A stretch of DNA of 64,000 nucleotides from Polynucleobacter arcticus (lineage in GTDB: Bacteria > Pseudomonadota > Gammaproteobacteria > Burkholderiales > Burkholderiaceae), in contig NZ_CP028940.1 of assembly GCF_013307205.1 (NCBI RefSeq), forward strand, positions 725,692 through 789,691. Direction: 5' to 3'. The position numbers and the translations under genes were made by a program. The notes under the pieces are model-generated. The model was not told where the DNA came from, did no database searches, and was given only the letters and a program-made list of their open reading frames with translations. Shown piece by piece: positions 1 to 64,000 of the stretch. Position 1 is the stretch's first letter; each line of letters begins with the position of its first letter.

Positions 1-2317
1 AGGACGATGGGTAACGAAGCATCAATGGAAAGCGACGCTCTCCTTCATACACGATACTAGCCTGCTTACCACCGATAGCGGTTTCAATGACCTCGTTGAC
101 ATCCGATACATTGATGCCATAGCGTGCGATGGCATCTCTATTGATCACAATGTTGAGGTAGTTTTGTCCAGAGGCCTGCTCAATACGCAAGTCGTTACTA
201 CCCTTCATCTTAGTCAGAATTTGACTAATTTGAGCACCTAACTTTTGGAGCATGACCATATCATCCCCAAAGATTTTGATCGCAACCTGAGAGCGTACCC
301 CAGAGACCATCTCGTCAACTCGGGCAGCAATTGGCTGTGAAATAGATAACTCAATACCAGGGAGTGTTTTTAACTTATTACGAATTTCTTGCGCTATTTC
401 TTCCTGACTCAATTTTCTGTCGCCCAAAGGCTTGAGCGTCACAATCGGATCAGACTCATTTGGCTGACCTGGATCCGCGGGAGACTCCCCTTTTCCTAAA
501 CGCGAGACTGCCATCTGAACATCTGGAATAGTCATGATGCGCTTAATTGCTTCAAATTCCAGCTTGATTGATTCATCCAAGGAAATATTGGGAGCACGAA
601 CAATCACCGGAGTAATTGCCCCCTCTTGCATCACCGGAATAAATGCCTTACCAAGTAAAACAAACCCCACCAAGCTGACAACCAAACCAATTAAAGAGCG
701 CTTCACCACTAACTTCGGATTAGCCAAACTCCAATGAAGCCAACGCTCGTAAGGCGCACGTAGGCGAGCTACTAACTTGGTGTCATCCTCACTACCCCCC
801 TTAAGGATGTAGGAGCATAAAACTGGTGACAAGGTAAACGATAGGATGAGAGAGATAGTCAACGCAATAGCAATCGTGATGGCCATTGGCGCGAACATTT
901 TTCCTTCCATACCCTCGAGCGAAAGGAGGGGCATGAAGACCAAGATGATGATGCCAACACCAAAGAGCACTGGAGTTCCAACCTCGGTAGCGGCCTCTAA
1001 AATAATTCGGTTCTTGGATTCTCCAGACTTTAAGCGCTCACCTAATTTCGCAAAGGTATTCTCGACCACCACCACCGATCCATCCACCATGATGCCAATG
1101 GCAATCGCAAGACCTCCGAGCGACATGAGATTGGCTGAAATGCCATAGCGGTTCATTACCAAGAACGTCAGGAGCGGTGTGAGGATCAGAGTAGCTACCA
1201 CGATAAGTGATGAACGCACATCCCCGAGGAATAAAAATAGCAAGATGACGACCAGAATGACGCCTTCGACTAAGACCTTAGCCACGTTAAACATCGCCGC
1301 ATTGACAAGATCTGTACGATCGTAAAAAGGCACAATTTGCAGGCCATCGGGTAGTAACTTGCCCTCATTAATTTCGGCAACCTTGAGTTTGATCCGATTG
1401 ACGACATCGCGCGCATTACCACCACGAATCATCTGAATAATGCCGGCAACACTCTCGGTGTAACCATTCTTGATAGCCGCACCCTGACGGACTTCACTAC
1501 CAATTGTGACTTCAGCAACGTTCTTTACATAAACCGGAATCCCCTTCACTTCTTTGAGAATAATTTTTCTAATGTCTTCTGGTTGGGTAATCAGGCCAAC
1601 TCCTCGAATGAGATATCGTTCTGCGTAAGTGGGCAGTTGGCCTCCACCAGAGTTTGCATTATTTCTGGCGAGTGCCTCATATACCTCGCGCAAACTAATT
1701 TGATAGTGGCGCAATCTTTCTGGATTGACTAAGACTTGGTATTCACGGGCATAGCCACCTTGGGTATTAATCTCTGCTACGCCAGCTACAGAGCGCAGCA
1801 TCGGTCGCACAATCCAATCCTGTATTGTGCGGCGCTCCTCTAGCTCCTCCACGGTTAACTGTCTATCTCCATCCGAAGGATGATCGAGTGTGTACTGATA
1901 GATCTCGCCCAAACCTGTTGATGGGGGCGCCATCACCGGCGTAATTCCCACGGGCATCTTGGAGGCAACTTCAATTAAGCGCTCGGTGACCAACTGCCGC
2001 GCAAAATACAGGTCTGTTTTTTCAGTAAAAACCAAAGTAATGACAGAGAGGTTATTACGATTAAGCGAGCGCATTTCAGTCAAACCAGGCAAACCGGTCA
2101 TTGCCAGCTCAATCGGCACCGTGACAAAACGTTCCACCTCTTCAGGTGAGCGGCCTGGCGCCTCTGAAGCAATCTGCACTTGTACATTGGTGACATCTGG
2201 GAAAGCATCTACCGATAAGCGTTTTGTCGCCAACAAACCAGCAACCATCAGCACAATCGCAATAATGACTACCAATAGCCTTTGCTTTAGTGAGAGACGA
2301 ACAATTTTCTCAATCAT
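1..2317 (-). CDS. Heavy-metal efflux RND pump, CzcA/CusA type (partial, 3' end outside window)
   Basis: Inner-membrane proton-driven pump of the heavy-metal RND family, the motor of a tripartite CzcCBA/CusCBA exporter. The ATG at 2317 opens a frame of about 772 codons running off the left edge; the family is usually 1,030-1,060 residues, so roughly the last quarter is missing. The N-terminus has the usual first membrane helix followed by the periplasmic porter domain (DAFPDVTNVQVQI). The central membrane block carries the typical GIMVDGSVVVVEN stretch near residues 405-420, which fits HME pumps. The metal cannot be assigned: no methionine-rich Cus signature was checked and the transmembrane charge network is only partly visible. 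It lies 5 bp downstream of the adaptor gene, so it is in one operon with it. Confidence 0.9.
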   Translation of the reverse strand, partial: MIEKIVRLSLKQRLLVVIIAIVLMVAGLLATKRLSVDAFPDVTNVQVQIASEAPGRSPEEVERFVTVPIELAMTGLPGLTEMRSLNRNNLSVITLVFTEKTDLYFARQLVTERLIEVASKMPVGITPVMAPPSTGLGEIYQYTLDHPSDGDRQLTVEELEERRTIQDWIVRPMLRSVAGVAEINTQGGYAREYQVLVNPERLRHYQISLREVYEALARNNANSGGGQLPTYAERYLIRGVGLITQPEDIRKIILKEVKGIPVYVKNVAEVTIGSEVRQGAAIKNGYTESVAGIIQMIRGGNARDVVNRIKLKVAEINEGKLLPDGLQIVPFYDRTDLVNAAMFNVAKVLVEGVILVVILLFLFLGDVRSSLIVVATLILTPLLTFLVMNRYGISANLMSLGGLAIAIGIMVDGSVVVVENTFAKLGERLKSGESKNRIILEAATEVGTPVLFGVGIIILVFMPLLSLEGMEGKMFAPMAITIAIALTISLILSFTLSPVLCSYILKGGSEDDTKLVARLRAPYERWLHWSLANPKLVVKRSLIGLVVSLVGFVLLGKAFIPVMQEGAITPVIVRAPNISLDESIKLEFEAIKRIMTIPDVQMAVSRLGKGESPADPGQPNESDPIVTLKPLGDRKLSQEEIAQEIRNKLKTLPGIELSISQPIAARVDEMVSGVRSQVAIKIFGDDMVMLQKLGAQISQILTKMKGSNDLRIEQASGQNYLNIVINRDAIARYGINVSDVNEVIETAIGGKQASIVYEGERRFPLMLRYPSS

Positions 2318-2322
2318 GCTAA

Positions 2323-3669
2323 TTATCCGCCGCTCAGCTGTCGCTTGCGCTCAGTATTCAGATGAAATGCACCATCGACCGCAATTTCTTGCCCCTCTTT
2401 GAGGCCAGAAATAACCGGACGATAGCCCTTCCCTTCCGGCCCTAACTTGACGGTCACCATGCGATAAGTATCGTCATCTTCGCGAATGAATACGTGGTCA
2501 TAATTATCTTCCCGAATTACTGAACTGACTGGCACTAATAATCGCTCAGTAGGTTGACTTTCAATCAACATGGTTGCCAACATACCGGGCTTGATTAAGC
2601 CATCTTTGTTAGGCACTTCCATTCTGACCACTACCGTACGGGTTTGCGGATTCACAATGGAATCGACGTGCGCTACTACGCCTTCCGTCTGCGCATTTTT
2701 GAGGGCAGGAATAATCAGAGTGACTTTTTGGCCTTTACGAATCAAATAGGAACTGCTCTCTGGAATTTCTGCTACAGCCCATAAAGAGCTCAAGTCAGCT
2801 ACTGTAAAGAGCGCATCTGCAGGCTGCACTACCTGCCCTTTGTTAATTTTCCGCTCAACAATTTCCCCGGGGATGGTGGCAATAACATTATTAATGGATT
2901 CAATCACGCCCGATTTTGCGAGGCGATCAATGCTAGCCTGATCCATTCCCTGTACTCTGAGCTGGTCATTTGCCGCCCGAAACTCGGCCTTTGCACTACT
3001 AGACTCCGCTTCGCGTCTTTGTAATTCAGCCAAAGCAATCACGTCTTCTTTAAACAAAATTCTGGCACGGTTGGCAGCTTGATCTGCTAACTGGCTGGCA
3101 CTTTTTGCTTTTAAATACGAGAGTTGGGACTGCGTTAATTCTGTGGATGTAATCTTTGCCAAGATGTCACCCTGCTTTACCATCTGACCAGGAATCGCTA
3201 GGATTTCAGAAACACGACCGGTCACATTTGCACCAATACGCGACAGAAATAGTTCATTGAAATCAATGCGACCAGACGCGCGCAGCTCTTCCACAAAAGA
3301 GCCGTTAGCTACCTTTCCATCAGCAATCATCTTGCGTAAATCGTCATTCACAATCACCACATTGGGGTCTTGAATAGACTTAATCATCGGACTTCTATCA
3401 AACACATTGAAGTAATTGAGGATGATCAGGAATAGAAAAAACCAAGGAAGATAAAAGAGACCCTTCTGTGTCCATTGGGGGCTCTTGTCGTATTGCTGCG
3501 CCACACGTGGCAAGTGCTCACTAAACCAGGTATGGGTAAAGGTATACAAATCATTTTGGGTTTTGACGACGGTGGCAGCCCAGTCCTGAGCATAGGCCTT
3601 GGCAACTGCCATATAGCGGGCGCAGAACTCTTTTAACTTTGCCGTCATTTCCGTAAACTCTTGCTTCAT
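2323..3669 (-). CDS. RND efflux periplasmic adaptor (CzcB/CusB-like membrane fusion protein)
   Basis: Periplasmic adaptor linking the RND pump to the outer-membrane channel. The 448 residues hold a barrel-sandwich (lipoyl-like) segment around residues 150-280, split by a helical hairpin with coiled-coil composition, then beta-barrel and membrane-proximal domains (SSLWAVAEIPESS, PGMLATMLIES). Unusually, the first ~70 residues are amphipathic and charged and are followed by one strong membrane helix (about 71-90) rather than a signal peptide or lipobox at the N-terminus, so the adaptor seems anchored in the inner membrane with a cytoplasmic tail. The ATG overlaps the stop of the upstream channel gene by 4 bp (ATGA), implying translational coupling. 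Confidence 0.88.
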   Translation of the reverse strand: MKQEFTEMTAKLKEFCARYMAVAKAYAQDWAATVVKTQNDLYTFTHTWFSEHLPRVAQQYDKSPQWTQKGLFYLPWFFLFLIILNYFNVFDRSPMIKSIQDPNVVIVNDDLRKMIADGKVANGSFVEELRASGRIDFNELFLSRIGANVTGRVSEILAIPGQMVKQGDILAKITSTELTQSQLSYLKAKSASQLADQAANRARILFKEDVIALAELQRREAESSSAKAEFRAANDQLRVQGMDQASIDRLAKSGVIESINNVIATIPGEIVERKINKGQVVQPADALFTVADLSSLWAVAEIPESSSYLIRKGQKVTLIIPALKNAQTEGVVAHVDSIVNPQTRTVVVRMEVPNKDGLIKPGMLATMLIESQPTERLLVPVSSVIREDNYDHVFIREDDDTYRMVTVKLGPEGKGYRPVISGLKEGQEIAVDGAFHLNTERKRQLSGG

Positions 3670-4931
3670 TGCTTTCCACTTTCAATTTTGGCAACCCACT
3701 CTGGGGTTGCTCTTAAACGCTCAATCTCAGTAACCACTGAAGCCAGATCAAACCTCGCCTTAATCAAATCATTACGAGCGATCCTAAAGGTTCTTTGCGC
3801 ATCTAAATACTCCAGCATTCCTCGCTCGCCATAGCGATAAGAGACCTCTGCAATGCGTCGTGCACTAGATGCCAGCTGAACAACCTCTTGATCCAGAATT
3901 TTGACTTGATAACTGGTGATCTGATAGAGCTTATAAGCCGTCTCCATCTGCTGCTCAAGGCTCTGGCTTTGGGCGTTCAATTGATTTCTCGCCTTCGATG
4001 CATTGGCCTCAGCCTCAGCAATTTGGCCACCCTTGAAGTCCCAAATTGGAATGCTCACCACCAAACCATAAAGGCGATCAGTAAAGTTGGGGTCGTTATA
4101 TTGCTGTGCCTTTACAGAAAGTTTGGGCAGTCGAGAGTTCTGCTCAAAACTCAGCTTAGATTCGGTAGCCTCCACTTCTGCTTTTGCCCTCTGCAAGTCT
4201 GGACTTTGTGCATGCAACTCACTTAACAAGATCGGCAAAGAGGGTAATGTCTCCATCTTGACGGGTAGCGTGACGACTTGATAATCGGCTGGTAAGTTAT
4301 GCCCAACTACCTGCCTCAGCTGACTTTTAGCCTGATCCACTCGGAGCTTGCTCGACTCAGTATTAATTTGCGCGTTCAAAAATTCAGTCTGCGCACGAAT
4401 CAGTTCAAAGCGTGCAGTCTCACCAACGTCATAACGTATTTGCATGCGATCACGAATCTGTTTTGTCAAACCTAAATCTTCTTCGGCAGCTTTTAATTCT
4501 GCATCACGACGCATCAACTCATAAAAGCGTTGCTGCACTCTAGAAATCATTTCTATTTCGAAGGCAATACGTGTTGCTTCTGCAGCACGCACATTGGCCT
4601 CAGCAGCGTTTACACGCGGAAACCGGGTGTACGGCATATCCAGCGGCTGGGTCACGGACCACGAAGAAACGTTGCCCGTTGTTAAGGGGCCCGTCGCTGA
4701 TCTTTGCTGGCCAGTATTCAATTCAAATTCTGGATTTGGGATGGCACGTGCTGTGGACAGCTGCCCTCTGATTGCCCTAGATTGATCTCTGGCGGCAAGC
4801 ACCTGAGGGCTGGAATCGAGTGCAATCCGAATTAATTCATTGACGTTGAGTGGTTTTTGACCTTGTGCATTGATTCCGCCTGAAAAAAATACACAGGCAG
4901 CTAATATCGACACAGGTTTTATATATTTCAT
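3666..4931 (-). CDS. TolC-family outer-membrane efflux channel (CzcC/CusC-like)
   Basis: Outer-membrane channel of the tripartite metal exporter. It has 421 residues, with a cleavable signal peptide (about residues 1-22, ending GGINA) and two repeats of long alanine/glutamine-rich helices typical of the TolC/OEP fold (AEANVRAAEATRIAFE, AEANASKARNQLNAQ). First gene of the operon; the order channel-adaptor-pump matches CzcCBA. No lipobox cysteine follows the signal peptide, so it is probably not a lipoprotein. No sensor kinase or metal regulator gene is adjacent within the window. Confidence 0.88.
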   Translation of the reverse strand: MKYIKPVSILAACVFFSGGINAQGQKPLNVNELIRIALDSSPQVLAARDQSRAIRGQLSTARAIPNPEFELNTGQQRSATGPLTTGNVSSWSVTQPLDMPYTRFPRVNAAEANVRAAEATRIAFEIEMISRVQQRFYELMRRDAELKAAEEDLGLTKQIRDRMQIRYDVGETARFELIRAQTEFLNAQINTESSKLRVDQAKSQLRQVVGHNLPADYQVVTLPVKMETLPSLPILLSELHAQSPDLQRAKAEVEATESKLSFEQNSRLPKLSVKAQQYNDPNFTDRLYGLVVSIPIWDFKGGQIAEAEANASKARNQLNAQSQSLEQQMETAYKLYQITSYQVKILDQEVVQLASSARRIAEVSYRYGERGMLEYLDAQRTFRIARNDLIKARFDLASVVTEIERLRATPEWVAKIESGKQ

Positions 4932-5290
4932 TAATGCAATTTTAGATAAAAATAGAATGAATCATTATCCTGTCTATACAGATGACGGGTCGGTAAAAAT
5001 TCTCGAAAAAAGGGCTTGAAGCACTGTTTTGACTGGATATTTTGCGGTTTGGTGCGGAAAAGTCACAGTACAAGCATTTATAAAAATTAAAACGGCCTTG
5101 CCTTGACGTTCAATTAACCTATTTAAAGAACCCTTCAGGCCTCATTGACGGCATTGAGGATCTATTTTTTGGCAGGCTACTTCACAGAATTCCCTTTCAT
5201 TAAAAACAAAAATCAGAATAACAAGGTAATTATTCAGAATAAAGCAGAATTTAAATGATATTAATTCAGTATTTACCTGAATATTTGCTA

Positions 5291-5314
5291 AAAAAATACC
5301 CTCAAAAGAGGGTA
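5291..5314 (-). terminator. Rho-independent terminator, minus strand
   Basis: TACCCTC (5297-5303) and GAGGGTA (5308-5314) form a 7-bp stem with a 4-base loop. On the minus strand it is followed by a run of T (complement of 5291-5296 and beyond). It lies far from the efflux operon start, so it most likely ends the mini-gene transcript. Confidence 0.7.
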
Positions 5315-5326
5315 AGAAAGAGAACT

Positions 5327-5356
5327 GCTGAGTTCTTCTGAGTTCTGCTGAGTTCT
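5327..5356. repeat. Three tandem 10-bp repeats
   Basis: Units GCTGAGTTCT (5327-5336), TCTGAGTTCT (5337-5346) and GCTGAGTTCT (5347-5356) are head to tail with one mismatch. An inverted half, AGAACT at 5321-5326, can pair with the first unit. They lie between the small ORF stop and its terminator. Confidence 0.85.
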
Positions 5357-5357
5357 A

Positions 5358-5438
5358 CTAATTACTTGTTGGTCCTAGAGTTTCAATAAGGAAATCCGGA
5401 CTCTTTTTATCTCCCCCAATTTTTTCCATGGATCCCAT
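5358..5438 (-). CDS. Candidate small protein of 26 (or 23) residues
   Basis: I do not recognise this ORF. The minus-strand frame from the ATG at 5438 reads MGSMEKIGGDKKSPDFLIET and then six more residues to a TAG at 5358. A purine-rich AAAAAGG at 5440-5446 is too close to the first ATG but well spaced (about 10 nt) for the second one at 5429, which favours a 23-residue product. The peptide is hydrophilic with no membrane segment. Support for it being real is the arrangement: promoter hexamers just upstream, and short repeats plus a strong intrinsic terminator just downstream, forming a compact unit of about 160 bases. It could also be a non-coding RNA with a chance ORF. Confidence 0.4.
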   Translation of the reverse strand: MGSMEKIGGDKKSPDFLIETLGPTSN

Positions 5439-5454
5439 GCCTTTTTATAACTTT

Positions 5455-5482
5455 ACTATAGGCAATCAGGCTTTTCAGTAAA
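5455..5482 (-). promoter_or_regulatory. Candidate sigma-70 promoter for the 5358-5438 mini-gene
   Basis: On the minus strand TTTACT (5477-5482) and TATAGT (5455-5460) are separated by 16 bp, a reasonable match to sigma-70 hexamers. Predicted transcription would start about 10 bases before the first ATG of the small ORF. The match is by eye only. Confidence 0.45.
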
Positions 5483-5522
5483 AGCAGAGATATATTGATT
5501 ATAATTTCGTAAAAACCTGATA

Positions 5523-6395
5523 ATGCAATATAACTATCGTCACCTTTACTACTTCTGGGTAGTCGCCAAAGAAGGCAGCATGTCTAAAGCTGCTGAGCGG
5601 CTGGATATGGCCATTCAGACTATTAGCGCCCAAGTACATGAATTAGAAAAATCCCTGGGCTACTTGTTATTTAAGCCTGCAGGTCGCGGTCTCGCTTTAA
5701 CTGAATCAGGATTTGCTGCCTTAGCAATCGCTGAGCAAATCTTTCTCCTCGGAGAAAAGTTGCCTGAAGCAGTCAGAGATGCGGCTATCTCTCCCAAAAC
5801 CAAAATTACAGTTGGTGTATCCGATGGCTTATCAAAGCTGGTGACCAGACAACTCCTTGAGCCTATCCTAGAAAAAAATGACGTTCAGTTGATTGCCCAT
5901 GAGGGTGAGTTTGAGGATCTCTTAGCTGACCTAGCATTACATCGACTGGATATTGTCTTGGCTGACCGGCCCGCGCCAAGCAATAAAAATTTACACGTAT
6001 ACAGCGAAGAGCTCATGAAATCCTCTATCGCTTGGTTTGGCGTCAATAAAGTATTAAAGCAAACTGAAAAATCTTTTCCAGAATGTCTCAATGATTTACC
6101 CATTCTTTTGCCAACGACCCATTCCAAGGTGCGCCATTTGATTGATCAATGGTTTGCAAAAAATGGTATCAATCCCCATATCGCTGGCGAATTTGAGGAC
6201 AGCGCCTTACTAAAGACTTTTGCAGCTAGTGGATTAGGTGTGTTTCCTGCGGGACAAATTATTGAAAAGAATTTGAAAGAGACTTACAACATGGATATGT
6301 TTGGCAGCTGCAAAGATATGTATGAATATTTTTATGCCATTCGTTCAGAAAAAAAGATTCAACATCCTTTGGTAGAAGCCATTATCAAGCGATAG
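5523..6395 (+). CDS. LysR-family regulator, NhaR-like
   Basis: Cytoplasmic LysR-type transcription factor of 290 residues, the usual length. The N-terminal winged HTH occupies about residues 5-65; its opening (YNYRHLYYFWVVAKEGSMSKAA) and the GRGLALTESG segment closely resemble Escherichia coli NhaR, the sodium-responsive activator of nhaA. The rest is the periplasmic-binding-like effector domain. It lies 22 bp upstream of the SbtA-type gene on the same strand, so it probably controls its own operon with the bicarbonate transporter as target. This is inference from position; the effector (Na+, pH or inorganic carbon) is unknown. Confidence 0.85.
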   Translation: MQYNYRHLYYFWVVAKEGSMSKAAERLDMAIQTISAQVHELEKSLGYLLFKPAGRGLALTESGFAALAIAEQIFLLGEKLPEAVRDAAISPKTKITVGVSDGLSKLVTRQLLEPILEKNDVQLIAHEGEFEDLLADLALHRLDIVLADRPAPSNKNLHVYSEELMKSSIAWFGVNKVLKQTEKSFPECLNDLPILLPTTHSKVRHLIDQWFAKNGINPHIAGEFEDSALLKTFAASGLGVFPAGQIIEKNLKETYNMDMFGSCKDMYEYFYAIRSEKKIQHPLVEAIIKR

Positions 6396-6417
6396 GCATT
6401 CAAGAAAAGACTCAATC

Positions 6418-7392
6418 ATGGCCAATTTTTTAGACCCCGCAATCTTATTTTTTATCTTTGGCGCATTCGCAGGTGCCGTCAAATCGAACTTAGAAATTCC
6501 GCAACCGATTTCTCGATTTCTTTCTCTTTACCTTCTGATGGCATTGGGTCTCAAGGGTGGCTTTGCTCTGCACAAATCCGGCTTCACCACTGAAATTGCA
6601 CTCTCTCTTGGCCTGGCAATCTTTCTCGCGATCCTAATTCCTTTGATAGGCTACCGAATTCTCAGGACCAAGCTCAATACATTTGATTCGGCAGCGATTG
6701 CCGCTACCTACGGCTCTGTGAGTGCAGTCACATTCATCACGGCCACTCAATACTTAAACCAATTTGATATTCCGTATGGTGGCCACATGGCTGCGGCAAT
6801 GGCGCTCATGGAGTCTCCGGCGATTATCCTGGCAATCGTCTTGGCAAATAAGGCGAGATCCTCCCATGCTATTCAGACTGAGACTCAATCCCAGCATCAG
6901 CCGGTAGGCCTATCTAAAATACTTCACGAGTCTTTTACTGATGGCGCGCAATTACTCCTGCTTGGATCGATGCTGGTAGGACTCGTGAGTGGTGAGGCCG
7001 GTCAGAAGTTAATGGCGCCATTTTCTATAGATCTCTTTAAAGGCATGTTGGCATTCTTCCTCTTGGATATGGGCCTGATGGCAGCCAGAAATTTTCAAGG
7101 CCTTAAAGGTAAACCACTGATTACTGTGCTGTATGCCATTGGCTCTCCACTCTCACACGCCCTCATCGCATTGGTACTCTGCAAACTCATTGGGCTGCCA
7201 CTTGGTAATACCATCTTGCTCATGGTGCTTGCTTCAAGCGCTTCCTACATTGCTGTTCCGGCCGTTCTACGCCATGCATTGCCCGAAGTCAATCCAGCGC
7301 TTTATATGGGAATGTCCTTAGGAATCACTTTCCCATTCAACATTATTTTAGGCATCCCCCTGTACGCGATGCTGGCTAAAATGGTTTTGTAA
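6418..7392 (+). CDS. sbtA: SbtA-type sodium-dependent bicarbonate transporter
   Basis: Inner-membrane protein of 324 residues matching the SbtA (formerly DUF897) family, which in cyanobacteria imports bicarbonate together with sodium. About ten hydrophobic helices are visible in two inverted halves, with the characteristic start (FLDPAILFFIFGAFAGAVKS) and a loop near residues 150-170 separating the halves. In heterotrophs it may supply carbon for anaplerotic carboxylation or act in pH/sodium balance. No SbtB (PII-like) gene is adjacent; instead a LysR gene precedes it and a DUF6671 gene follows after 33 bp. Confidence 0.85.
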   Translation: MANFLDPAILFFIFGAFAGAVKSNLEIPQPISRFLSLYLLMALGLKGGFALHKSGFTTEIALSLGLAIFLAILIPLIGYRILRTKLNTFDSAAIAATYGSVSAVTFITATQYLNQFDIPYGGHMAAAMALMESPAIILAIVLANKARSSHAIQTETQSQHQPVGLSKILHESFTDGAQLLLLGSMLVGLVSGEAGQKLMAPFSIDLFKGMLAFFLLDMGLMAARNFQGLKGKPLITVLYAIGSPLSHALIALVLCKLIGLPLGNTILLMVLASSASYIAVPAVLRHALPEVNPALYMGMSLGITFPFNIILGIPLYAMLAKMVL

Positions 7393-7425
7393 ATACGGGC
7401 ACCTACCTCAAACAATAATATTCAA

Positions 7426-8268
7426 ATGAATATTTTTTCAAATAGAACTGCTAGTCTTTTAACGAAGCATGGCAAAGAGCTTGTGCTAGATGAAGTCTTG
7501 CCTGCGGCAACCGGCCTCCAAGTCAAACTCACTACTGCTTACGATACTGACCTGCTTGGCACATTTACGTTAGAAACACCTAGGCATGGCAGTCAACTCG
7601 ATGCAGCCAGAAAGAAGGCTCAAGTGGGTATGGAGCTCTTGGGGACGGATTTTGGGCTCGCTAATGAAGGTGCCTTTGTCGCTGATCCATACACTGGGAT
7701 GTTGCCGTGGAACAATGAACTGGTCATTCTGATTGATCAACAACATCAACTAGAAATTACTGGCTTTTCAAGCGCGCCCGCTCAAAATGCGCACGCCTAC
7801 ATTAGTCATTGGGAGGGGTTGGAAAAATTTGCTGAGACGGCGCTATTTCCTTCGCACCTTCTCGTCATCAAACCAACAGACGAATATCACCCCAAATCAA
7901 TAAAGAATATTGGTACTCGGCAGCAGCTGAAAGAAGCATTTGAATGGGCTTCAGCGAACTCTAGCAAAGGCGTTATTTATGTTGAAAACGACCTTAGGGC
8001 GTTTGCCAACCCCACTCGCATGGAAAATATTCGCCAGGCGACCATCAATCTAGCCAATAAAATGAATTCGCTATGTCCAGCATGCCAGACTCCTGGATAC
8101 TGGATTCAGGATATTCAGCGTGGCCTACCCTGCAATGCCTGCGGTATGCCTACCGATCAAGAGATCACCAAAATATGGGGATGTCTCAAATGCCAATACA
8201 GCGATAAAGAAGCGGTCAAGACACTCCGCTTTGCCAACCCCTCTCAGTGTAAGCACTGCAATCCATAG
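7426..8268 (+). CDS. DUF6671-family protein with C-terminal zinc ribbon
   Basis: Protein of 280 residues resembling the uncharacterised DUF6671 family. The N-terminal ~200 residues are a soluble alpha/beta domain with conserved-looking stretches (TPRHGSQLDAARKKA, FVADPYTGMLPWNNELV). The C-terminal part carries paired cysteines (CPAC, CNAC, CLKC, CKHC between about residues 217 and 278), consistent with two zinc-ribbon knuckles. Function is unknown. It is the third gene of a likely operon after the LysR regulator and SbtA, 33 bp downstream, which suggests a link with bicarbonate or sodium physiology but does not prove it. Confidence 0.75.
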   Translation: MNIFSNRTASLLTKHGKELVLDEVLPAATGLQVKLTTAYDTDLLGTFTLETPRHGSQLDAARKKAQVGMELLGTDFGLANEGAFVADPYTGMLPWNNELVILIDQQHQLEITGFSSAPAQNAHAYISHWEGLEKFAETALFPSHLLVIKPTDEYHPKSIKNIGTRQQLKEAFEWASANSSKGVIYVENDLRAFANPTRMENIRQATINLANKMNSLCPACQTPGYWIQDIQRGLPCNACGMPTDQEITKIWGCLKCQYSDKEAVKTLRFANPSQCKHCNP

Positions 8269-8291
8269 TCAGGCAAGTTCGCTGATTGACG

Positions 8292-8870
8292 CTATTTCGT
8301 TTTTTTCGTTCTTGCAGAACTTTCTTTTTGGGCACCCTCTTTTTGCACGGCAGAAAACTGGCTCATGTTTTCAACGCTTTTCTCAAAGCTCACAAATGAG
8401 TCTGCCATTGCTGCCCGAATTAATTCAAAATTCTGGAGTGCGTTACTAAATGAGGCTTTGAACACAGAAGTGTAAGGCTCGGTTCCAGCTGGAGCATTTT
8501 GAGTGGCTTCATTCACAAAATGAATCAAATCCTGTTGCGACTCTTTAATCATGGACTCTGCAATGTTAGCGATCTCTTTATTTCCGCTAGCTAAAGCTTG
8601 AAAAAGTTGAGATTGATAGCCTGCGACTTCTTTCGCCGCCTCTTGCAAGACTTCAGCATGCACAAAATCAAATGCCGCTTTGGGATCTTGAGTTTTCATG
8701 AGCTCTGCGACTTTAGATTGCAGGCGAGAAGCAAGCTCCTGTGCGGCCTGTTGATTCAATTGCGCAATCGCCTGGGCGCTAGTTAATGCTACTTGACCGA
8801 CGGCCTTGACTGACTCAATCCCCTTAGTCTGATTTGCCATTGCACTGACATCAAATGGATTCTTGCTCAT
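8292..8870 (-). CDS. Phasin family protein
   Basis: Granule-associated protein that coats polyhydroxyalkanoate storage granules. It is almost entirely helical, rich in Ala/Gln/Glu, with the phasin core at about residues 25-140 and a Lys/Ser-rich tail. I take the ATG at 8870 (MSKNPFDV) because it has a good GAGGG ribosome site about 6 bases upstream; a further in-frame ATG lies 33 bases earlier without such a site. Length 192 residues, normal for the family. Convergent with the DUF6671 gene (23 bp). Confidence 0.88.
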   Translation of the reverse strand: MSKNPFDVSAMANQTKGIESVKAVGQVALTSAQAIAQLNQQAAQELASRLQSKVAELMKTQDPKAAFDFVHAEVLQEAAKEVAGYQSQLFQALASGNKEIANIAESMIKESQQDLIHFVNEATQNAPAGTEPYTSVFKASFSNALQNFELIRAAMADSFVSFEKSVENMSQFSAVQKEGAQKESSARTKKTK

Positions 8871-8964
8871 ATACGCCCTCTTGTTGAATTGGTGATTCTT
8901 CAATCTACTCTCGATTCCACCCGCTGGAGATAGAGGAATACCACTAGAGGCGCCTATAGAATGT

Positions 8965-8990
8965 AAAAGGACGCCCTAAAGCGCCCTTTT
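8965..8990 (-). terminator. Probable intrinsic terminator after the PpiC-type gene
   Basis: AAAAGGACGC (8965-8974) and GCGCCCTTTT (8981-8990) pair with one mismatch around a 6-base loop. On the minus strand the stem ends in TTTT, just downstream of the peptidyl-prolyl isomerase stop at 9009. Confidence 0.55.
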
Positions 8991-9008
8991 CGTCAATGAA
9001 TACAGGGA

Positions 9009-9827
9009 TCAGCGAACAACGATATTGGCACCCTGACGTAGTTGAGATAAAAATTCAAATTGCTTTCTTTGCATCAGGCCATTACGAATAGCTGCTTTAG
9101 CCTGCTCGAAAGTAGGCGGTTTGCTGGATTTTTTATCTTCCAACTTGATCAAGTACCAACCTTGTGGCATCTGGATCGGGGCTGGAGAAACCTGTCCCTT
9201 TGATAGTGTTACTAAGACGCTAGCAATTTGAGGTAAGGTCTGTCCTGCCTGAACCCAACCTACTGCTCCACCCTGAACTTTATTTGGTGCCAAGGATACG
9301 CTCTTGGCTACCTTATCAAAAGACTCGCCCTTTTTGATTCTGGCTAAAGCAGCTTGCGCATCCGCCTCGGTAGCAACGGCAATATCGCTTACCTTGTACT
9401 CTGTGATCATGCCTTGGGGTCCTAAGGTGGCGATTTCACGGTTGTATTCGGCTTGAATGTCAGCATCCGTCACTGGATTCTTGGACATATAAGTAGACAA
9501 CTCTAAATCCGCTAGATAATTTTGACGAATGAACGCCAATTCACGATTCGCCCTGTCAGAGTTTGCAAGCCCATCTTTATCAGCCTGCTGCGACAAGAGT
9601 GAAATTTCAATCATTTTTCCCAAAACAGCTTTGCGTAGTTCTGGTGAATCTTTTTGTCCCTGTGCCAATGCTGCCTGAATACCTTGCTCAACACTGTCGT
9701 TTGAAATGATCACCCCGTTGACTGAGGCTGCAGCATTGATAGGCAATGCGTTTTGAGAATAGGCAGAAGGTATACATCCTAGGGCAATAACAGCAGTTGC
9801 GAAAAAACGAATGGCAAATAATTTCAT
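9009..9827 (-). CDS. Periplasmic peptidyl-prolyl isomerase, parvulin (PpiC/SurA) type
   Basis: Secreted chaperone/isomerase of 272 residues. The ATG at 9827 gives a clean signal peptide (about 24 residues, ending AYSQ); the frame extends 10 codons further up only with a TTG. The N-terminal helical region (about 30-130) is SurA_N-like and the parvulin domain covers about 135-235 with the usual hallmarks (ARIKKGESFDKVAK, GGAVGWVQAGQ, GWYLIKLED). It is involved in outer-membrane or secreted protein folding. A small secreted protein gene lies 56 bp upstream on the same strand. Confidence 0.88.
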   Translation of the reverse strand: MKLFAIRFFATAVIALGCIPSAYSQNALPINAAASVNGVIISNDSVEQGIQAALAQGQKDSPELRKAVLGKMIEISLLSQQADKDGLANSDRANRELAFIRQNYLADLELSTYMSKNPVTDADIQAEYNREIATLGPQGMITEYKVSDIAVATEADAQAALARIKKGESFDKVAKSVSLAPNKVQGGAVGWVQAGQTLPQIASVLVTLSKGQVSPAPIQMPQGWYLIKLEDKKSSKPPTFEQAKAAIRNGLMQRKQFEFLSQLRQGANIVVR

Positions 9828-9883
9828 GAATAACTCTTTTCTAATATGGATAGGCAATGTTAACAGTTGAGCTCAAAACATCA

Positions 9884-10201
9884 TTAGAAACTGATCGTGG
9901 CTGGTATGGGCTCAAATGGTGCGGCAGACCCTGCGCCTTGTGCCTCAGCCTGCTCCTCACCATCCGGATTCTTGATGTAGCGTGAATCTATTGACGGCCT
10001 GGGCTGCTGCTTTGCAGGCATATTCTCTAAATACACTGGGCCCGCAGGAGTCTCTACAGGTGCAATTGGCTGACTATTAAATTCTTGTATTTGCGCAGGG
10101 GTGTAAGGAGAAAAAGTTTGCCCAATCGCTAGGCTATTTGGTGATAAACCGATGGCGATACTGACAACATAAATTGCTTTGAACTGGGTTGGGGTATTCA
10201 T
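9884..10201 (-). CDS. Small secreted hypothetical protein, proline-rich
   Basis: 105 residues, not recognised. The N-terminal hydrophobic stretch (about residues 8-28) could be a signal peptide. The mature part is rich in Pro, Gln and Glu with no cysteine or obvious domain, so it is likely unstructured in the periplasm. The start is supported by an AGAGAA ribosome site just before the ATG. It sits between a TauE/SafE exporter (18 bp upstream) and the parvulin gene, all on the minus strand. Confidence 0.65.
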   Translation of the reverse strand: MNTPTQFKAIYVVSIAIGLSPNSLAIGQTFSPYTPAQIQEFNSQPIAPVETPAGPVYLENMPAKQQPRPSIDSRYIKNPDGEEQAEAQGAGSAAPFEPIPATISF

Positions 10202-10219
10202 ATTCTCTTTTAGTAAAGT

Positions 10220-11026
10220 CTAGGTAAATAAGCCATCGGCAATCAATTTGATACTCACGACCAATAAGCAGCATTGAACAATGATGTAGTACCACTTCAC
10301 CGAAATCTTCTTCGCCAAATAGAACCCAAGATATACGCCTACTGGCACTAAGGGTAGTAACAGTATTGAGGTAGCCAATTGATTGAAGTTGAGTAAGTCA
10401 AGATAAGCATAAGGCGCCAGCTTACCGAAATTCATAGCGGTGAAGAATATGCCTAAGGTAGAGGTATAGACCATCGGCGAGAGTTTTTCCCTCAACATAT
10501 AAATCGTCACCGGAGGACCGCCAATATGTGCAACGAAGGAAGTAAATCCCGATAGACAACCCATCAACCTTCCTAGCAAGGGATAAGGCTTAGCTTCTTT
10601 GAGCTCAATGCGGGACATCACTACACTCTGGATCAAAAATAGCAAAGTAAATATACCGATTGATAGGGATAGCATTTGCGGCGTGATCAGCGAGAAAAAC
10701 AAAAACCCGAAAAGCATACCGATCCCGGCAGGCCACAAAATGATTTTGAGGATTCGTCTATCAGCGTTAGACCAAAACCGGCGTAAGCCAATCAAATCCA
10801 TTGCAATTAATAGCGGCAATAAGATGGCTAAGGCTTCAGCCAGACTAGATTGACTTGCCATCAGTGGGGGCGCTAGAGCGCCAAGGCCTGCACCAAAACC
10901 ACTCTTGGATATGCCTAAGATCACCACACTGATTCCCGCCAGCACAAAAAATAGGGCTGAATGCGCATTAAAGGCCTGAAGCAAAGAAATCATCAATGGG
11001 GTGATACCGTAAAAAGAATGATCCAT
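10220..11026 (-). CDS. TauE/SafE-family sulfite/organosulfonate exporter
   Basis: Inner-membrane permease of 268 residues with about eight hydrophobic helices and the family signature near the N-terminus (GISKSGFGAGLGALAPPLM) and again mid-protein (GFTSFVAHIGGPP). The family exports sulfite, sulfoacetate or related anions, but the substrate of this copy is not evident. It is a different branch from the second TauE/SafE gene at 31169, which sits beside persulfide genes. The start ATG lacks a strong ribosome site; an ATG 11 codons in is an alternative. Confidence 0.82.
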   Translation of the reverse strand: MDHSFYGITPLMISLLQAFNAHSALFFVLAGISVVILGISKSGFGAGLGALAPPLMASQSSLAEALAILLPLLIAMDLIGLRRFWSNADRRILKIILWPAGIGMLFGFLFFSLITPQMLSLSIGIFTLLFLIQSVVMSRIELKEAKPYPLLGRLMGCLSGFTSFVAHIGGPPVTIYMLREKLSPMVYTSTLGIFFTAMNFGKLAPYAYLDLLNFNQLATSILLLPLVPVGVYLGFYLAKKISVKWYYIIVQCCLLVVSIKLIADGLFT

Positions 11027-11096
11027 TTTAGGGTCAAAAGTACTTTATGCGGGTAGCTAAAAACGGTATCCTCAAGAATCCAGCCATAGGGAATCG

Positions 11097-11651
11097 TTGC
11101 CTATCAATATGTCTATCCCATTTACCAAGCAAAGCTACGTGCTAAGTAATGGCAGTAACGATCTCGCTTATCTCATTCGGCCCATTCAGGCCAATGACAA
11201 AGAACGCATTATTGACTTGTTCGGGCACCTTTCTCCTGAGAGCCGTTATCTCAGATTCGCTCACGCCATTTCTAAACTGCCCGATGCATTTCTAGAAGAC
11301 ATCTTGCACTTAGACTATGCGAAAGAAATGGCCTTAGTTGCAGTGATTCACCCCCAAACAGACTCAGAAGAAATCATTGGTATTTCACGTTACGTGACAC
11401 CACCCAATCAGAATATTTGCGAATTCTCTCTGAGCGTGAGCGATAGCTACACTGCACAGGGTGTTGGTACGCATCTCATGCTTGACCTGATGAGCCATGC
11501 AAAAGAAAACGGCCTACAAGAAATGATAGGTTACGTCTTAATACACAATCCTAAAATGCTGCACCTAGTTTCTGATCTCGGCTTTCAGATTTCTACTCTC
11601 CATGATGACCCTGACTTTAAAACCGTCAGCTTCCCACTATCAGAAAAGTGA
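11097..11651 (+). CDS. GNAT-family N-acetyltransferase
   Basis: Acetyl-CoA-dependent acyltransferase of 184 residues. The single GNAT domain covers about residues 20-165, with motif A recognisable in the VSDSYTAQGVGTHLM segment (Q/RxxGxG/A type) and an early RYLRF element common in the acetyltransferases fused to acyl-CoA ligases. It resembles the regulatory lysine-acetyltransferase (Pat-like) GNAT domain, but no target can be named. The TTG at 11097 has an AGGGA ribosome site at good distance, while the first ATG (11109) does not, so a TTG start is likely. Confidence 0.78.
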   Translation: MPINMSIPFTKQSYVLSNGSNDLAYLIRPIQANDKERIIDLFGHLSPESRYLRFAHAISKLPDAFLEDILHLDYAKEMALVAVIHPQTDSEEIIGISRYVTPPNQNICEFSLSVSDSYTAQGVGTHLMLDLMSHAKENGLQEMIGYVLIHNPKMLHLVSDLGFQISTLHDDPDFKTVSFPLSEK

Positions 11652-11653
11652 CC

Positions 11654-12196
11654 ATGAAAATATCAGACGCAATTGATTCACAAATATCTGTCTTAATCTT
11701 GATTGATTTACAAGGGCGCCTCATGCCTGCAATTGAGCATGGCGAAGAGGTACTCAATCAATGCATCCGCACCGCGAAGATTGCCCAGTTACTGGACATT
11801 CCGATTATTGGTACGGAACAAAGCCCTTCTAGCCTCGGAAGTAATATCGAAGCCATTCAATCTTTATGTAGCAAAACCATGAGTAAGGAATACTTTAATG
11901 CTTGTGCCGACGGCCTCATCGAGGAGTTACCCCAAAATCGTCGGCAATGTATTTTGATGGGGTGCGAGACCCATGTCTGCTTAATGCAAACAGCACTCAA
12001 GCTCATCAATGCGGGATACGATGTTTCTGTAGTGGTGGATGGCGTTGGCTCTCGCCGCGCGCTGGATAAGCAAGTTGCACTAGATCGACTCCAGATTGCA
12101 GGAGTCCGACTCGTTAGCGCAGAGATGCTGGCTTTTGAGTGGCTTAAGTCTGCCAAAAATCCAGCCTTTAAAGAAGTTCTTGCGCTAGTGAAGTAA
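11654..12196 (+). CDS. Isochorismatase-family cysteine hydrolase
   Basis: Cytoplasmic hydrolase of 180 residues, YcaC/nicotinamidase-like fold. The catalytic triad is visible: Asp19 in LILIDLQ, a lysine near 78 (SKTMSKEYF) and Cys109 in the GCETHVC motif. The family cleaves C-N or C-O bonds in small amides or vinyl ethers; the substrate is unknown. It starts 3 bp after the GNAT stop (a GTG overlapping that stop is an alternative), so the two are co-transcribed. Confidence 0.85.
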   Translation: MKISDAIDSQISVLILIDLQGRLMPAIEHGEEVLNQCIRTAKIAQLLDIPIIGTEQSPSSLGSNIEAIQSLCSKTMSKEYFNACADGLIEELPQNRRQCILMGCETHVCLMQTALKLINAGYDVSVVVDGVGSRRALDKQVALDRLQIAGVRLVSAEMLAFEWLKSAKNPAFKEVLALVK

Positions 12197-12254
12197 TAGG
12201 CCTGTGCTTATCAGCCTTTATTTGCTATTCTGCAGCATCACCTAAAGGATCAAT

Positions 12255-12479
12255 ATGACAAACGACACTCAAACCCAAAACGACGAAGATTTTGACTATG
12301 GGTGCGAATGCGCCATGAAGCTGTTAAATGAGCCTACAGAAGATTGCTTAAATGATCTGATTGACGAGCTCGATGAAGATGGCATGATCGCCACTGAAGT
12401 AGTCTACGGCCTCCTAGCCACCATTCTGATGAGCATGAGCTCTGAAGATGAAGAGGATGAGGATCAGGAAATTCAGTAA
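12255..12479 (+). CDS. Small acidic hypothetical protein
   Basis: 74 residues, strongly acidic at both ends (C-terminal run of Glu/Asp between residues 63 and 72) with a hydrophobic helix in the middle (TEVVYGLLATILMSM). I do not recognise a family. The AAAGGA ribosome site 6 bases before the ATG supports translation. It lies 58 bp after the isochorismatase-like gene, possibly as the end of that operon. Confidence 0.65.
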   Translation: MTNDTQTQNDEDFDYGCECAMKLLNEPTEDCLNDLIDELDEDGMIATEVVYGLLATILMSMSSEDEEDEDQEIQ

Positions 12480-12484
12480 GGTAT

Positions 12485-12790
12485 TTACTGACCCGCAATC
12501 TGCAGAGCGAATTGATCCATGGCACTTGCCATGGTGGTATCTAGCTCGGTCAAGGCTTTCATTGAATGGGTACTCAGGCTAACTGATACCTTATTCCAGG
12601 AATTAGACCAATCCGGATGGTGGCCCAACTCTTCTGCGAAGTCTGCACACAGTGTCATAAATTGAAATGCGCTCTTAAAGTCTTTAAATTCAAATACCCG
12701 CACTAGCGCAGGATTGCTTTGATTCACTTGCCACTCAGGTAAGGTCTTTGCAAAATCAAAATCGTTTGCAAGTAAATTTGGCTTAATCAA
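12485..12790 (-). CDS. phhB: 4a-hydroxytetrahydrobiopterin dehydratase (pterin-4a-carbinolamine dehydratase)
   Basis: Recycles the oxidised pterin cofactor of aromatic amino acid hydroxylases. The PCD signature is clear: FKDFKSAFQFM followed by AEELGHHPDWSNSWNKVSVSLSTH, with the catalytic histidines HH..P and the later H. I choose a TTG start at 12790: a GGAGG ribosome site lies 6 bases upstream, giving a 101-residue protein of normal length, whereas the open frame runs 21 codons further into the rsuA gene without a start context. The gene overlaps the end of rsuA by 8 bp, so translation is coupled. No phenylalanine hydroxylase gene is present here. Confidence 0.85.
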   Translation of the reverse strand: MIKPNLLANDFDFAKTLPEWQVNQSNPALVRVFEFKDFKSAFQFMTLCADFAEELGHHPDWSNSWNKVSVSLSTHSMKALTELDTTMASAMDQFALQIAGQ

Positions 12791-13517
12791 TTGATGCCTC
12801 CACACTTTTAGATAATTTTTGTAAATCTTCTGGGTAAAGCCAGCGCCACTCACCCTCAGCTAAATCCGTCGGCATACGGTATTGCCCAATCTCGGTACGA
12901 TGCAGCTTCACAACATGATTACCCACTGCAGCCATCATGCGCTTCACTTGATGATAACGACCCTCAACAATCGTCATAGCCAATCTATTCTCACTGAGCT
13001 GCTTACAGGCGCTAGCAAAACACGGTTTTGGATCATCATCCAGTACAACGCCATTGAGCAAGTGGTCTATTTGCTTTTGAGTGATCGGTTCGGGTGTCGT
13101 GATCTCATAAACCTTCCCAATGTTTTTCTTGGGAGTGGTCATCTTATGAATAAATTGACCATCATCTGATATCAAAATGAAGCCCGTGGTATCAAAGTCT
13201 AAGCGTCCCACACATTGCAAGCCCCGCTCGACAAAAGGCTTAGGCAATAAGCTATAGACACTGGGGTGGTGGGTAGTCTTATGGGAGCACTCGTAGTTTG
13301 GAGGCTTGTTAAAAGCAATATAGGCTTTTTCATGAAATTCCCAATCTCGCCCCTCCACATTGAGCATCAAACCATCTGTGGTCATTCGCTCTTCGGGGTC
13401 TTGGGCCAAAACACCATTGACTTTGACGAGATCGGCATAAACCAAATCACTGCAATAGCGCCTAGTGCCAAAGCCTTGGCTAAATAATATTTTTTCGAGT
13501 GAGATTGGTTTGGCCAT
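12783..13517 (-). CDS. rsuA: 16S rRNA pseudouridine(516) synthase, RsuA family
   Basis: Modifies U516 of 16S rRNA in E. coli. 244 residues: N-terminal S4 RNA-binding domain (about 5-50), then the catalytic domain with the GRLDFDTTG motif whose Asp107 is the nucleophile, and a late RYHQVKRMMAA motif typical of RsuA/RluB/E/F. Length and domain order are normal. The exact target uridine is assumed from family similarity. First gene of a two-gene unit with phhB. Confidence 0.88.
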   Translation of the reverse strand: MAKPISLEKILFSQGFGTRRYCSDLVYADLVKVNGVLAQDPEERMTTDGLMLNVEGRDWEFHEKAYIAFNKPPNYECSHKTTHHPSVYSLLPKPFVERGLQCVGRLDFDTTGFILISDDGQFIHKMTTPKKNIGKVYEITTPEPITQKQIDHLLNGVVLDDDPKPCFASACKQLSENRLAMTIVEGRYHQVKRMMAAVGNHVVKLHRTEIGQYRMPTDLAEGEWRWLYPEDLQKLSKSVEASID

Positions 13518-13620
13518 GTATGCTGCCGAGAATACTACAAAGCTAGCTTACTGAGCGACTGAGAAATGAAGTCGTTATCATTTCCTTTTACACCTGACTA
13601 TCGACTAATTGACCCCCGCT

Positions 13621-14160
13621 ATGCTTTCGACTCCAGCACCTAGAAGCCCCCTCCACACACGTGAAATTACTTTTCAGGGCTATGCCCGTGAGGACGGCTT
13701 ATGGGACATTGAAGCCCATCTCAGAGACTTCAAATTCCAGCCCTTCACTACCGGCGGAAAAACTTGGGAGCCGGGGCAAGCTTTTCACGACATGTGGGTT
13801 CGCATTACCGTCAATACTGAACTGGTGATTCAAGCAATCGAGGTGTCAATGGATAGTCACCCCCACCCCGAATGTCCACAAGTGATACCGCCGATGGACG
13901 CACTTATTGGGGAGCGCATTGGCAAGGGTTGGCGTAAGACGATTAATGAACATCTAGGAGGGATTAAGGGGTGCACCCACCTGCGAGAGCTGCTCAGCAA
14001 TATTGCTACGGCTGCTTTTCAATCTATCCCGGGAGCGCTTTTTGATCCAGATGGCGACAAGCCACCCCTCTATTTAGGGACCTGTAAATCCTGGGATTTT
14101 GACGGGCCCGTAGTATTGCGCGTCTATCCCAAGTTTTACCAATGGAAACCAACAGTCTAG
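13621..14160 (+). CDS. DUF2889-domain protein
   Basis: About 180 residues matching the uncharacterised DUF2889 family common in Burkholderiales. Recognisable stretches are YAREDGLWDIEAHLRD near the N-terminus and HLGGIKGCTHLRELL in the second half. Function unknown; elsewhere the family is seen beside aromatic degradation genes, but nothing of that kind is next to it here. I use the ATG at 13621; a TTG at 13609 also keeps the frame and neither has a clear ribosome site. Convergent with the SDR gene (2 bp). Confidence 0.8.
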   Translation: MLSTPAPRSPLHTREITFQGYAREDGLWDIEAHLRDFKFQPFTTGGKTWEPGQAFHDMWVRITVNTELVIQAIEVSMDSHPHPECPQVIPPMDALIGERIGKGWRKTINEHLGGIKGCTHLRELLSNIATAAFQSIPGALFDPDGDKPPLYLGTCKSWDFDGPVVLRVYPKFYQWKPTV

Positions 14161-14162
14161 GT

Positions 14163-14936
14163 CTAACTAAACTCGCCGCGGTGAATCTGAAAAGCACTAA
14201 AGGCTTGCTGCACCGGCATGAGCTCAACTAAATTGATGTTCATATGACTTGGTAAATTAGCGGACCAGTAAATAGCCTCTGCAACATCATCCGCACTTAA
14301 GGCCTTCACGCCACTGTAGACCTTGCTAGCTTTGTCATCATCACCCTTAAAACGTACGTTCGAAAATTCTGTACCAGAGCACATGCCTGGCTCAACGCAA
14401 GTGACACGTACAGGCGTTCCAATGAGATCTGCCCTTAAGTTCAAACTAAACTGCTGCACAAACGCTTTCGTTCCGCCGTATACATTGCCGCCTGGGTAGG
14501 GATAGCTAGCTGCTACAGAACCCAGATTAATCACATGGCCACACTGACGCTCGACCATTCCTGGTAAGAAAGCACGCGTCATATGAACCAGACCCTTGAT
14601 ATTGGTATCAATCATCCGATCCCAATCAGAAAGAAATGCTTTTTGTGCCGGCTCTAAGCCCAAAGCCAAACCAGCGTTATTGACGAGCACTGTTACTCCA
14701 GCAAATTCTATGGGTAAGGTAGCAGCAAGATCGTCTACTTTTTCACTGTCGCAAACGTCCACGGCCAAAGTGAGTAATTGTTTCTGTTGCTCTGGGGGCA
14801 AAGAAGTCTTCAAGGCCTCCAGGCGCTCCACCCGTCTGCCTAGGGCAATGACCTGATGGCCCTCAGCCAAAAAACGGCGGGCGGTAGCCTCACCAAATCC
14901 AGCCGTTGCACCGGTGACTAAGACGGTATGTTTCAT
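14163..14936 (-). CDS. SDR-family NAD(P)-dependent oxidoreductase (YdfG-like)
   Basis: Classical short-chain dehydrogenase of 257 residues. Nucleotide-binding TGATAGFG at residues 8-15, NNAG at 86-89, catalytic Ser140, Tyr153 and Lys157 (YGGTK). Overall it resembles YdfG, which reduces 3-hydroxy acids and malonic semialdehyde, but the substrate is inferred only. Arg34-Arg35 after the second strand suggests NADP preference. It stands alone, divergent from the next gene. Confidence 0.87.
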   Translation of the reverse strand: MKHTVLVTGATAGFGEATARRFLAEGHQVIALGRRVERLEALKTSLPPEQQKQLLTLAVDVCDSEKVDDLAATLPIEFAGVTVLVNNAGLALGLEPAQKAFLSDWDRMIDTNIKGLVHMTRAFLPGMVERQCGHVINLGSVAASYPYPGGNVYGGTKAFVQQFSLNLRADLIGTPVRVTCVEPGMCSGTEFSNVRFKGDDDKASKVYSGVKALSADDVAEAIYWSANLPSHMNINLVELMPVQQAFSAFQIHRGEFS

Positions 14937-14989
14937 ATTTTTCTACTTATTTTTGGTAATTGACAGTGTCATTTAATATTAACGCCTCT

Positions 14990-15823
14990 ATGACATTTCT
15001 GCGAATTATTACTCACTCCATGATTTCATTGACCCTACTAGGGTCTGTGGGTAAGGCCATGGCCGATGAAAGTAAATTCTCAGGCGGCTTTTTAAACCTA
15101 GAAAAATCATCGGATCAATATTCGAGTCAACGGGTTCTGGAATTTTGGGGTTATCACAATACCTTTGGTGAACAAACCCAAAGCGATACCCTGAAGCTGC
15201 GCTACTACCAACCCCTGCAATTTGACCAATGGCGAGGCACCCTGAGGCTAGATACATCGTATGTTTCGACTTACGGACCCACGCTCCCGGAGCGGTCATC
15301 TGGCACCTATAACGCCGGCAACACAATGCTCACTATTTGGGGCAATCATCCCGATGTCTTGAAAAATTGGGAGGGCACTTTAGGGGGTCGAATTATTTTT
15401 CCATTTGGCAACCATGGGCAATGGGCGGCAGGGCCTCAGATAGGCACTATATATGTGCCCAATAAAGGAAGCGAAACGCGCCTCTCGGACTTTTCACCGC
15501 TCTTACGATACATGTATGGGTTTGATGCTAAAGGCAACTCTTTTGCCAATAATCCCAATCAACCCGCACTGGTTCGCAATCTCAATATTTTCCCAACACT
15601 GGGATTTAATCTCCTACCAAATACACAAATTCGGTTCTGGGATGAAAACGGCATCATCTTGAATACGGGCGGTGGAGGTGGCTGGTTTGTCCCCTTGGAT
15701 GCGATGGTGACACATCGACTCAGTAAACACTTCTTATTTGCAGTAGGAGCGAGTAAGCAAGTAGTCCAAAGCTACCCCGTTTACGACTGGTCCTTTTACG
15801 GAAAGCTTTCGTTTAACTTCTGA
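14990..15823 (+). CDS. Putative outer-membrane beta-barrel protein
   Basis: About 277 residues; I do not recognise a named family. A hydrophobic signal peptide ends near the KAMADES segment. The mature part has alternating hydrophobic/aromatic strands (LKLRYYQPLQF, LRLDTSYVSTYG, IGTIYVPN) and ends in a terminal Phe (GKLSFNF), typical for BAM-inserted barrels. Possibly a porin-like channel. The ATG at 14990 is preferred over the TTG 10 codons earlier because the signal peptide then starts close to the N-terminus; a second in-frame ATG at 15020 is also possible. Confidence 0.65.
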   Translation: MTFLRIITHSMISLTLLGSVGKAMADESKFSGGFLNLEKSSDQYSSQRVLEFWGYHNTFGEQTQSDTLKLRYYQPLQFDQWRGTLRLDTSYVSTYGPTLPERSSGTYNAGNTMLTIWGNHPDVLKNWEGTLGGRIIFPFGNHGQWAAGPQIGTIYVPNKGSETRLSDFSPLLRYMYGFDAKGNSFANNPNQPALVRNLNIFPTLGFNLLPNTQIRFWDENGIILNTGGGGGWFVPLDAMVTHRLSKHFLFAVGASKQVVQSYPVYDWSFYGKLSFNF

Positions 15824-15832
15824 GCCAAGTAG

Positions 15833-16771
15833 TTAGTCCAGATTAACGAGGCGATCTTGCTCTATAACTGCCGCATTGGATTTCACTAAGGCTTGCGGTA
15901 ACCACTCCTGAAAGTCCTCAGTCGCCATATTCAACTGCTTGCGAATGCTCTCTAGAACGGGGGTGGCACCCATCCATTGATGTACTGCTGTCATCTCTTT
16001 GCTGCGCCATTCTAGTAATTTGTACTTCAGCAAGACCTTAGCGCCATGACGTGCATTGCGATCAGCATCGCTTGCTAGGTAATCGAGGCGAGACTTTGCA
16101 GTCTCTAGAGACTGTTTTACATTCGTAAAAGGCTTTCCGTGCCCGGGTATCACTAAAGCAACCGGGAGCCGTTCAATCAACTCCAAGGTCTGCGCAACTT
16201 CTTCAAAACCCCCTTCACCCCAAAGCTCTGGAAAGATCACCCCAAAACCCGCCTCCCACAGCGCATCGGCTGAAATCAAGATCTGGTGTTGCTCTTGATA
16301 GAGCATGACTGAATGATTGTCATGGCCAGGGGCCGACAGAATTTGCCAGCGATAGCGACCCAAAATAATTTCTTCACCCGGCACCAGCAAACCTTGGTGA
16401 GTAAAGCGTGGGCAGTCTTGTCCTAGTTGTTGGAAGCTGAGTAAATCATGATCCCAATATTGAACTGCACTCGCCTCTGCTTCTGGTATCCAAATCGCAC
16501 AACCAAATTGCTTGGCTAGTACTGCATTGCCGCCACAATGATCTGAGTGCAAATGGGTATTGACGACTTTGCTTATGCTCGATAAACCATGCTGCTTAAG
16601 CGCATGCGCCACTAGGTCCACCGTGAGTTGCTGGTGCACGCAGTATCCACTATCGACTAGCGAAACATCTTCATCACCATACAGAAAAATATTATTCGCC
16701 GATAACCATCCGCGTTCGAAGATATCGATGCCAGGCGGGAGCAAGTAATTACCAATACGCTTTTCGAACAC
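15833..16771 (-). CDS. MBL-fold metallo-hydrolase
   Basis: Metallo-beta-lactamase fold enzyme of about 312 residues. The metal ligands are visible in NTHLHSDHCGG (HxHxDH), in the later GHDNHS and GHGKPF histidines and in the intervening aspartate (ISADALWE). A C-terminal helical domain (about 215-312) is like that of glyoxalase-II-type relatives that process thioesters. Substrate unknown. I choose the GTG at 16771, one base after the lipocalin stop, since the frame further upstream runs into the lipocalin gene; the true start remains uncertain. Confidence 0.8.
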   Translation of the reverse strand: MFEKRIGNYLLPPGIDIFERGWLSANNIFLYGDEDVSLVDSGYCVHQQLTVDLVAHALKQHGLSSISKVVNTHLHSDHCGGNAVLAKQFGCAIWIPEAEASAVQYWDHDLLSFQQLGQDCPRFTHQGLLVPGEEIILGRYRWQILSAPGHDNHSVMLYQEQHQILISADALWEAGFGVIFPELWGEGGFEEVAQTLELIERLPVALVIPGHGKPFTNVKQSLETAKSRLDYLASDADRNARHGAKVLLKYKLLEWRSKEMTAVHQWMGATPVLESIRKQLNMATEDFQEWLPQALVKSNAAVIEQDRLVNLD

Positions 16772-16772
16772 G

Positions 16773-17348
16773 TTAATTCTTCTGCACAGTAAGCTCAAGC
16801 TTTTGAATATCAAATTGTTGTTGCTTTAGGCGTACCAATAAATCAGCATAGACCTTGGGATCGAGTTGTGGTGTTCTGGATAACACCCAAAGGTACTCCC
16901 TCTTAGGGTCACTCACCGCTGCTACCTGATACTGCGGATCCAAATCAATTACCCAGTAGTCACCCCAGACCAAAGGAAGAAATGAGAGCCACTCAGGGGC
17001 AAAGCGCACCTCTAGTTTAGGTGAATCTTTAGCACCTATTTGGCGAGCTGCACCCTCTGCCTCTGAAGTCTCTCCGTTGGCAGTGTTACAGCTATTGAGT
17101 ACTCGCAAATTGCCGTCGGGTTTGGCGGTATAGACCGCCTTAGTATTGCTAATACATTTTTTCTGAAACCAATTCGGAAACTTGGCAATTTCATACCAAG
17201 TCCCTAGATAGCGGGGAACATCTAAAGAGGCAATGGTCTTCACGGTCTGATCCCCTTGTTGCGCGCTCGCCGAGGTGGAGCCGGCGAAAATAAGCAAGCA
17301 ACCCAATATAGACATGAGCAAAGAACGAGGGAATTGAAATGAGGTCAT
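16773..17348 (-). CDS. Lipocalin family protein (Blc-like)
   Basis: Secreted lipocalin of 191 residues. A signal peptide covers about residues 1-30. The lipocalin signature GTWYEIAKFPNWFQ follows, and the later barrel strands include YWVIDLDPQYQVAAV and YLWVLSRTP, as in E. coli Blc, which binds lysophospholipids in the envelope. There is no lipobox cysteine, so it is probably periplasmic rather than a lipoprotein. Located 12 bp downstream of msrQ and directly before an MBL hydrolase, suggesting a four-gene envelope-maintenance unit. Confidence 0.88.
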   Translation of the reverse strand: MTSFQFPRSLLMSILGCLLIFAGSTSASAQQGDQTVKTIASLDVPRYLGTWYEIAKFPNWFQKKCISNTKAVYTAKPDGNLRVLNSCNTANGETSEAEGAARQIGAKDSPKLEVRFAPEWLSFLPLVWGDYWVIDLDPQYQVAAVSDPKREYLWVLSRTPQLDPKVYADLLVRLKQQQFDIQKLELTVQKN

Positions 17349-17360
17349 TGGATAAGCTGT

Positions 17361-17948
17361 TTAAATAGAAGAGCGCCGGCTCAAGATGTTGCGTATGTAA
17401 GGAATCCTACAACACAGTAGCAAAAACACGATAGCCGCATAAATGCTCACCGTATCAAGATCATTCTTACCTGCCTTGTGCCACCAATAATGCAGGATCG
17501 CCGTACAAGCGATGAGATAAATCAAACGATGTAGCTGAACCCAGTGGCGCCGCAGCCTTTTCTGTGCCCAATGCGTCGAAGTGAAAGCTAATGGAACAAG
17601 CAATACCAAGCTGATGAAGCCCATCGTGATGAAAGGTCGCTTAACTACATCTTTCCACATTTCTGCCAGATCAAAATCCAGATCTAACCAAAGCCAAATT
17701 CCAAAATGAATGCAGGCGTAAAAGAAGCTGAACAAGCCCAACATTCTGCGATACCGAATCCAAATAGTTAAATTACTGATCAAACGTAACGGCGTCATTG
17801 CCAGTGTGAGGCACAAAAAGACTAGCGTCCAGGTTCCCGTTGAACGCGTAATGAACTCCATTGGATTAGCGCCTAGCCCATCCGTAAATCCCAGCCAAAT
17901 CAAGCGCTCTAGTGGCAATAGTGCCAGCAGAAAAATGAGGGCCTTCAT
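17361..17948 (-). CDS. msrQ: MsrQ, heme-binding membrane subunit of the methionine sulfoxide reductase system
   Basis: Inner-membrane b-type cytochrome passing electrons from the respiratory chain to MsrP (formerly YedZ). 195 residues, with about six helices and conserved histidines in the IHFGIWLW, HWVQLHRLIYL and ILHYWWH segments. The ATG at 17948 gives the usual N-terminus; an upstream TTG overlapping the msrP stop (17975) is possible. It follows msrP directly. Confidence 0.88.
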   Translation of the reverse strand: MKALIFLLALLPLERLIWLGFTDGLGANPMEFITRSTGTWTLVFLCLTLAMTPLRLISNLTIWIRYRRMLGLFSFFYACIHFGIWLWLDLDFDLAEMWKDVVKRPFITMGFISLVLLVPLAFTSTHWAQKRLRRHWVQLHRLIYLIACTAILHYWWHKAGKNDLDTVSIYAAIVFLLLCCRIPYIRNILSRRSSI

Positions 17949-17971
17949 AGCGCTCGGTGAATTACTGAATA

Positions 17972-18934
17972 TCAATAGAATTTCTTCAGATCCATGCCGG
18001 TATACATGCTCGCCACTTGATCCCCATAACCATTAAACATTTGCGTTTTGATTTTCGGTGCGAATACGCCCTTCGGGTCTCCAATGCGGCGCTCGGTGGC
18101 CTGACTCCAACGCGGGTGATCCACCATAGGATTGACGTTGGAATAGAAGCCATACTCACGGGCATCAAACTGACTCCAGCTGGTCTTGGGCATCTCTTCA
18201 GTCAGTCGAATTTTGACAATCGACTTGGCACTCTTAAAGCCATACTTCCAAGGCACTACCAGCCGAACTGGGGCGCCGTTTTGCTTAGGCAGAGTCTCGC
18301 CATACAGACCAAAGGTCAGCAGGGTTAAGGGGTTCATAGCCTCATCTAGGCGCAGCCCCTCGCGATAGGGCCACTCGATAATCTGGCTCTTGAGGCCTGG
18401 CATTTGTTTGCGGTCAGCTAGCGTCACAAATTCCACATACTTTGCAGAACCTAAAGGCTGAACTTGATTTAACAATTTAGATAAAGAATAGCCATCCCAT
18501 GGAATCACCATAGACCATCCCTCGACACAGCGCATGCGATAGATACGCTCTTCCATTGGGGCAAGCTTGAGCAATGCATCAATGTCGATGGTCATGGGTT
18601 TTTTTACCAAGCCTTCAATCGTGACAGTCCATGGCCGAGTTTGCAAACTTTCAGCATAAGCAGCAGGGTCAGCTTTATCAGTGCCGAACTCATAGAAGTT
18701 GTTGTATCCAGTGACGTACTTATAACTAGTCAACTCTTCCTTAGGAACGAAGTTGGGATTAGGAGTGGCAATCAATTTTTGTGAGCTACTAGCCAATGCA
18801 TCCCGAGAGAACCAGGGAGCTAGGGCTACTCCAAATGCGCCAGCCGCTGCCGATTTAATCAACTCACGACGAGACTCAAAAACTGCTTTTGGAGTCACTT
18901 CTTGAGAAAGTTGTTTTTGATCATTTAAGCGCAT
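17972..18934 (-). CDS. msrP: MsrP, periplasmic methionine sulfoxide reductase catalytic subunit
   Basis: Molybdopterin enzyme that repairs oxidised methionines in periplasmic proteins (formerly YedY). 320 residues, with a twin-arginine signal starting at SRRELIK (residues 21-27) and the molybdenum-ligand Cys136 in [14 protein letters not shown]. The ATG at 18934 has a GGAG site 8 bases upstream; the longer frame to 18979 lacks one. Co-transcribed with msrQ, which supplies electrons. Confidence 0.92.
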
Positions 18935-19060
18935 ATCCAGATCTCCGTAATGGATGTAAGACAAGGTAAAGTATTTCAACCATTTTGCTACGCCTGCTGA
19001 TTTATTGCTGAACTACTTTCTTCATCTGAAAAAAGAGCCTAGAACACAGGTTTGATATGA

Positions 19061-19090
19061 AAAAAGGCAAGCCGATCAGCTTGCCTTTTT
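19061..19090. terminator. Strong bidirectional intrinsic terminator
   Basis: A perfect 12-bp stem (AAAAAGGCAAGC at 19061-19072 with GCTTGCCTTTTT at 19079-19090) and a 6-base loop. It follows the icd stop (minus strand) and is preceded and followed by A/T runs so could work both ways. Confidence 0.88.
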
Positions 19091-19113
19091 AATAAAACGA
19101 ACTGATTTACTCT

Positions 19114-21351
19114 TTAGGCTGCCTTAGCAGTCTTCAGAATTGCGTTCAGAGTGGCACTTGGACGCATTACTGCTTCACACTTCCCAGGATCTGCTGCAAA
19201 GTAACCGCCGATATCTACAGGCTTGCCTTGAACCGCTTTGAGCTCAGCAATGATCTTCTGCTCACCATCAGTCAATGCTTTAGCAATCGGAGCAAAATGG
19301 GCTTGTAATTCTTTATCTTCGGTTTGCGCAGCCAAAGCTTGGGCCCAATACATCGCTAAGTAGAACTGGCTACCGCGGTTATCCAGCTCACCAGTACGTG
19401 GTGAGGGTGATTTATTGTTATCCAATAATGTGCCAGTAGCCTCATCTAAAGTACGAGCCAAGATCTTCACTTTAGGATTACCGGTTTTGTCGCCGATATC
19501 TTCTAGAGAAACTGCCAAGGCCAAGAACTCACCCAAAGAATCCCAACGCAAATGGTTTTCTTCGACTAATTGCTGCACGTGCTTAGGTGCAGAACCACCC
19601 GCACCTGTTTCGAAGAGGCCACCACCGGCCATCAAAGGCACGATTGATAACATCTTGGCACTGGTACCGAGCTCCATAATCGGGAACAGGTCTGTGAGAT
19701 AGTCGCGCAGAATATTACCAGTCACAGAAATAGTATCTTTGCCACGAATGACACGCTCTAATGTGAAGCGCATGGCACGAGTCTGAGACATGATCTGAAT
19801 ATCCACGTCCTTTAAGTCGTAGTCTTTCAAGTAGGTTTGAACTTTCTTGATCAATTCAGCTTCATGTGGGCGGTACTCATCCAACCAAAATACCGCCGGA
19901 GTATGAGAAAGACGTGCGCGATTGACTGCCAACTTCACCCAGTCACGAATTGGTGCATCTTTCACCTGGCACATACGCCAGATATCACCCTCTTCGACAT
20001 TCTGCTCAAGTAGTACTGTGCCGTCATCAGCAACAATGCGAGCTACGCCTGCTTCAGTAATCTCAAAGGTCTTGTCATGGGAACCATATTCTTCAGCCTG
20101 CTGAGCCATCAAACCCACGTTAGGTACTGTACCCATCGTCCTTGGATCAAAATTACCGTGAGTCTTACAAAAGTTAATCATCTCTTGGTAAATACGAGCA
20201 AAAGTACTTTCCGGAATCACTGCCTTGGTGTCATGCAAACGGCCATCAGCGCCCCACATCTTGCCGCCCACACGAATCATCGCTGGCATGGATGCGTCCA
20301 CAATCACATCGCTTGGTGAGTGCAGGTTGGTGATGCCTTTAGCGGAGTCAACCATCGCCAATGCTGGACGATGCTCATGGCAAGCGTGTAAATCTTGAAT
20401 AATTTCTTCGCGCTTGGACTCAGGCAAGGTTTTGATCTTGTCATACAAGCTGCTCATACCGTTGTTGGCATTCACACCCAACTCTTCAAACAACTTGGCA
20501 TGTTTTGTAAATGCATCTTTGTAAAAAATCTTCACGGCGTGACCAAACACGATCGGGTGTGACACCTTCATCATGGTAGCCTTCACATGGAGCGAAAGCA
20601 TCATGCCAGTCTTGTAAGCATCTTCGATTTCTTTTTCATAAAAATCGCAGAGTGCTTTTTTACTCATGAACATGCTATCGATAATTTCACCAGCAAGCAG
20701 AGAAACCTTTGGCTTGAGAACAATGGTCTTACCACTCTTAGTGACTAAATCCATCTTGACATCACATGCCTTGGTCATTGTCATTGACTTCTCACCCGCA
20801 TAGAAGTCGCCGCCATGCATATGGGACACATGCGTGCGGGAAGCCTGACTCCAGTCACCCATAGAGTGGGGATTTTTACGGGCATAACGCTTCACTGCAT
20901 TGGGTGCACGGCGATCAGAGTTACCTTCGCGCAATACCGGATTGACGGCACTACCCAAGCATTTGGAATAACGCGTGCGAATCGCTTTTTCTGCATCATT
21001 TTTAGGATCATCCGGAAAATCAGGTAGCGAATAACCCTTCGCCTGCAATTCTTTAATAGCGGCGAGTAACTGCGGTACTGAGGCGCTAATGTTTGGTAAT
21101 TTAATAATGTTGGTATCTGGCAATAAAGTCATGCGACCAAGTTCAGCCAAATTATCGGGAACCTGCTGCTCAGCAGTTAAGCAATCAGAGAACTCGGACA
21201 AGATACGTGCTGCAACAGAAATGTCGCTCGTCACAACCTCCACTCCAGCTGGTGCGGTAAAAGTGCGAATGATGGGCAAAAATGCACAGGTCGCCAACGA
21301 TGGCGCTTCATCTGTCAGGGTGTAAATAATCTTTGATTTCTCTGAAGCCAT
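19114..21351 (-). CDS. icd: NADP-dependent isocitrate dehydrogenase, monomeric type
   Basis: TCA-cycle enzyme converting isocitrate to 2-oxoglutarate with NADPH production. 745 residues, the length of the monomeric IDH-II class, with diagnostic stretches such as [12 protein letters not shown] and [21 protein letters not shown], and a late [19 protein letters not shown]. The ATG at 21351 has a GAGGA site about 8 bases upstream; the frame extends 20 codons further without support. Single gene with its own terminator. Confidence 0.95.
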
Positions 21352-21598
21352 TGATAGTTCCTCAATATGGATAAATATTAGGGTTCGGTCTATTCCGAGC
21401 CCCTCTCGCATTCCGCACGCATCACATCAGGCGCTTTTGACTGTCTTTTGTGTAATTTCACGCACTGGACCGAGAAATCTATTTTAAATCATCGCCCTTG
21501 GCAATTTGAAGGGATTTGGATAGCAAATTGGCTGAATAAGCGCATTGGGGGGTCTATTAAGGCTGCCCATGTCCTGCTAAAGCCGTAAACTGCGATAC

Positions 21599-22795
21599 AT
21601 GATCGAAAAGCACCCGTTGCTCAACAAAAATCTCGTTTTGTTGATCCTCTGCCAAGGCCTGTTTCTCACCAATAATGTGACTTTTATCGCCATTAATGGT
21701 CTGGTTGGCCTGAGCCTAAGCCCAGTAGCCTGGATGGCCACCTTACCCGTCATGGGCTATGTGGTCGGAGCCGCCTTCTCCACATCGATCGTGGCCAAAA
21801 CCCAAAATTACTTTGGTCGCAAGATCTCTTTTCAGCTTGGCCTCCTGGTGGCGGTCTTTTCAGCCCTCCTTTGCGCCTATGCCGCCCTTTCTAAGAACTT
21901 TTGGCTCCTAGTAGTGGGCACCTTCATTGCTGGCTACTACAGCGCTAATGGGCAACTCTATCGCTTTGCCGCTGCCGAACTCACGGTTGCCAGTCAAAGG
22001 GATAAAGCCGTCTCATGGGTCCTTGCTGGCGGCATCCTCGGTGCTGTCATTGGTCCAAACCTAGCTGCCTGGACACAGAATCTCTTTAATACCGCTTTCT
22101 TGGGCGCCTACCTTGCACTCTCAATGGCTGGCTTGATTGGCATCATCGTGATGCAATTCATCCACTTCCCAGAAGAGTTCAAAACCCAACATGCCCTCAC
22201 AGCTGGTAGAGATCTCAAAACCATCTTGCAGCAACCCGTCTTTATGGTTGCCGTGATCGGCGCCTCCCTAGGTTATGGCGTCATGAACTTACTGATGGCT
22301 GCAACTCCATTGGCAATGCAAATCTGTGGTCTACCATTTACCGATACTGCGCTGGTATTGGAGTGGCACGTGATCGGCATGTTCGCGCCCGGATTTTTTA
22401 CGGGCTCATTGATTCAGCGCTTTGGTGCACTGAAGATCATGGGCGTTGGTGTTGTCCTGAATATGCTGTGTATTGCTATTGCCCTTACTGGAGTCGACTT
22501 TCATCAATTCCTCATTGCACTATTTTTACTGGGTGTTGGTTGGAACTTTTTATTCACTGGCTCTACCTCATTGGCAATGACAGCATATCGACCTGAAGAG
22601 CGCGATAAGGCTCAGGCTGCAATTAATTTCTTTGTCTTTGGCACCATGGCCTTTACCTCATTCGGCTCCGGAGCACTGATTACCTCTCAGGGCTGGAATA
22701 TTCTCAACCTCGGATCAATACTGCCTGTTGTGGTGACAGCAGGCGCTCTGATTTGGCTAAGCAGTAATCGCAAGAAGACTGCTACAGCTCAATAA
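21599..22795 (+). CDS. Major facilitator superfamily transporter
   Basis: Inner-membrane secondary transporter of 398 residues with about twelve helices and a typical MFS loop 2-3 motif region (SIVAKTQNYFGRKISFQLG). No substrate can be assigned; the overall feel is of the small drug/unknown efflux MFS branch. Its upstream spacer (21352-21598) holds the promoters of this gene and of icd. No ribosome site is obvious before the ATG. It ends 4 bp from the convergent DUF6352 gene. Confidence 0.85.
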   Translation: MIEKHPLLNKNLVLLILCQGLFLTNNVTFIAINGLVGLSLSPVAWMATLPVMGYVVGAAFSTSIVAKTQNYFGRKISFQLGLLVAVFSALLCAYAALSKNFWLLVVGTFIAGYYSANGQLYRFAAAELTVASQRDKAVSWVLAGGILGAVIGPNLAAWTQNLFNTAFLGAYLALSMAGLIGIIVMQFIHFPEEFKTQHALTAGRDLKTILQQPVFMVAVIGASLGYGVMNLLMAATPLAMQICGLPFTDTALVLEWHVIGMFAPGFFTGSLIQRFGALKIMGVGVVLNMLCIAIALTGVDFHQFLIALFLLGVGWNFLFTGSTSLAMTAYRPEERDKAQAAINFFVFGTMAFTSFGSGALITSQGWNILNLGSILPVVVTAGALIWLSSNRKKTATAQ

Positions 22796-22799
22796 GCTC

Positions 22800-23813
22800 T
22801 TAAGATTTAGCTAAAGGCAGATTGAAGAGTAAATTTTGTGGCTTGAGCTTGAGCTGCTTCTCATTATTCATGGCAATACACATGTAGACAGGCTTACCGG
22901 CTTGGGATTGGGTGACAGCGGCCTCGTCAATAAAGTCCAAGCGGAATAAACAAATCACTTTTTCTAATTCATCTGAGTCTACTGGCTCTTTGTTGTAGAG
23001 CTTATTCAAAATATCAGTAGCAGAAGCATCTAGGCCAACGTGCCAAGACCATTTTGGATCGGTGATTTGTTGCATCGGGGTAATGCGTACTTGTGGGCCT
23101 AAAAAATGCTGTATCCATTTTTCAAGCACTCGACAAAAATGGTTAATGGGAGGCTGACCAAAGTTCAGTTGCACTGCAAAATCATGGTCCTCATCTTTAT
23201 CCCAGTAGAGATCTGCATTTTCTTCATGTAGGACATCCAAATCAATCGATCGCATCGACATGGATTTTCCTTTCAGGAGATCCATGATGTTGCCGGTCTC
23301 TCCCGCTTGGGCATTCTGAGTCACTACCTCATCATCCGCGCCCATGACTACACCCTCCTCTAGAACGCTAATTTTTTGCGTCCTAAAAAAGAGTTCACCC
23401 ATACGCGCATCCAAGGGATGGCATTCCTCACCCAAAATATGCCTAATGAAGATTTGCGCCAGTTGCGAGATAAACAAAGGGGGCACATCTACACCCTCAC
23501 CCTTGAACAAGCTCATATAAAAATTTTCCAAAGAGCTGGCGGCCAGCAACTTGCTGCGATATCGAAGCCAGACCTGATAGTTCACCTGAATATCCGGATC
23601 CGCCATTGCGGCAATTTCTTGATCCGTAATCACTGCGCGAGGATTCTCACTCAAACGCTGATGTAGGGCACGCTCCGCACTGCATGACTCAGGAACCAAA
23701 TTTAACTCCGGGCGCAGCAAATAGGTCCGTAGAAATTCATCCGTGACTAATAGTTGATTATCAGAACCCACTAACAGGGTTTTATATGGAGAATGGGGCC
23801 AGAAGTTTGTCAT
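22800..23813 (-). CDS. DUF6352-family protein
   Basis: About 337 residues resembling the uncharacterised DUF6352 family of betaproteobacteria. No signal peptide or membrane helix; mostly helical with an acidic middle (DLYWDKDEDHDFAVQLNFG). Function unknown. The ATG at 23813 (MTNFWPHSPYKTLL) is chosen since the frame further up begins only with TTG. Divergent from the FKBP gene, 75 bp apart. Confidence 0.78.
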   Translation of the reverse strand: MTNFWPHSPYKTLLVGSDNQLLVTDEFLRTYLLRPELNLVPESCSAERALHQRLSENPRAVITDQEIAAMADPDIQVNYQVWLRYRSKLLAASSLENFYMSLFKGEGVDVPPLFISQLAQIFIRHILGEECHPLDARMGELFFRTQKISVLEEGVVMGADDEVVTQNAQAGETGNIMDLLKGKSMSMRSIDLDVLHEENADLYWDKDEDHDFAVQLNFGQPPINHFCRVLEKWIQHFLGPQVRITPMQQITDPKWSWHVGLDASATDILNKLYNKEPVDSDELEKVICLFRLDFIDEAAVTQSQAGKPVYMCIAMNNEKQLKLKPQNLLFNLPLAKS

Positions 23814-23888
23814 GATGGTTTGCTCGAACAAAAAGATTACGCTCAGAATATACTAGGCCTTCCATTTCAGCCAAAGAGAAAGATAAAT

Positions 23889-24236
23889 ATGAGCGAACTC
23901 AAACAAATAGATACCGTTGTAGGTGAAGGCAAAGAAGCGGTTGCGGGCAACCATGTAGACGTGCATTACACCGGCTGGTTGTTTGATGAAAAGGCAGCAG
24001 ACCATAAGGGTCAGAAGTTTGATAGCTCCCTCGACCGCGGACAGCTATTTAGCTTTCCTCTAGGCGCTGGCCATGTGATTAAGGGCTGGGATCAGGGCGT
24101 ACAAGGCATGAAGATCGGCGGCAAACGCACCCTCATCATCCCTGCAGAAATGGGCTATGGTGCACGTGGGGCTGGTGGTGTCATCCCGCCAAATGCAACA
24201 CTAATATTTGATGTGGAACTGCACGGAGTCAATTAA
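23889..24236 (+). CDS. FKBP-type peptidyl-prolyl cis-trans isomerase
   Basis: Small cytoplasmic prolyl isomerase of 115 residues with one complete FKBP domain: VDVHYTGWLFD, FDSSLDRGQLFSFPLG, VIKGWDQGVQGMKIGGKR and GYGARGAGGVIPPNATLIFDVEL. All are hallmark FK506-pocket segments. The ATG at 23889 follows an AGAGAAAG purine stretch. Followed by a strong terminator, so it is monocistronic. Confidence 0.93.
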   Translation: MSELKQIDTVVGEGKEAVAGNHVDVHYTGWLFDEKAADHKGQKFDSSLDRGQLFSFPLGAGHVIKGWDQGVQGMKIGGKRTLIIPAEMGYGARGAGGVIPPNATLIFDVELHGVN

Positions 24237-24266
24237 TTCAGCAGACGATAAGACCGCATTAGTACT

Positions 24267-24310
24267 AAGGCCACTCAGTTCAATTGAACTCAGTGGCCTT
24301 TATTTTTCTT
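24267..24310 (+). terminator. Intrinsic terminator after the FKBP gene
   Basis: AAGGCCACT (24267-24275) pairs with AGTGGCCTT (24292-24300). The enclosed bases are themselves nearly self-complementary. The stem is followed by TATTTTTCTT on the plus strand. Confidence 0.85.
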
Positions 24311-24327
24311 ACGGCAAAATTAAAAAA

Positions 24328-25311
24328 TTAAGAACGTAAGGCTTTGCCATTCAAGGTGAGCTTACTTGGGGCTGTCGGCTGACAGAGGCTAATTAAACGA
24401 TTTCTCTCAGCCATGACCTTATCGGCGTAGCCGCCGTCGTTTTCAGCATTAGCAGCACCGACGTAGTATTTCAAACCGGAGCGCAGTGAACCAGTAGTAG
24501 CAATTAAATACTTCAGGATGTACGCGCCCACCCGGATGTTGACCTCAGGCTTCACTGCATCCGTCTCACCACCATACAAAGCGTACTTATCTTTGTGAAT
24601 CGAGGTCATTACTTGCATCAAGCCTTCTGCACCGGCATGGCTTTTTATTAGGGGGTTGAAGTTCGATTCCACGGAAATTACCGCGAGCAACAACACAGGG
24701 TCAATATTGACTTCTTTAGCGATCAATACGGTATTGGAAACATATTCCTCAATCTTGGCGCGATCGAGCTTGTACTTCTTCTCAAAGAAGTCAGCGACGG
24801 CACGTTGATTTTGAATGGACACCATCAGTTTTGAATCAAGGGCCTGAGGGTCAATCTTTGAGGTCGGGATGCGGTCCGATAAATGTGAAATCGGTCTTAC
24901 CTGTGCTTTAGCTACAGAAGGCATCAAGAGGGCAACGGTCTGCTGCTTTGCGCTCATCAAGCCGACACCTGGAGTGGCAGAGGCCTTGCCATAGATCACA
25001 GTGGCGATTTCTTTGTCAGCTAGCGCCCTTGGGGTTTCCTCTTGATACTGATCGAGCATCCCAAAACCATTTTGCCAAACCATGACACGGGCCTCGTCTG
25101 GAACCAAGATACGGGCTAAATCAAAGGCGCCGGCTTGAGTACCATTACCCGAAAGCCACAGCCCAACGATCATGAATACTGTCATGATCAATAAACCGTT
25201 CAACACCCGATAGACAGGGGAAAGTGCATGAGCTAACAAGGCCTTAGCGCCAGCTGTTGCCGGCTGCACTAGTTGCATGTCACTCAAAGTAGTAGAAAAA
25301 CTTTTAATCAT
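24328..25311 (-). CDS. Lytic transglycosylase (SLT domain), membrane-anchored
   Basis: Cell-wall enzyme that cleaves peptidoglycan glycan strands. 327 residues: one membrane helix at about 38-54, a low-complexity linker, and a C-terminal SLT domain from about 185 with the catalytic Glu215 in VISVESNFNP and the AGAEGLMQVM segment typical of the lysozyme-like fold. The N-terminal helix suggests inner-membrane anchoring with the domain in the periplasm. The start is uncertain (ATG at 25311 or 25278). Single gene. Confidence 0.87.
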   Translation of the reverse strand: MIKSFSTTLSDMQLVQPATAGAKALLAHALSPVYRVLNGLLIMTVFMIVGLWLSGNGTQAGAFDLARILVPDEARVMVWQNGFGMLDQYQEETPRALADKEIATVIYGKASATPGVGLMSAKQQTVALLMPSVAKAQVRPISHLSDRIPTSKIDPQALDSKLMVSIQNQRAVADFFEKKYKLDRAKIEEYVSNTVLIAKEVNIDPVLLLAVISVESNFNPLIKSHAGAEGLMQVMTSIHKDKYALYGGETDAVKPEVNIRVGAYILKYLIATTGSLRSGLKYYVGAANAENDGGYADKVMAERNRLISLCQPTAPSKLTLNGKALRS

Positions 25312-25828
25312 TCATGGTCTTGCAGCGCCTCAAAAAACCATACTGCTGATTTATGTTGCACTGCAATAAGTAAAAAACATGAGTCATCCTAAGAAGGTTC
25401 TTATATCAAGTCAAGAATATAGAAAGCCATTTCGATAACTTATAGGTCTTGAAATACCCTCGATCTTCATATTACTTCCTTAAATTGATAATAAATCGTT
25501 TAATTTCAGTAACTTATAGAAGTTAGTGAGGACTTATTTCATATAATAAAAAAGAGGTGAAAAGTAGACTTTTTTACTATTTTGGAGCCCCAAAGGAAGG
25601 CTCCAACCCATACATCTAGTATTTGGCATGACTCATTTTTCTACTGGTAGTGTTATTGCAACCATCATCTCCATCTACAGAGCACTCAAATACTCCCTTC
25701 GCAATGACATCAAAGAATTGAGCAAAACATCTTTAAATCTTCGTAGGCACTAGCCCTAGGGTTAACTCAACTCAATGAAAAGCTCAACTTAGACCTTCTC
25801 TTGGCGGCACTCATTACACTCAGTTGCA
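25312..25828. other. 517-bp spacer upstream of the endonuclease gene
   Basis: AT-rich spacer between divergent genes. It contains a stem-loop, TTGGAGCC (25583-25590) with GGCTCCAA (25600-25607), which lacks a U-tract on either strand and is probably not a terminator, and a 41-codon open frame listed separately. No tRNA or recognised RNA was seen. Confidence 0.5.
25628..25753 (+). CDS. Possible 41-residue ORF
   Basis: An open frame starting MTHFSTGSVIATIISIYRAL, with a short hydrophobic segment and a basic C-terminus (ending NLRRH), reminiscent in layout of small membrane peptides. No ribosome site is visible before the ATG, and no homologue is known to me. It may be chance. Confidence 0.2.
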   Translation: MTHFSTGSVIATIISIYRALKYSLRNDIKELSKTSLNLRRH

Positions 25829-26566
25829 ATGCAATCGCTAGCCAAACTTCTACTTGTAGGCGCGCTCTGGTTCCCTCTGAGCGCATCTGCTCTTTTTGAT
25901 CAATGCAAAGATCAGTTTCCAAATCAACAAATTCCCAGTACGCATCAAGTTGGACGCGACCTTTGCTTTGATGATTTCGCCATCTACTACTCACCTATCG
26001 ATAAAAAACCGATTTACACCGTCGAGAAATTAAATGCTGAGCAGTTTCAGGCGCCCCATCCCCGTCGGACTAACCGTTTTTACGAGGAGGCTAGACTCCC
26101 TTTTCATGAGCGCTCCCTGCTAGCGGACTATCGAGGTAGCGGCTTTGACCGCGGGCATAACGTTCCGGCTGGAGATATGACGCGTGAGCGAGGGATGGCC
26201 CAATCCTTCTCTCTAGCGAACATGATGCCGCAAGCTAGACAAAATAATCAAGGTATCTGGGCCAAGCGGGTTGAAGAGCCTACTAGGATGTACATTAAAC
26301 GTGCGCAGGGAGATATTTTTGTCTTTACCGGATCCGTTGGCCAGGCGGGCAGTATTGGGAAAAGCAAAGTGACTGTTCCAAGCCATCTATACAAACTAGT
26401 CTACGACCCTAGCAAAAAGATCGCCTGGGCCTACTGGGTAGAAAATACTGATGAGGCGCAAATGAATCCGCCTATTTCTTATCAAGAGCTAGTGCAAAAG
26501 ACAGGTGTCGACTTCCATCTGCCGGTAGATCTCATTGATAACAGGGCTAGTGCGCGAGCTCAGTGA
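25829..26566 (+). CDS. Secreted DNA/RNA non-specific endonuclease (NUC1/NucA family)
   Basis: Secreted nuclease of 245 residues with a signal peptide (about 1-21, ending SASA). The beta-beta-alpha-metal active site is intact: the DRGH motif at residues 107-110 with catalytic His110, and the downstream SLANMMPQ...NN...W segment with the metal-binding Asn. It probably scavenges nucleotides or phosphate from environmental nucleic acids in the periplasm or medium. Two cysteines early in the mature protein (C26, C46) could form a disulfide. Single gene. Confidence 0.9.
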   Translation: MQSLAKLLLVGALWFPLSASALFDQCKDQFPNQQIPSTHQVGRDLCFDDFAIYYSPIDKKPIYTVEKLNAEQFQAPHPRRTNRFYEEARLPFHERSLLADYRGSGFDRGHNVPAGDMTRERGMAQSFSLANMMPQARQNNQGIWAKRVEEPTRMYIKRAQGDIFVFTGSVGQAGSIGKSKVTVPSHLYKLVYDPSKKIAWAYWVENTDEAQMNPPISYQELVQKTGVDFHLPVDLIDNRASARAQ

Positions 26567-26570
26567 GCAC

Positions 26571-26819
26571 CTAATGCTCGTGAGTACGAGCAGCAATCCC
26601 ATGCGCCCGCTGAATGGGCGCCAACAAACCTCGTAAGCCGTTGTGATCTAAGGTGTGCATTAACTCCAACAACTCACCAAGCTCCCCCTTAGGAAATCCT
26701 TCACGAGCAAACCACGCCAAATAATTGCCAGGCAGGTCGGCCAAAGCTCGACCAGCGTGCTTACCAAACGGCATCTTCATATTCACGAGTTTCTCTAGCG
26801 CTTCTGAATTCATAAGCAT
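26571..26819 (-). CDS. DUF3820-family small protein
   Basis: 82 residues matching the DUF3820 (YpeB-like) family: MPFGKHAGRALADLPGNYLAWFAREGFPKGELGELL is diagnostic in style and the protein is normal in length. A homologous region occurs near some exonuclease/helicase proteins, so a nucleic-acid role is possible but unproven. The start may be the ATG at 26819 or the one at 26813. It is divergent from the Fur-box promoter, which lies 32 bp upstream, so it may share iron control. Confidence 0.82.
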   Translation of the reverse strand: MLMNSEALEKLVNMKMPFGKHAGRALADLPGNYLAWFAREGFPKGELGELLELMHTLDHNGLRGLLAPIQRAHGIAARTHEH

Positions 26820-26851
26820 TGATCTTACAAGCTAAGTGGTCATTTTCTCAA

Positions 26852-26895
26852 TTGATAACGATTCTCATTTACTGTATATTGAGAATCATTCTCAA
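26852..26895 (+). promoter_or_regulatory. Promoter overlapped by two Fur boxes
   Basis: A sigma-70 promoter, TTGATA (26852-26857) and TATATT (26875-26880) with a 17-bp spacer, is covered by two 7-1-7 Fur-like sites: TGATAACGATTCTCA (26853-26867) over the -35, and the perfect palindrome TTGAGAATCATTCTCAA (26879-26895) just after the -10. Fur bound to iron would occlude RNA polymerase, so the genes from 26925 to 29875 should be induced in iron starvation. Confidence 0.85.
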
Positions 26896-26924
26896 TAACT
26901 TTTATCAACCTGACCCACATCAAC

Positions 26925-27839
26925 ATGAAAATGACCATCAAACGAATCACCTTATTTGCCGTCTTATTAGCCACAGCCCTCCATTTCTCATTTGCCAACG
27001 CAGGTGAAGGCGCCTTTGGCTGGATTTACACCCTGGATCTCCAACCCAAAGGGAAGCTCGAGTTTGAGCAGCGCCTACAACTTAATCAGCTGCAATCTGC
27101 TGGAACTTACGATGCTTGGACCGCTCGAACAGAGCTTGAGTATGGCCTCACCAATAATTTACAAATCGCCGGCTATATCAACTCCTACTACACCAGCGCA
27201 AGTCAGAACTACACCAATCCGGAAGCTTGTGGCGATAGCGCTAGCTGTACTGGTGGCTATGGAGTGCCATCTAGTCATGATCCTGCAACCCCTTATCGAA
27301 AGAGCGGGATTGAAGGTGGGTCACTAGAGGCAATTTATCGAATTACAAACCCAGTCACCTCACCAGTCGGAGTAGGACTCTATTTCGAGCCAACTATTGG
27401 AAAAAATAAGAACGAGATTGCAGCACGCCTATTACTGCAGTCCAACTTTATTGACGACAAGTTGATCTTGGCTGGGAACGTAGTCGTTGCGAATGAACGT
27501 CTGAAATTTATTGAGAATGGCAATGTGCCAGAGTCTATGCTCGATTTTCTTGTCGGCGCTAGCTATCGATTCGCACCCAAATGGTCTGCTGGTGTAGAGG
27601 CGCGCTTCCATAACGATTATTCCGAGTTGAATTTACGCAATCAAGTACAGCGCGCCACTTTTGTAGGGCCGAACATGCACTACGCCGCAAAAGACTGGTG
27701 GGTCACCGGTGCATGGCGCTATCAATTGAAGGGCGGCAACTGCATGGGTGGAGGCGAAGCGGAGTGTTCCAATGCGCGCGTTTGGGATAGTCACTCCGTG
27801 AATGAATTCATCGTCAAAGTTGGCTTTCCACTGAACTAA
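26925..27839 (+). CDS. DUF6662-like outer-membrane beta-barrel protein
   Basis: 304 residues with a signal peptide (about 1-26, ending NANAG-like FANAG). The mature part has amphipathic strands typical of outer-membrane barrels (GKLEFEQRLQLNQ, LTNNLQIAGYINSYYT, VGLYFEPTIG) and resembles the uncharacterised DUF6662 family. It has two possible disulfide regions (C103/C109 and C275/C282 approximately). Not TonB-dependent: no plug domain. First gene under the Fur-box promoter and upstream of flavin genes, so it may provide the outer-membrane conduit or substrate entry for the redox system; this is inference. Confidence 0.75.
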   Translation: MKMTIKRITLFAVLLATALHFSFANAGEGAFGWIYTLDLQPKGKLEFEQRLQLNQLQSAGTYDAWTARTELEYGLTNNLQIAGYINSYYTSASQNYTNPEACGDSASCTGGYGVPSSHDPATPYRKSGIEGGSLEAIYRITNPVTSPVGVGLYFEPTIGKNKNEIAARLLLQSNFIDDKLILAGNVVVANERLKFIENGNVPESMLDFLVGASYRFAPKWSAGVEARFHNDYSELNLRNQVQRATFVGPNMHYAAKDWWVTGAWRYQLKGGNCMGGGEAECSNARVWDSHSVNEFIVKVGFPLN

Positions 27840-27869
27840 AACCTCTACACCATTAACTCAGGAGCAATT

Positions 27870-28049
27870 ATGGGAACACAAAATTTATTAACAGCAGCAT
27901 TGATACATTTGATTGAATTTCAGTCATCGCATTGCAGCACTGCGAGGAAAAGGGCTTTGATGGTATTTGAAGCCTTATCCAATCTTCAAGATGGCAACTC
28001 TGAGATTGAAGCCCTCTGCCTTCAGGCAAACGAACTACGTTCTACTTAA
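27870..28049 (+). CDS. Small cytoplasmic protein of 59 residues in the Fur operon
   Basis: Short ORF starting MGTQNLLTAALIHLIEFQSS and ending at TAA 28049. An AGGAG ribosome site 6 bases before the ATG is one of the best in the window. Composition is helical and amphipathic, with two cysteines (C22, C50) and no signal peptide. I do not recognise it. It sits 30 bp after the DUF6662-like gene and 28 bp before the FMN-binding gene on the same strand, so it is part of the operon. A regulator, metal-handling protein or assembly factor are all possible. Confidence 0.7.
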   Translation: MGTQNLLTAALIHLIEFQSSHCSTARKRALMVFEALSNLQDGNSEIEALCLQANELRST

Positions 28050-28077
28050 ATATTAATTACCTAAAAAATTAGATCTT

Positions 28078-28632
28078 ATGTACTGGAATCCAAACCCCTT
28101 CATCATCATCGGCTTGGCAACTGCATTAGCCCCTATGGTTGCACAGGCAAAGATATACGTCTCTGTAGAGCAAGCCCAGAAAGTACTCTATCCCAATAAA
28201 TCACTTACGAAAAATCCCATCATCATTACCGATGACCTACAAGACCGGATGCGCTCCGCTTCCAGTATTCGACACCCTTTTCAAGGGGATCGCATCTGGA
28301 AAACATCGGATGGCGGCTGGTTCATTGTGGATGAAGTAGTAGGTAAACATGAAATGATTACCTATGCTGTAGCACTGAGCCCAACAGGCGCTGTTACTGG
28401 TGTTGAAATACTAGACTATGTGGAATCCTATGGCTACGAAGTTGCCGAAGTCCAATGGCGCAATCAGTTCATCGGCAAAACAGCAGCAGACCCAATCAAG
28501 CTCAATAAAGATATTCAGAATATTGGAGGCGCTACCCTCTCTTGTAAGCATCTTACTGATGGGGTAAAAAGAGTTGCTGTTTTGTATGAGATAGCCCTGA
28601 AAAATCAATATCAGGCTAGTAAATCCAAATGA
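28078..28632 (+). CDS. Periplasmic FMN-binding domain protein (covalently flavinylated)
   Basis: 184 residues: signal peptide (about 1-25), then one FMN-binding domain of the RnfG/NqrC/NosR type. The flavin-attachment motif GGATLS is at residues 150-155, with Thr153 as the predicted site where ApbE attaches FMN by a phosphoester bond; the usual Ser before GAT is Gly here. The next gene is apbE, overlapping by 4 bp (ATGA), which strongly supports modification of this protein. Role inferred: one-electron carrier between a membrane cytochrome and an extracytoplasmic acceptor, possibly ferric iron, since the operon is under Fur boxes. Confidence 0.87.
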   Translation: MYWNPNPFIIIGLATALAPMVAQAKIYVSVEQAQKVLYPNKSLTKNPIIITDDLQDRMRSASSIRHPFQGDRIWKTSDGGWFIVDEVVGKHEMITYAVALSPTGAVTGVEILDYVESYGYEVAEVQWRNQFIGKTAADPIKLNKDIQNIGGATLSCKHLTDGVKRVAVLYEIALKNQYQASKSK

Positions 28633-29453
28633 TGCGCTGCAAGCCCCTACTGGGAACCTTTGTAGAAATATCCACCCCAGATGAAGGGCGCTTTTCAAAT
28701 GCGATTGAGAATGCATTTTTAGCTATTGAAGAAGTCCAAGCTTTAATGGACTTCCATCATCCCAATAGCGAACTCACTCAAATCAATACACGCTCTCATC
28801 TGGAAGCTGTTCGTATTCATCCATGGACAGCCAAGGTGCTCATGATTGCTCAAGAGATGAACCTGCTTTCGGGGGGACTTTTTAATTGCGGAATTGGGCA
28901 CTGCTTAGTAGATAGTGGGCTTCTGCCTCGCAATCTTGATGCAGCAGACTACTTTGGAGGTATTGAGCATCTCAAATTTTTAGAGCCCACTTTAGTGCGA
29001 TCTGATCTCCCACTATGCCTTGATCTTGGAGGAATTGCCAAGGGATTTGCTGTGGATCTGGCTGTCAATGCACTCCAGTATGCCGGCGCTCTATCAGGAT
29101 CAGTCAATGCGGGAGGCGATATTAGGGTATTCGGAAATAAGGCGCAAGATATCCAAGTGAGGAATCCAGATCATCCTCACGAGGTGATTTACTTGGGGAA
29201 TCTGCGCGAAGGTGCCATTGCCACCAGTAGTCTTTACTTTGCTAAACGGGACAGGGCATCCCCTAGTTATCTAGTAAACCCCATCAATCGTGAGCATATT
29301 GAATTTTCTGATTCTTACTCAGTGATTGCAGATCAATGTGTTTATGCAGATGCCCTAACAAAAGTAGTATGCCTTTCTGGAAACATCCATCACCCTTGCT
29401 TGGCCCACTTCTGCGCCCAAGCAATCAACATCCCAAGCACCCTTACAGTATGA
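28629..29453 (+). CDS. apbE: FAD:protein FMN transferase (ApbE family)
   Basis: Transfers FMN from FAD onto Thr of FMN-binding domains. 274 residues, shorter than E. coli ApbE (about 350) and lacking an obvious signal peptide or lipobox in this frame, so it may act in the cytoplasm before export or use a non-classical N-terminus. Family hallmarks are present: LLGTFVEIS at the N-terminus, DLGGIAKGFAVD mid-protein, NAGGDIRVFG, and the Mg-binding ADALTKV near the C-terminus. It overlaps the FMN-binding gene before it and the membrane gene after it by 4 bp each. Confidence 0.9.
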   Translation: MMRCKPLLGTFVEISTPDEGRFSNAIENAFLAIEEVQALMDFHHPNSELTQINTRSHLEAVRIHPWTAKVLMIAQEMNLLSGGLFNCGIGHCLVDSGLLPRNLDAADYFGGIEHLKFLEPTLVRSDLPLCLDLGGIAKGFAVDLAVNALQYAGALSGSVNAGGDIRVFGNKAQDIQVRNPDHPHEVIYLGNLREGAIATSSLYFAKRDRASPSYLVNPINREHIEFSDSYSVIADQCVYADALTKVVCLSGNIHHPCLAHFCAQAINIPSTLTV

Positions 29454-29875
29454 AAAATACCAGTCGTCTAGGCAAGATGCCCCCATGGCAAAGATATTTT
29501 GTCCTCATTGGTATGTTCTGTTGCTCTCTTACGGGCACAGCCTATTTATTAGGCCATGAATTTCAGATCCAACGCACCTTCCTGGGGACACATGCCGTAT
29601 TAGCATGGCATGGAGTGGCCGCTATGCTGGCCAGTATTGCCTTAGGGTCGATACTACCCTTTCACCTGAAGGCGGGCCTCAAGTCCAAGAGAAAATTGCT
29701 TAGTGGATTGAGTCAGTTGGGATTTTTGATCACACTGATCATCACTGGCGCCCTGCTGTATTACGGTCCTGCGGAGTTACGAGAGTCGGTAGTGCTCACG
29801 CACTGGTTAATCGGGCTTGTATTCTTTGCCATCTTTTTACTGCATGGAGTGTATTCTCCAAAAACCCAGCCATAA
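29450..29875 (+). CDS. Four-helix histidine-rich membrane protein, putative cytochrome b-like
   Basis: 141 residues with four predicted membrane helices (about 16-35, 44-70, 86-105, 114-134). Histidines lie inside or at the edges of helices 2 and 4 (H48, H54, H118, H132), the arrangement expected for bis-histidine heme ligation in small DUF4405/cytochrome-b561-like proteins. I cannot name the family. Last gene of the Fur operon, ATG overlapping the apbE stop by 4 bp, so it is the likely membrane electron donor to the FMN protein. Heme binding is inference. Confidence 0.7.
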   Translation: MKNTSRLGKMPPWQRYFVLIGMFCCSLTGTAYLLGHEFQIQRTFLGTHAVLAWHGVAAMLASIALGSILPFHLKAGLKSKRKLLSGLSQLGFLITLIITGALLYYGPAELRESVVLTHWLIGLVFFAIFLLHGVYSPKTQP

Positions 29876-29887
29876 ATAGAAAAAATT

Positions 29888-30223
29888 TCATTTCTTGCAG
29901 TAGTGCTTGTACAGCAAACTTATTACAGACACGACTACCTGGCTTGATAAGGAATAGTAGATTTGCTTTCCCTCTCTACGTGTTTTGACCAACTTCTCTT
30001 TACGTAAGACAGTCAGCTGCTGTGAGAGGGTTGGCTGATGGAGATCAAGTGCAAGCTCCAGCTCGCCGACGCATTTTTCTGCCTGACCAATTTCACATAA
30101 GAGCATCATGCGATCCCGATTGGATAAGACCTTCATGAGCTTGCAGGCATCCTCTGCTGAGGATTGCATCTTCTTTAACTCCGATTTAGAAATCGGCATA
30201 TTCATCGTTTTCATTGCTGTCAT
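29888..30223 (-). CDS. ArsR-family repressor, BigR/SqrR-like persulfide sensor
   Basis: Winged-helix repressor of 111 residues. The recognition helix region is DLHQPTLSQQLTVLRKEKLV followed by the wing TRREGKQIYYSL. Cysteines 43 (LLCEIG) and 109 (near the C-terminus) match the positions of the two cysteines that form a tetrasulfide bridge in BigR/SqrR; C27 and C51 are extra. It lies 6 bp after the ETHE1-like dioxygenase gene on the same strand, as in known sulfide-responsive modules. It should repress the dioxygenase and perhaps the divergent exporter until persulfide appears. The exact start among several Met codons is uncertain. Confidence 0.82.
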   Translation of the reverse strand: MTAMKTMNMPISKSELKKMQSSAEDACKLMKVLSNRDRMMLLCEIGQAEKCVGELELALDLHQPTLSQQLTVLRKEKLVKTRREGKQIYYSLSSQVVVSVISLLYKHYCKK

Positions 30224-30229
30224 AGCGCA

Positions 30230-31105
30230 TCAGAGCGTGTTTAATGGGATCTTTAAATAAGACATCCCATTGCTCTCTGGCTCAGGAAAGTGGCCAGCAC
30301 GAATATTGACCTGAATAGCGGGCAAAATGAGTACGGGCATCTCTAGCGTTTGATCTCGTGCAGTACGCATCTGAACAAACTGCGCTTCGCTAACACCATC
30401 ATGCACATGAATATTGCTAGCCTTCTGATCCGCAACCGTTGTCATACATGCAGCAGGTCGATTATTTGGTGGGTAGTCATGACATAAATACAGTTTGGTC
30501 TGCGCCGGATAGGACAAGATCTTTTGGATAGAGTGATAAAGATTTTTAGCACTTCCACCCGGAAAGTCACATCGGGCGGCGCCAACATCGGGCATAAATA
30601 ATGTATCGCCTACAAAAATAGCATCACCGATTTCATAAGCCATACATGCGGGAGTATGGCCAGGCACAAAGAGCGCTTTTAATGAGAGTTTGCCAAATGG
30701 GAGAGACTCACCCTCTTTCAGTAAATGGTCAAATTGCGCACCATTAGCCTGAAAACGTTCATCCAGATTGAAAATGCCCTTGAATACAGCCTGCACAATC
30801 GTGATGTGATCCCCAATCACCAACTTGCCGCCCAAGTGACTTTGTAGATAAGGGGCTGCCGTTAAATGATCTGCGTGGGCATGCGTCTCTAAAATCCAGA
30901 CTGTCTCTAGTTGGTGCGCCTGAATAAAGGCAATAACTTCATTTGCTGATGTCGTATTTGTTCTGCCAGATTTAGGGTCGTAATTTAGTACTGAATCAAT
31001 GATGACGCAAGGGCTGCCATCCGCCTCATAAACAACATAGGTGTAGGTCCCAGTTTCTGGATCATAGAAGTCCTTAATCAGCGCTTCTGGTTTTAAATTT
31101 AACAT
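30230..31105 (-). CDS. ETHE1-like persulfide dioxygenase (Blh type, MBL fold)
   Basis: Iron-dependent dioxygenase oxidising glutathione persulfide to sulfite. 291 residues. The metal motif HAHADH is at residues 75-80 and further ligands are seen in PGHTPACMAY, FVGDTLF and LCHDYPP; this pattern plus the GAARCDFPGGSA segment is typical of the ETHE1/Blh branch rather than glyoxalase II. An AGGTGA ribosome site precedes the ATG. It is paired with the BigR-like repressor downstream and the TauE/SafE exporter divergently upstream, which would remove the sulfite. Confidence 0.88.
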   Translation of the reverse strand: MLNLKPEALIKDFYDPETGTYTYVVYEADGSPCVIIDSVLNYDPKSGRTNTTSANEVIAFIQAHQLETVWILETHAHADHLTAAPYLQSHLGGKLVIGDHITIVQAVFKGIFNLDERFQANGAQFDHLLKEGESLPFGKLSLKALFVPGHTPACMAYEIGDAIFVGDTLFMPDVGAARCDFPGGSAKNLYHSIQKILSYPAQTKLYLCHDYPPNNRPAACMTTVADQKASNIHVHDGVSEAQFVQMRTARDQTLEMPVLILPAIQVNIRAGHFPEPESNGMSYLKIPLNTL

Positions 31106-31168
31106 AGACTTTCACCTAAATAAATAATATATATATTTATATACTATATTAATCTAAAATAAACTGCA
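31106..31168. promoter_or_regulatory. AT-rich divergent promoter/operator region
   Basis: The 63-bp spacer between the dioxygenase and exporter genes is almost pure A/T in its centre (31122-31157), with overlapping inverted AT repeats such as AATATATATATT (31127-31138). BigR-type repressors are known to bind AT-rich inverted repeats, so it is a plausible shared operator. Confidence 0.5.
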
Positions 31169-31996
31169 ATGGACTACTCAACCCTTATTAGCCCCGCATT
31201 AGGAATTCTGGTGGGTTTACTCATGGGCCTCACAGGAGCCGGTGGTGGGATTTTGTCAGTACCACTGCTGGTTTTCTTCCTAGGCTTTCCTATCGCAGAG
31301 GCGGCCCCGATCGCTCTTTGTGCCGTTGCCCTAGCTTCTAGCATTGGTGCAGTCCTAGGCCTGAAAGACGGGATCTTGCGCTACAAGGCGGCTGGTTTCA
31401 TGGCGATCTTTGGTTTAGCGCTGTCCCCAATAGGACTTTGGCTTGCACCCAAGATACCCAATGCCCCCTTACAGATTGCATTTAGCTTCATATTGCTATT
31501 CGTAGCCATTCGCCTGCTAAGTCAGGCTCGTAATGCCATCAAAGGCATCCCTGAGGAAAGCAGGCAACCTCCACCCTGCCTCATGAACCCCAGTATCGGC
31601 AAGCTCCAATGGACCGTACCTTGCGCACGCGCCCTCATGTTTGCAGGCGGTCTCGCAGGCTTTTTATCTGGCTTACTTGGTGTTGGTGGTGGCTTCATCA
31701 TCGTGCCAGCGCTCAAGCGTTATACAGACTTACCAGTCAAATCTATTGTCGCAACCTCGCTTGGTGTACTCGCCATCATTACCGGTGGTGGTGCGATTTT
31801 CTCAGCAGTGCGCGGGGGTCTCAATGTGTCGGTTGCTGCGCCGTTTGCAATTGCTGCATTAGGCGGCTTACTAATGGGTTTACTCTTAGGAAAAAAATTG
31901 AGTGGTCCACTTACTCAACTAATTTTTTCTGTCTTCGCTCTAGTAATTTCCATTGGACTACTCATTAAAGGTGTATTACTTTTAACTACCTATTAA
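31169..31996 (+). CDS. TauE/SafE-family exporter (probable sulfite exporter)
   Basis: Inner-membrane permease of 275 residues with about eight helices in two repeats, each starting with the family signature: GLTGAGGGILSVPLLVF near the N-terminus and GLLGVGGGFIIVPAL mid-protein. Its position divergent from the persulfide dioxygenase gene implies export of the sulfite produced. It terminates inside a triple 11-bp repeat and is followed by an intrinsic terminator. Confidence 0.87.
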   Translation: MDYSTLISPALGILVGLLMGLTGAGGGILSVPLLVFFLGFPIAEAAPIALCAVALASSIGAVLGLKDGILRYKAAGFMAIFGLALSPIGLWLAPKIPNAPLQIAFSFILLFVAIRLLSQARNAIKGIPEESRQPPPCLMNPSIGKLQWTVPCARALMFAGGLAGFLSGLLGVGGGFIIVPALKRYTDLPVKSIVATSLGVLAIITGGGAIFSAVRGGLNVSVAAPFAIAALGGLLMGLLLGKKLSGPLTQLIFSVFALVISIGLLIKGVLLLTTY

Positions 31997-32012
31997 CTAC
32001 CTTTTAACTACC
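31982..32012. repeat. Three 11-bp tandem repeats with stops in all frames
   Basis: TTAACTACC occurs at 31982-31990, 31993-32001 and 32004-32012, at 11-bp period. Each unit has a TAA, and the period places these in all three plus-strand frames; the middle one is the exporter's stop. Confidence 0.85.
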
Positions 32013-32040
32013 TAAAGTACCGCAATGATGCTGTAAAAGG

Positions 32041-32065
32041 AAAAGCCCTCAAATGAGGGCTTTTT
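32041..32065. terminator. Bidirectional intrinsic terminator
   Basis: AAAAGCCCTC (32041-32050), loop AAAT, GAGGGCTTTTT (32055-32065). It lies between the convergent exporter gene and livF and has T-runs for both strands. Confidence 0.9.
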
Positions 32066-32088
32066 CATAAACATGCTGCTGCTAAAGC

Positions 32089-32817
32089 TTAGTGACCACC
32101 AGCACCACCCAAGTAAGCCGCCTTCACCGCTGGATCATGCAGCAACTTGTCTGCCGGTCCATGAGTGGCAATCTTGCCGTTCTCAAGTACATAGCCGTAG
32201 TCAGCAACCTTTAAGGCGGCTGCTGCAAACTGCTCGACCAACAACATGGTCACGCCTTGCGCTTTGAGATTAGAAATAATCTTAAATACTTCCTCAACCA
32301 AGATTGGCGCGAGGCCCATTGATGGCTCATCCAAAAGAATAATCTCCGGATTTAACATCACTGCACGGGCCATTGCCAACATCTGCTGCTCACCGCCAGA
32401 TAAAGTACCTGCTAACTGATTGCGGCGCTCTTTCAAGCGCGGGAACATTTCTAATGAACGCTCTAAATCACTCTTAATGTCACCCTTTGGTCGGCTACCC
32501 GTAAAACGTGGAAAAGCCCCCAATAAGAGGTTGTCATTAACGGACATCGTCGTAAATACACGGCGACCTTCCGGACTGTGGGCCAAACCGAGACGGGCGA
32601 TTTTATGAGAGTCGTAACCATCAATTTTTTCGCCGCCCAAAGTGACTTCACCACCAGTAGGCTTAATCATGCCTGTGATCGCACGCATGGTGGTTGTTTT
32701 ACCAGCGCCGTTTGACCCGATCAAAGTAATGACCTGCCCTTTAGGAACATCAATGTTGATGCCGTGCAGAACTTTAACTTTGCCGTAGCCTGCTTCAAGA
32801 TTCTTAATAGATAACAT
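32089..32817 (-). CDS. livF: Branched-chain amino acid ABC transporter ATP-binding protein LivF
   Basis: ATPase subunit of 242 residues, LivF type. Walker A GSNGAGKTT near residue 35, ABC signature LSGGEQQML near 138, Walker B EIILLDEPSMGLAP. Energises uptake of branched-chain amino acids or similar amides together with the LivM-LivG fusion. Last gene of the liv operon, followed by a strong terminator. Confidence 0.92.
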   Translation of the reverse strand: MLSIKNLEAGYGKVKVLHGINIDVPKGQVITLIGSNGAGKTTTMRAITGMIKPTGGEVTLGGEKIDGYDSHKIARLGLAHSPEGRRVFTTMSVNDNLLLGAFPRFTGSRPKGDIKSDLERSLEMFPRLKERRNQLAGTLSGGEQQMLAMARAVMLNPEIILLDEPSMGLAPILVEEVFKIISNLKAQGVTMLLVEQFAAAALKVADYGYVLENGKIATHGPADKLLHDPAVKAAYLGGAGGH

Positions 32818-32848
32818 GGTATTTACCGATTCAATATAGTTCTAGTGA

Positions 32849-34777
32849 TTAAGTACCCAAGTAGGCATGAATCACCTTCTCGTCTGCCTGAACTTCAGCT
32901 GGTTTACCTTCTGCAATCTTCTGACCGAAGTCCAATACAGAAACGGTATCGCACACTGACATGACCACATCCATGTGATGCTCAATCAGGATGAAGGTAA
33001 TACCGCTATCGCGGATCTTACGAATAATACGTAAGAGTTCTTTGATGTCAGGTGCAGTCAAGCCAGCAGCTGGCTCATCCAACAGGAGCAACTCTGGATC
33101 GAGCGCCAAGGCACGAGCAATTTCTAAGGAACGCTGCTTACCGTACGGCAAGTTACGCGCCTCTTCATTGGCAAAGTCCTCTAAACCAACAAACTTCAGC
33201 AAGGCCATTGCGCGCGCGTACGCTTCTTGTGATTCCTTTTTGTAACGCGGCAGATTCAATGCAATCTCCACCATGTTGGACTTAAAGGTGTGATGTAGGC
33301 CAACCAGAATGTTCTGGATCGCAGTCATTTCACCGAAGAGCTGTACGTTTTGGAATGTACGTGCAATACCTGACAAAGCGATATCAGAAGATGTCTTACC
33401 AACCACGCTCTCACCAGCGTACAACACGTTACCGGCCGTAGGTATGTAAATGCCAGTCAACACGTTCATCATCGTGCTCTTACCGGAGCCGTTAGGGCCA
33501 ATCAGACCATGAATGGTTCCACGCTTAATGCTGAGATCGACGTTGTTCAATGCCTTGAGACCACCAAACTGCATTAAGACAGAATCTACCTTCAATATCT
33601 CATCACCGGTGTTTTGATTCTTCACGGTGCTAATGAAGCTGACTGAATCATCAATCTCATCCGCTTTTTCACCACGAGTAGTGACGGTCTTGCCGGCGAT
33701 CGATTGGTAGAAGCTCTTCGCAAAACCAACGATACCGTTTTGCAAGTAGTACACCACTAACAAAATCATGAAGCCGAAAATACTTAAGCGCCAATCGGAG
33801 ATTCTGTCTAACCAGAATGAAAACACAGCTAAACCAATCACACCGGCTAAGGGCACCATCACGCGTTTTGGTGTGGTGACTTTCTTGGCCAGGGCCATAG
33901 CTGCACCTACTGCAACCACAACCGCAATCGTTGTTGCAACAATACGGAACAAATTGATATCGTCAAGAAGCTTAGGCAGGAGAACAATGATTGCCGCTCC
34001 CAATATAGAACCCAAGCGAGATTTACGACCGCCCATAATCACCGCCAACAAGAACAGAACCGCTAATTCATTGTTATAGGTATTTGGAGAGATGTATTGC
34101 TCAGAATAAGCGTACAAGCAACCTGCCAAACCAGCAAAGCCGGCGCTGATCACAAAAGCGATTACTTTGTAGCGATAGACGGAAACACCCATACAGTCAC
34201 AAGCTACCGGGCTATCGCGTAAGGCTTCAAAAGCACGGCCCATTTGTGATTTAACGAAGCGGTCCACCACAATCATGGCAAGAATCAAAACAATACAGAC
34301 TAACCAGAAAAATTCGGCCTTGGACATGGGCACACCCATCAGATCCGGCTTCGGAATTTTGATTCCCAAAGGACCTTCGGTAAGCCAAGTCATCTCATTG
34401 ATCAAGATCTGGGTAATGGTTCCAAACGCTAAGGTCACCATGGCCAAATAAGGCCCAATCACCTTCAGGGCTGGTAACGCCAGAATTCCACCAAAGATTG
34501 ATGTCACCACAATCGACGCTGGCAAAGTCACCCAAATTGGTAAACCAAAGTGGAAGAACAAGACGCCGGCAGTGTAGGAACCAATTCCGAATAGCGCTGC
34601 ATGCCCCAGAGAGACTTGACCAACATAACCCACCACAATGTCTAAACCATACAAGAGGATGGTGTAAATCAGAATAGTTTCAACTAAGTGAATGTAATAC
34701 GGATTGGTAATAAAGAAAGGCAGGCTAAACAAGCCAACAATCGCAATTAATAGAGGTAATAGAGACTTCGATTTCAT
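32849..34777 (-). CDS. Fused LivM permease and LivG ATPase
   Basis: 642 residues. The first ~370 are the LivM-type permease, with the VGQVSLGHAALFGIGSYTA signature and about ten helices, extended by two extra helices at about 315-365. A linker (about 370-395) leads into a complete LivG ATPase with Walker A GPNGSGKST near 430, a signature of the LPYGKQRSLEIARAL type and Walker B ELLLLDEPAAGL. In E. coli these are separate genes; here no stop separates them, and such fusions are known in other proteobacteria. It lies 2 bp downstream of livH. Confidence 0.92.
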   Translation of the reverse strand: MKSKSLLPLLIAIVGLFSLPFFITNPYYIHLVETILIYTILLYGLDIVVGYVGQVSLGHAALFGIGSYTAGVLFFHFGLPIWVTLPASIVVTSIFGGILALPALKVIGPYLAMVTLAFGTITQILINEMTWLTEGPLGIKIPKPDLMGVPMSKAEFFWLVCIVLILAMIVVDRFVKSQMGRAFEALRDSPVACDCMGVSVYRYKVIAFVISAGFAGLAGCLYAYSEQYISPNTYNNELAVLFLLAVIMGGRKSRLGSILGAAIIVLLPKLLDDINLFRIVATTIAVVVAVGAAMALAKKVTTPKRVMVPLAGVIGLAVFSFWLDRISDWRLSIFGFMILLVVYYLQNGIVGFAKSFYQSIAGKTVTTRGEKADEIDDSVSFISTVKNQNTGDEILKVDSVLMQFGGLKALNNVDLSIKRGTIHGLIGPNGSGKSTMMNVLTGIYIPTAGNVLYAGESVVGKTSSDIALSGIARTFQNVQLFGEMTAIQNILVGLHHTFKSNMVEIALNLPRYKKESQEAYARAMALLKFVGLEDFANEEARNLPYGKQRSLEIARALALDPELLLLDEPAAGLTAPDIKELLRIIRKIRDSGITFILIEHHMDVVMSVCDTVSVLDFGQKIAEGKPAEVQADEKVIHAYLGT

Positions 34778-34779
34778 TA

Positions 34780-35658
34780 TTAAACTTTCTTAATTGCAGT
34801 TTTACCAAAGAGACCAGACGGCTTAAATGCAAGCACTAACAAGAGCAAGATCAAGCCTGGTACATCTTTATAGCCAGTAGAAATATAGAAGCCTGTGGCT
34901 GTCTCCACAATTCCGAGAATCAAACCACCCACAATGATTCCCATACCGCTGGAGAGACCGCCAATAATGGCAACCGCAAATGCTTTCAAACCTAATGCAC
35001 CGCCCATGGCAGCGCCAGTCAATGTCAATGGCGCAATTAACACGCCAGCAAAGGCTGCTGTTAAGGAAGACAGTGCATAGGAGAAGGTAATTACCATGCT
35101 GGTGTTAATACCCATGAGGCCAGCAGCATCACGGTCATTCGCCGTTGCTACTACTGCCTTACCGTAAATGGTTTTACGGTTAAAAAATTCTACGAGCAAC
35201 ATCATGACCAACGCACCAACGACTACCAAGATTTCCATTGGCAAAATGTTAGCGCCTAAAAAGGCCATAGGCTCCATCGGCAATGGTGATGGGAATGGCA
35301 ACGCATCACGACCCCAAATGTTTTCTGCCACGTTTTTGAAAATAATTCCCAGCGCGATAGTGGACATGATCCAACCGAACTCAGATTTAATTTTGATAGC
35401 AGGACGAACTCCAACCAATTCAACAAATCCGCCTTGTACCATTCCGAATATGCACACTACTGGAATCATTAACCAGTAATTCATACCGAATAAGTCAACG
35501 CAGGTAAGACCAACTAAGGCCCCCAACATTAATGCCTCGCCTTGACCGAAGTTCAAAGTGCCAGAAGTGGCAAAAGTCAGCTGAAAGCCGAAAGCAATGA
35601 CCGCATAGATCATGCCTACTGCTATACCGCTGGAGAGGATTTGTGCAAACATTTCCAT
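34780..35658 (-). CDS. livH: Branched-chain amino acid ABC transporter permease LivH
   Basis: Inner-membrane permease of 292 residues with about eight helices and the family signature near residues 30-50 (TSGTLNFGQGEALMLGA) and in the second half (VATANDRDAAGLMGINT). Pairs with the LivM half of the fused protein to make the channel. It follows livK after a 140-bp spacer with two stem-loops. Confidence 0.92.
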   Translation of the reverse strand: MEMFAQILSSGIAVGMIYAVIAFGFQLTFATSGTLNFGQGEALMLGALVGLTCVDLFGMNYWLMIPVVCIFGMVQGGFVELVGVRPAIKIKSEFGWIMSTIALGIIFKNVAENIWGRDALPFPSPLPMEPMAFLGANILPMEILVVVGALVMMLLVEFFNRKTIYGKAVVATANDRDAAGLMGINTSMVITFSYALSSLTAAFAGVLIAPLTLTGAAMGGALGLKAFAVAIIGGLSSGMGIIVGGLILGIVETATGFYISTGYKDVPGLILLLLVLAFKPSGLFGKTAIKKV

Positions 35659-35710
35659 GATGTAGACCTAAAAAATTCTAAAACTGTTTTATGAACGATC
35701 CGCTATTGTA

Positions 35711-35743
35711 AGCAAAACGCCGCTTTGTGGGCGGCGTTTTGCT
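35711..35743 (-). terminator. Stem-loop after livK, probable partial terminator
   Basis: A perfect 13-bp stem (AGCAAAACGCCGC at 35711-35723, GCGGCGTTTTGCT at 35731-35743). Such hairpins between the receptor gene and the permease genes usually stabilise the livK message and reduce read-through. Confidence 0.65.
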
Positions 35744-35764
35744 TTAATACTGTCTAAATGCTGC

Positions 35765-35783
35765 ACTGCGGAAAATCCGCAGT
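35765..35783 (-). terminator. Second stem-loop between livK and livH
   Basis: ACTGCGGA (35765-35772), loop AAA, TCCGCAGT (35776-35783), with no U-tract. Probably an mRNA-stabilising hairpin directly after the livK stop. Confidence 0.5.
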
Positions 35784-35798
35784 CACCCTTCAGAAGAA

Positions 35799-36983
35799 TT
35801 ACTTCTTCTTCGCTGTAGCATCCTCAGCGTTCAAGAACTCAACGCGGCCGTTCTCAACTACACCCATCACCACATCTTTAGCTTTGATAGCCTCGTGATC
35901 AGCTGATGTAAATGGCTTGTTATAAGTCATCACAACGCCATCAACCGGGGTTTTCAGATCTTGCAATGCTGCCAAAATCTTCGGTCCTTCTGTACCCTTA
36001 GCTTGCTTGATTGCAGCGGCTAGGAGGTATACAGAGTCGTAGCCTTGTGCTGCTGACACTGGAGAAGCAATTACGCCATTCTTTGGCTTAAAGTCTTTGA
36101 GGTAAGCATCAATGAAGGCCTTGCGCTTTGGAGTAGTCGCAGGGCTCTGAATGAAAGTCTCTGGCATCGTTGCGCCGTTACCATTCTTACCAGCGGTATC
36201 AATGAAGCTAGCCATGGACAGTGTCCAGCTACCAATCATTGGCTTTTTCCAGCCTAATTTAGACATACCGTTGGCAATTTGTGCCAACTCAGGTCCAATT
36301 GCGTAGGTCAACACGACTTCCGCACCAGCATTCTTGGCTCTGAGCAACTGTGAGGTCATATCTACGTCACCCAAGTTGAACTTCTCAACAGCAACTGGAG
36401 TTACGCCATAAGCCTTTAGGGCTTTTTCCAAGTCCTCACGACCCAACTGACCATAGTTAGTGGAGTCAGCCAAAATTGCGACGTTCTTCAAGCCTCGCTT
36501 CTCAACCGCTTCTTTAGCGATCATCGGAGCTTGAATGTTGTCGGCAGCAGAAGTACGGAATACGTAGTTCTCAGCAGCATTTGGAAATTGCTTAGTAATC
36601 AAAGTACCGGTTGCAACGTTATTAATAACTGGAATCTTGGCTTCTTGGAAAAAACGCTGTGAGGCCAAAGCCACGCCAGTATTGATGTAACCCAAAGTAG
36701 CAGCCACTTTTTCGTTATTAATCAATTCTTGGGCGATTTGTACGCCACGCTCATTCTTAGCTTCATCATCGCGCTCAACTAAAACAATCTTGTTGCCATC
36801 AATGCCGCCAGCAGCGTTAATTTCTTTAGCAGCTAAACGAACACCATCACGCATGCTCACGCCCATTGAAGCTGAGCCTCCGGTGAACGGGCCAATAACG
36901 CCCACTTTGATATCGGCTGCGTAAGCGCCGGTGGATAACATTGCAGTAGCGGCTACTGCAAAAATGTGACGACGAATATTCAT
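35799..36983 (-). CDS. livK: Branched-chain amino acid ABC transporter substrate-binding protein LivK
   Basis: Periplasmic receptor of 394 residues. Signal peptide about 1-22 (ending AYA), then the type I periplasmic-binding fold: IKVGVIGPFTGGSASMG, ERDDEAKNERGVQIAQELI, and the SAADNIQAPM segment. The ligand could be leucine/isoleucine/valine, short amides or aromatic acids; LivK-type receptors in Burkholderiales are varied. First gene of the operon, with its own promoter in 36984-37128 (a TTGACT-like -35 near 37055 on the minus strand). Confidence 0.9.
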   Translation of the reverse strand: MNIRRHIFAVAATAMLSTGAYAADIKVGVIGPFTGGSASMGVSMRDGVRLAAKEINAAGGIDGNKIVLVERDDEAKNERGVQIAQELINNEKVAATLGYINTGVALASQRFFQEAKIPVINNVATGTLITKQFPNAAENYVFRTSAADNIQAPMIAKEAVEKRGLKNVAILADSTNYGQLGREDLEKALKAYGVTPVAVEKFNLGDVDMTSQLLRAKNAGAEVVLTYAIGPELAQIANGMSKLGWKKPMIGSWTLSMASFIDTAGKNGNGATMPETFIQSPATTPKRKAFIDAYLKDFKPKNGVIASPVSAAQGYDSVYLLAAAIKQAKGTEGPKILAALQDLKTPVDGVVMTYNKPFTSADHEAIKAKDVVMGVVENGRVEFLNAEDATAKKK

Positions 36984-37128
36984 AAAGTCTCCATGACTAA
37001 AAGTGCTAATTAAATAAATTCTTTTTTTGATAAAACTTAAAACGAATAGTTATATTACAGTCAATTCGAGAGCAAAAAATGGGTTTTGTATTAGGGTTTT
37101 ACATTAGCCTTTGGTGCTTAAAGTCCTT

Positions 37129-38058
37129 TTAAAAAAACCGACGCATTTGCTCGCGTAAGCTTGGCCAGAAAAGATTGATCATCAAACCAGCAATAACCAA
37201 GCCGGCTGCCATCATCTTCCAGCCCGGGAGAGATTCATCTAAGAAGAACGCAGATGCCCCCATTCCAAAAATGGGTACTAGCAAGGGTGCGGGTGCCACC
37301 ACTGCGGCAGGGTGTTTTGACAAGAGCCAACCCCAGGCAGCGTAACCAAACAAGGTATTGCCCCAAGATTGCCAAAGAACCCCAATCCAAGCTCCCAATG
37401 GCGCCGCCAAAGTGACATCCCATAAATGGCTGGCGCCACCTTCAAAAATGAGCGCAACGATCAAGAGGGGTGGAATAGAAAATGCGCTAGCCCAAACGAC
37501 ATAGGACAGCATATTGATGGATCCAGCTTGGCGACTCACCGTATTGGCGATCCCCCAAGAGAGGCCGGCAAAGACTACTAAGGCCAGACCGAAAAAGGTG
37601 GTGGTGGCATCCGTGTGCAGCGCAATAATCACTAAGCCGGTCATGGCTACAGCTACGGCGACTGCCTGATATAGCCTCAATCCCTCTCTGGCGAAGAACA
37701 TCGCAAAGCCAATCGTAAAAAATACCTGCGTCTGAATGACCAAAGAGGCTAAGCCGGGAGAGATGCGCCCATCGATAGCGAAATACATGACGCCAAACTG
37801 CCCTACTCCAGTTGCCAAACCATAGATGCACAAATTAACCCAAGAGACTTTAGGTTTTGGGATAAAAAATACCAGCGGCAATAAAGCAAATATATATCGC
37901 AGTGCAGCGAATAAAAATGGAGGAAAACTCTCTAGCGAAATCTTAATTACTACAAAGTTGGTGCCCCACACGGCAACAATGGCAAGCGCTAATAGCAAGT
38001 GACTCGGTGGGAGTCCAGAATAAGACGGCGAACTACTGTGCGTTTGCGGACTACTCAC
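37129..38058 (-). CDS. EamA-family transporter (drug/metabolite transporter superfamily)
   Basis: Inner-membrane exporter with two EamA domains (about ten helices, residues 20-300 of the frame). Typical features are LAIVAVWGTNFVVIKISLESFPPFLFAALRY at the start and FLDESLPGWKMMAAGLVIAGL near the end. The likely cargo is an amino acid or metabolite such as purine or cysteine derivatives; not predictable here. I choose the GTG at 38058, which overlaps the GMC stop by 8 bp, because no ATG fits, but the start is uncertain. Confidence 0.83.
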   Translation of the reverse strand: MSSPQTHSSSPSYSGLPPSHLLLALAIVAVWGTNFVVIKISLESFPPFLFAALRYIFALLPLVFFIPKPKVSWVNLCIYGLATGVGQFGVMYFAIDGRISPGLASLVIQTQVFFTIGFAMFFAREGLRLYQAVAVAVAMTGLVIIALHTDATTTFFGLALVVFAGLSWGIANTVSRQAGSINMLSYVVWASAFSIPPLLIVALIFEGGASHLWDVTLAAPLGAWIGVLWQSWGNTLFGYAAWGWLLSKHPAAVVAPAPLLVPIFGMGASAFFLDESLPGWKMMAAGLVIAGLMINLFWPSLREQMRRFF

Positions 38059-39676
38059 CAGTGAGCAATTCAGCGGCGCGTTGCGCAATCATCATCGTAG
38101 GCGCTGCCGTATTACCGGAGGTAATCGTTGGCATTGCAGAAGCATCTACCACTCTGAGATGATGAATACCCCTCACCCGTAATTGAGAGTCAAGCACTGC
38201 CATCGGATCATCGTCACAACCCATCTTACAAGTGCCTACTGGATGAAAAATCGTTGTCCCAATATCACCTGCTGCTTTAATCAATTCTTCATCGCTTTGA
38301 TATTGCCTGCCTGGTTTGTATTCATCAGGTGCATAGGGTTTCAGTGCGGGACTTTCCACAATCTTGCGCGTGAGACGTAATGAGTCAGCAGCAACCTTGC
38401 GATCATCATCGGTAGATAAATAATTTGGTGCAATCACTGGCGGCACTTCAGGATCAAGTGATTGAATGTGTACACTACCGCGTGATGTTGGCCGCAAGTT
38501 ACACACGCTTGCGGTGATCGCATTAAATGAATGTAAATCTTCACCAAACTTTTCAAGCGATAAAGGCTGCACGTGATATTCCACATTTGCTGAAGGCTGA
38601 TCAGGAGAACTATAGGCAAACGCGCCCAGTTGAGAAGGCGCCATCGACATCGGTCCAGAGCGCTTAAACACATACTCAATACCAATCATCAATTTACCCA
38701 GCCATGAATTTGCTTTTGTATTCAGAGTCTGAATACCATTCACTTTATAAATCATGCGCAATTGCAAATGGTCTTGCAAGTTCTCGCCGACGCCTGGCAA
38801 GTCTGCCATCACGGGAATACCCAGCTTGTTGAGAAGCACTGCAGAGCCAATACCCGAGCGCTCCAAAATCTGCACACTACCAATGGCACCTGCACTCAAA
38901 ATGACTTCGCCCTGATTAGCGATATTGCAGAGAACTTCAGTTGTCTTGCCGTCTTGGACATATTGCACGCCGTAACAATTTTTAGAGTTTGGATCGATCA
39001 GTAATTTATTGACCATTGCCTCCGTAATAACCGTGAGATTAGCTCGTTTAGCAGCATCACGTAAAAATGCTTTGGAGGTGTTGAGACGCCAGCCCTTACG
39101 CTGGCTAACATCAAAGTAACCCACCCCAAAGTTATCGCCTTGGTTAAAGTCATCCGATGCCGGAATACCCGCCTCTACTGCAGCCTCTCTAAAGATATCC
39201 ATGATGGGCCAACGCAAGCGCTGCTTAGAAACAGTCCACTCACCGCCTTTACCGTGCCACTGATTAGCGGCCCCGTGGTAATCCTCAAATGATTTGTACC
39301 GACGCAATGCGTTTTGCCAAGACCAAGAGTCATCACCCGTTGCCTTGACCCAAGAGGCGTAATCACCCTCTTGGCCCCGCATATAAATCATGCCGTTAAT
39401 AGATGAGCAGCCACCCAAAACCCTACCGCGCGGGTACAACAATGAACGGCCGTTCAGACCCGGTTCGGCAGCTGTCTTGAAGCGCCAATCTGCGCGGGGA
39501 TTATCAATGCAATACAAATACCCAACTGGTACATGTATCCAGATGTAATTGTCGTTCTTGCCAGCCTCAATTAAGAGCACCCGTTTAGCGGGATTCTCCG
39601 TTAGACGCTTAGCCAACATGCAGCCCGCGCTACCGGCGCCGATGATGATGTAGTCGTAGGTGTTTGTTGGAGTCAT
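38051..39676 (-). CDS. GMC-family FAD-dependent oxidoreductase (choline dehydrogenase-like)
   Basis: Flavoenzyme oxidising alcohols or sugars. About 541 residues. FAD-binding IIIGAGSAGCMLAKRL near the N-terminus, GMC signature 1 (GRVLGGCSSINGMIYMRG) and signature 2 (GAIGSVQILERSGIG), and the catalytic His region HPVGTCKMG near the C-terminus. Closest in feel to alcohol/choline dehydrogenases; no betaine genes are adjacent so the substrate is open. The ATG at 39676 is favoured; a TTG extends it 15 codons. Confidence 0.9.
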   Translation of the reverse strand: MTPTNTYDYIIIGAGSAGCMLAKRLTENPAKRVLLIEAGKNDNYIWIHVPVGYLYCIDNPRADWRFKTAAEPGLNGRSLLYPRGRVLGGCSSINGMIYMRGQEGDYASWVKATGDDSWSWQNALRRYKSFEDYHGAANQWHGKGGEWTVSKQRLRWPIMDIFREAAVEAGIPASDDFNQGDNFGVGYFDVSQRKGWRLNTSKAFLRDAAKRANLTVITEAMVNKLLIDPNSKNCYGVQYVQDGKTTEVLCNIANQGEVILSAGAIGSVQILERSGIGSAVLLNKLGIPVMADLPGVGENLQDHLQLRMIYKVNGIQTLNTKANSWLGKLMIGIEYVFKRSGPMSMAPSQLGAFAYSSPDQPSANVEYHVQPLSLEKFGEDLHSFNAITASVCNLRPTSRGSVHIQSLDPEVPPVIAPNYLSTDDDRKVAADSLRLTRKIVESPALKPYAPDEYKPGRQYQSDEELIKAAGDIGTTIFHPVGTCKMGCDDDPMAVLDSQLRVRGIHHLRVVDASAMPTITSGNTAAPTMMIAQRAAELLTGE

Positions 39677-39741
39677 GGTCTTGGTATTAGGCAGTCCTAG
39701 TTTGATCCTATTATTTACCAATACAAAAAATCGGGTATTAA

Positions 39742-39793
39742 TTGTTACTTTTGTTGATTTGATATAGAATCAAAATTGATCTAATATTAGATC
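39742..39793 (+). promoter_or_regulatory. Promoter and operator of the RelE/ParE-HTH module
   Basis: TTGTTA (39742-39747) and TAGAAT (39765-39770) with a 17-bp spacer form a promoter. A perfect 16-bp palindrome GATCTAATATTAGATC (39778-39793) ends at the toxin ATG, and a second inverted repeat TTGATT/AATCAA (39755-39774) covers the -10. These are probably sites for autoregulation by the HTH protein. Confidence 0.65.
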
Positions 39794-40096
39794 ATGAGAA
39801 CTACCTTTAAAAAAGCCTTTGTCCAGTTTGTAAAAAAGGCTTCTAAGCCTCTGCAGTTAGTAATTGAAATCAGGGTCGCTGAAGTTTGCAATAACCCTAA
39901 GATAGGTCAACAAAAGCTGGGGGATCTTCAGGGGGTATTCGTTTATAAGTTTCGCTTTAAAACACAAGAGTATTTGATGGCGTATCAGTGTGATCATTTT
40001 ACTGAAACAACAAAAATAACCTGGATTAAATTTTGTCAAATTGGGCCTCATGAAAATTTTTATACGCGATTAAAAAAATCCATTCAATTCAAATGA
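39794..40096 (+). CDS. RelE/ParE-family toxin
   Basis: 100-residue basic protein with RelE/ParE fold features: an N-terminal helical hairpin, then strands GVFVYKFRFKTQEYLMAYQ and TKITWIKFCQIGPHENFYTRL, where the GPHENFY-type end is common in this group. It probably acts as an mRNA interferase or gyrase poison when free. The partner is the HTH protein 40 bp downstream; toxin-first order is like HigBA. The start abuts the palindromic operator. Confidence 0.82.
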   Translation: MRTTFKKAFVQFVKKASKPLQLVIEIRVAEVCNNPKIGQQKLGDLQGVFVYKFRFKTQEYLMAYQCDHFTETTKITWIKFCQIGPHENFYTRLKKSIQFK

Positions 40097-40136
40097 CAAT
40101 TTCAAGCCACTTCAATACAGAAAGTAAGGTTTCTAT

Positions 40137-40454
40137 ATGACTCAATACATGACCGCGGAGGATCTTTTTGCTCATGTGCAAAAAATGCCCTCAAAAGAAC
40201 GTATTAAATTTTTCTCTTTAATTGCGATAAATGCCTTCCAAGATAATGACTATAACCATGAGCAAGTATTTGGACACCTAAGAAATGCCACCTTTTCGGC
40301 GGAAGAGGCCGCAGAATTTTTAGAGATCTCGCTAACTACCTTACGTAGATATGTACAGGCTGGCAGATTAAAGCCCACATCAATCATTGGAAGAAATCAG
40401 TTATTTTCTAGCGCCGATCTGAAATTGCTAAAACAGAAAATTAATAAAGAATAG
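40137..40454 (+). CDS. Excisionase/MerR-like HTH protein, probable antitoxin
   Basis: 105 residues. An N-terminal helical region (about 5-48) precedes an excisionase-type winged HTH: FSAEEAAEFLEISLTTLRRYVQAGRLKP with a GRNQLFSSADL wing. As the second gene after a RelE/ParE-like toxin, it is likely the antitoxin and autoregulator; the N-terminal part would bind the toxin. Antitoxins of this class are less common than Xre or RHH types. It could also be a separate regulator. Confidence 0.72.
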   Translation: MTQYMTAEDLFAHVQKMPSKERIKFFSLIAINAFQDNDYNHEQVFGHLRNATFSAEEAAEFLEISLTTLRRYVQAGRLKPTSIIGRNQLFSSADLKLLKQKINKE

Positions 40455-40485
40455 TGAAAGTCCAATACCCGTCTAAAATAACCCC

Positions 40486-41013
40486 ATGCACGTCAATGAA
40501 AAGAACCGGACCCCCAAGAAAGTTGATCTGGATGAAGGTCCCAGCAAGTCAGAGTTAAAGCGTCTGATGACCGAGCGCCAGAAACTGGCTGAGGTTCTGG
40601 CAGCGCTCAGTAGCGATGCTTTGAAGACCATCCCTATGGATGAGGCCATTAAAGCGGCTATTGCGGAAACCAACAAAATCAAAAGTTTTGAAGCGATTCG
40701 GCGTCACAAGCAATATCTTGGAAAACTCATGCGCTTTTTAGATGAAGAAGAGCTCGATGCGATTCAGAAGCGTTTGGATGCTATCCAAGGGGTTAGCAAA
40801 GCAGAGACTGCCAAACTCCACCATCTTGAGTCCTATCGCGATCGACTGATTGCGAATGATGAAACCTTCACCAAGATGATTGAGCAATACCCTGATATGG
40901 ATATTCAGAATATGCGTACGCTGATTCGTAATGCCCGCAAAGAAAAAGAAACCAATAAGCCACCTAAGGCTTATCGTGAAATCTTTCGCGTTTTAAAAGA
41001 TATGGGAATTTAA
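40486..41013 (+). CDS. yjgA: Ribosome-associated YjgA/DarP family protein (DUF615)
   Basis: Ribosome biogenesis factor of 175 residues that helps late 50S assembly in E. coli. The family pattern is clear: GPSKSELKRLMTERQKLAEVLAAL at the N-terminus, charged long helices throughout, and the conserved IRRHKQYLGKLMR segment. Its length is normal. It lies 31 bp after the HTH antitoxin gene but is unrelated in function; it converges on the NYN gene with only 6 bp between stops. Confidence 0.88.
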   Translation: MHVNEKNRTPKKVDLDEGPSKSELKRLMTERQKLAEVLAALSSDALKTIPMDEAIKAAIAETNKIKSFEAIRRHKQYLGKLMRFLDEEELDAIQKRLDAIQGVSKAETAKLHHLESYRDRLIANDETFTKMIEQYPDMDIQNMRTLIRNARKEKETNKPPKAYREIFRVLKDMGI

Positions 41014-41019
41014 GCTCAT

Positions 41020-41736
41020 TTACCAAGAATCAGGCTTTTGAATTTTTGAGTTCGGGATCCTAAGTGGCAGCTGCGCAGCGGCGATATGCGAAAGATTCAG
41101 AATCTTTCTCCAATCAGAGTACTTTGTTAAGTCACCCGAAATATGTCGATGGTCTTCACTTTGAATTGGTGCAACTATGCCAATGCGCAATTGAGGATGA
41201 TGCTTCTTCACTACCGCTAAGGCACCCTCAAGATCAGAATCATTACTACAAATTACAGCCTGCTCATATGCGGCTGTCCAAGCACCCGTAATTAAGTCTG
41301 ATGCTAAGTTAACATCTGTCTTCTTTTCATTAAAGTCGTATACCTGAACTATTTTTAATTCAGGAGCCTCTGAAATTGGCTTGACCAATCTTTGGTAAGG
41401 CGTAGTAGCCAAAATTTTTCCTTGAATAATTTCCAAATTATGTGGGTGAATTTTTCTTAGAGCCTGAAGGTATATCCGCTGTCTCTGGGTTGACATCGGA
41501 TCATCTGACATTCTTCCGAGAACGGGGGCTGTGTAATAGCGTACCTGAGCTAGCTCTGCATTTTTATCTAATATGCATTCCGAAAACAGCTTAACGATAT
41601 CGAGCCACTTCATGTTAGATTTTCTCAGCAAGCCGTAATACAGGTTGTATCCATCAATATAGACAATAGTTTTGATAATTCTTCTATCCCAGAAAAGACA
41701 AAACCACCCGAAGGTGGTTTGTCGCCCAAAAAGCAT
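41020..41736 (-). CDS. NYN-domain (LabA-like) putative RNase with an odd 5' end
   Basis: PIN-like NYN nuclease. The conserved core begins KTIVYIDGYNLYYGLLRKS with the metal-binding Asp of the YIDGYN motif, and a later CSNDSDLEGAL carries further acidic residues. The open frame starts at an ATG at 41736, but its first ~20 codons run through a UUCG-type hairpin and are not NYN-like. Homologues usually begin as Met-Lys-Thr-Ile-Val at the position where this gene has Ile (ATC at 41674-41676). The start may be a rare ATC/ATT codon, the upstream ATG, or the gene may have lost its start. Function as an antiviral or RNA-decay factor is unproven. Confidence 0.78.
   Translation of the reverse strand: MLFGRQTTFGWFCLFWDRRIIKTIVYIDGYNLYYGLLRKSNMKWLDIVKLFSECILDKNAELAQVRYYTAPVLGRMSDDPMSTQRQRIYLQALRKIHPHNLEIIQGKILATTPYQRLVKPISEAPELKIVQVYDFNEKKTDVNLASDLITGAWTAAYEQAVICSNDSDLEGALAVVKKHHPQLRIGIVAPIQSEDHRHISGDLTKYSDWRKILNLSHIAAAQLPLRIPNSKIQKPDSW
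41697..41723 (-). terminator. UUCG-loop hairpin at the head of the NYN gene
   Basis: AAACCACC (41701-41708), CGAA, GGTGGTTT (41713-41720), extended by GACA/GTC. Read on the minus strand it is a UUCG tetraloop stem followed by a T-rich stretch. It could be the terminator of the acyltransferase transcript or a leader attenuator of the NYN gene. A possible minus-strand promoter (TTGACG-like) lies near 41828. Confidence 0.6.
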
Positions 41737-41863
41737 TCAATTAGATTAATTAGATTAAACGGTTAAAGGGTGAGTCGTATCAATACTATACACTTTTTAT
41801 AAAGATAGATAAATTCACGCATTCGTCAAATGGTTTTCATATCACCAATGCAAAAGAATTCGT

Positions 41864-42934
41864 CTAAATCTTTAATCTCATTGAGGGTAGCTCTACCCAG
41901 CGATATAAATAGTTGGCAGTAATGATGCTGCAGACTAGCACCCCGAACATGAAGCCAATGGCAATCCAGCCACTTTGGTAAGCTTGTAATCCCGAAGCAA
42001 TATATAGCGTGTTTGCTAGCAAGATAAAAGCAAAGTGAATCAAGAATGCGCAGTAAGAGCGTGGGCTAGCCCAGGCAATAGCGCACAGCGCTCCGGCTTT
42101 TAGCTTAGAGCGAGAAGTCACTGGATAGCTCATGTTGCCCCATACGAATAAGAGCAAGGCTACAAACCAGGCCAAATAATTGCGTAACCAAACTGCTTGC
42201 CAAGTCGATATCAGAATAATTACCCCAATACCGATGAGTGAGGCCTTAGCTAAGATCTGAATTTTTTTATTGGCAAAGTTTCTTGCGAGATAAGCCAAAA
42301 CGCCGAGACTATAAGCACCAATAAAGTAAATAAAGTAGGCCTCGAACTGGGCAGAGCGATTGAAATACAGTAACGAGCTCACCGCAACAATACTGATAAA
42401 CCAAATCAGCGCCTGATAAGAAGAAAAAGAGACCAGCAAGATGGCCAGTACTGAATAGAGCTGCCAGTCAATGGCAACATACCAAGCACCTGCAGAAATA
42501 GAGTCGAGCCCCAAGATACCTTGCAAGAAGAATAGATGGGCGATCAGTTGGCCCAACGTTTCTTGCTCGCCAACAAATTCATCGCTCACCCAAAAGCGTG
42601 CAATCCAAGCGCAAAATATTGTAAAAATTAAAGCGGTAATATAAGGCGCAAACAAACGGAGGTAGCGATTGATGATCACTCGTAATAAGTTTCGGCCATT
42701 CAATTTTGCATTCGCGAAACGGGTCAGTGACTGGGCGGCTAAGTAGCCTGCCATTACCAAAAAGATTTGCACTGCATAGCGGCCATACTCAAACAACCAG
42801 GCCATCAAACCAGGTAGTGCAGCACGCGCATCAAGAGCCAACTGCCCATAATTGGACAAGTGATGAAGAATGATGAGTAGTGCCGCAAAGACCTTGAGAA
42901 GGTCTATGAAAAATAATGAATTAGCTTGCTTCAA
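41864..42934 (-). CDS. Acyltransferase family 3 (OafA/YrhL-like membrane O-acyltransferase)
   Basis: Inner-membrane enzyme of 356 residues with about ten helices. The N-terminal FFIDLLKVFAALLIILHHL, with its paired His, is the acyltransferase-3 active-site element, and RYAVQIFLVMAGYLAAQSLTR follows. The family acetylates polysaccharides, lipopolysaccharide or peptidoglycan sugars. No glycosyltransferase genes are near, so the acceptor is unknown. It starts 21 bp downstream of a small basic protein gene on the same strand. Confidence 0.87.
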   Translation of the reverse strand: MKQANSLFFIDLLKVFAALLIILHHLSNYGQLALDARAALPGLMAWLFEYGRYAVQIFLVMAGYLAAQSLTRFANAKLNGRNLLRVIINRYLRLFAPYITALIFTIFCAWIARFWVSDEFVGEQETLGQLIAHLFFLQGILGLDSISAGAWYVAIDWQLYSVLAILLVSFSSYQALIWFISIVAVSSLLYFNRSAQFEAYFIYFIGAYSLGVLAYLARNFANKKIQILAKASLIGIGVIILISTWQAVWLRNYLAWFVALLLFVWGNMSYPVTSRSKLKAGALCAIAWASPRSYCAFLIHFAFILLANTLYIASGLQAYQSGWIAIGFMFGVLVCSIITANYLYRWVELPSMRLKI

Positions 42935-42955
42935 CAGTTCTAGCGGTAATAGCGA

Positions 42956-43135
42956 TTACTTCGCTTTTGTCTTGCCCATCAAAGAGGCAAGCATGGGATT
43001 ACTGCTAGCGAGATCCTTCTTTGTTTTGGCAATATCGTCTGCAGCACCGGGTTTCGGTGTCTTGGCAGAATTTTTCAAACGCTGCGCAGTTGTCAGAGCG
43101 AGGTTTTTATAGAGATCGGTTTTTTTCATGGACAT
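42956..43135 (-). CDS. Small basic conserved-looking protein, 59 residues
   Basis: Minus-strand ORF starting MSMKKTDLYKNLALTTAQRL and ending LMGKTKAK; Lys-rich (over a fifth), with no signal peptide or membrane helix. A second ATG two codons later (43129) is possible. I do not recognise the family, but the composition (lysine-rich with AADDIAKTKK) looks like a real soluble basic peptide, perhaps nucleic-acid-binding. It lies between pcaD and the acyltransferase on the same strand. Confidence 0.65.
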   Translation of the reverse strand: MSMKKTDLYKNLALTTAQRLKNSAKTPKPGAADDIAKTKKDLASSNPMLASLMGKTKAK

Positions 43136-43162
43136 GGGGCGGTACTCACTTAAGTTTGTTGC

Positions 43163-43978
43163 CTATAACGCGTTATCGACTGAATCAATAAAGTCACGGA
43201 CAGTGCGATTAAATACTGCGGGCTGCTCAATATTGGATAAATGCGCTGCATCTTCTAGTATGACTAATTTTGATCCATCAATCATGCGATTGAGCACGAT
43301 AGCTTGATCCACTGTACAGGCTGGATCTTGACGACCAGTCAAAATGAGCGTGGGTGCCTTGATCTTCAATAGCATGGTGGTTTGCGCCATATCTCTGACT
43401 GCGCTAGCGCAACCGAGGTAACCCTCAACGCCAGTCTTCAAAATCATCTCGCGGACCTTGGTAATATCTTGAGGGGCACGGGCTATAAATGGGGCGGTAA
43501 ACCAGCGCTTGATCGTGCCGTCCACCAGTCCAGCAGTTCCCTCCTTGCGGGCAATATCAAAGCGCTCTTCCCATAGACTACGCGGCGGCATTTCGCTGGC
43601 AGTGTCACAGAGGGACAAAGAGTAAATACGCTCGGGATAACGGGCGCCTAATTGCTGTCCAATCATGCCGCCCATGGATAAGCCAACAAAGTGGACTTTA
43701 TCGATCTTGAGTGCATCCAATAGCGCAACTGCGTCATCGGCCAATTGAGGAATGGTGTAGGGGGCGGGAGTTGTCTCGGAGTCGCCATGTCCACGCTTAT
43801 CAAAACGTAGTACACGGTAGCGGTCAGCCAAGGCCGGTACATTCCAATCCCACATGCTGCAATCAGACATCAAGCTATTGGCCATGAATACGACGTGACC
43901 ATCACTAGTACCATCAAATCGATAGGCAATATCGATGCCATTGACCTTAATGATCTGTTTTTCTAGTGTTTGGCTCAT
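43163..43978 (-). CDS. pcaD: 3-oxoadipate enol-lactonase-like alpha/beta hydrolase
   Basis: Hydrolase of 271 residues. The nucleophile Ser101 lies in GLSMGGM, the acid near the LILTGRQDPACT aspartate and the His in LEDAAHLSNIEQP, giving a complete triad. The sequence strongly resembles PcaD (FDKRGHGDSE, YPERIYSLSLCDTASEMPP), which opens the enol-lactone in the beta-ketoadipate pathway of aromatic degradation. No other pca genes are here, so a related lactone is possible. Divergent from the Bug receptor gene. Confidence 0.85.
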   Translation of the reverse strand: MSQTLEKQIIKVNGIDIAYRFDGTSDGHVVFMANSLMSDCSMWDWNVPALADRYRVLRFDKRGHGDSETTPAPYTIPQLADDAVALLDALKIDKVHFVGLSMGGMIGQQLGARYPERIYSLSLCDTASEMPPRSLWEERFDIARKEGTAGLVDGTIKRWFTAPFIARAPQDITKVREMILKTGVEGYLGCASAVRDMAQTTMLLKIKAPTLILTGRQDPACTVDQAIVLNRMIDGSKLVILEDAAHLSNIEQPAVFNRTVRDFIDSVDNAL

Positions 43979-44092
43979 ATGTCTCTACTTTCTGGCTGAA
44001 ATAGCAATTTTTATATTTCCTATCTTGATCATGGAGATCTTGAAAGGAGCATGGTAGATTATCCAACGAAACTATAAAAACTCTAAGGAGAC

Positions 44093-45115
44093 ATGATGCA
44101 AAAGACATTACCATCCCCACGCTCAAGCCAACAGAATCTCGTACGGAGCTTATTCCTCAGCTTAGGACTGACTGTTGGTCTTACTATGAGCCTAAGCTCC
44201 GCTCATGTTAGTGCGCAGAGCTATCCCAACCGAACTGTGAAGATGATCGTACCCCTGACAGTTGGATCTGGGGCTGATATCGCCGGCAGGATCGTTGCAA
44301 AGAACCTTTCGGAAACCTGGAAGCAATCTGTCATTATTGAAAATCGCCCTGGTGCTGGTGGCCTGATTGGTACTGGCGCGGTCGTGAGCTCTGAAGCCGA
44401 TGGTTACACCCTCTTGGTGCAATCAGCTTCTTACGCAGCTAATCCTGCCATCTATAAGAAATTGCCTTATGACCCCTTGAAGAGCTTGATTGATGTCGAC
44501 ATCCTTGGGCAAACCCCTTATGTATTAATTACCTCTGCAGATGGTCCTTACCAATCTATTCGAGATTTGGTGATCGCCAGTAAATCTAAGCCCGGTGAAA
44601 TTACCTTCGCATCTGCCGGCGTTGGAAGCTCCACCCACCTTGCTGCTGAGTACTTTAATCAAATGATGGGCATCAAACTCATTCATGTTCCATACAAAGG
44701 CTCTCCAGAGGCGATTGCAGATACGATGGCTGGCAGAACCGCGTTTTATATGGCGCCTTTAGATACGGCCATTGGACAACTCAAGGGCGGCAAAGTTCGT
44801 GCACTCGGCGTTACCAGCAAAGCACGCAATCCCGCAGTACCCGAGATCCCCAGCATCGCAGAACTAGGCTATCCCACTTTTGAGATTGGTCTGTGGTTTG
44901 GTGTCTGGGCTCCTGCCGGCACACCACCAGCGATTGTGAAAAAGATTAATCAAGACATTAATCTGGCCATGCAAAATCCTGAAGTAAAAGCAGCCTATGA
45001 AAGCAAAGGGATTAAAGCCACGCCAATGAGCCCGCCAGAATTTAGTAAATTTGTGCGCGAAGAAATGGCTAAGTATCAGAAGATTGCTAAAGACGCGAAC
45101 ATCGAACCGCAGTAA
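44093..45115 (+). CDS. Bug-family tripartite tricarboxylate transporter substrate-binding protein
   Basis: Periplasmic receptor of 340 residues, the Bug/TctC type abundant in Burkholderiales. Signal peptide about 20-40, then the characteristic SYPNRTVKMIVPLTVGSGADI and ENRPGAGGLIGTGAVV opening and FASAGVGSSTHLAAEYF. These proteins bind carboxylates or aromatic acids; no TctA/TctB genes are adjacent. Two ATGs are adjacent (44093 and 44096), after an AAGGAGA ribosome site. It is transcribed with the amidohydrolase downstream (29 bp). Confidence 0.9.
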   Translation: MMQKTLPSPRSSQQNLVRSLFLSLGLTVGLTMSLSSAHVSAQSYPNRTVKMIVPLTVGSGADIAGRIVAKNLSETWKQSVIIENRPGAGGLIGTGAVVSSEADGYTLLVQSASYAANPAIYKKLPYDPLKSLIDVDILGQTPYVLITSADGPYQSIRDLVIASKSKPGEITFASAGVGSSTHLAAEYFNQMMGIKLIHVPYKGSPEAIADTMAGRTAFYMAPLDTAIGQLKGGKVRALGVTSKARNPAVPEIPSIAELGYPTFEIGLWFGVWAPAGTPPAIVKKINQDINLAMQNPEVKAAYESKGIKATPMSPPEFSKFVREEMAKYQKIAKDANIEPQ

Positions 45116-45144
45116 TCAAGCCACACTAACGAGATCTCAATCAC

Positions 45145-46047
45145 TTGAACTCCAACTCAGCACCACTCTGCCAAGCCCCAGATCCAGAAATTCGATCACC
45201 TCAGATTGTGTTTCCTGCGGGCTCGGTAGATTGCCATGCCCACGTGTGTGGGCCGGCTCTCGAATTTCCCTATAGCAATGAACGAATCTATACGCCACCC
45301 GATGCAACGCTGACTCAATACGAATCTTTGTTGAAGATGCTAGGTATTGATCGTGGTGTTTTAGTTCAGCCCAGCGTCTATGGAACAGATAATCGAGCCA
45401 TGCTTGCTGCACTCGCCTCCAACCCCCAGAAGTTTCGTGGAGTTGCCGTCATTGATCCTAAGATCTCCGATGCGGAACTAGAGACGATGCATCTTGCTGG
45501 TGTTCGTGGCATTCGCTGCAATGTCGTTGATGTTGCTGACAAATCTGCTGGCTTACCGATTGCCCAATTAACAGCCCTAGCCAAACGCATTCAGCCTTTT
45601 GGTTGGCATTTAGAGCTACTAGCCCATGTTAATGAATACCCCAATCTCGCAAACCTCTTTGCAGACTTTCCGGTAGATTTAGTTTTTGGTCACTTTGGCT
45701 ACTCCCATGTAAAACATGGTGTGAATGACAAAGGCTTTCAGGGTCTACTGGAGTTACTCAAAAATCACCGAGCCTGGGTCAAAATGACGGGGCCCTATCG
45801 TATTGGTGATGGAGACCTTCCCTATGACGATATGCGCGTGTTCAATGATGCGGTGATTCAGGCCAATAGTCAGCGATTAATCTGGGGTAGCGATTGGCCT
45901 CATGTGATGGTCAAAAAGCAAATGCCGCACGATGCTGATCTCTGTGATCTGTTTGGATCTTGGGTAAGGGATGCAGGTCTCAGAAAAGCGATTCTCTGTG
46001 ACAATCCCTGTATGCTATATGACTATCCAGCCTTCACCGGCGCTTAA
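45145..46047 (+). CDS. Amidohydrolase-2 family hydrolase (PDC-lactonase-like)
   Basis: TIM-barrel hydrolase of 300 residues of the COG3618 type that includes 2-pyrone-4,6-dicarboxylate lactonase. Metal/active-site segments are DCHAHVCGP at residues 29-37, HLELLAHV, VFGHFGY and WGSDWPHV. These enzymes open lactones of aromatic degradation. The start is TTG at 45145, since no ATG precedes the first motif. With the Bug receptor it forms a small uptake-plus-hydrolysis unit, perhaps for an aromatic-derived lactone. Confidence 0.85.
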   Translation: MNSNSAPLCQAPDPEIRSPQIVFPAGSVDCHAHVCGPALEFPYSNERIYTPPDATLTQYESLLKMLGIDRGVLVQPSVYGTDNRAMLAALASNPQKFRGVAVIDPKISDAELETMHLAGVRGIRCNVVDVADKSAGLPIAQLTALAKRIQPFGWHLELLAHVNEYPNLANLFADFPVDLVFGHFGYSHVKHGVNDKGFQGLLELLKNHRAWVKMTGPYRIGDGDLPYDDMRVFNDAVIQANSQRLIWGSDWPHVMVKKQMPHDADLCDLFGSWVRDAGLRKAILCDNPCMLYDYPAFTGA

Positions 46048-46077
46048 TAGACATTCGCAAGAAAGAATACCAACCCC

Positions 46078-46305
46078 ATGGACAACACGCTTACTATTAT
46101 TTTCGGCATTGTTGCCATGCTGCTTCCACTGGTCATTGGCCGTTTGGTCTGGAAGCGTTTTGATCAATATTTTGGCCGCAATGATGAGGCCTATATGGAT
46201 ACCTTAGAGTATTTCCTCAAGAAGATTGGTTTTACCATTTTGGTTGCTTTTATCATTTTGTGGATTGGTATCAGCCTCGTATTTAGCGGTAGTGCTAATT
46301 CCTAA
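46078..46305 (+). CDS. Small membrane protein with two helices
   Basis: 75 residues with two predicted membrane helices (about 6-25 and 50-70) and a charged loop (RFDQYFGRNDEAYMDTLEYF). I do not recognise the family. It lies 30 bp after the amidohydrolase and 27 bp before another small membrane protein gene. Confidence 0.65.
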   Translation: MDNTLTIIFGIVAMLLPLVIGRLVWKRFDQYFGRNDEAYMDTLEYFLKKIGFTILVAFIILWIGISLVFSGSANS

Positions 46306-46332
46306 ATATCTCACCAACAAAGACTGCCTGCC

Positions 46333-46704
46333 GTGAATGATCAATTTAAAACTCTTTTCAATAAAGCGAAACTGAACTTTGCGGTACTTGCCAGCATTTT
46401 GATGTTGGCAGTCCTGGGGAAAATAACCAATCCAGAGCTGACGAATAGTATTTTTATGATTGCAGATCAGTTAGTTTCGGATCTGATTTTGCTCTTTGTG
46501 GCAATTACCCTTGGCGCTTTTATACCCAATTTCAAGCTCGTGGTATTCGGAGCAATTGCCGCCTTTGTTGCCGCAGCTATCGCTATTCAAACAGGTCTTT
46601 TTACTTACCTCACCTTAGAGTATCTGTTTGCAGTTCTGATCGTGGTTCTGGGCTTTGCATCGATTGCTAATTTGTATCGTCATTACAGAGAAGTTCAGTT
46701 TTAA
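46333..46704 (+). CDS. Small membrane protein with about four helices
   Basis: 123 residues, mostly hydrophobic, with about three to four helices and short polar ends. Start is a GTG at 46333; no ATG fits. Unrecognised; it may be a partner of the membrane protein just before it. Confidence 0.6.
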   Translation: MNDQFKTLFNKAKLNFAVLASILMLAVLGKITNPELTNSIFMIADQLVSDLILLFVAITLGAFIPNFKLVVFGAIAAFVAAAIAIQTGLFTYLTLEYLFAVLIVVLGFASIANLYRHYREVQF

Positions 46705-46730
46705 GACCCAGTTAATGCTATTTTCAATAA

Positions 46731-46760
46731 TTTCTTGATTTTTCATGAAATTTCAAGAAA
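46731..46760 (+). promoter_or_regulatory. Nested palindromic operator before the RHH-Doc pair
   Basis: Outer arms TTTCTTGA (46731-46738) and TCAAGAAA (46753-46760) are exact inverted copies flanking a second, central palindrome TTTCATGAAA (46741-46750), each separated by 2 bases. It lies about 28 bp before the antitoxin ATG, as expected for autoregulation. Confidence 0.75.
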
Positions 46761-46787
46761 AATAGTGAAAACTACCGGAACAAGTCT

Positions 46788-47018
46788 ATGGGCACCATTT
46801 TATTAAGCAAATTTTCATCTCAAGCAAATCCCGAGATACTCAATACCTTGCATCAGATTGCTGATATCGAGGGGAAAAAGTTTCATGCGGTTTTGGATGA
46901 AGCATTCCGTGATTTTTTAAATAAAAAGGGGGTGTCTACCCCCGATCGCCAGGTAATGACCAGCTTTGCACAAAGTCTGCATGAGTTTGAGGATCTATAC
47001 AAAGAGCTTGCCAAGTAA
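46788..47018 (+). CDS. Antitoxin, ribbon-helix-helix-like, partner of Doc
   Basis: 76 residues. The opening ILLSKFSSQANPEILNTLHQIADIEGKKFHAVLDEAF has strand-helix-helix composition of a DNA-binding RHH, and the C-terminal part (about 50-76) is acidic/helical and probably binds the toxin. The stop overlaps the toxin ATG by one base (TAATG), indicating coupling. The classic P1 partner is Phd; this is a different antitoxin fold, inferred from sequence pattern only. Confidence 0.7.
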   Translation: MGTILLSKFSSQANPEILNTLHQIADIEGKKFHAVLDEAFRDFLNKKGVSTPDRQVMTSFAQSLHEFEDLYKELAK

Positions 47019-47383
47019 TGCTCTTTATTACCATGCAAGACATCCTGCTGATGCACGGTGTCTTGATTAATCGTTTTGGCGGATCACCAGGCTTAAGAGA
47101 CAAAGCAGGACTTGAGGCAGCACTAATGCGCCCTCAATCAGGCTACTACCCAGATGTCATCTCTCAAGCAGCAGCATTGTTTGAAAGTCTCATCGTTAAT
47201 CACCCCTTTATTGATGGCAATAAAAGAATTGCGTTTGCTGCAATGGATACTTTTTTGCGCATCAACAATAAGAGACTCAATACCGATTCGACAGAAGCCT
47301 ACCGTCAAATAATGCATATGTTCAAAGTGCAGGAGCTAAAGTTCGACCAAGTTGATGCATGGCTCCGAACTATCTGCAAATAA
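47018..47383 (+). CDS. Doc-type (Fic fold) toxin, death-on-curing family
   Basis: 121-residue toxin with the intact Fic/Doc catalytic motif HPFIDGNKR at residues 62-70. Doc kinases inactivate EF-Tu by phosphorylation. An N-terminal GSPGLRDKAGLEAALMRPQSGYY element typical for the Doc family is present. Complete and likely functional. Encoded directly after its antitoxin and convergent with the Xre gene (8 bp). Confidence 0.9.
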   Translation: MLFITMQDILLMHGVLINRFGGSPGLRDKAGLEAALMRPQSGYYPDVISQAAALFESLIVNHPFIDGNKRIAFAAMDTFLRINNKRLNTDSTEAYRQIMHMFKVQELKFDQVDAWLRTICK

Positions 47384-47391
47384 ACAAAATT

Positions 47392-47844
47392 TCAAAGCAA
47401 CTGTTCCATTTCATGCTCATCAATGAGCCGTTGCATTAACAACCTCTCTTGCTCATCAATCTCATGGATCTCGAGAAAGCGCCTGTTCCGCTCATAAATC
47501 CCTATCGCCTCTTTATCAGTTAAGAGTATGTCGTGATTAAGTTGCCATGACAAACTTCTTAACTGTGGATAGTCTCGAATCCTAATATGCGCTCCATCAC
47601 TATTGAATTCAACCGCATCCTTTTCTATTTTAGGGATTGGCAGACCCAGCGGCTTCAAAATATTCAAATCTAGAGCCAATGCTTTACAAAGCTTAATGTA
47701 AGAATTTATGGCAGCCGAATTAGCGCCTCTTTCAATGCGCATCAAAGTAAAGAGAGATATTCCTGATGCCCTTGCAGCAGATTTAATCCGAACACCCAAA
47801 GCCTTCCTTTGTGCACGAATCTGTTGACCTAGGGCTAACCGATA
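47392..47844 (-). CDS. Xre-family HTH regulator with C-terminal extension
   Basis: 150 residues. The N-terminal HTH (about 5-60) reads LGQQIRAQRKALGVRIKSAARASGISLFTLMRIERGAN; the C-terminal 90 residues are unlike a plain antitoxin and end in acidic helices (DEQERLLMQRLIDEHEMEQLL). Start ATG at 47844 with GAGAG upstream. It is 59 bp downstream of higA. It could be an orphan antitoxin, for example of an AbiEii-like nucleotidyltransferase now lost, or a local regulator. Confidence 0.7.
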   Translation of the reverse strand, partial: YRLALGQQIRAQRKALGVRIKSAARASGISLFTLMRIERGANSAAINSYIKLCKALALDLNILKPLGLPIPKIEKDAVEFNSDGAHIRIRDYPQLRSLSWQLNHDILLTDKEAIGIYERNRRFLEIHEIDEQERLLMQRLIDEHEMEQLL

Positions 47845-47903
47845 CATAACAAGTTCTCTCAATTATCAGGATCTAAGTTTGAACTGGGAACCGCATAAGT
47901 TCC

Positions 47904-48215
47904 CTAGGCCGCCATTTGAAAAACACGTATACGCGGCTCAATTTCTTTTTGCAACATGCGTTTTGCAACTCGCATGTCATATTCCATCTGCAGGTTTAAC
48001 CAGAACTTGGGATCCATCCCAAAAAATAGGCCTAGACGTATTGCAGTATCAGCAGTAATGGGTCGATTTCCATGAACAATATCGCTGATACGACTAGGAG
48101 AAACATCAATGTCAGCCGATAACTGGCGCGCAGTAATCCCCATTGGCCTCATAAAGTCCTCTAAAAGGATTTCTCCTGGGTGAATTTCATCAAGTAATTT
48201 TGTCGTTGTCTTCAT
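47904..48215 (-). CDS. higA: HigA-family antitoxin
   Basis: 103-residue antitoxin with the HigA opening IHPGEILLEDFMRPMGITARQLSADIDVSPSRISDIVHGNRPITADTA in Xre fold. It neutralises HigB and represses the operon. Follows higB by 12 bp in the usual toxin-first order. Confidence 0.9.
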   Translation of the reverse strand: MKTTTKLLDEIHPGEILLEDFMRPMGITARQLSADIDVSPSRISDIVHGNRPITADTAIRLGLFFGMDPKFWLNLQMEYDMRVAKRMLQKEIEPRIRVFQMAA

Positions 48216-48227
48216 TTTTATCTTGCC

Positions 48228-48506
48228 TTAGTGATAATCCACAATCTCCACTTCATGCACGCCATCAACCTGCCAAATAAAACAGATCCGCCACTGGCCA
48301 TTGATCCGAATACTATGTTGACCTGCTCTATCCCCATGCAAAGTTTCAAGTAAATTACCAGGCGGCACACGCAAGTCCAATAAATTGGTTACTGCGTGAA
48401 GTTGCAGTAACTTACGCCTTGCAACCCTTTCAAAGCTCTTAAATTTTCGTGAAGTTTTGCTATGAAAAAGTGCCTGAGTTTCTTTGCATGAAAACGAATA
48501 GATCAT
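48228..48506 (-). CDS. higB: HigB-family toxin (RelE fold)
   Basis: 92-residue ribosome-dependent mRNA interferase of HigB type, with NLLDLRVPPGNLLETLHGDRAGQHSIRINGQWRICF and the closing strand EVEIVDYH. All parts are present. First gene of the higBA operon; the start has a palindromic site about 22 bp upstream. Confidence 0.9.
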   Translation of the reverse strand: MIYSFSCKETQALFHSKTSRKFKSFERVARRKLLQLHAVTNLLDLRVPPGNLLETLHGDRAGQHSIRINGQWRICFIWQVDGVHEVEIVDYH

Positions 48507-48527
48507 ATGCCATTATATTCTATCAAA

Positions 48528-48540
48528 CAGAATCTGTTAT
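48528..48540. promoter_or_regulatory. Palindrome upstream of higB, candidate HigA operator
   Basis: AACAGAATCTGTT is a 6-1-6 palindrome 22 bp upstream of the higB ATG, overlapping its promoter region (a TAGAAT-like -10 lies adjacent on the minus strand). Confidence 0.55.
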
Positions 48541-48589
48541 GTGGAACTTTTGTTACTTTTATTGCGAAATGTATCTGAAACAAACACCA

Positions 48590-48619
48590 AATCTATATAT
48601 ATAGATTGATATATAGATT
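48590..48619. promoter_or_regulatory. AT-rich 18-bp palindrome plus repeat half-site upstream of cysI
   Basis: AATCTATATATATAGATT (48590-48607) is a perfect palindrome; its half TATATAGATT recurs at 48610-48619, a 12-bp period from 48598. It lies about 60-80 bp before the cysI ATG, and could be a regulator site for cysI or for the divergent higBA. Confidence 0.55.
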
Positions 48620-48670
48620 CAATATTTAAGTATTTGTAGTTATGGATATAGCCCCAGACAATAGGGGTCT

Positions 48671-50401
48671 ATGTACAAATATGACCACATTGACCAAACT
48701 CTTGTAGATCAACGGGTTACCCAATTCCGAGACCAGGTTGAGCGACGCCTCAATGGCACCCTCGCCGAAGAAGAATTTCGCCCCCTTCGTCTACAAAATG
48801 GTCTTTACCATCAGCGCCATGCTTACATGCTGCGTGTTGCTATTCCTTACGGCTTATTGAGTGCCAAGCAATTACGTACGCTCGCCTTTATTGCCGATAA
48901 ATACGATCGTGGCTATGGTCACTTTACGACCCGCCAGAATATTCAGTTCAACTGGGTAGAGCTAGAGCAGACCCCAGACATCTTGGCTGAATTAGCCAAA
49001 GTCGAGATGCATGCCATCCAGACATCAGGCAACTGTATTCGGAACATCACCAGTGACGCCTTCGCCGGCGTAGCTGCAGATGAATACATTGACCCTCGCC
49101 CAGTTTGTGAACTACTTCGTCAGTGGTCAATCCTGCATCCCGAGTTTGCACACTTGCCACGCAAATTTAAGTTCGCGATCAATGGCGCCAAAGAAGATCG
49201 TACGGTTTTACTTTGCCATGATGTGGGCATTGAACTCAAGAAAAATGCTGCAGGAGAATTGACTGCAGACATCTACGCTGGTGGCGGTATGGGTCGCACT
49301 CCTATTCTGGGCTCCTTGATCAAACAAGGCTTGCCATGGCAAGTTCTGCCAAGTTATTTAACTGCACTATTGCGTGTGTATAACCGCTTTGGAAGAAGAG
49401 ACAATCTCTACAAAGCCCGTATTAAGATTTTAGTGAAAGCCTTAGGTCCAGAAGAGTTTGCACGTCAAGTTGAAGGTGAATGGGCGCAGCTTCACAATGA
49501 AACAAAACAGAGTAATGACAATTTCACATCAACTGAGTGGAAGCGTGTCGCTAAACACTTTACAAAACCGGCGTATCAGAAGCTCACTGCAGTGAGTGAT
49601 GCAGCCATTCTTGCCGAAGCGCCAGAGAATGAGAGAGCAGCTTTTGCTCGGTGGGTAGAGCGTAATGTCAAACCCCATCAAGTACCTGGCTATGCCAGTG
49701 TGATTTTGTCACTCAAGCCGCATGGCACTGTTGCCCCAGGTGATGCCACCAGCGCGCAGATGAATGCCATTGCCGATTTAGCTGATCAATACAGCTTTGG
49801 GGAACTGCGGGTCACCCATGAACAAAACTTAGTGCTAGCCGATGTAGAGCAATCCAAACTCTTGGAGCTCTGGCAAGCGGCTAAGCAGCAACATGTGGCA
49901 CTCCCTAATATTGGACTACTCACTGACATCATCGCTTGCCCTGGTGGCGACTTTTGCTCACTAGCCAATGCCAAGTCACTTCCCATTGCTAAAGCGATTC
50001 AAGAGCGCTTTGATGACTTGGATTACTTATTTGATTTAGGCGATATTAGTTTGAATATTTCTGGATGCATTAATTCTTGCGGCCATCATCACGTTGGCAA
50101 TATTGGTGTGTTGGGCGTGGATAAAGATGGTGAAGAGTGGTATCAAATTACCCTAGGTGGAGACCAGGGTAATAATGCCTCCATTGGTAAAGTCATCGGC
50201 CCCTCCTTCTACGCCAATGAAATTCCTGACGTCGTGACTAGCTTGATTAATACCTATGTCGAGCAACGTACAAACGATGAGCCCTTTATTGAGACCTATC
50301 GCCGCCTAGGTGTTGCCCCTTTTAAAGAGGCTGCTTATAAGAACGCATTAAATAAAAATGATAAGCACTCTAAAGAATCCACCAAGGGTGCTTCAGCCTA
50401 A
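48671..50401 (+). CDS. cysI: Sulfite reductase hemoprotein (nitrite/sulfite reductase family)
   Basis: Siroheme/[4Fe-4S] reductase of 576 residues, likely making sulfide from sulfite in cysteine biosynthesis. The cluster-siroheme cysteines are in CPGGDFCS and ISGCINSCGHHH (CX5C...CX3C), the latter after residue 440. The N-terminal half shows the HxxTRQNIQFN substrate-binding stretch (GHFTTRQNIQFNWV). No cysJ flavoprotein is adjacent, so the electron donor may be ferredoxin or another route; DUF934 follows 13 bp later, as in many betaproteobacteria. Nitrite use cannot be excluded. Confidence 0.9.
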   Translation: MYKYDHIDQTLVDQRVTQFRDQVERRLNGTLAEEEFRPLRLQNGLYHQRHAYMLRVAIPYGLLSAKQLRTLAFIADKYDRGYGHFTTRQNIQFNWVELEQTPDILAELAKVEMHAIQTSGNCIRNITSDAFAGVAADEYIDPRPVCELLRQWSILHPEFAHLPRKFKFAINGAKEDRTVLLCHDVGIELKKNAAGELTADIYAGGGMGRTPILGSLIKQGLPWQVLPSYLTALLRVYNRFGRRDNLYKARIKILVKALGPEEFARQVEGEWAQLHNETKQSNDNFTSTEWKRVAKHFTKPAYQKLTAVSDAAILAEAPENERAAFARWVERNVKPHQVPGYASVILSLKPHGTVAPGDATSAQMNAIADLADQYSFGELRVTHEQNLVLADVEQSKLLELWQAAKQQHVALPNIGLLTDIIACPGGDFCSLANAKSLPIAKAIQERFDDLDYLFDLGDISLNISGCINSCGHHHVGNIGVLGVDKDGEEWYQITLGGDQGNNASIGKVIGPSFYANEIPDVVTSLINTYVEQRTNDEPFIETYRRLGVAPFKEAAYKNALNKNDKHSKESTKGASA

Positions 50402-50414
50402 ACAGGGAAAGATT

Positions 50415-50969
50415 ATGAATCAACAGATTATTTACTTTCCTAAGGCTGGCAAGCCAGTCCTCATCTCCAATGAATGGCAGGTGTGGGATGGTGAGGGTGA
50501 TGAAGGCGGCATTCCGGATCTAGAGCATGGATTGCATAAAGTGCTGGTGCCATTTCATTGGTGGATCACACATCACCAGAATGCGGACATCATTAGCAGA
50601 GTAAGCAAAGGTGAGATTGGTGTTTGGTTTGCCGCGGATGATGACATCCTTAAGCATGCTGAACTCATTGAAGAAGGTAAAACGCTCTGGCCAGTAGTGG
50701 CTGCCCATTTCCCCATCTTTAGAGATGGTCGTAGCTTTAGCACTGCAGCTTTATTGCGCGACCGTTTTACTTGGCAAGGTGAGATCCGTGCGATTGGTGA
50801 TGTATTGATCGACCAACTCCTGCAAGGCGCTCGCGTTGGCTTTGATAGCTTTGCTTTGCGTCACGATCAAAATCTAGAAGTAGCGCTAAAACAATTTACT
50901 CTATACACAGTCACCACTCAAAATAGCTGGCGCGGTTTAAGAACCACACGCACTACTTTAAGCGCTTAA
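50415..50969 (+). CDS. DUF934-family protein of sulfur assimilation
   Basis: 184 residues matching the DUF934 family, found next to cysI in many betaproteobacteria and thought to aid sulfite reduction (possibly with electron transfer or assembly). Recognisable segments are GIWFAADDD-like GVWFAADDD, FPIFRDGRSFSTAALLRDRF and GEIRAIGDVLIDQL. Start ATG 50415 with AGGGAAAG 6 bases upstream. 13 bp after cysI and 30 bp before the methyltransferase gene. Confidence 0.85.
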   Translation: MNQQIIYFPKAGKPVLISNEWQVWDGEGDEGGIPDLEHGLHKVLVPFHWWITHHQNADIISRVSKGEIGVWFAADDDILKHAELIEEGKTLWPVVAAHFPIFRDGRSFSTAALLRDRFTWQGEIRAIGDVLIDQLLQGARVGFDSFALRHDQNLEVALKQFTLYTVTTQNSWRGLRTTRTTLSA

Positions 50970-50999
50970 GTAGATCTATAAAAACCGATATCAGCAATA

Positions 51000-51857
51000 A
51001 TGACTACAACATCCATTCCTCATCACCACATCAGCCATACGCTTGGTAAAGTATTTTTGGTTGGTGCTGGTCCAGGCGCTGTAGACCTCATTACCGTTCG
51101 CGGCGCCAAATTGCTTGAGCGAGCCGATATTGTTTTTTATGACGCCCTAGTTGATCCAGGAATGCTGACACTGTGCCCACAGGCAGAGCTGGTAGAGGTA
51201 GGAAAGCGTTGCGGAAAACTATCTTCAGCACAGCAATTTATTAATAAACGCTTGGTAGATGCGGCACAAAAACATCAAATCATTATTCGGCTTAAGGGCG
51301 GTGATCCAATGCTCTTTGGCCGTGCAGATGAAGAAATTCAGAGTCTTCGGAATGCTGGAATTGCCTTTGAAGTAGTGCCCGGCATTACTGCAGCTCTAGC
51401 AGGTGCTGCGAGCATTCAGCAATCGCTCACGCTGCGAGGAGTCTCGCGTAGCGTGGCATTCATCACTTTGGCCCAGGGTACTGAACCTATTGCTCCTGGA
51501 CAGCCCATTTCCAATCCTACGGCCGATACCTTGGTGTATTACATGGGTCGTAAAGATGCAGCACGCATTGCGCAACAGCTAATTGAGCAAAGCCTCAACC
51601 AAAGTAGCAGTACGCCGGTACAAATACTAGAGGCTGTAAGCACTCCACGTGAGCGTTTATGGACAAGCACCCTAGAGGAGTTAGCTGCTGGTAAAGCCGA
51701 CCTATGGTTTGATAGCAGCTCACCTGCACTCATTATGATTGGCGAAGCCTTGAGAAACAAAAACCAGGTAAATGGAAACTTAGAGCGCCCTAGCTCCGAA
51801 GTCGACAATCGCTTGCAAGACGGCCAAATCCTCACCAACAGCAGGCGTCGCGCTTAA
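51000..51857 (+). CDS. cobA: Uroporphyrinogen-III C-methyltransferase (SUMT)
   Basis: Makes precorrin-2, the first step to siroheme, with S-adenosylmethionine. 285 residues: GKVFLVGAGPGAVDLITVRGAKLL, VEVGKRCGK, RLKGGDPMLFGRADEE and PGITAALAGAAS are all SUMT hallmarks. The product feeds CysI. The enzyme domain ends near residue 250; the remaining ~35 residues run antisense over the end of cbiX, a 78-bp convergent overlap, and look like a non-conserved tail. Confidence 0.9.
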   Translation: MTTTSIPHHHISHTLGKVFLVGAGPGAVDLITVRGAKLLERADIVFYDALVDPGMLTLCPQAELVEVGKRCGKLSSAQQFINKRLVDAAQKHQIIIRLKGGDPMLFGRADEEIQSLRNAGIAFEVVPGITAALAGAASIQQSLTLRGVSRSVAFITLAQGTEPIAPGQPISNPTADTLVYYMGRKDAARIAQQLIEQSLNQSSSTPVQILEAVSTPRERLWTSTLEELAAGKADLWFDSSSPALIMIGEALRNKNQVNGNLERPSSEVDNRLQDGQILTNSRRRA

Positions 51858-52142
51858 GGTCATGTTGGGGAATTTTCCTCGGCACTCTTCCAGCAAGACG
51901 GGGAAGTCATTTCTAAGATGTCCGCCCTGACCAAAGAAGACTGGCACTATAGTTAAATCCGTAGCCCCTTTGGCAGCAAGAGTAGTCACTGCCTCTTCTA
52001 ATGAAGGCTGCATCAATTCCAGAAAAGCCAACTGAACAGGCGTACTAGGATGTTGCTCCTGCCACAATTGAGCAAGCCGATCAAAAGGCTCACGCCAACG
52101 GGCGTCACGAGCACCGTGTCCAAACAAGATGATGGCTTTCAT
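51780..52142 (-). CDS. cbiX: Sirohydrochlorin chelatase, CbiX type
   Basis: Small chelatase of 120 residues inserting a metal (iron for siroheme) into sirohydrochlorin. FGHGARDARW and VPVFFGQGGHLRNDFP carry the two metal-binding histidines of the CbiX short form. Convergent with cobA and overlapping its 3' end by 78 bp. A precorrin-2 dehydrogenase gene is not in the window, so that step must be encoded elsewhere. Confidence 0.9.
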   Translation of the reverse strand: MKAIILFGHGARDARWREPFDRLAQLWQEQHPSTPVQLAFLELMQPSLEEAVTTLAAKGATDLTIVPVFFGQGGHLRNDFPVLLEECRGKFPNMTLSATPAVGEDLAVLQAIVDFGARAL

Positions 52143-52279
52143 AGATAGCTTTACACTCTTATTAATATGATTTAACTGCTTTAAATTCCGTTAATTGGCT
52201 AGTTAACAGATTCGTTAAACGATCTACTGAACGATTTAACCAATAGCTTAACCTGATTTTAAGACCCAATCGCCACTCT

Positions 52280-53299
52280 ATGACTACCTTACTCAGCCAA
52301 ACCTGGTTCATCGCCCTCATGAGCATCACATTAATCGGGGCCGTGCTATCCGCAGTTCACTATGCTGAAGTGATTGCACATAAGACAGGTGAGCCATTTG
52401 GCACCTTAATTCTATCTATCAGTGTGACGATTATTGAGGTATCCCTGATTATTTCTATGATGCTCACGGGCCATGAAGGATCGGAGTTCATTGCTAGGGA
52501 TGCAGTATTTGCAACAGTCATGATTGTGATGAATGGCGTTATTGGTTTATGCATTTTTATGGGGGGGCTCACCCACCATGAGATGACTTTTCGCAATGAA
52601 GGTACCAATTCTGCACTAGCTGTATTAACCGCATTAGCTACATTCATTTTGGTGATGCCAATCGTGACCATTAGCACGCCTGGTCCGGATTTCACTAAGA
52701 GTCAGCTTGCCTTTGCAGGTATTGCTTCTTTTGCGCTGTATATTGCATTCCTTTTCTTTCAAACAGTGAGTCATCGCGACTATTACCTGCCTAAGAGTGT
52801 AGATAAGAAAACTGATAGCAATGCTCACGCCCAAAAGCCAAGCAATCTCAAAACTGCAGTCAGCGGGGTCTTACTCGCTCTTTCGCTCATCACGGTAGTA
52901 GGTCTTGCTGAACTGCTCAGCCCGGCTATTGAGCGGGGTGTTGCTGCGGCTGGCGCACCCAAAACGATTGTAGGTATTGCGATTGCACTCCTCGTATTGC
53001 TGCCAGAGGGCTTTGCTGCCGTTCGGGCCGCCAGAGCAAACCGACTTCAGAGTAGCTTGAACTTGGCTTTGGGATCAGCTTTGGCCAGTATTGGCTTGAC
53101 GATACCGACTGTTGCAGCAATTGCCATTTTCTACAACTTAGACCTGAGTCTTGGCATCAGCACTCTCAATATGACATTAATGTACTTGTCATTCTTTATT
53201 GGGGCACTCACTCTCGCGATTGGCAGAACTACCCTATTGCAAGGGATTGTTCATCTCATTATTTTCCTGGAGTACTTATTCTTAAGTTTGGTCCCGTAA
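52280..53299 (+). CDS. Calcium/proton antiporter, ChaA type
   Basis: Inner-membrane cation exchanger of 339 residues, about ten helices in two CaCA repeats. The repeat signatures are SVTIIEVSLIISMMLTG in the first half and ALLVLLPEGFAAVRAARANRLQSSLNLALGSALASIGLTIP in the second, with the acidic residues expected at the ion site. ChaA-like proteins move Ca2+, Na+ or K+ against H+. It is preceded by a 137-bp spacer rich in TTAA motifs with no recognised signal. Confidence 0.88.
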   Translation: MTTLLSQTWFIALMSITLIGAVLSAVHYAEVIAHKTGEPFGTLILSISVTIIEVSLIISMMLTGHEGSEFIARDAVFATVMIVMNGVIGLCIFMGGLTHHEMTFRNEGTNSALAVLTALATFILVMPIVTISTPGPDFTKSQLAFAGIASFALYIAFLFFQTVSHRDYYLPKSVDKKTDSNAHAQKPSNLKTAVSGVLLALSLITVVGLAELLSPAIERGVAAAGAPKTIVGIAIALLVLLPEGFAAVRAARANRLQSSLNLALGSALASIGLTIPTVAAIAIFYNLDLSLGISTLNMTLMYLSFFIGALTLAIGRTTLLQGIVHLIIFLEYLFLSLVP

Positions 53300-53330
53300 A
53301 AAGCGATCAAATGAGAAGAGGGAAAGTTAC

Positions 53331-54149
53331 CTAGAATGAATAAGCGACTTTAATGCCGGCCTCTACAGTAGTATTTGCTGGCTCATAAGCAGTCAGTCGA
53401 TAGTTCACTCCATTAATCGCAATAGTCTGTGTAACTGAATTGGAGTTTTGAATATTCCAGTAAGTCAGGTAAGGACCAATGGACCACTCAGAAAATTGAT
53501 ACATTGATGAAAAGCGCAAACCATAGCCTCGGAATTGCTGATTCGTAATGTCTGGCAGATAAGATGCTGCTTGGGATAAATGCGAAACCTGAGTCCCTTG
53601 AATCAAATAGTCGTATTCAAAATTAGTCTCTAGTCTATGAACCTCATTGATCTTCATGCGATGCGTTACCCCAATGGGCAAGTAGACGTAATTACTTGAG
53701 CGATTATAAGAATTAGCACCTGTGCTGGTTTGACCACCTTGGTTATCAAAGAGGTAGCGATAGCCGATTCCAGTATAGGGAGCTAAAACAAAACCACCCA
53801 ATTCAGAGAAGCTAAAGTCGTGACCTAATAATCCACGCAAGTCATAGTAAGAATAGGGAATGTTACTTTCAGTACCACTACCAGCGTATTTGGCTGACCC
53901 ATAGGCATAACGCGCATCAGCCTTGACAAACCAGTCATTGCCAAATGCATAGATGCCCGAGTAATCAATACCTACCAGTGCAGAATTAATCACAACATTC
54001 AAACTAGGCTCTTTGTATTGGTAACCAGAGACCGTTAGCCCAAGAGTATTGCCAGTTTGGGTGGTGATATTGACCTTGGAATCTTGTGCATAAATATTAG
54101 ATGTAAGAGCAAGCAAAACCAGCAGCAACCAAGGCAGCTTGTTCTTCAA
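53331..54149 (-). CDS. Putative outer-membrane beta-barrel protein at the end of the T2SS operon
   Basis: 272 residues: a signal peptide (about 1-21), amphipathic strands with aromatic girdles (SVMYQFSEWSIG-like SSMYQFSEWSIGPYLTYW, VKADARYAYG, YVYLPIGVTHRMK) and a C-terminal Phe (KVAYSF). Similar to porin-like or OmpW/PagP-sized barrels but not recognised. It starts 2 bp after the M23 peptidase stop, so it is part of that transcription unit; it may be an unrelated passenger or a secretion accessory. Confidence 0.68.
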   Translation of the reverse strand: MKNKLPWLLLVLLALTSNIYAQDSKVNITTQTGNTLGLTVSGYQYKEPSLNVVINSALVGIDYSGIYAFGNDWFVKADARYAYGSAKYAGSGTESNIPYSYYDLRGLLGHDFSFSELGGFVLAPYTGIGYRYLFDNQGGQTSTGANSYNRSSNYVYLPIGVTHRMKINEVHRLETNFEYDYLIQGTQVSHLSQAASYLPDITNQQFRGYGLRFSSMYQFSEWSIGPYLTYWNIQNSNSVTQTIAINGVNYRLTAYEPANTTVEAGIKVAYSF

Positions 54150-54151
54150 AA

Positions 54152-55084
54152 CTAATTCCTTCCTAAAGTAACGCCATCCCTGAGAACCTCATAGTGCAAA
54201 TGAGGCCCAGTTGACCTTCCCGTAGAACCTACCTTGGCAATGGCTTGGGACTGCTTCACAAAGTCGCCCTGCTTTACTAGGATTTCTTGGGCATGGGCAT
54301 ATCTCGTAACCACTGCATTCTTATGCTGCACATCAACTACATAACCATACTCTTGATCCCAGGCCGCACGAATAACGACTCCTTCAGCAGTTGCCAGAAT
54401 CGGTGTGCCATAAGCCGCTGGGAAATCGGTTCCCTCATGCCAGGCCGTTTGTTGAGTAATGGGATCGACGCGATACCCGAGTCCACTGGAGGCTTGCGGC
54501 ATCAGCGGTAATGGTGAAGCAGTTGGTATGGAATTCGATACATCCCAAGTTTGCGTGAGGGACTTTTGCGCCTCTTGAACGCGATTGCTCAATGCTATGG
54601 AGTCTTGCACAGTGCGATCCAGACGAGCACCGTATTGTTCACCTTGATTACCTAAATTAATAACAACATTCGCTGGACTGAGCGGCCCACCCTGGGCATT
54701 GCCAAGATGCACTACATTACTACCGTAGTTAGCTGAGTAGTTAGGTGAATATCCGGCCACACTCACACCATTGGTTTTCGATAGCGCAATACGTAAATCA
54801 TCTAACTGAGCCAGATTACGCTGCGCTTCATCCAACCGAGCTTGGAGCTCCATCAGCTTAGTTTCGTAATCATCTTCAGAGTTTGCAATAAAGCGCTTTT
54901 CTAGGAGGTCTTTTTTCTCCATCGCATGCAATATATCTTTAGTCTCACTAGTGAAGTCATTAATGGCGATATTTGCACCTACTAGCAATGCGAAGCTAAG
55001 CGCCCCACCAAAGACTACATGGCGGGCTGTGAGAGAAATCTCTCTGACTTTGCTGTGCGGTCCAGTCATGATTAATATTTGCAT
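54152..55084 (-). CDS. M23-family metallopeptidase with N-terminal membrane helix and coiled coil
   Basis: Envelope peptidase or EnvC-like activator, 310 residues. One membrane helix (about 20-42), a coiled-coil stretch (about 55-100, many Glu/Leu heptads), then a LytM domain with the metal ligands in WHEGTDFPAAYG (His and Asp) and in the HLHYEV motif (GPHLHYEV). These four ligands appear intact, so peptidoglycan hydrolysis is likely. It is 5 bp after gspF; wall opening could help assemble the secretion system. Confidence 0.85.
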   Translation of the reverse strand: MQILIMTGPHSKVREISLTARHVVFGGALSFALLVGANIAINDFTSETKDILHAMEKKDLLEKRFIANSEDDYETKLMELQARLDEAQRNLAQLDDLRIALSKTNGVSVAGYSPNYSANYGSNVVHLGNAQGGPLSPANVVINLGNQGEQYGARLDRTVQDSIALSNRVQEAQKSLTQTWDVSNSIPTASPLPLMPQASSGLGYRVDPITQQTAWHEGTDFPAAYGTPILATAEGVVIRAAWDQEYGYVVDVQHKNAVVTRYAHAQEILVKQGDFVKQSQAIAKVGSTGRSTGPHLHYEVLRDGVTLGRN

Positions 55085-55089
55085 TTGTA

Positions 55090-56310
55090 TTACCTGATCC
55101 CTGAATTCATTTCCAAGATTGGTTGCATCACTGCCATGACGATTCCCAAAACCATTAAGCCCATTGCCAATATTAATAAAGGTTCGAGCAAACTGGTAAA
55201 GATTTTGGTTTTTTGCTCAGATTCAAGCTCAGCGTTCTCGGCACCGTACTTCAACATCTCCGCTAATTTACCCGAAGCCTCGCCTGAGCGTATCAAGTGA
55301 ATCAAGATAGGTGAAAAGACGCCCTGACTACCCAAAGCGCGCGATAAGCTAGTACCCTCGCGTAAGCGCACCTCAGTTGAATCAATGGCCGCTCTTAATA
55401 CGGAATTTCCTAAAGTGCTACGTGCGCTATGCAACGCTGTCAGGATGGGTACATTGGCAGAAACCAACATCGCCATCGTATTGGCAAAGCGCGCCGTCTC
55501 AAAACCTAAAAGTAAAGGGCCTAATAAAGGCATATTGAGTAAAGCGCGGTCTACCTTTAAACGAATATCTTCCTTAGCAAGCGCGCGACGGCTATAAAAG
55601 ATAGCGGCCACAATCAAGATCGCCAACAGCCAACCCCAATTGACGATGAATTCGGATAAACCCAAAATAAAGCGGGTAGAAAAAGGCAGTGCCTGCTTTG
55701 AACTCTGAAACACCCTCGCAATCTGCGGCACGACGTAAGTCATTAAGAACAATACGATCATGAAAGCCACACCCGTCAGCATCGCTGGATACGCTAAAGC
55801 ACCCATGGCTTTTTGCTTAAGGGCTTGACGTTTTTCTAAGAATTCAGCAAGCTGTGTGAGTACCTGGCCCATCTTGCCTGACTGCTCTGCAGCCCCTACA
55901 ACCCCTTGATACAAGGGATCAAATGACAGTGGTTGGCCAGCAATTGCCTTAGATAATGGCAAGCCTGCGCGTAACTCAGCAACTACCGCCTGTAATACTG
56001 TTTTGACGTGTGCCTGGCTCGCCTCTTCCGCTAGCACGGAGAGTGCTTCATCAATTTGTACACCTGATCTGACTAAGATAGCCACTTGTTTAGTAATGAT
56101 GGCGAGGTCTGCACGACTGAGCGGCTTATTTTCTGAAAACCATTTATTCCAAAAACGCTGTTTACCCCACTCGGTCTCTAGCTCAATGTTTACTGGCACT
56201 AATTGCTTTGCCATTAAGGCCTGGCGCACTGCGCGCACAGTGTCACCTTCTACGCTACCGCGCTCAGTCTTACCCGCGTAAGTGAGGGCTTCAAAGCGAT
56301 AGCGTGGCAT
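55090..56310 (-). CDS. gspF: Type II secretion inner-membrane platform protein GspF
   Basis: Polytopic platform protein of 406 residues. The two T2SSF domains are visible, each around 125 residues (about 70-195 and 270-395), with the N-terminal YAGKTERGSVEGDT segment and three helices (about 170-190, 220-240, 375-400). It couples the GspE ATPase to pseudopilus growth. 32 bp after gspE. Confidence 0.92.
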   Translation of the reverse strand: MPRYRFEALTYAGKTERGSVEGDTVRAVRQALMAKQLVPVNIELETEWGKQRFWNKWFSENKPLSRADLAIITKQVAILVRSGVQIDEALSVLAEEASQAHVKTVLQAVVAELRAGLPLSKAIAGQPLSFDPLYQGVVGAAEQSGKMGQVLTQLAEFLEKRQALKQKAMGALAYPAMLTGVAFMIVLFLMTYVVPQIARVFQSSKQALPFSTRFILGLSEFIVNWGWLLAILIVAAIFYSRRALAKEDIRLKVDRALLNMPLLGPLLLGFETARFANTMAMLVSANVPILTALHSARSTLGNSVLRAAIDSTEVRLREGTSLSRALGSQGVFSPILIHLIRSGEASGKLAEMLKYGAENAELESEQKTKIFTSLLEPLLILAMGLMVLGIVMAVMQPILEMNSGIR

Positions 56311-56342
56311 GGCTCATCAATTGGATGGAGTAGTGGATTTGC

Positions 56343-57773
56343 TTAGTCAATTTCTACAGATCCCGTTACACGCAGGATTTCTTCTGGAGTAGTTTTACCC
56401 TCAAGCACCCAACGTTTACCATCATCAGCCAAGGTACGCATGCCCCCAACTAAAGCTTGCTTACGAATATCACTCTCTGCAGCATGTTGATGAATCAATT
56501 CCCGAATCTTTTCATTGGTAGTCATGAGCTCATAAATACCAGCGCGCCCACTGTAACCAGATTCGCCACAAGTGGGGCAACCTTTACCACCACAAGCCGA
56601 GCACGACATCCGAATCAGGCGCTGACCCAGTACACCCAATAAAGTCGATGAAAGCAAGAAAGGCTCAATACCCATATCGATTAAACGCGTCACTGCGGAC
56701 GGCGCATCATTGGTATGCAAGGTAGCCAAGACGAGATGTCCTGTTAAGGATGCTTGTACTGCAATCTGCGCAGTCTCTAAGTCACGAATCTCGCCAATCA
56801 TCACAATGTCAGGGTCTTGACGCAAGATCGCGCGCAATGCTCTAGCAAAGTTCATATCAATGCGGGAGTTCACCTGAGTTTGACCAATGCCATCGAGGTT
56901 GTACTCAATAGGATCTTCCACCGTCATGATGTTGTTAATCTTGTTACGTAAGCGTAACAAGGCCCCGTATAGGGTCGTGGTCTTACCACTACCCGTTGGA
57001 CCAGTCACCAAAACAATGCCGTGCGGACGATGAATGAGTTGATCGAATTGATTGAAGGTATCTTCAGCCATACCCAAAGCACGCAGGTCGAGACGATCGT
57101 AATTCTTTTCCAATAAACGCAGAACAACACGCTCACCATGCGAGGTTGGCAGTGTTGATACACGCACATCAATTGCGCGCCCACCAACTCGTAAGGAGAT
57201 ACGGCCATCTTGCGGCATTCGTTTCTCAGCAATATCGAGTGAGGCCATAATTTTGATACGAGAGACCAAAGCAGCATGGAGGTCACGGCGCATATCAACA
57301 ATGTCACGTAAATTGCCATCTACTCGAAAGCGCACCACTGACTTGCGCTCGAATGCTTCCAAGTGAATATCGGAAGCACCATCACGACTCGCTTGCTTGA
57401 GCAAACTATTAATCATCCGAATGACTGGTGCATCATCATTCATCTCCAAGAGATCTTCGGAGACTGGCATTTCTTGTAAGAGACGAGACAGATCTACTGC
57501 CTCTTCAACTTCATCCACTACTTGCGAGGCATTGAGATCGCCTTCAGCATAAGCAGCATTGAGCGCCTCTAACACTGCTTCACTTGTTTGCTCAATTCGC
57601 TGAATAGGACCTACTAAACGACAGATCTCTTGCAATACCGAAAGATCTGTCTCAGGGCTATGAATCAAACTGGGGACGCCCTCTTCTCCATCCTCATTTG
57701 CAGCACTCCCTTTGATCAGCAAAATCTGATTTGCCTTGGCATAACTAAAAGGAATACGCGGAAGTTGCTGCAT
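56343..57773 (-). CDS. gspE: Type II secretion ATPase GspE
   Basis: Hexameric ATPase of 476 residues that powers pseudopilus assembly. Walker A GPTGSGKTT at about residue 258, the Asp box near DGIGQTQVN, Walker B IVMIGEIRD, and a four-cysteine zinc site (CSACGGKGCPTCG, about 395-407) in the C-terminal part as in GspE. The N-terminal domain (about 1-110) binds GspL. Confidence 0.94.
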   Translation of the reverse strand: MQQLPRIPFSYAKANQILLIKGSAANEDGEEGVPSLIHSPETDLSVLQEICRLVGPIQRIEQTSEAVLEALNAAYAEGDLNASQVVDEVEEAVDLSRLLQEMPVSEDLLEMNDDAPVIRMINSLLKQASRDGASDIHLEAFERKSVVRFRVDGNLRDIVDMRRDLHAALVSRIKIMASLDIAEKRMPQDGRISLRVGGRAIDVRVSTLPTSHGERVVLRLLEKNYDRLDLRALGMAEDTFNQFDQLIHRPHGIVLVTGPTGSGKTTTLYGALLRLRNKINNIMTVEDPIEYNLDGIGQTQVNSRIDMNFARALRAILRQDPDIVMIGEIRDLETAQIAVQASLTGHLVLATLHTNDAPSAVTRLIDMGIEPFLLSSTLLGVLGQRLIRMSCSACGGKGCPTCGESGYSGRAGIYELMTTNEKIRELIHQHAAESDIRKQALVGGMRTLADDGKRWVLEGKTTPEEILRVTGSVEID

Positions 57774-57778
57774 ACGCT

Positions 57779-60079
57779 CTATTGAATCGTAACGGGAACA
57801 GGATTACCAAAACTCGGGGCGGGTGAAGGTCTCACTGGGATCGCTTGATTGACTCCAGACGAAGGTAGGTTTTTCCCGGGAGGTATCAAAGGCGGCTCAA
57901 ACTGAGAAACGCGTGGCAAATTCTCCTTGGGGAGGAGCATAGGAGCCTGCTTGAAGCTATCTTCTGTTTGCTGAACCAAGTTCAAGCGATTGCTTGTGAT
58001 ATCTGCAGATTGGTCCCGATCCCGCAAGATATAAGGACGAATGAACACCAACAAATTCGTTTTAGTACGGGTCTTAGAGTCAGAACGGAACAGAGCGCCT
58101 AAATATGGAATGTCTTTTAAGAATGGAATGCCGCTCGAGGTATCTGCGTAGTTATCCTCAATTAATCCACCGAGCACAATAATTTGGCCGTCATCTACCA
58201 ATACATTGGACTCGATATTGCGCTTATTTAAAATGATGCCAGATGCAAAGTTGGGATTCGAGATTGAAGATACCTCTTGATAGATCTGCATCTTCACAAT
58301 TCCGTTATCCGAAACCTGAGGACGGACACGCAAAGTTAAGCCGACATCCTGACGGGTATAGGTTTGAAATGGAGTAACAGTACTAGTCGAACCAGTCTGC
58401 GCATACGATCCCGTAATGATTGGGACATTCTGACCAACCACAATGCGGGCCTCTTCGTTATCTAGAGTAATCAGATTTGGTGTGGATAAGATGTTAGTTC
58501 CAGCAGTGGTCGATAGCGCGGTAATTAATGCCGACATACCATAGACACCATTAAATTTAGTCAGTAAGCCTAAGTTCAGACCTTGCTGTGGAGGCAACTG
58601 AACACTGGTCGCTGTGCTTGCACCGGGATTCAGAATATTTTGTACGTTTTGTCCCAGACCTAAGATATTGGAGCCAGCCTGTCCAGCGGAATTGGTAAAG
58701 TTGGTACCGCCGAAGCCCACGTTTTGATTGCCAGAACCAATGAGGCCTTGCCATTGAATACCCAGTTGGTCCGCATTGTTTGAGCTGACTTCTACAATTA
58801 AGGATTCGATGTAAACCTGGGTACGACGACGGTCCAGTTGTTCAATGACTTGACGCAAGCTGCGATACAAAGGTTCACTGGCAGTAATGATGATGGAGTT
58901 GGTTGCTGGCTCCGCCTGAATAATGCCACCGGTAGTTGGGTTGCTTGTGCTGGTGAGAGCTGAGGTAGCAGCAGCTGAACCTGTAGCGCCCGGAGCCGTA
59001 TTCATTTGCTGGTTAGCTGGTGGTTGATTGAGATTGGCTGCAGGATTAATCGCGCCTGGCTGACCCGGGGTTCCACCTATTTGCGCAGATAAGGAAGCAT
59101 CTGCTGCCACAATGGCTCGCAGAGTCACAGCCAACTTGGTTGCTTCCGCATTCTTGAGTGGAACCACCCAAATATTGCCATTATTCGAAGTGGGCACATC
59201 TAAGCGCGCTACCAATACCCGAATCTGACGAATACGCTCTGAGCTCGCGCCACGAATCAGCACCGAATTGCTCCGAGGCTCAGCCAAAATCATCGTCTTT
59301 AAAGCGGGGTCAGCACCACCCGTTGTTGCTGTATCCAGAACCTTACTGAGAATCGTTGCCATATCAGTAGCGATGGCGTAATTCAACTTAATACTTTGGA
59401 CATCACTCGATGTTGGTGCATCAATTGATTCAATCAACTGTCCAATACGCTGAATATTACTGGCGTAGTCCGTGATCACAATCGTGTTATTGCCAGGATA
59501 GGCATTAATGGTGTTATTGGGTGATACGAGTGGGCGCAATACCGGCAAAAGATTATTGGCAGATTCAAAATTGAGTTTGAATACGCGCGTAATGATCTGA
59601 TCACCGCCCTGCTTACTCTTTCCGGTCGTTACAGAATTGCTAATTAACTTCGCATCTGACTCGGGTACTACACGATAGACACCGCTCACATCTACCAGCG
59701 CGAAGCCAGATGTCCGCAAGGCTGTAGAGAAGGCATCAATTGCCTTGGCTTTGCTTAGTGGCTTATTGCTAATCAGGTTAATCGTGCCTTTCACTTTGGC
59801 ATCCACCAAAATCGTTTGGCCAGTAGCCTTAGCCAGAACACTAGCAACGGATTCGATATCTGCGTTAGAGAAAGAGAGGGTAACTACACCATCATCAGGC
59901 ACACTAATATTGGAGGGTATGCTGTTTGTACGGTTAGCTGGCATTGATTGCGCATAAGCAACAGGCAGCACAGCGCTTTCGCCCACAAAGCAAAGGATGA
60001 TCAAGAGCGCAATACGCTTCTTGAAATAGAGCTTCAGTGTGTTCTGAGTTTGACTCAATACGTTTAACGCTGTTTTCAT
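57779..60079 (-). CDS. gspD: Type II secretion outer-membrane secretin GspD
   Basis: Outer-membrane secretin of 766 residues. A long signal peptide (about 1-44) is followed by the N0-N3 domains (about 60-400, with SNADIESVASVLAKATGQTILVD opening N0) and the secretin barrel (about 480-700), containing VGQNVPIITGSY and VLVDDGQIIVLGGLIED. A Gly/Ala/Asn/Pro-rich linker lies at about 330-400. The barrel is normal size. 5 bp before gspE, so same operon. Confidence 0.94.
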   Translation of the reverse strand: MKTALNVLSQTQNTLKLYFKKRIALLIILCFVGESAVLPVAYAQSMPANRTNSIPSNISVPDDGVVTLSFSNADIESVASVLAKATGQTILVDAKVKGTINLISNKPLSKAKAIDAFSTALRTSGFALVDVSGVYRVVPESDAKLISNSVTTGKSKQGGDQIITRVFKLNFESANNLLPVLRPLVSPNNTINAYPGNNTIVITDYASNIQRIGQLIESIDAPTSSDVQSIKLNYAIATDMATILSKVLDTATTGGADPALKTMILAEPRSNSVLIRGASSERIRQIRVLVARLDVPTSNNGNIWVVPLKNAEATKLAVTLRAIVAADASLSAQIGGTPGQPGAINPAANLNQPPANQQMNTAPGATGSAAATSALTSTSNPTTGGIIQAEPATNSIIITASEPLYRSLRQVIEQLDRRRTQVYIESLIVEVSSNNADQLGIQWQGLIGSGNQNVGFGGTNFTNSAGQAGSNILGLGQNVQNILNPGASTATSVQLPPQQGLNLGLLTKFNGVYGMSALITALSTTAGTNILSTPNLITLDNEEARIVVGQNVPIITGSYAQTGSTSTVTPFQTYTRQDVGLTLRVRPQVSDNGIVKMQIYQEVSSISNPNFASGIILNKRNIESNVLVDDGQIIVLGGLIEDNYADTSSGIPFLKDIPYLGALFRSDSKTRTKTNLLVFIRPYILRDRDQSADITSNRLNLVQQTEDSFKQAPMLLPKENLPRVSQFEPPLIPPGKNLPSSGVNQAIPVRPSPAPSFGNPVPVTIQ

Positions 60080-60133
60080 ACTGTCTTCATGCTGTTTTCT
60101 TTATGACCGCGGTTCTTCACTTGTAAATCTATC

Positions 60134-60964
60134 TCAAAACTTCAGGCGATAGGTATCGCCTTCTTTTTTACCCAACAATGACAACAAACCAATCAAGGAT
60201 TCTTGTGCCTCTGGCGATGCACTTGCTTCACCAGAAAAATGCATTCCTTGGTTACTGCCTTGATTACTACCTGGATTACCAAATCCACCCTGCCCTTTTA
60301 GCAAGAGCGGTCCACTAGAGGTCGATAAAGTCCAATTCACCCCATCCTGTCCAATATTGGCAGAAATCTCATATGCGCCTAACGGTTTTACAGGACTAAC
60401 AGGGCTGGTGAGCTTACTTATGATAATTCGAATTACCCCTGAAGCAGAGGTATTTCCAGCATTTGAGCTCTCAAAATTGATCAAATTGATGTCGGTCCAG
60501 CGGGCTCCTAAATCTCCCCTGGGACGAAGGGTGCTCCAGGGGTTACCCAAACCCTCCAATATATTGGCTGGCAGCTTGATTTCATTAGCCAGAATTTGGG
60601 TTTTCGCCAGACTCCAGTGAATCAGCTGAGTTTGTTCTAAAGCAGCAAATTGCAGCTCGGTTACACAAGAAAATGAGGATAACTTGCAAGAGCTAAGCCA
60701 ATGAAAGCGCTCAGTAACTGACAAGGGCTCTCGGCAACCACCAGAGGAAGCGTTGGGCTCTGAAAAAGCCAAGGCTGCACTGCCCTGCCAAATCGTTCCT
60801 GTTGGCTGATGCAAGATCACACGACACGCAGACTGATTTGCCAAAGCTCCACCAATCCAAGTCACTGGTAGCTGATAAATCATCACCGTCAAACATGCCA
60901 GCAGCAAAACAGGCCAAAACAATTTGGGTAATTTGGGGTATGAGAAATCCAACACTAACTTCAT
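60134..60964 (-). CDS. gspN: Type II secretion protein GspN
   Basis: 276 residues; one N-terminal membrane helix (about 16-36) then a beta-rich periplasmic domain with the GspN-like segments QPTGTIWQGSAALAF and LRPRGDLGARW. GspN is an optional T2SS component. ATG overlaps the gspM stop by 4 bp. The sequence is poorly conserved in the family, so naming relies mainly on operon order. Confidence 0.83.
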   Translation of the reverse strand: MKLVLDFSYPKLPKLFWPVLLLACLTVMIYQLPVTWIGGALANQSACRVILHQPTGTIWQGSAALAFSEPNASSGGCREPLSVTERFHWLSSCKLSSFSCVTELQFAALEQTQLIHWSLAKTQILANEIKLPANILEGLGNPWSTLRPRGDLGARWTDINLINFESSNAGNTSASGVIRIIISKLTSPVSPVKPLGAYEISANIGQDGVNWTLSTSSGPLLLKGQGGFGNPGSNQGSNQGMHFSGEASASPEAQESLIGLLSLLGKKEGDTYRLKF

Positions 60965-61740
60965 CTAGACACTCCCACCTGAGCGCCATACTGCATCAAC
61001 ACTCCATTAATACTCACCATACCAGCGCCCGTAGTCGCAACTACATTAAGCTTTTCGGGATACAGGCGCCACGTAGTGCGTATCTCATCCAGCGCTTCTA
61101 GCAAGATTGAGAACATCACATCACTTGCCTGAAACTCAATACGCGGCGGGTTATCTGCAGATAAACGCAGGACGCTGGGTTTGAGCCCACGTGCAGTCAA
61201 CACATTACGAATCTTTTGCAGCTCCATATCATCAAGCAAGGTGACAGTTCCTGGGGCAGCACTAAATGAAGATGTCGATCCCGATGCTGCTGTGGTTTTG
61301 GCCAACTTGACGAGGTTTTGTAATTGCGACCACTGCGCAGGTCGCAATTCCAATTGATCACCAATCCGTTGCGCATAGGGTGCCAAGACATAGCTGTACA
61401 AAATCAACGCAGCGATCAACACAGCAAATAAGGCCAGTAAACCTAAAAGTCGCTTGCGCTGACGCTCCATTAAATCTTGCATCAATAACGGCAATTGTTT
61501 GAGATCAAATTTGCTGCGACTATCAATATGAGAATGACCATCTTCAGGATTCGCAACAGGGGCCGATGAGGGAGCCGATGAAGCAGTCGCAGCGGAAATC
61601 GTTTGTTGCCAGTTTTTAAACTGAGATCCTAATTTTTTTAGATCCTGTATTGAGTAATCTTTACTCAATACCTCTCTCAGTTGCTTGAGGGCAGCCATGA
61701 TCTTTTCGGAGAAATTTCCTGCAGGGCGCTGATTCATCAT
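60961..61740 (-). CDS. gspM: Type II secretion protein GspM
   Basis: 259 residues: an N-terminal cytoplasmic extension (about 1-95), longer than in many GspM proteins and containing an Ala/Ser-rich linker, one membrane helix (about 100-120), and a periplasmic ferredoxin-like fold whose end (MLDEIRTTWR-like, LDEIRTTWRLYPEKLNVVATTGAGMVSINGVL) fits GspM. Identified mainly by position between gspL and gspN. The ATG has GAGG 5 bases upstream. Confidence 0.82.
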   Translation of the reverse strand: MMNQRPAGNFSEKIMAALKQLREVLSKDYSIQDLKKLGSQFKNWQQTISAATASSAPSSAPVANPEDGHSHIDSRSKFDLKQLPLLMQDLMERQRKRLLGLLALFAVLIAALILYSYVLAPYAQRIGDQLELRPAQWSQLQNLVKLAKTTAASGSTSSFSAAPGTVTLLDDMELQKIRNVLTARGLKPSVLRLSADNPPRIEFQASDVMFSILLEALDEIRTTWRLYPEKLNVVATTGAGMVSINGVLMQYGAQVGVSR

Positions 61741-61747
61741 CTGAGCC

Positions 61748-63151
61748 TCATGATCCTAGCCCTGCAAAGGGCTCCAAGCGATAGCGATGAGGCCCGATCA
61801 CTTTCACCATAAAGCCCAATGACCTCGCTTTTTGGATCACTTGGGCACTGGTTTGATTCATGCTACCAGACTTAAATTCAAAATCGATGCCATATCCATC
61901 GTAATTAATCTTTTGCAAAACGTCAGGGCCATACCCAGCTCTCAATAACTGTAACTTGGCTGCCATCGGTGCAAAATCGGCATCCGACACTAAGCCTTGT
62001 CGCCTCTGATCCTGCGCTACTTGCTTTGTCAACGTATCAATTACGGCACCTGTCGCCTGCTTACCATCAATCGCCTTGTCTTGATTGAGTTTGGCTATGG
62101 AGGCGGGAGTGAGAGATTGCACTGCAAGCACCTCCATTTGATTACCCCAACGCCAGTTATCCAATACTAAGAAACTTAAATGCAATGCATAACCCAAAAG
62201 AACAGTGGCTAGTAAGTAAGTAGCCCACCGCGATGGCTGATGCCATAGTGCTGGATTAGTCCATGAGGTGTTTGCGCCGACAGCTAAATCTTTACCTGCA
62301 CGCTTGCGTTTGAGCATGTCAGAAAATTGCGTGAATGCGGAGCCAGAACCTGCTTCACGCCTAAAGGTTTTGGGCAATAAATTCAATGCGTAATTTGCAG
62401 AATGACTGGAAGTCGTTTCTTGCATAAATCGTTGCGCGCCCTCTACAAGCAGAGGCCAGGAGAGCTCGGTGAGATGAGCATCCTTTACCGACTGAGGAAG
62501 CGTGATTTGATCTGGAGTGGCATGGTCCACATTGTTCTCTATCCAAGCTAGACCAAGCTGATCACTAGAGCGGGCCGTGAAGATCATGTTGTCACCGTGC
62601 TGCTGATAAGCGATCACCCTTTGCTCACCATGAACTGGCAAATTCAATAAGAAACAATCCGGAATCAAGCGAACCCGTTGACTCAGGAGACCTTCTAATT
62701 GTTTGCTTAACCAGGTATACCAAGCTCGATCAATCAGCGCGATCACTCTTTGCATCGCGGGTTTGCCAGGCACTGGTGGTAAAGCTTGAACTGATAAATT
62801 CTGCGCGCCCGTTAAAACATATTCCTCAATGAGGTTCGGAAGTATTTGCTGTAATTTTTTGGCATTGGCCAATGGGACTTTTACTTCGATCAAACGTACA
62901 TCAATGGTCGGCAGTAAAACCAGCACTTCATCGGCATATGGCATTGACTCGGTTGTGCCAACACCATTCTCTGAGTTGGATTGGGCTGGATCAGAAACTT
63001 TAGAAGTAGGCTCGTCTATTAAACACCATGCAAATTGTTCAGCACATGCCAAGTCCTGCCATTCGCGTGCAGAATCACTCTGCGCACTAGATGCACCAGA
63101 GCCAGCACCAATAAATGGCTTAAGAGGACAACATACTATTAATAAGCTCAA
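61748..63151 (-). CDS. gspL: Type II secretion protein GspL
   Basis: 467 residues: cytoplasmic actin-like domain (about 1-310, with VLVLLPTIDVRLIEVKVPLANAKKLQQILPNLIEEYVL), one membrane helix (about 315-335), and a periplasmic domain that partners GspM. It binds GspE at the membrane. The start is a TTG at 63151; the gene lies 45 bp downstream of gspK. Confidence 0.88.
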   Translation of the reverse strand: MSLLIVCCPLKPFIGAGSGASSAQSDSAREWQDLACAEQFAWCLIDEPTSKVSDPAQSNSENGVGTTESMPYADEVLVLLPTIDVRLIEVKVPLANAKKLQQILPNLIEEYVLTGAQNLSVQALPPVPGKPAMQRVIALIDRAWYTWLSKQLEGLLSQRVRLIPDCFLLNLPVHGEQRVIAYQQHGDNMIFTARSSDQLGLAWIENNVDHATPDQITLPQSVKDAHLTELSWPLLVEGAQRFMQETTSSHSANYALNLLPKTFRREAGSGSAFTQFSDMLKRKRAGKDLAVGANTSWTNPALWHQPSRWATYLLATVLLGYALHLSFLVLDNWRWGNQMEVLAVQSLTPASIAKLNQDKAIDGKQATGAVIDTLTKQVAQDQRRQGLVSDADFAPMAAKLQLLRAGYGPDVLQKINYDGYGIDFEFKSGSMNQTSAQVIQKARSLGFMVKVIGPHRYRLEPFAGLGS

Positions 63152-63196
63152 ATTGAGAATTCTTTGAATGTTTCAGCCAGAATATTTCCGATCCAA

Positions 63197-64000
63197 TTAC
63201 TCAACTGCCATTTTCCCAGTCTTGCTCCAGATCACTTGCGTGAAATTACCACTGGACAACGGGTTTTGTGACCGCTGAATCAATGCAGAATTAGCAAATA
63301 TACCTCTTCCCATGCGTATTTCTGAGCGCGCTAACCAATATTGGGAGCGGACATCCACTAAAGAGGCATCAATAGTGATGCCTTGGGCGCTTCCTAGCTT
63401 ATTTAATAGGCCAGTAATTTCATCTACGCTCTTGATTGGGGCAGTCGCTCTTAGTTGTACAAAAGCGCCTGCTGCCGACCGAGAAAGCCCTGGAATAGCG
63501 GCCATCAACACTTCAGGTGGGGCTGTATTGACGTTAACTGACGTTAAAGTTGGCAAAACAACAACAAAAGATCTTATCTTCTCTAAAATATCGGAATTAT
63601 AGTAAGTCAGCCTTAACAGACCCTCTAAGTCATAAACGGGCATATCCGTCTGCAAAATACCTTGGGCCGTCTGCTGAGCGAGGCCTTTATCTAGACCTAA
63701 GGTCTCCAATAGGCGCCCATACTCTTGAACTCCAGCTGGATTAATGGTTTTGAAGCCTTTGTCCCATAAATTGCTTAAATTGAAGCGGCTTTGGGCGTCA
63801 ATCAGTTGCCCTTGCAGACTTACTGCAGCGATTTCATCTGGAACATCAGTATTTTTTAAGAAATCCGCTACCTTACCGTCAGCTAGAGGTAAGGCCCAAG
63901 CTTCGCCCAAATGGTCGTATTGACTAGTGCGCTGATCTTCAACGAGTACCAAGCGAGCAAAGTCGATGGCGGCGCGTTGCAACCACTCCGCCTGAATGCG
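63197..64000 (-). CDS. gspK: Type II secretion minor pseudopilin GspK (partial, 5' end outside window)
   Basis: Tip minor pseudopilin. The frame continues past 64000, so the prepilin signal and N-terminal helix are missing; 267 codons are visible. The SAM-like helical insertion is seen around DLEGLLRLTYYNSDILEKI, and the conserved PTLTSVNVNTAPPEVLMAAIPGLSRSAAGAF segment is diagnostic for GspK. Upstream genes (gspG, H, I, J) are expected outside the window. Confidence 0.9.
   Translation of the reverse strand, partial: RIQAEWLQRAAIDFARLVLVEDQRTSQYDHLGEAWALPLADGKVADFLKNTDVPDEIAAVSLQGQLIDAQSRFNLSNLWDKGFKTINPAGVQEYGRLLETLGLDKGLAQQTAQGILQTDMPVYDLEGLLRLTYYNSDILEKIRSFVVVLPTLTSVNVNTAPPEVLMAAIPGLSRSAAGAFVQLRATAPIKSVDEITGLLNKLGSAQGITIDASLVDVRSQYWLARSEIRMGRGIFANSALIQRSQNPLSSGNFTQVIWSKTGKMAVE

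What the first reader, a model, noticed from the sequence alone, without database searches (positions are those of the whole stretch)
26852..29875. Fur-controlled flavinylation/heme operon, a candidate iron-starvation electron-transfer system
A promoter overlapped by two 7-1-7 Fur-like boxes drives five tightly packed genes: a DUF6662-like barrel, a 59-aa ORF, an FMN-binding domain protein with a GAT flavin site, apbE, and a four-helix protein with paired histidines in helices 2 and 4. Three of them overlap by 4 bp. Covalent FMN carriers with ApbE are established parts of extracytoplasmic electron transfer. Combining one with Fur boxes, a membrane cytochrome-like protein and an outer-membrane barrel suggests a periplasmic or surface ferric reductase that is not siderophore based. 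That function is inference.
Basis: partly seen in the sequence, partly recalled or inferred. Interest (0 to 1): 0.75.

Follow-up and report, generated by a model that had tools for sequence, protein, structure and literature searches.

The report
Iron-controlled flavin and heme electron-transfer operon
A freshwater bacterium carries a small operon, apparently switched on by iron shortage, that encodes an outer-membrane barrel, a protein predicted to carry a covalently attached flavin, the enzyme that attaches it and a tiny heme-type membrane protein; it most likely reduces ferric iron outside the cytoplasm so that it can be taken up.

Summary
The window lies in a Polynucleobacter-like genome. 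Two Fur-type boxes overlap one promoter ahead of five genes: DUF6662 barrel, 59-aa ORF, FMN_bind carrier, apbE, four-helix protein. At least one box occurs in 34 of 34 genus loci and a tandem pair in 31, against 1 box and no pair in 1837 control windows. The same exact box precedes feoB, hemS, fbpA-like and HiPIP genes in relatives, which identifies it as Fur. The four-helix protein keeps four invariant histidines, fitting a minimal diheme cytochrome b. ApbE shows no signal peptide although its substrate has one. Of 89 FeoB-bearing genus genomes 84 have the carrier gene; 24 of 25 with hemS lack it. These associations are clade-structured and not significant on a tree. feoB lies downstream in four related loci elsewhere. 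The carrier recurs in 30 of 158 sampled genera of the order. Against a purely iron role, some copies neighbour copper-resistance genes or follow a cytochrome c peroxidase gene, and the window genome has no FeoB match. Verdict: a new variant of flavin-based assimilatory metal reductases.

The parts
26852..26880 (+). sigma-70-like promoter TTGATA-17-TATATT
   Evidence: 10 of 12 consensus matches (such patterns are not rarer in shuffles); TATATT running into a box recurs in 25 of 34 genus upstream regions
26853..26867 (.). Fur-type box 1, TGATAACGATTCTCA
   Evidence: 2 mismatches to 7-1-7 consensus; tandem arrangement in 31 of 34 genus loci
26877..26897 (.). Fur-type box 2, perfect 21-bp palindrome around TGAGAATCATTCTCA (26880-26894)
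   Evidence: same exact box ahead of feoB, hemS, fbpA-like and HiPIP genes in genus genomes
26925..27839 (+). DUF6662-type outer-membrane beta-barrel with signal peptide (peptide read by eye)
   Evidence: PF20367 over cut-off, partial match 202-272; detected in 34 of 34 genus loci (shortened frames in L033 and L043)
27870..28049 (+). 59-aa protein with two conserved cysteines, function unknown
   Evidence: no Pfam match below E 0.01 and no NCBIfam match; orthologues in 23 of 34 loci, both cysteines in 23 of 23
28078..28632 (+). FMN_bind protein with Sec-type signal peptide; predicted FMN attachment at Thr153 (GGAT)
   Evidence: PF04205; only FMN_bind match in the genome; G151 A152 T153 invariant in 27 of 27 aligned; profile finds RnfG 9eri_G E 1.1e-7
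28629..29453 (+). apbE, FAD:protein FMN transferase without a visible signal peptide
   Evidence: PF02424; only ApbE match in the genome; PDB ApbE relatives; conserved ADALTK site; no leader by eye
29450..29875 (+). four-helix membrane protein, likely diheme b-type cytochrome (His54, 72, 118, 132)
   Evidence: invariant in 36 of 36 aligned and 11 of 11 in a wider alpha- and betaproteobacterial set; weak Ni_hydr_CYTB and DUF4405 similarity

Best explanation
A Fur-repressed assimilatory Fe(III) reductase. When iron is scarce Fur leaves the two boxes. Electrons from the quinol pool or a cytosolic reductase cross the inner membrane through the small four-histidine cytochrome b, pass to the FMN covalently held on Thr153 of the periplasmic FMN_bind protein, and reduce Fe(III) that enters through the DUF6662 barrel. 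The Fe(II) is then taken up, by FeoB in most relatives; the importer in this genome is not identified. Supported by sequence and comparison: Fur boxes, single ApbE and single substrate, intact motifs, invariant histidines, co-occurrence. Inferred: electron direction, donor, flavin and heme loading, Fe(III) as acceptor, role of the barrel.
For: Fur: conserved tandem boxes and regulon content feoB, hemS, fbpA-like, HiPIP, tonB plus receptor. Outside the genus 19 of 22 near-perfect boxes in 60 loci lie upstream of the carrier gene; reversed control 1 site. Dedicated flavinylation: FMN_bind and ApbE single-copy. Redox parts. Iron: 84 of 89 FeoB-bearing genus genomes carry the carrier gene, and 51 of 54 with FeoB but neither FbpA-like nor HemS; feoB downstream in L203 (one barrel-like ORF between) and L214, both Azonexaceae, and in L333 and L338. 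Complementary to heme use: 24 of 25 hemS genomes lack it. Precedents: PMC8238504 (flavinylated assimilatory iron reductases proposed; abstract and passages), PMC10760861 (periplasmic reduction before FeoAB in B. japonicum; passages), PMC5449479 (apbE mutant of B. breve impaired under ferrous chelation; FMN-binding SifE; passages).
Against: The window genome has no FeoB_C match, so the Fe(II) importer is unidentified. On a GroEL tree of 80 of the 151 genomes the associations reduce to few independent events and are not significant. Carrier and FbpA-like are negatively associated (59 both, 54 carrier only, 33 FbpA only, 5 neither), yet the window genome has both. PMC6629928 (section 12) says that P. 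asymbioticus cannot use the Fe(III) of its medium; if the genome G320 is that strain (length recalled), it has the carrier gene. One homologue, L047, sits among copper-resistance genes, another between multicopper oxidase genes (L307), and 8 of 60 order-level loci have a cytochrome c peroxidase gene in front. FeoB is linked in only 3 of those 60 loci, one on the opposite strand. Quinol may be too weak a reductant for an RnfG/NqrC-like FMN (recalled chemistry). No expression data for this operon were seen.
Confidence: 0.6

Rival explanations
1. A general periplasmic metal reductase module (Cu as well as Fe, or coupled to a peroxidase) that Polynucleobacter has placed under Fur; iron is one of several acceptors.
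For: Copper-resistance neighbours of L047: CusS, response regulator, multicopper oxidase, P-type ATPase; multicopper oxidases next to the Methylocystis copy; cytochrome c peroxidase in front in 8 of 60 loci.
Against: Inside the genus the boxes, the FeoB association and the Fur regulon all point to iron; Fur-like boxes also precede peroxidase-led copies (L341, L342, L354).
Confidence: 0.16
2. A reductase for iron bound to siderophores or other chelates brought in by the Fur-controlled TonB-dependent receptor, not for inorganic iron.
For: tonB and a receptor share the Fur-type box in the window genome; receptors lie near the L052 and Ideonella copies; FsrB and FoxB do this job (PMC10760861, passages).
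Against: No receptor gene adjoins the operon in the window (other genus loci were not searched for receptors); the operon carries its own barrel.
Confidence: 0.14
3. An iron-sparing replacement: the flavin carrier substitutes for c-type cytochromes or Fe-S carriers in respiration when iron is short.
For: PMC8238504 (discussion passage) suggests flavinylated carriers could be advantageous in iron-poor settings; Fur control fits.
Against: The partner has four invariant histidines expected to bind two hemes; FeoB association and feoB neighbours are not explained.
Confidence: 0.07
4. Chance Fur-like boxes ahead of an unrelated flavinylation operon.
For: TGATAATNATTATCA with 2 mismatches is no commoner in this genome than its control.
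Against: Tandem boxes in 31 of 34 loci, control 0 of 1837; exact matches in 37 of 46 genomes, control 0 of 46.
Confidence: 0.03

Closest known systems
PepSY-like / MsrQ-like / DUF4405 flavinylation-associated systems (PMC8238504, PMC11334425)
   Same: ApbE, covalently flavinylated carrier, heme-type membrane protein with conserved histidines; links to iron and Fur
   Different: Membrane protein here is about 140 aa with four helices and misses the Pfam cut-offs for DUF4405 and cytochrome b561 (DUF4405 is described as six-helix, PMC11334425 section 11); ApbE shows no leader; an outer-membrane barrel is part of the operon
FsrB / FoxB / FrcB periplasmic ferric reductases plus FeoAB
   Same: Proposed periplasmic Fe(III) reduction followed by Fe(II) uptake through FeoB
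   Different: These are single membrane proteins with large periplasmic domains; no flavoprotein partner is mentioned in the passages seen (PMC10760861, PMC13038864); FrcB known only from citations there
RnfG / NqrC
   Same: Nearest solved FMN_bind relatives of the carrier
   Different: Those are subunits of large ion pumps (recalled); score here is far below the rnfG cut-off (22.9 against 102) and the carrier is the only FMN_bind match of the genome
SifABCDE / P19-FTR1 systems with FMN_bind proteins
   Same: FMN_bind protein SifE in a cluster induced by iron limitation, and an apbE mutant impaired under ferrous chelation (PMC5449479, passages); P19 clusters with FMN_bind (PMC8238504, passages)
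   Different: Built around iron transporters, mostly in Gram-positives; no heme membrane protein or barrel is described in the passages seen

Membership tests
FMN_bind flavinylation substrates | FMN_bind domain over curated cut-off | tested here: met
   36.6 bits against 22
FMN_bind flavinylation substrates | [SG]GA[ST] attachment motif | tested here: met
   G151 A152 T153 invariant in 27 of 27 aligned; residue 150 is G in the window and most close relatives, S in others
FMN_bind flavinylation substrates | Covalently bound FMN | not testable with these tools
   needs mass spectrometry
ApbE flavin transferases | ApbE family match and conserved metal/FAD site | tested here: met
   117.4 bits against 25.6; G135, A137, K138, G139, D241 and T244 invariant in 10 of 10 (site roles recalled)
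ApbE flavin transferases | Lipoprotein or signal peptide of the usual extracytosolic ApbE | tested here: not met
   protein starts MMRCKPLLGTFVEI; 28 of 34 genus loci have no in-frame start upstream of the homologous start, 6 have one within 8 to 53 codons; annotated plasmid copies also start without a leader. By eye: no signal-peptide program was available
DUF4405 / FezC / MsrQ / PepSY cytochromes | Family match over curated cut-off | tested here: not met
   window protein: DUF4405 14.3 bits against 26.7, Ni_hydr_CYTB 13.7 against 30.1; among 36 members DUF4405 best E 4.5e-4 (18 members), Ni_hydr_CYTB best E 3.7e-9 (13 members)
DUF4405 / FezC / MsrQ / PepSY cytochromes | Four conserved histidines | tested here: met
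   four invariant histidines
DUF4405 / FezC / MsrQ / PepSY cytochromes | Two histidines on each membrane face | tested here: inconclusive
   facing is only inferred from hydropathy; no model could be made
DUF4405 / FezC / MsrQ / PepSY cytochromes | Heme b bound | not testable with these tools
   needs spectroscopy
RNF/NQR complexes | RnfG subfamily score | tested here: not met
   22.9 bits against 102
Fur regulon | Conserved box shared with known iron genes | tested here: met
Fur regulon | Fur binding or iron-dependent expression | not testable with these tools
   needs footprint or RNA data

The most novel reading that the evidence does not exclude
A flavin-based electron conduit through the envelope: the barrel and the flavoprotein work together at the outer membrane, as porin-cytochrome conduits do but with covalent FMN in place of multiheme cytochromes, to reduce iron at the cell surface; and the leaderless ApbE attaches FMN in the cytosol before Sec export of the carrier, an order of events not described for FMN_bind proteins in the passages that I read.
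Probability: 0.1. Interest if true: 0.85.

Novelty: new variant of a known kind. Interest (0 to 1): 0.6.

Why it matters
Bacteria that import iron as Fe(II) in oxic water must first reduce Fe(III), and the reductase for inorganic iron can be unknown: PMC10760861 states that B. japonicum needs 'a different, unknown ferric reductase' for it. PMC6629928 states that P. asymbioticus is known to have only ferrous uptake and cannot use the Fe(III) of its medium, although 84 of 89 FeoB-bearing Polynucleobacter genomes examined have this carrier gene. If the reading is right, a module whose carrier occurs in 30 of 158 sampled genera of the order fills that gap, and the question becomes testable by one deletion in a harmless freshwater bacterium.

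Tried and rejected
Chance boxes: rejected. The canonical motif TGATAATNATTATCA alone was uninformative genome-wide (10 sites, control 9), and a 19-base form found nothing in the window. RnfG/NqrC membership of the carrier: rejected on score. Filing the four-helix protein under DUF4405 or cytochrome b561: not done, cut-offs missed. Solved-structure sequence search for that protein and for the barrel: nothing credible. DUF6662 in papers: 0 of 5.39 million. Phylogenetic test of the HemS and FeoB associations: too few independent events, not significant. A functional assignment of the 59-aa gene was not reached. Structure prediction was never accepted: the machine was busy at all attempts, so no fold search was made.
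Full report
WHAT IS THERE. The window is part of a 2.09-Mb single-contig genome. Its nearest named relatives at this locus are Polynucleobacter records (best named hit 89% identity, P. aenigmaticus), so I treat it as that genus. The fmn, apbE and last genes overlap by 4 bp each. The last gene ends 12 bases short of a convergent ArsR-type (BigR-like, under that model's cut-off) regulator gene at 29888-30223; no terminator pattern was found there.

CONTROL REGION. The two boxes have 2 mismatches each to the 7-1-7 consensus and are the only such sites in the window; at 3 mismatches the window is not enriched. The second is the core of a perfect 21-bp palindrome at 26877-26897. In the genome, TGAGAATNATTCTCA occurs exactly only here; one site with a single mismatch lies ahead of tonB and a TonB-dependent receptor. 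In 46 genus genomes the exact motif is present in 37, and the reversed control in 0. I read 43 loci around such sites. Those outside the operon include sites ahead of HemS, FeoB, an FbpA-like binding protein with a divergent patatin gene, and HiPIP; one example of each kind was confirmed by hmmscan, the others by eye. At least one site (L091) has no recognisable iron gene beside it. This gene list is what identifies the box as Fur. All 34 genus loci have at least one box with 2 or fewer mismatches to one of four forms, and 31 of 34 have a pair 27, 28 or 30 bp apart (6, 16 and 9 loci). The exceptions are L033, L044 and L045. Control: 1 box and no pair in 1837 random windows of the same loci. 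TATATT running into a box recurs in 25 of 34 regions.

THE PROTEINS. FMN_bind and ApbE each have one match in the genome, so the ApbE is probably dedicated to this carrier. The carrier has a Sec-type signal peptide without a twin arginine (by eye). D145, G151, A152, T153, S155 and H158 are invariant in the 27 sequences aligned, of 49 distinct ones. Its nearest solved relatives are RnfG and NqrC. ApbE keeps its conserved site but shows no leader in the members listed or in the annotated plasmid copies: 28 of 34 genus loci have no in-frame start upstream of the homologous start, and the other 6 have one within 8 to 53 codons. In GC-rich relatives the frame stays open upstream and the true start is uncertain. 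PMC12052999 (passages) says that most ApbEs are secreted lipoproteins and that cytosolic ones exist, for example one that flavinylates a soluble fumarate reductase; a leaderless ApbE paired with an exported FMN_bind protein is therefore a puzzle. The four-helix protein has H54 and H72 in helix 2 and H118 and H132 in helix 4, invariant in the 36 aligned of 49 and in 11 of 11 of a wider set with alphaproteobacterial members. That is the arrangement expected for two b hemes across the membrane (inference). The window's protein stays under every Pfam cut-off. The barrel matches DUF6662 over part of its length. The 59-aa gene has orthologues in 23 of 34 loci, both cysteines kept in 23 of 23.

CONSERVATION. 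In a sample of 299 family genomes the carrier was found in 49, including 34 of 40 of the genus as listed. In the 34 genus loci the barrel, fmn, apbE and four-helix genes are all detectable in the same order; three loci (L015, L033, L043) have interrupted frames in one or more of them. The 80 best of 347 relatives in the GTDB collection were kept: 79 have the barrel, 78 apbE and 74 the four-helix gene, with most misses at contig ends; L207, missed by that search, does have the four-helix gene. Most of these 80 are Polynucleobacter. In the order, 64 of 399 genomes and 30 of 158 genera match the carrier at E 1e-15. Of 64 places outside the genus I fetched 60, leaving out two fragments and two of the weakest matches. 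Of these 60 loci 51 have apbE downstream, 46 the four-helix gene downstream within 2.5 kb, and 34 a recognised barrel or porin upstream. A plasmid search gave 8 records; I opened five. One is unannotated; Sphingomonas, Bradyrhizobium, Methylocystis and Ideonella show the same four-gene order. The upstream protein is DUF6662 in one, weakly porin-like (under cut-off) in another and unrecognised in two. In another branch of the family (L052, L063) it matches Porin_O_P.

IRON LINK. In the same 151 genus genomes the carrier is in 113, FbpA-like in 92, FeoB in 89 and HemS in 25; only the carrier, not the whole operon, was searched there. Carrier and FeoB: 84 both, 29 carrier only, 5 FeoB only, 33 neither. 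Carrier and HemS: 1 both, 112 carrier only, 24 HemS only, 14 neither. Carrier and FbpA-like: 59, 54, 33, 5. Fisher p values are 2.4e-11, 4.7e-17 and 1.1e-4 (the last two negative associations) but ignore ancestry. On a GroEL tree of 80 of the 151 genomes (all 32 carrier-negative genomes with a near-complete GroEL hit, 48 chosen positives; G352 is a long branch) the carrier needs 9 changes, HemS 7 and FeoB 13. Carrier-differing pairs on supported branches number only 4: HemS went the opposite way in 0.7 on average and the same way in 0.0; FeoB the same way in 2.2 and the opposite way in 0.2. Taken the other way round, 5 HemS-differing pairs gave 0.1 same and 0.7 opposite, and 9 FeoB-differing pairs 2.5 same and 0.0 opposite. 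None is significant. The associations are therefore suggestive, not proven. Of 54 genomes with FeoB but neither FbpA-like nor HemS, 51 have the carrier; the other three (G374, G376, G399) are 73, 91 and 84% complete. FeoB lies downstream in an Azonexaceae genome, after a second barrel-like ORF that matched no family (L203), and directly downstream in a Dechloromonas MAG of the same family (L214). It also lies directly downstream in two related order-level loci (L333, L338), with a third on the opposite strand (L364). In those 60 loci 19 of 22 near-perfect Fur-type boxes lie 200-3000 bases upstream of fmn, a region holding 23% of the bases (binomial p 6e-10, not corrected for ancestry; reversed control 1 site). 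Three of them stand 41-91 bp ahead of a cytochrome c peroxidase-porin-fmn operon. In six others a quinone-oxidoreductase-like ORF (by eye) stands between box and fmn, so control of the module is uncertain there. A narrower test of 360-bp stretches at the first recognised gene gave 6 of 60 loci with a box of 2 or fewer mismatches against 34 of 1602 control windows (Fisher p 0.003).

AGAINST. The window genome has no FeoB_C match, so its Fe(II) importer is unknown. Four related loci (L046-L049) have no box within 3 mismatches of TGATAATNATTATCA; with the four-form test L046 and L047 have a site with 2 mismatches. The FeoB-linked L203 has no box within 3 mismatches in 400 bp, and L214 only one 332 bp upstream. 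L047 lies among CusS, a response regulator, a multicopper oxidase and a P-type ATPase. A Methylocystis copy lies between multicopper oxidase genes. So the module can serve other metals or partners.

LITERATURE. PMC8238504 (abstract and passages) proposes flavinylated assimilatory iron reductases with PepSY-like, MsrQ-like and NQR/RNF-like membrane parts, PepSY-like ones partly under Fur. PMC11334425 (passages and section 11) adds DUF4405 and FezC cytochromes. PMC10760861 (passages) describes periplasmic reduction followed by FeoAB in B. japonicum and leaves the inorganic ferric reductase unknown. PMC6629928 (passages and section 12) reports feoAB and TonB up in P. asymbioticus in an apparently iron-limited co-culture and says that its Fe(III) cannot be used; ApbE and FMN do not occur in its main text. 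PMC5449479 (passages) reports that an apbE mutant of B. breve is impaired under ferrous chelation. PMC13038864 (passages) proposes a PepSY_TM copper reductase. In searches no listed title or start of abstract describes this operon; subscription papers are mostly absent from that library.

VERDICT. The parts and Fur control are well supported (about 0.95 for Fur, 0.9 for flavinylation, 0.85 for heme, all my own estimates). It is a new variant of a known kind, distinguished by the minimal four-helix diheme-type partner, the leaderless ApbE, the barrel and the tandem Fur promoter.

Noticed in passing
28629-29453; loci: ApbE shows no signal peptide in the members examined although its presumed substrate looks Sec-exported; where flavinylation happens is unexplained.
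   Followed up: partly
27870-28049: A 59-aa protein with two conserved cysteines sits between barrel and carrier in 23 of 34 genus loci and was not found in the rest; no family match.
   Followed up: partly
L043 (G094): The operon is decayed in one small genome (fmn, apbE and barrel frames interrupted) that keeps FeoB.
   Followed up: no
[quoted passage not shown] PMC6629928 reports HiPIP lower, not higher, in the apparently iron-limited samples.
   Followed up: partly
L115, L116, L119, L120, L121: A patatin-like phospholipase gene is divergent from the FbpA-like gene with a shared Fur-type box (patatin confirmed for L115 and L120).
   Followed up: no
L341, L342, L354 (probably L367): Fur-type box ahead of a cytochrome c peroxidase, porin, FMN_bind operon: a second layout of the module.
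   Followed up: partly
L046-L049: Closely similar copies of the module in large-genome relatives; L047 lies among copper-resistance genes.
   Followed up: partly
26571-26819 (-): A divergent gene (PF12843) shares the promoter region with the Fur boxes and is found next to the operon in most genus loci; it may be co-regulated.
   Followed up: no
29888-31996: Downstream BigR-like regulator, a metallo-beta-lactamase-like hydrolase and a TauE-like permease (the last two by eye) resemble a sulfide-detoxification operon, unrelated to the finding.
   Followed up: no
G304, G329: Two genus genomes carry two full-length copies of the FMN_bind gene.
   Followed up: no
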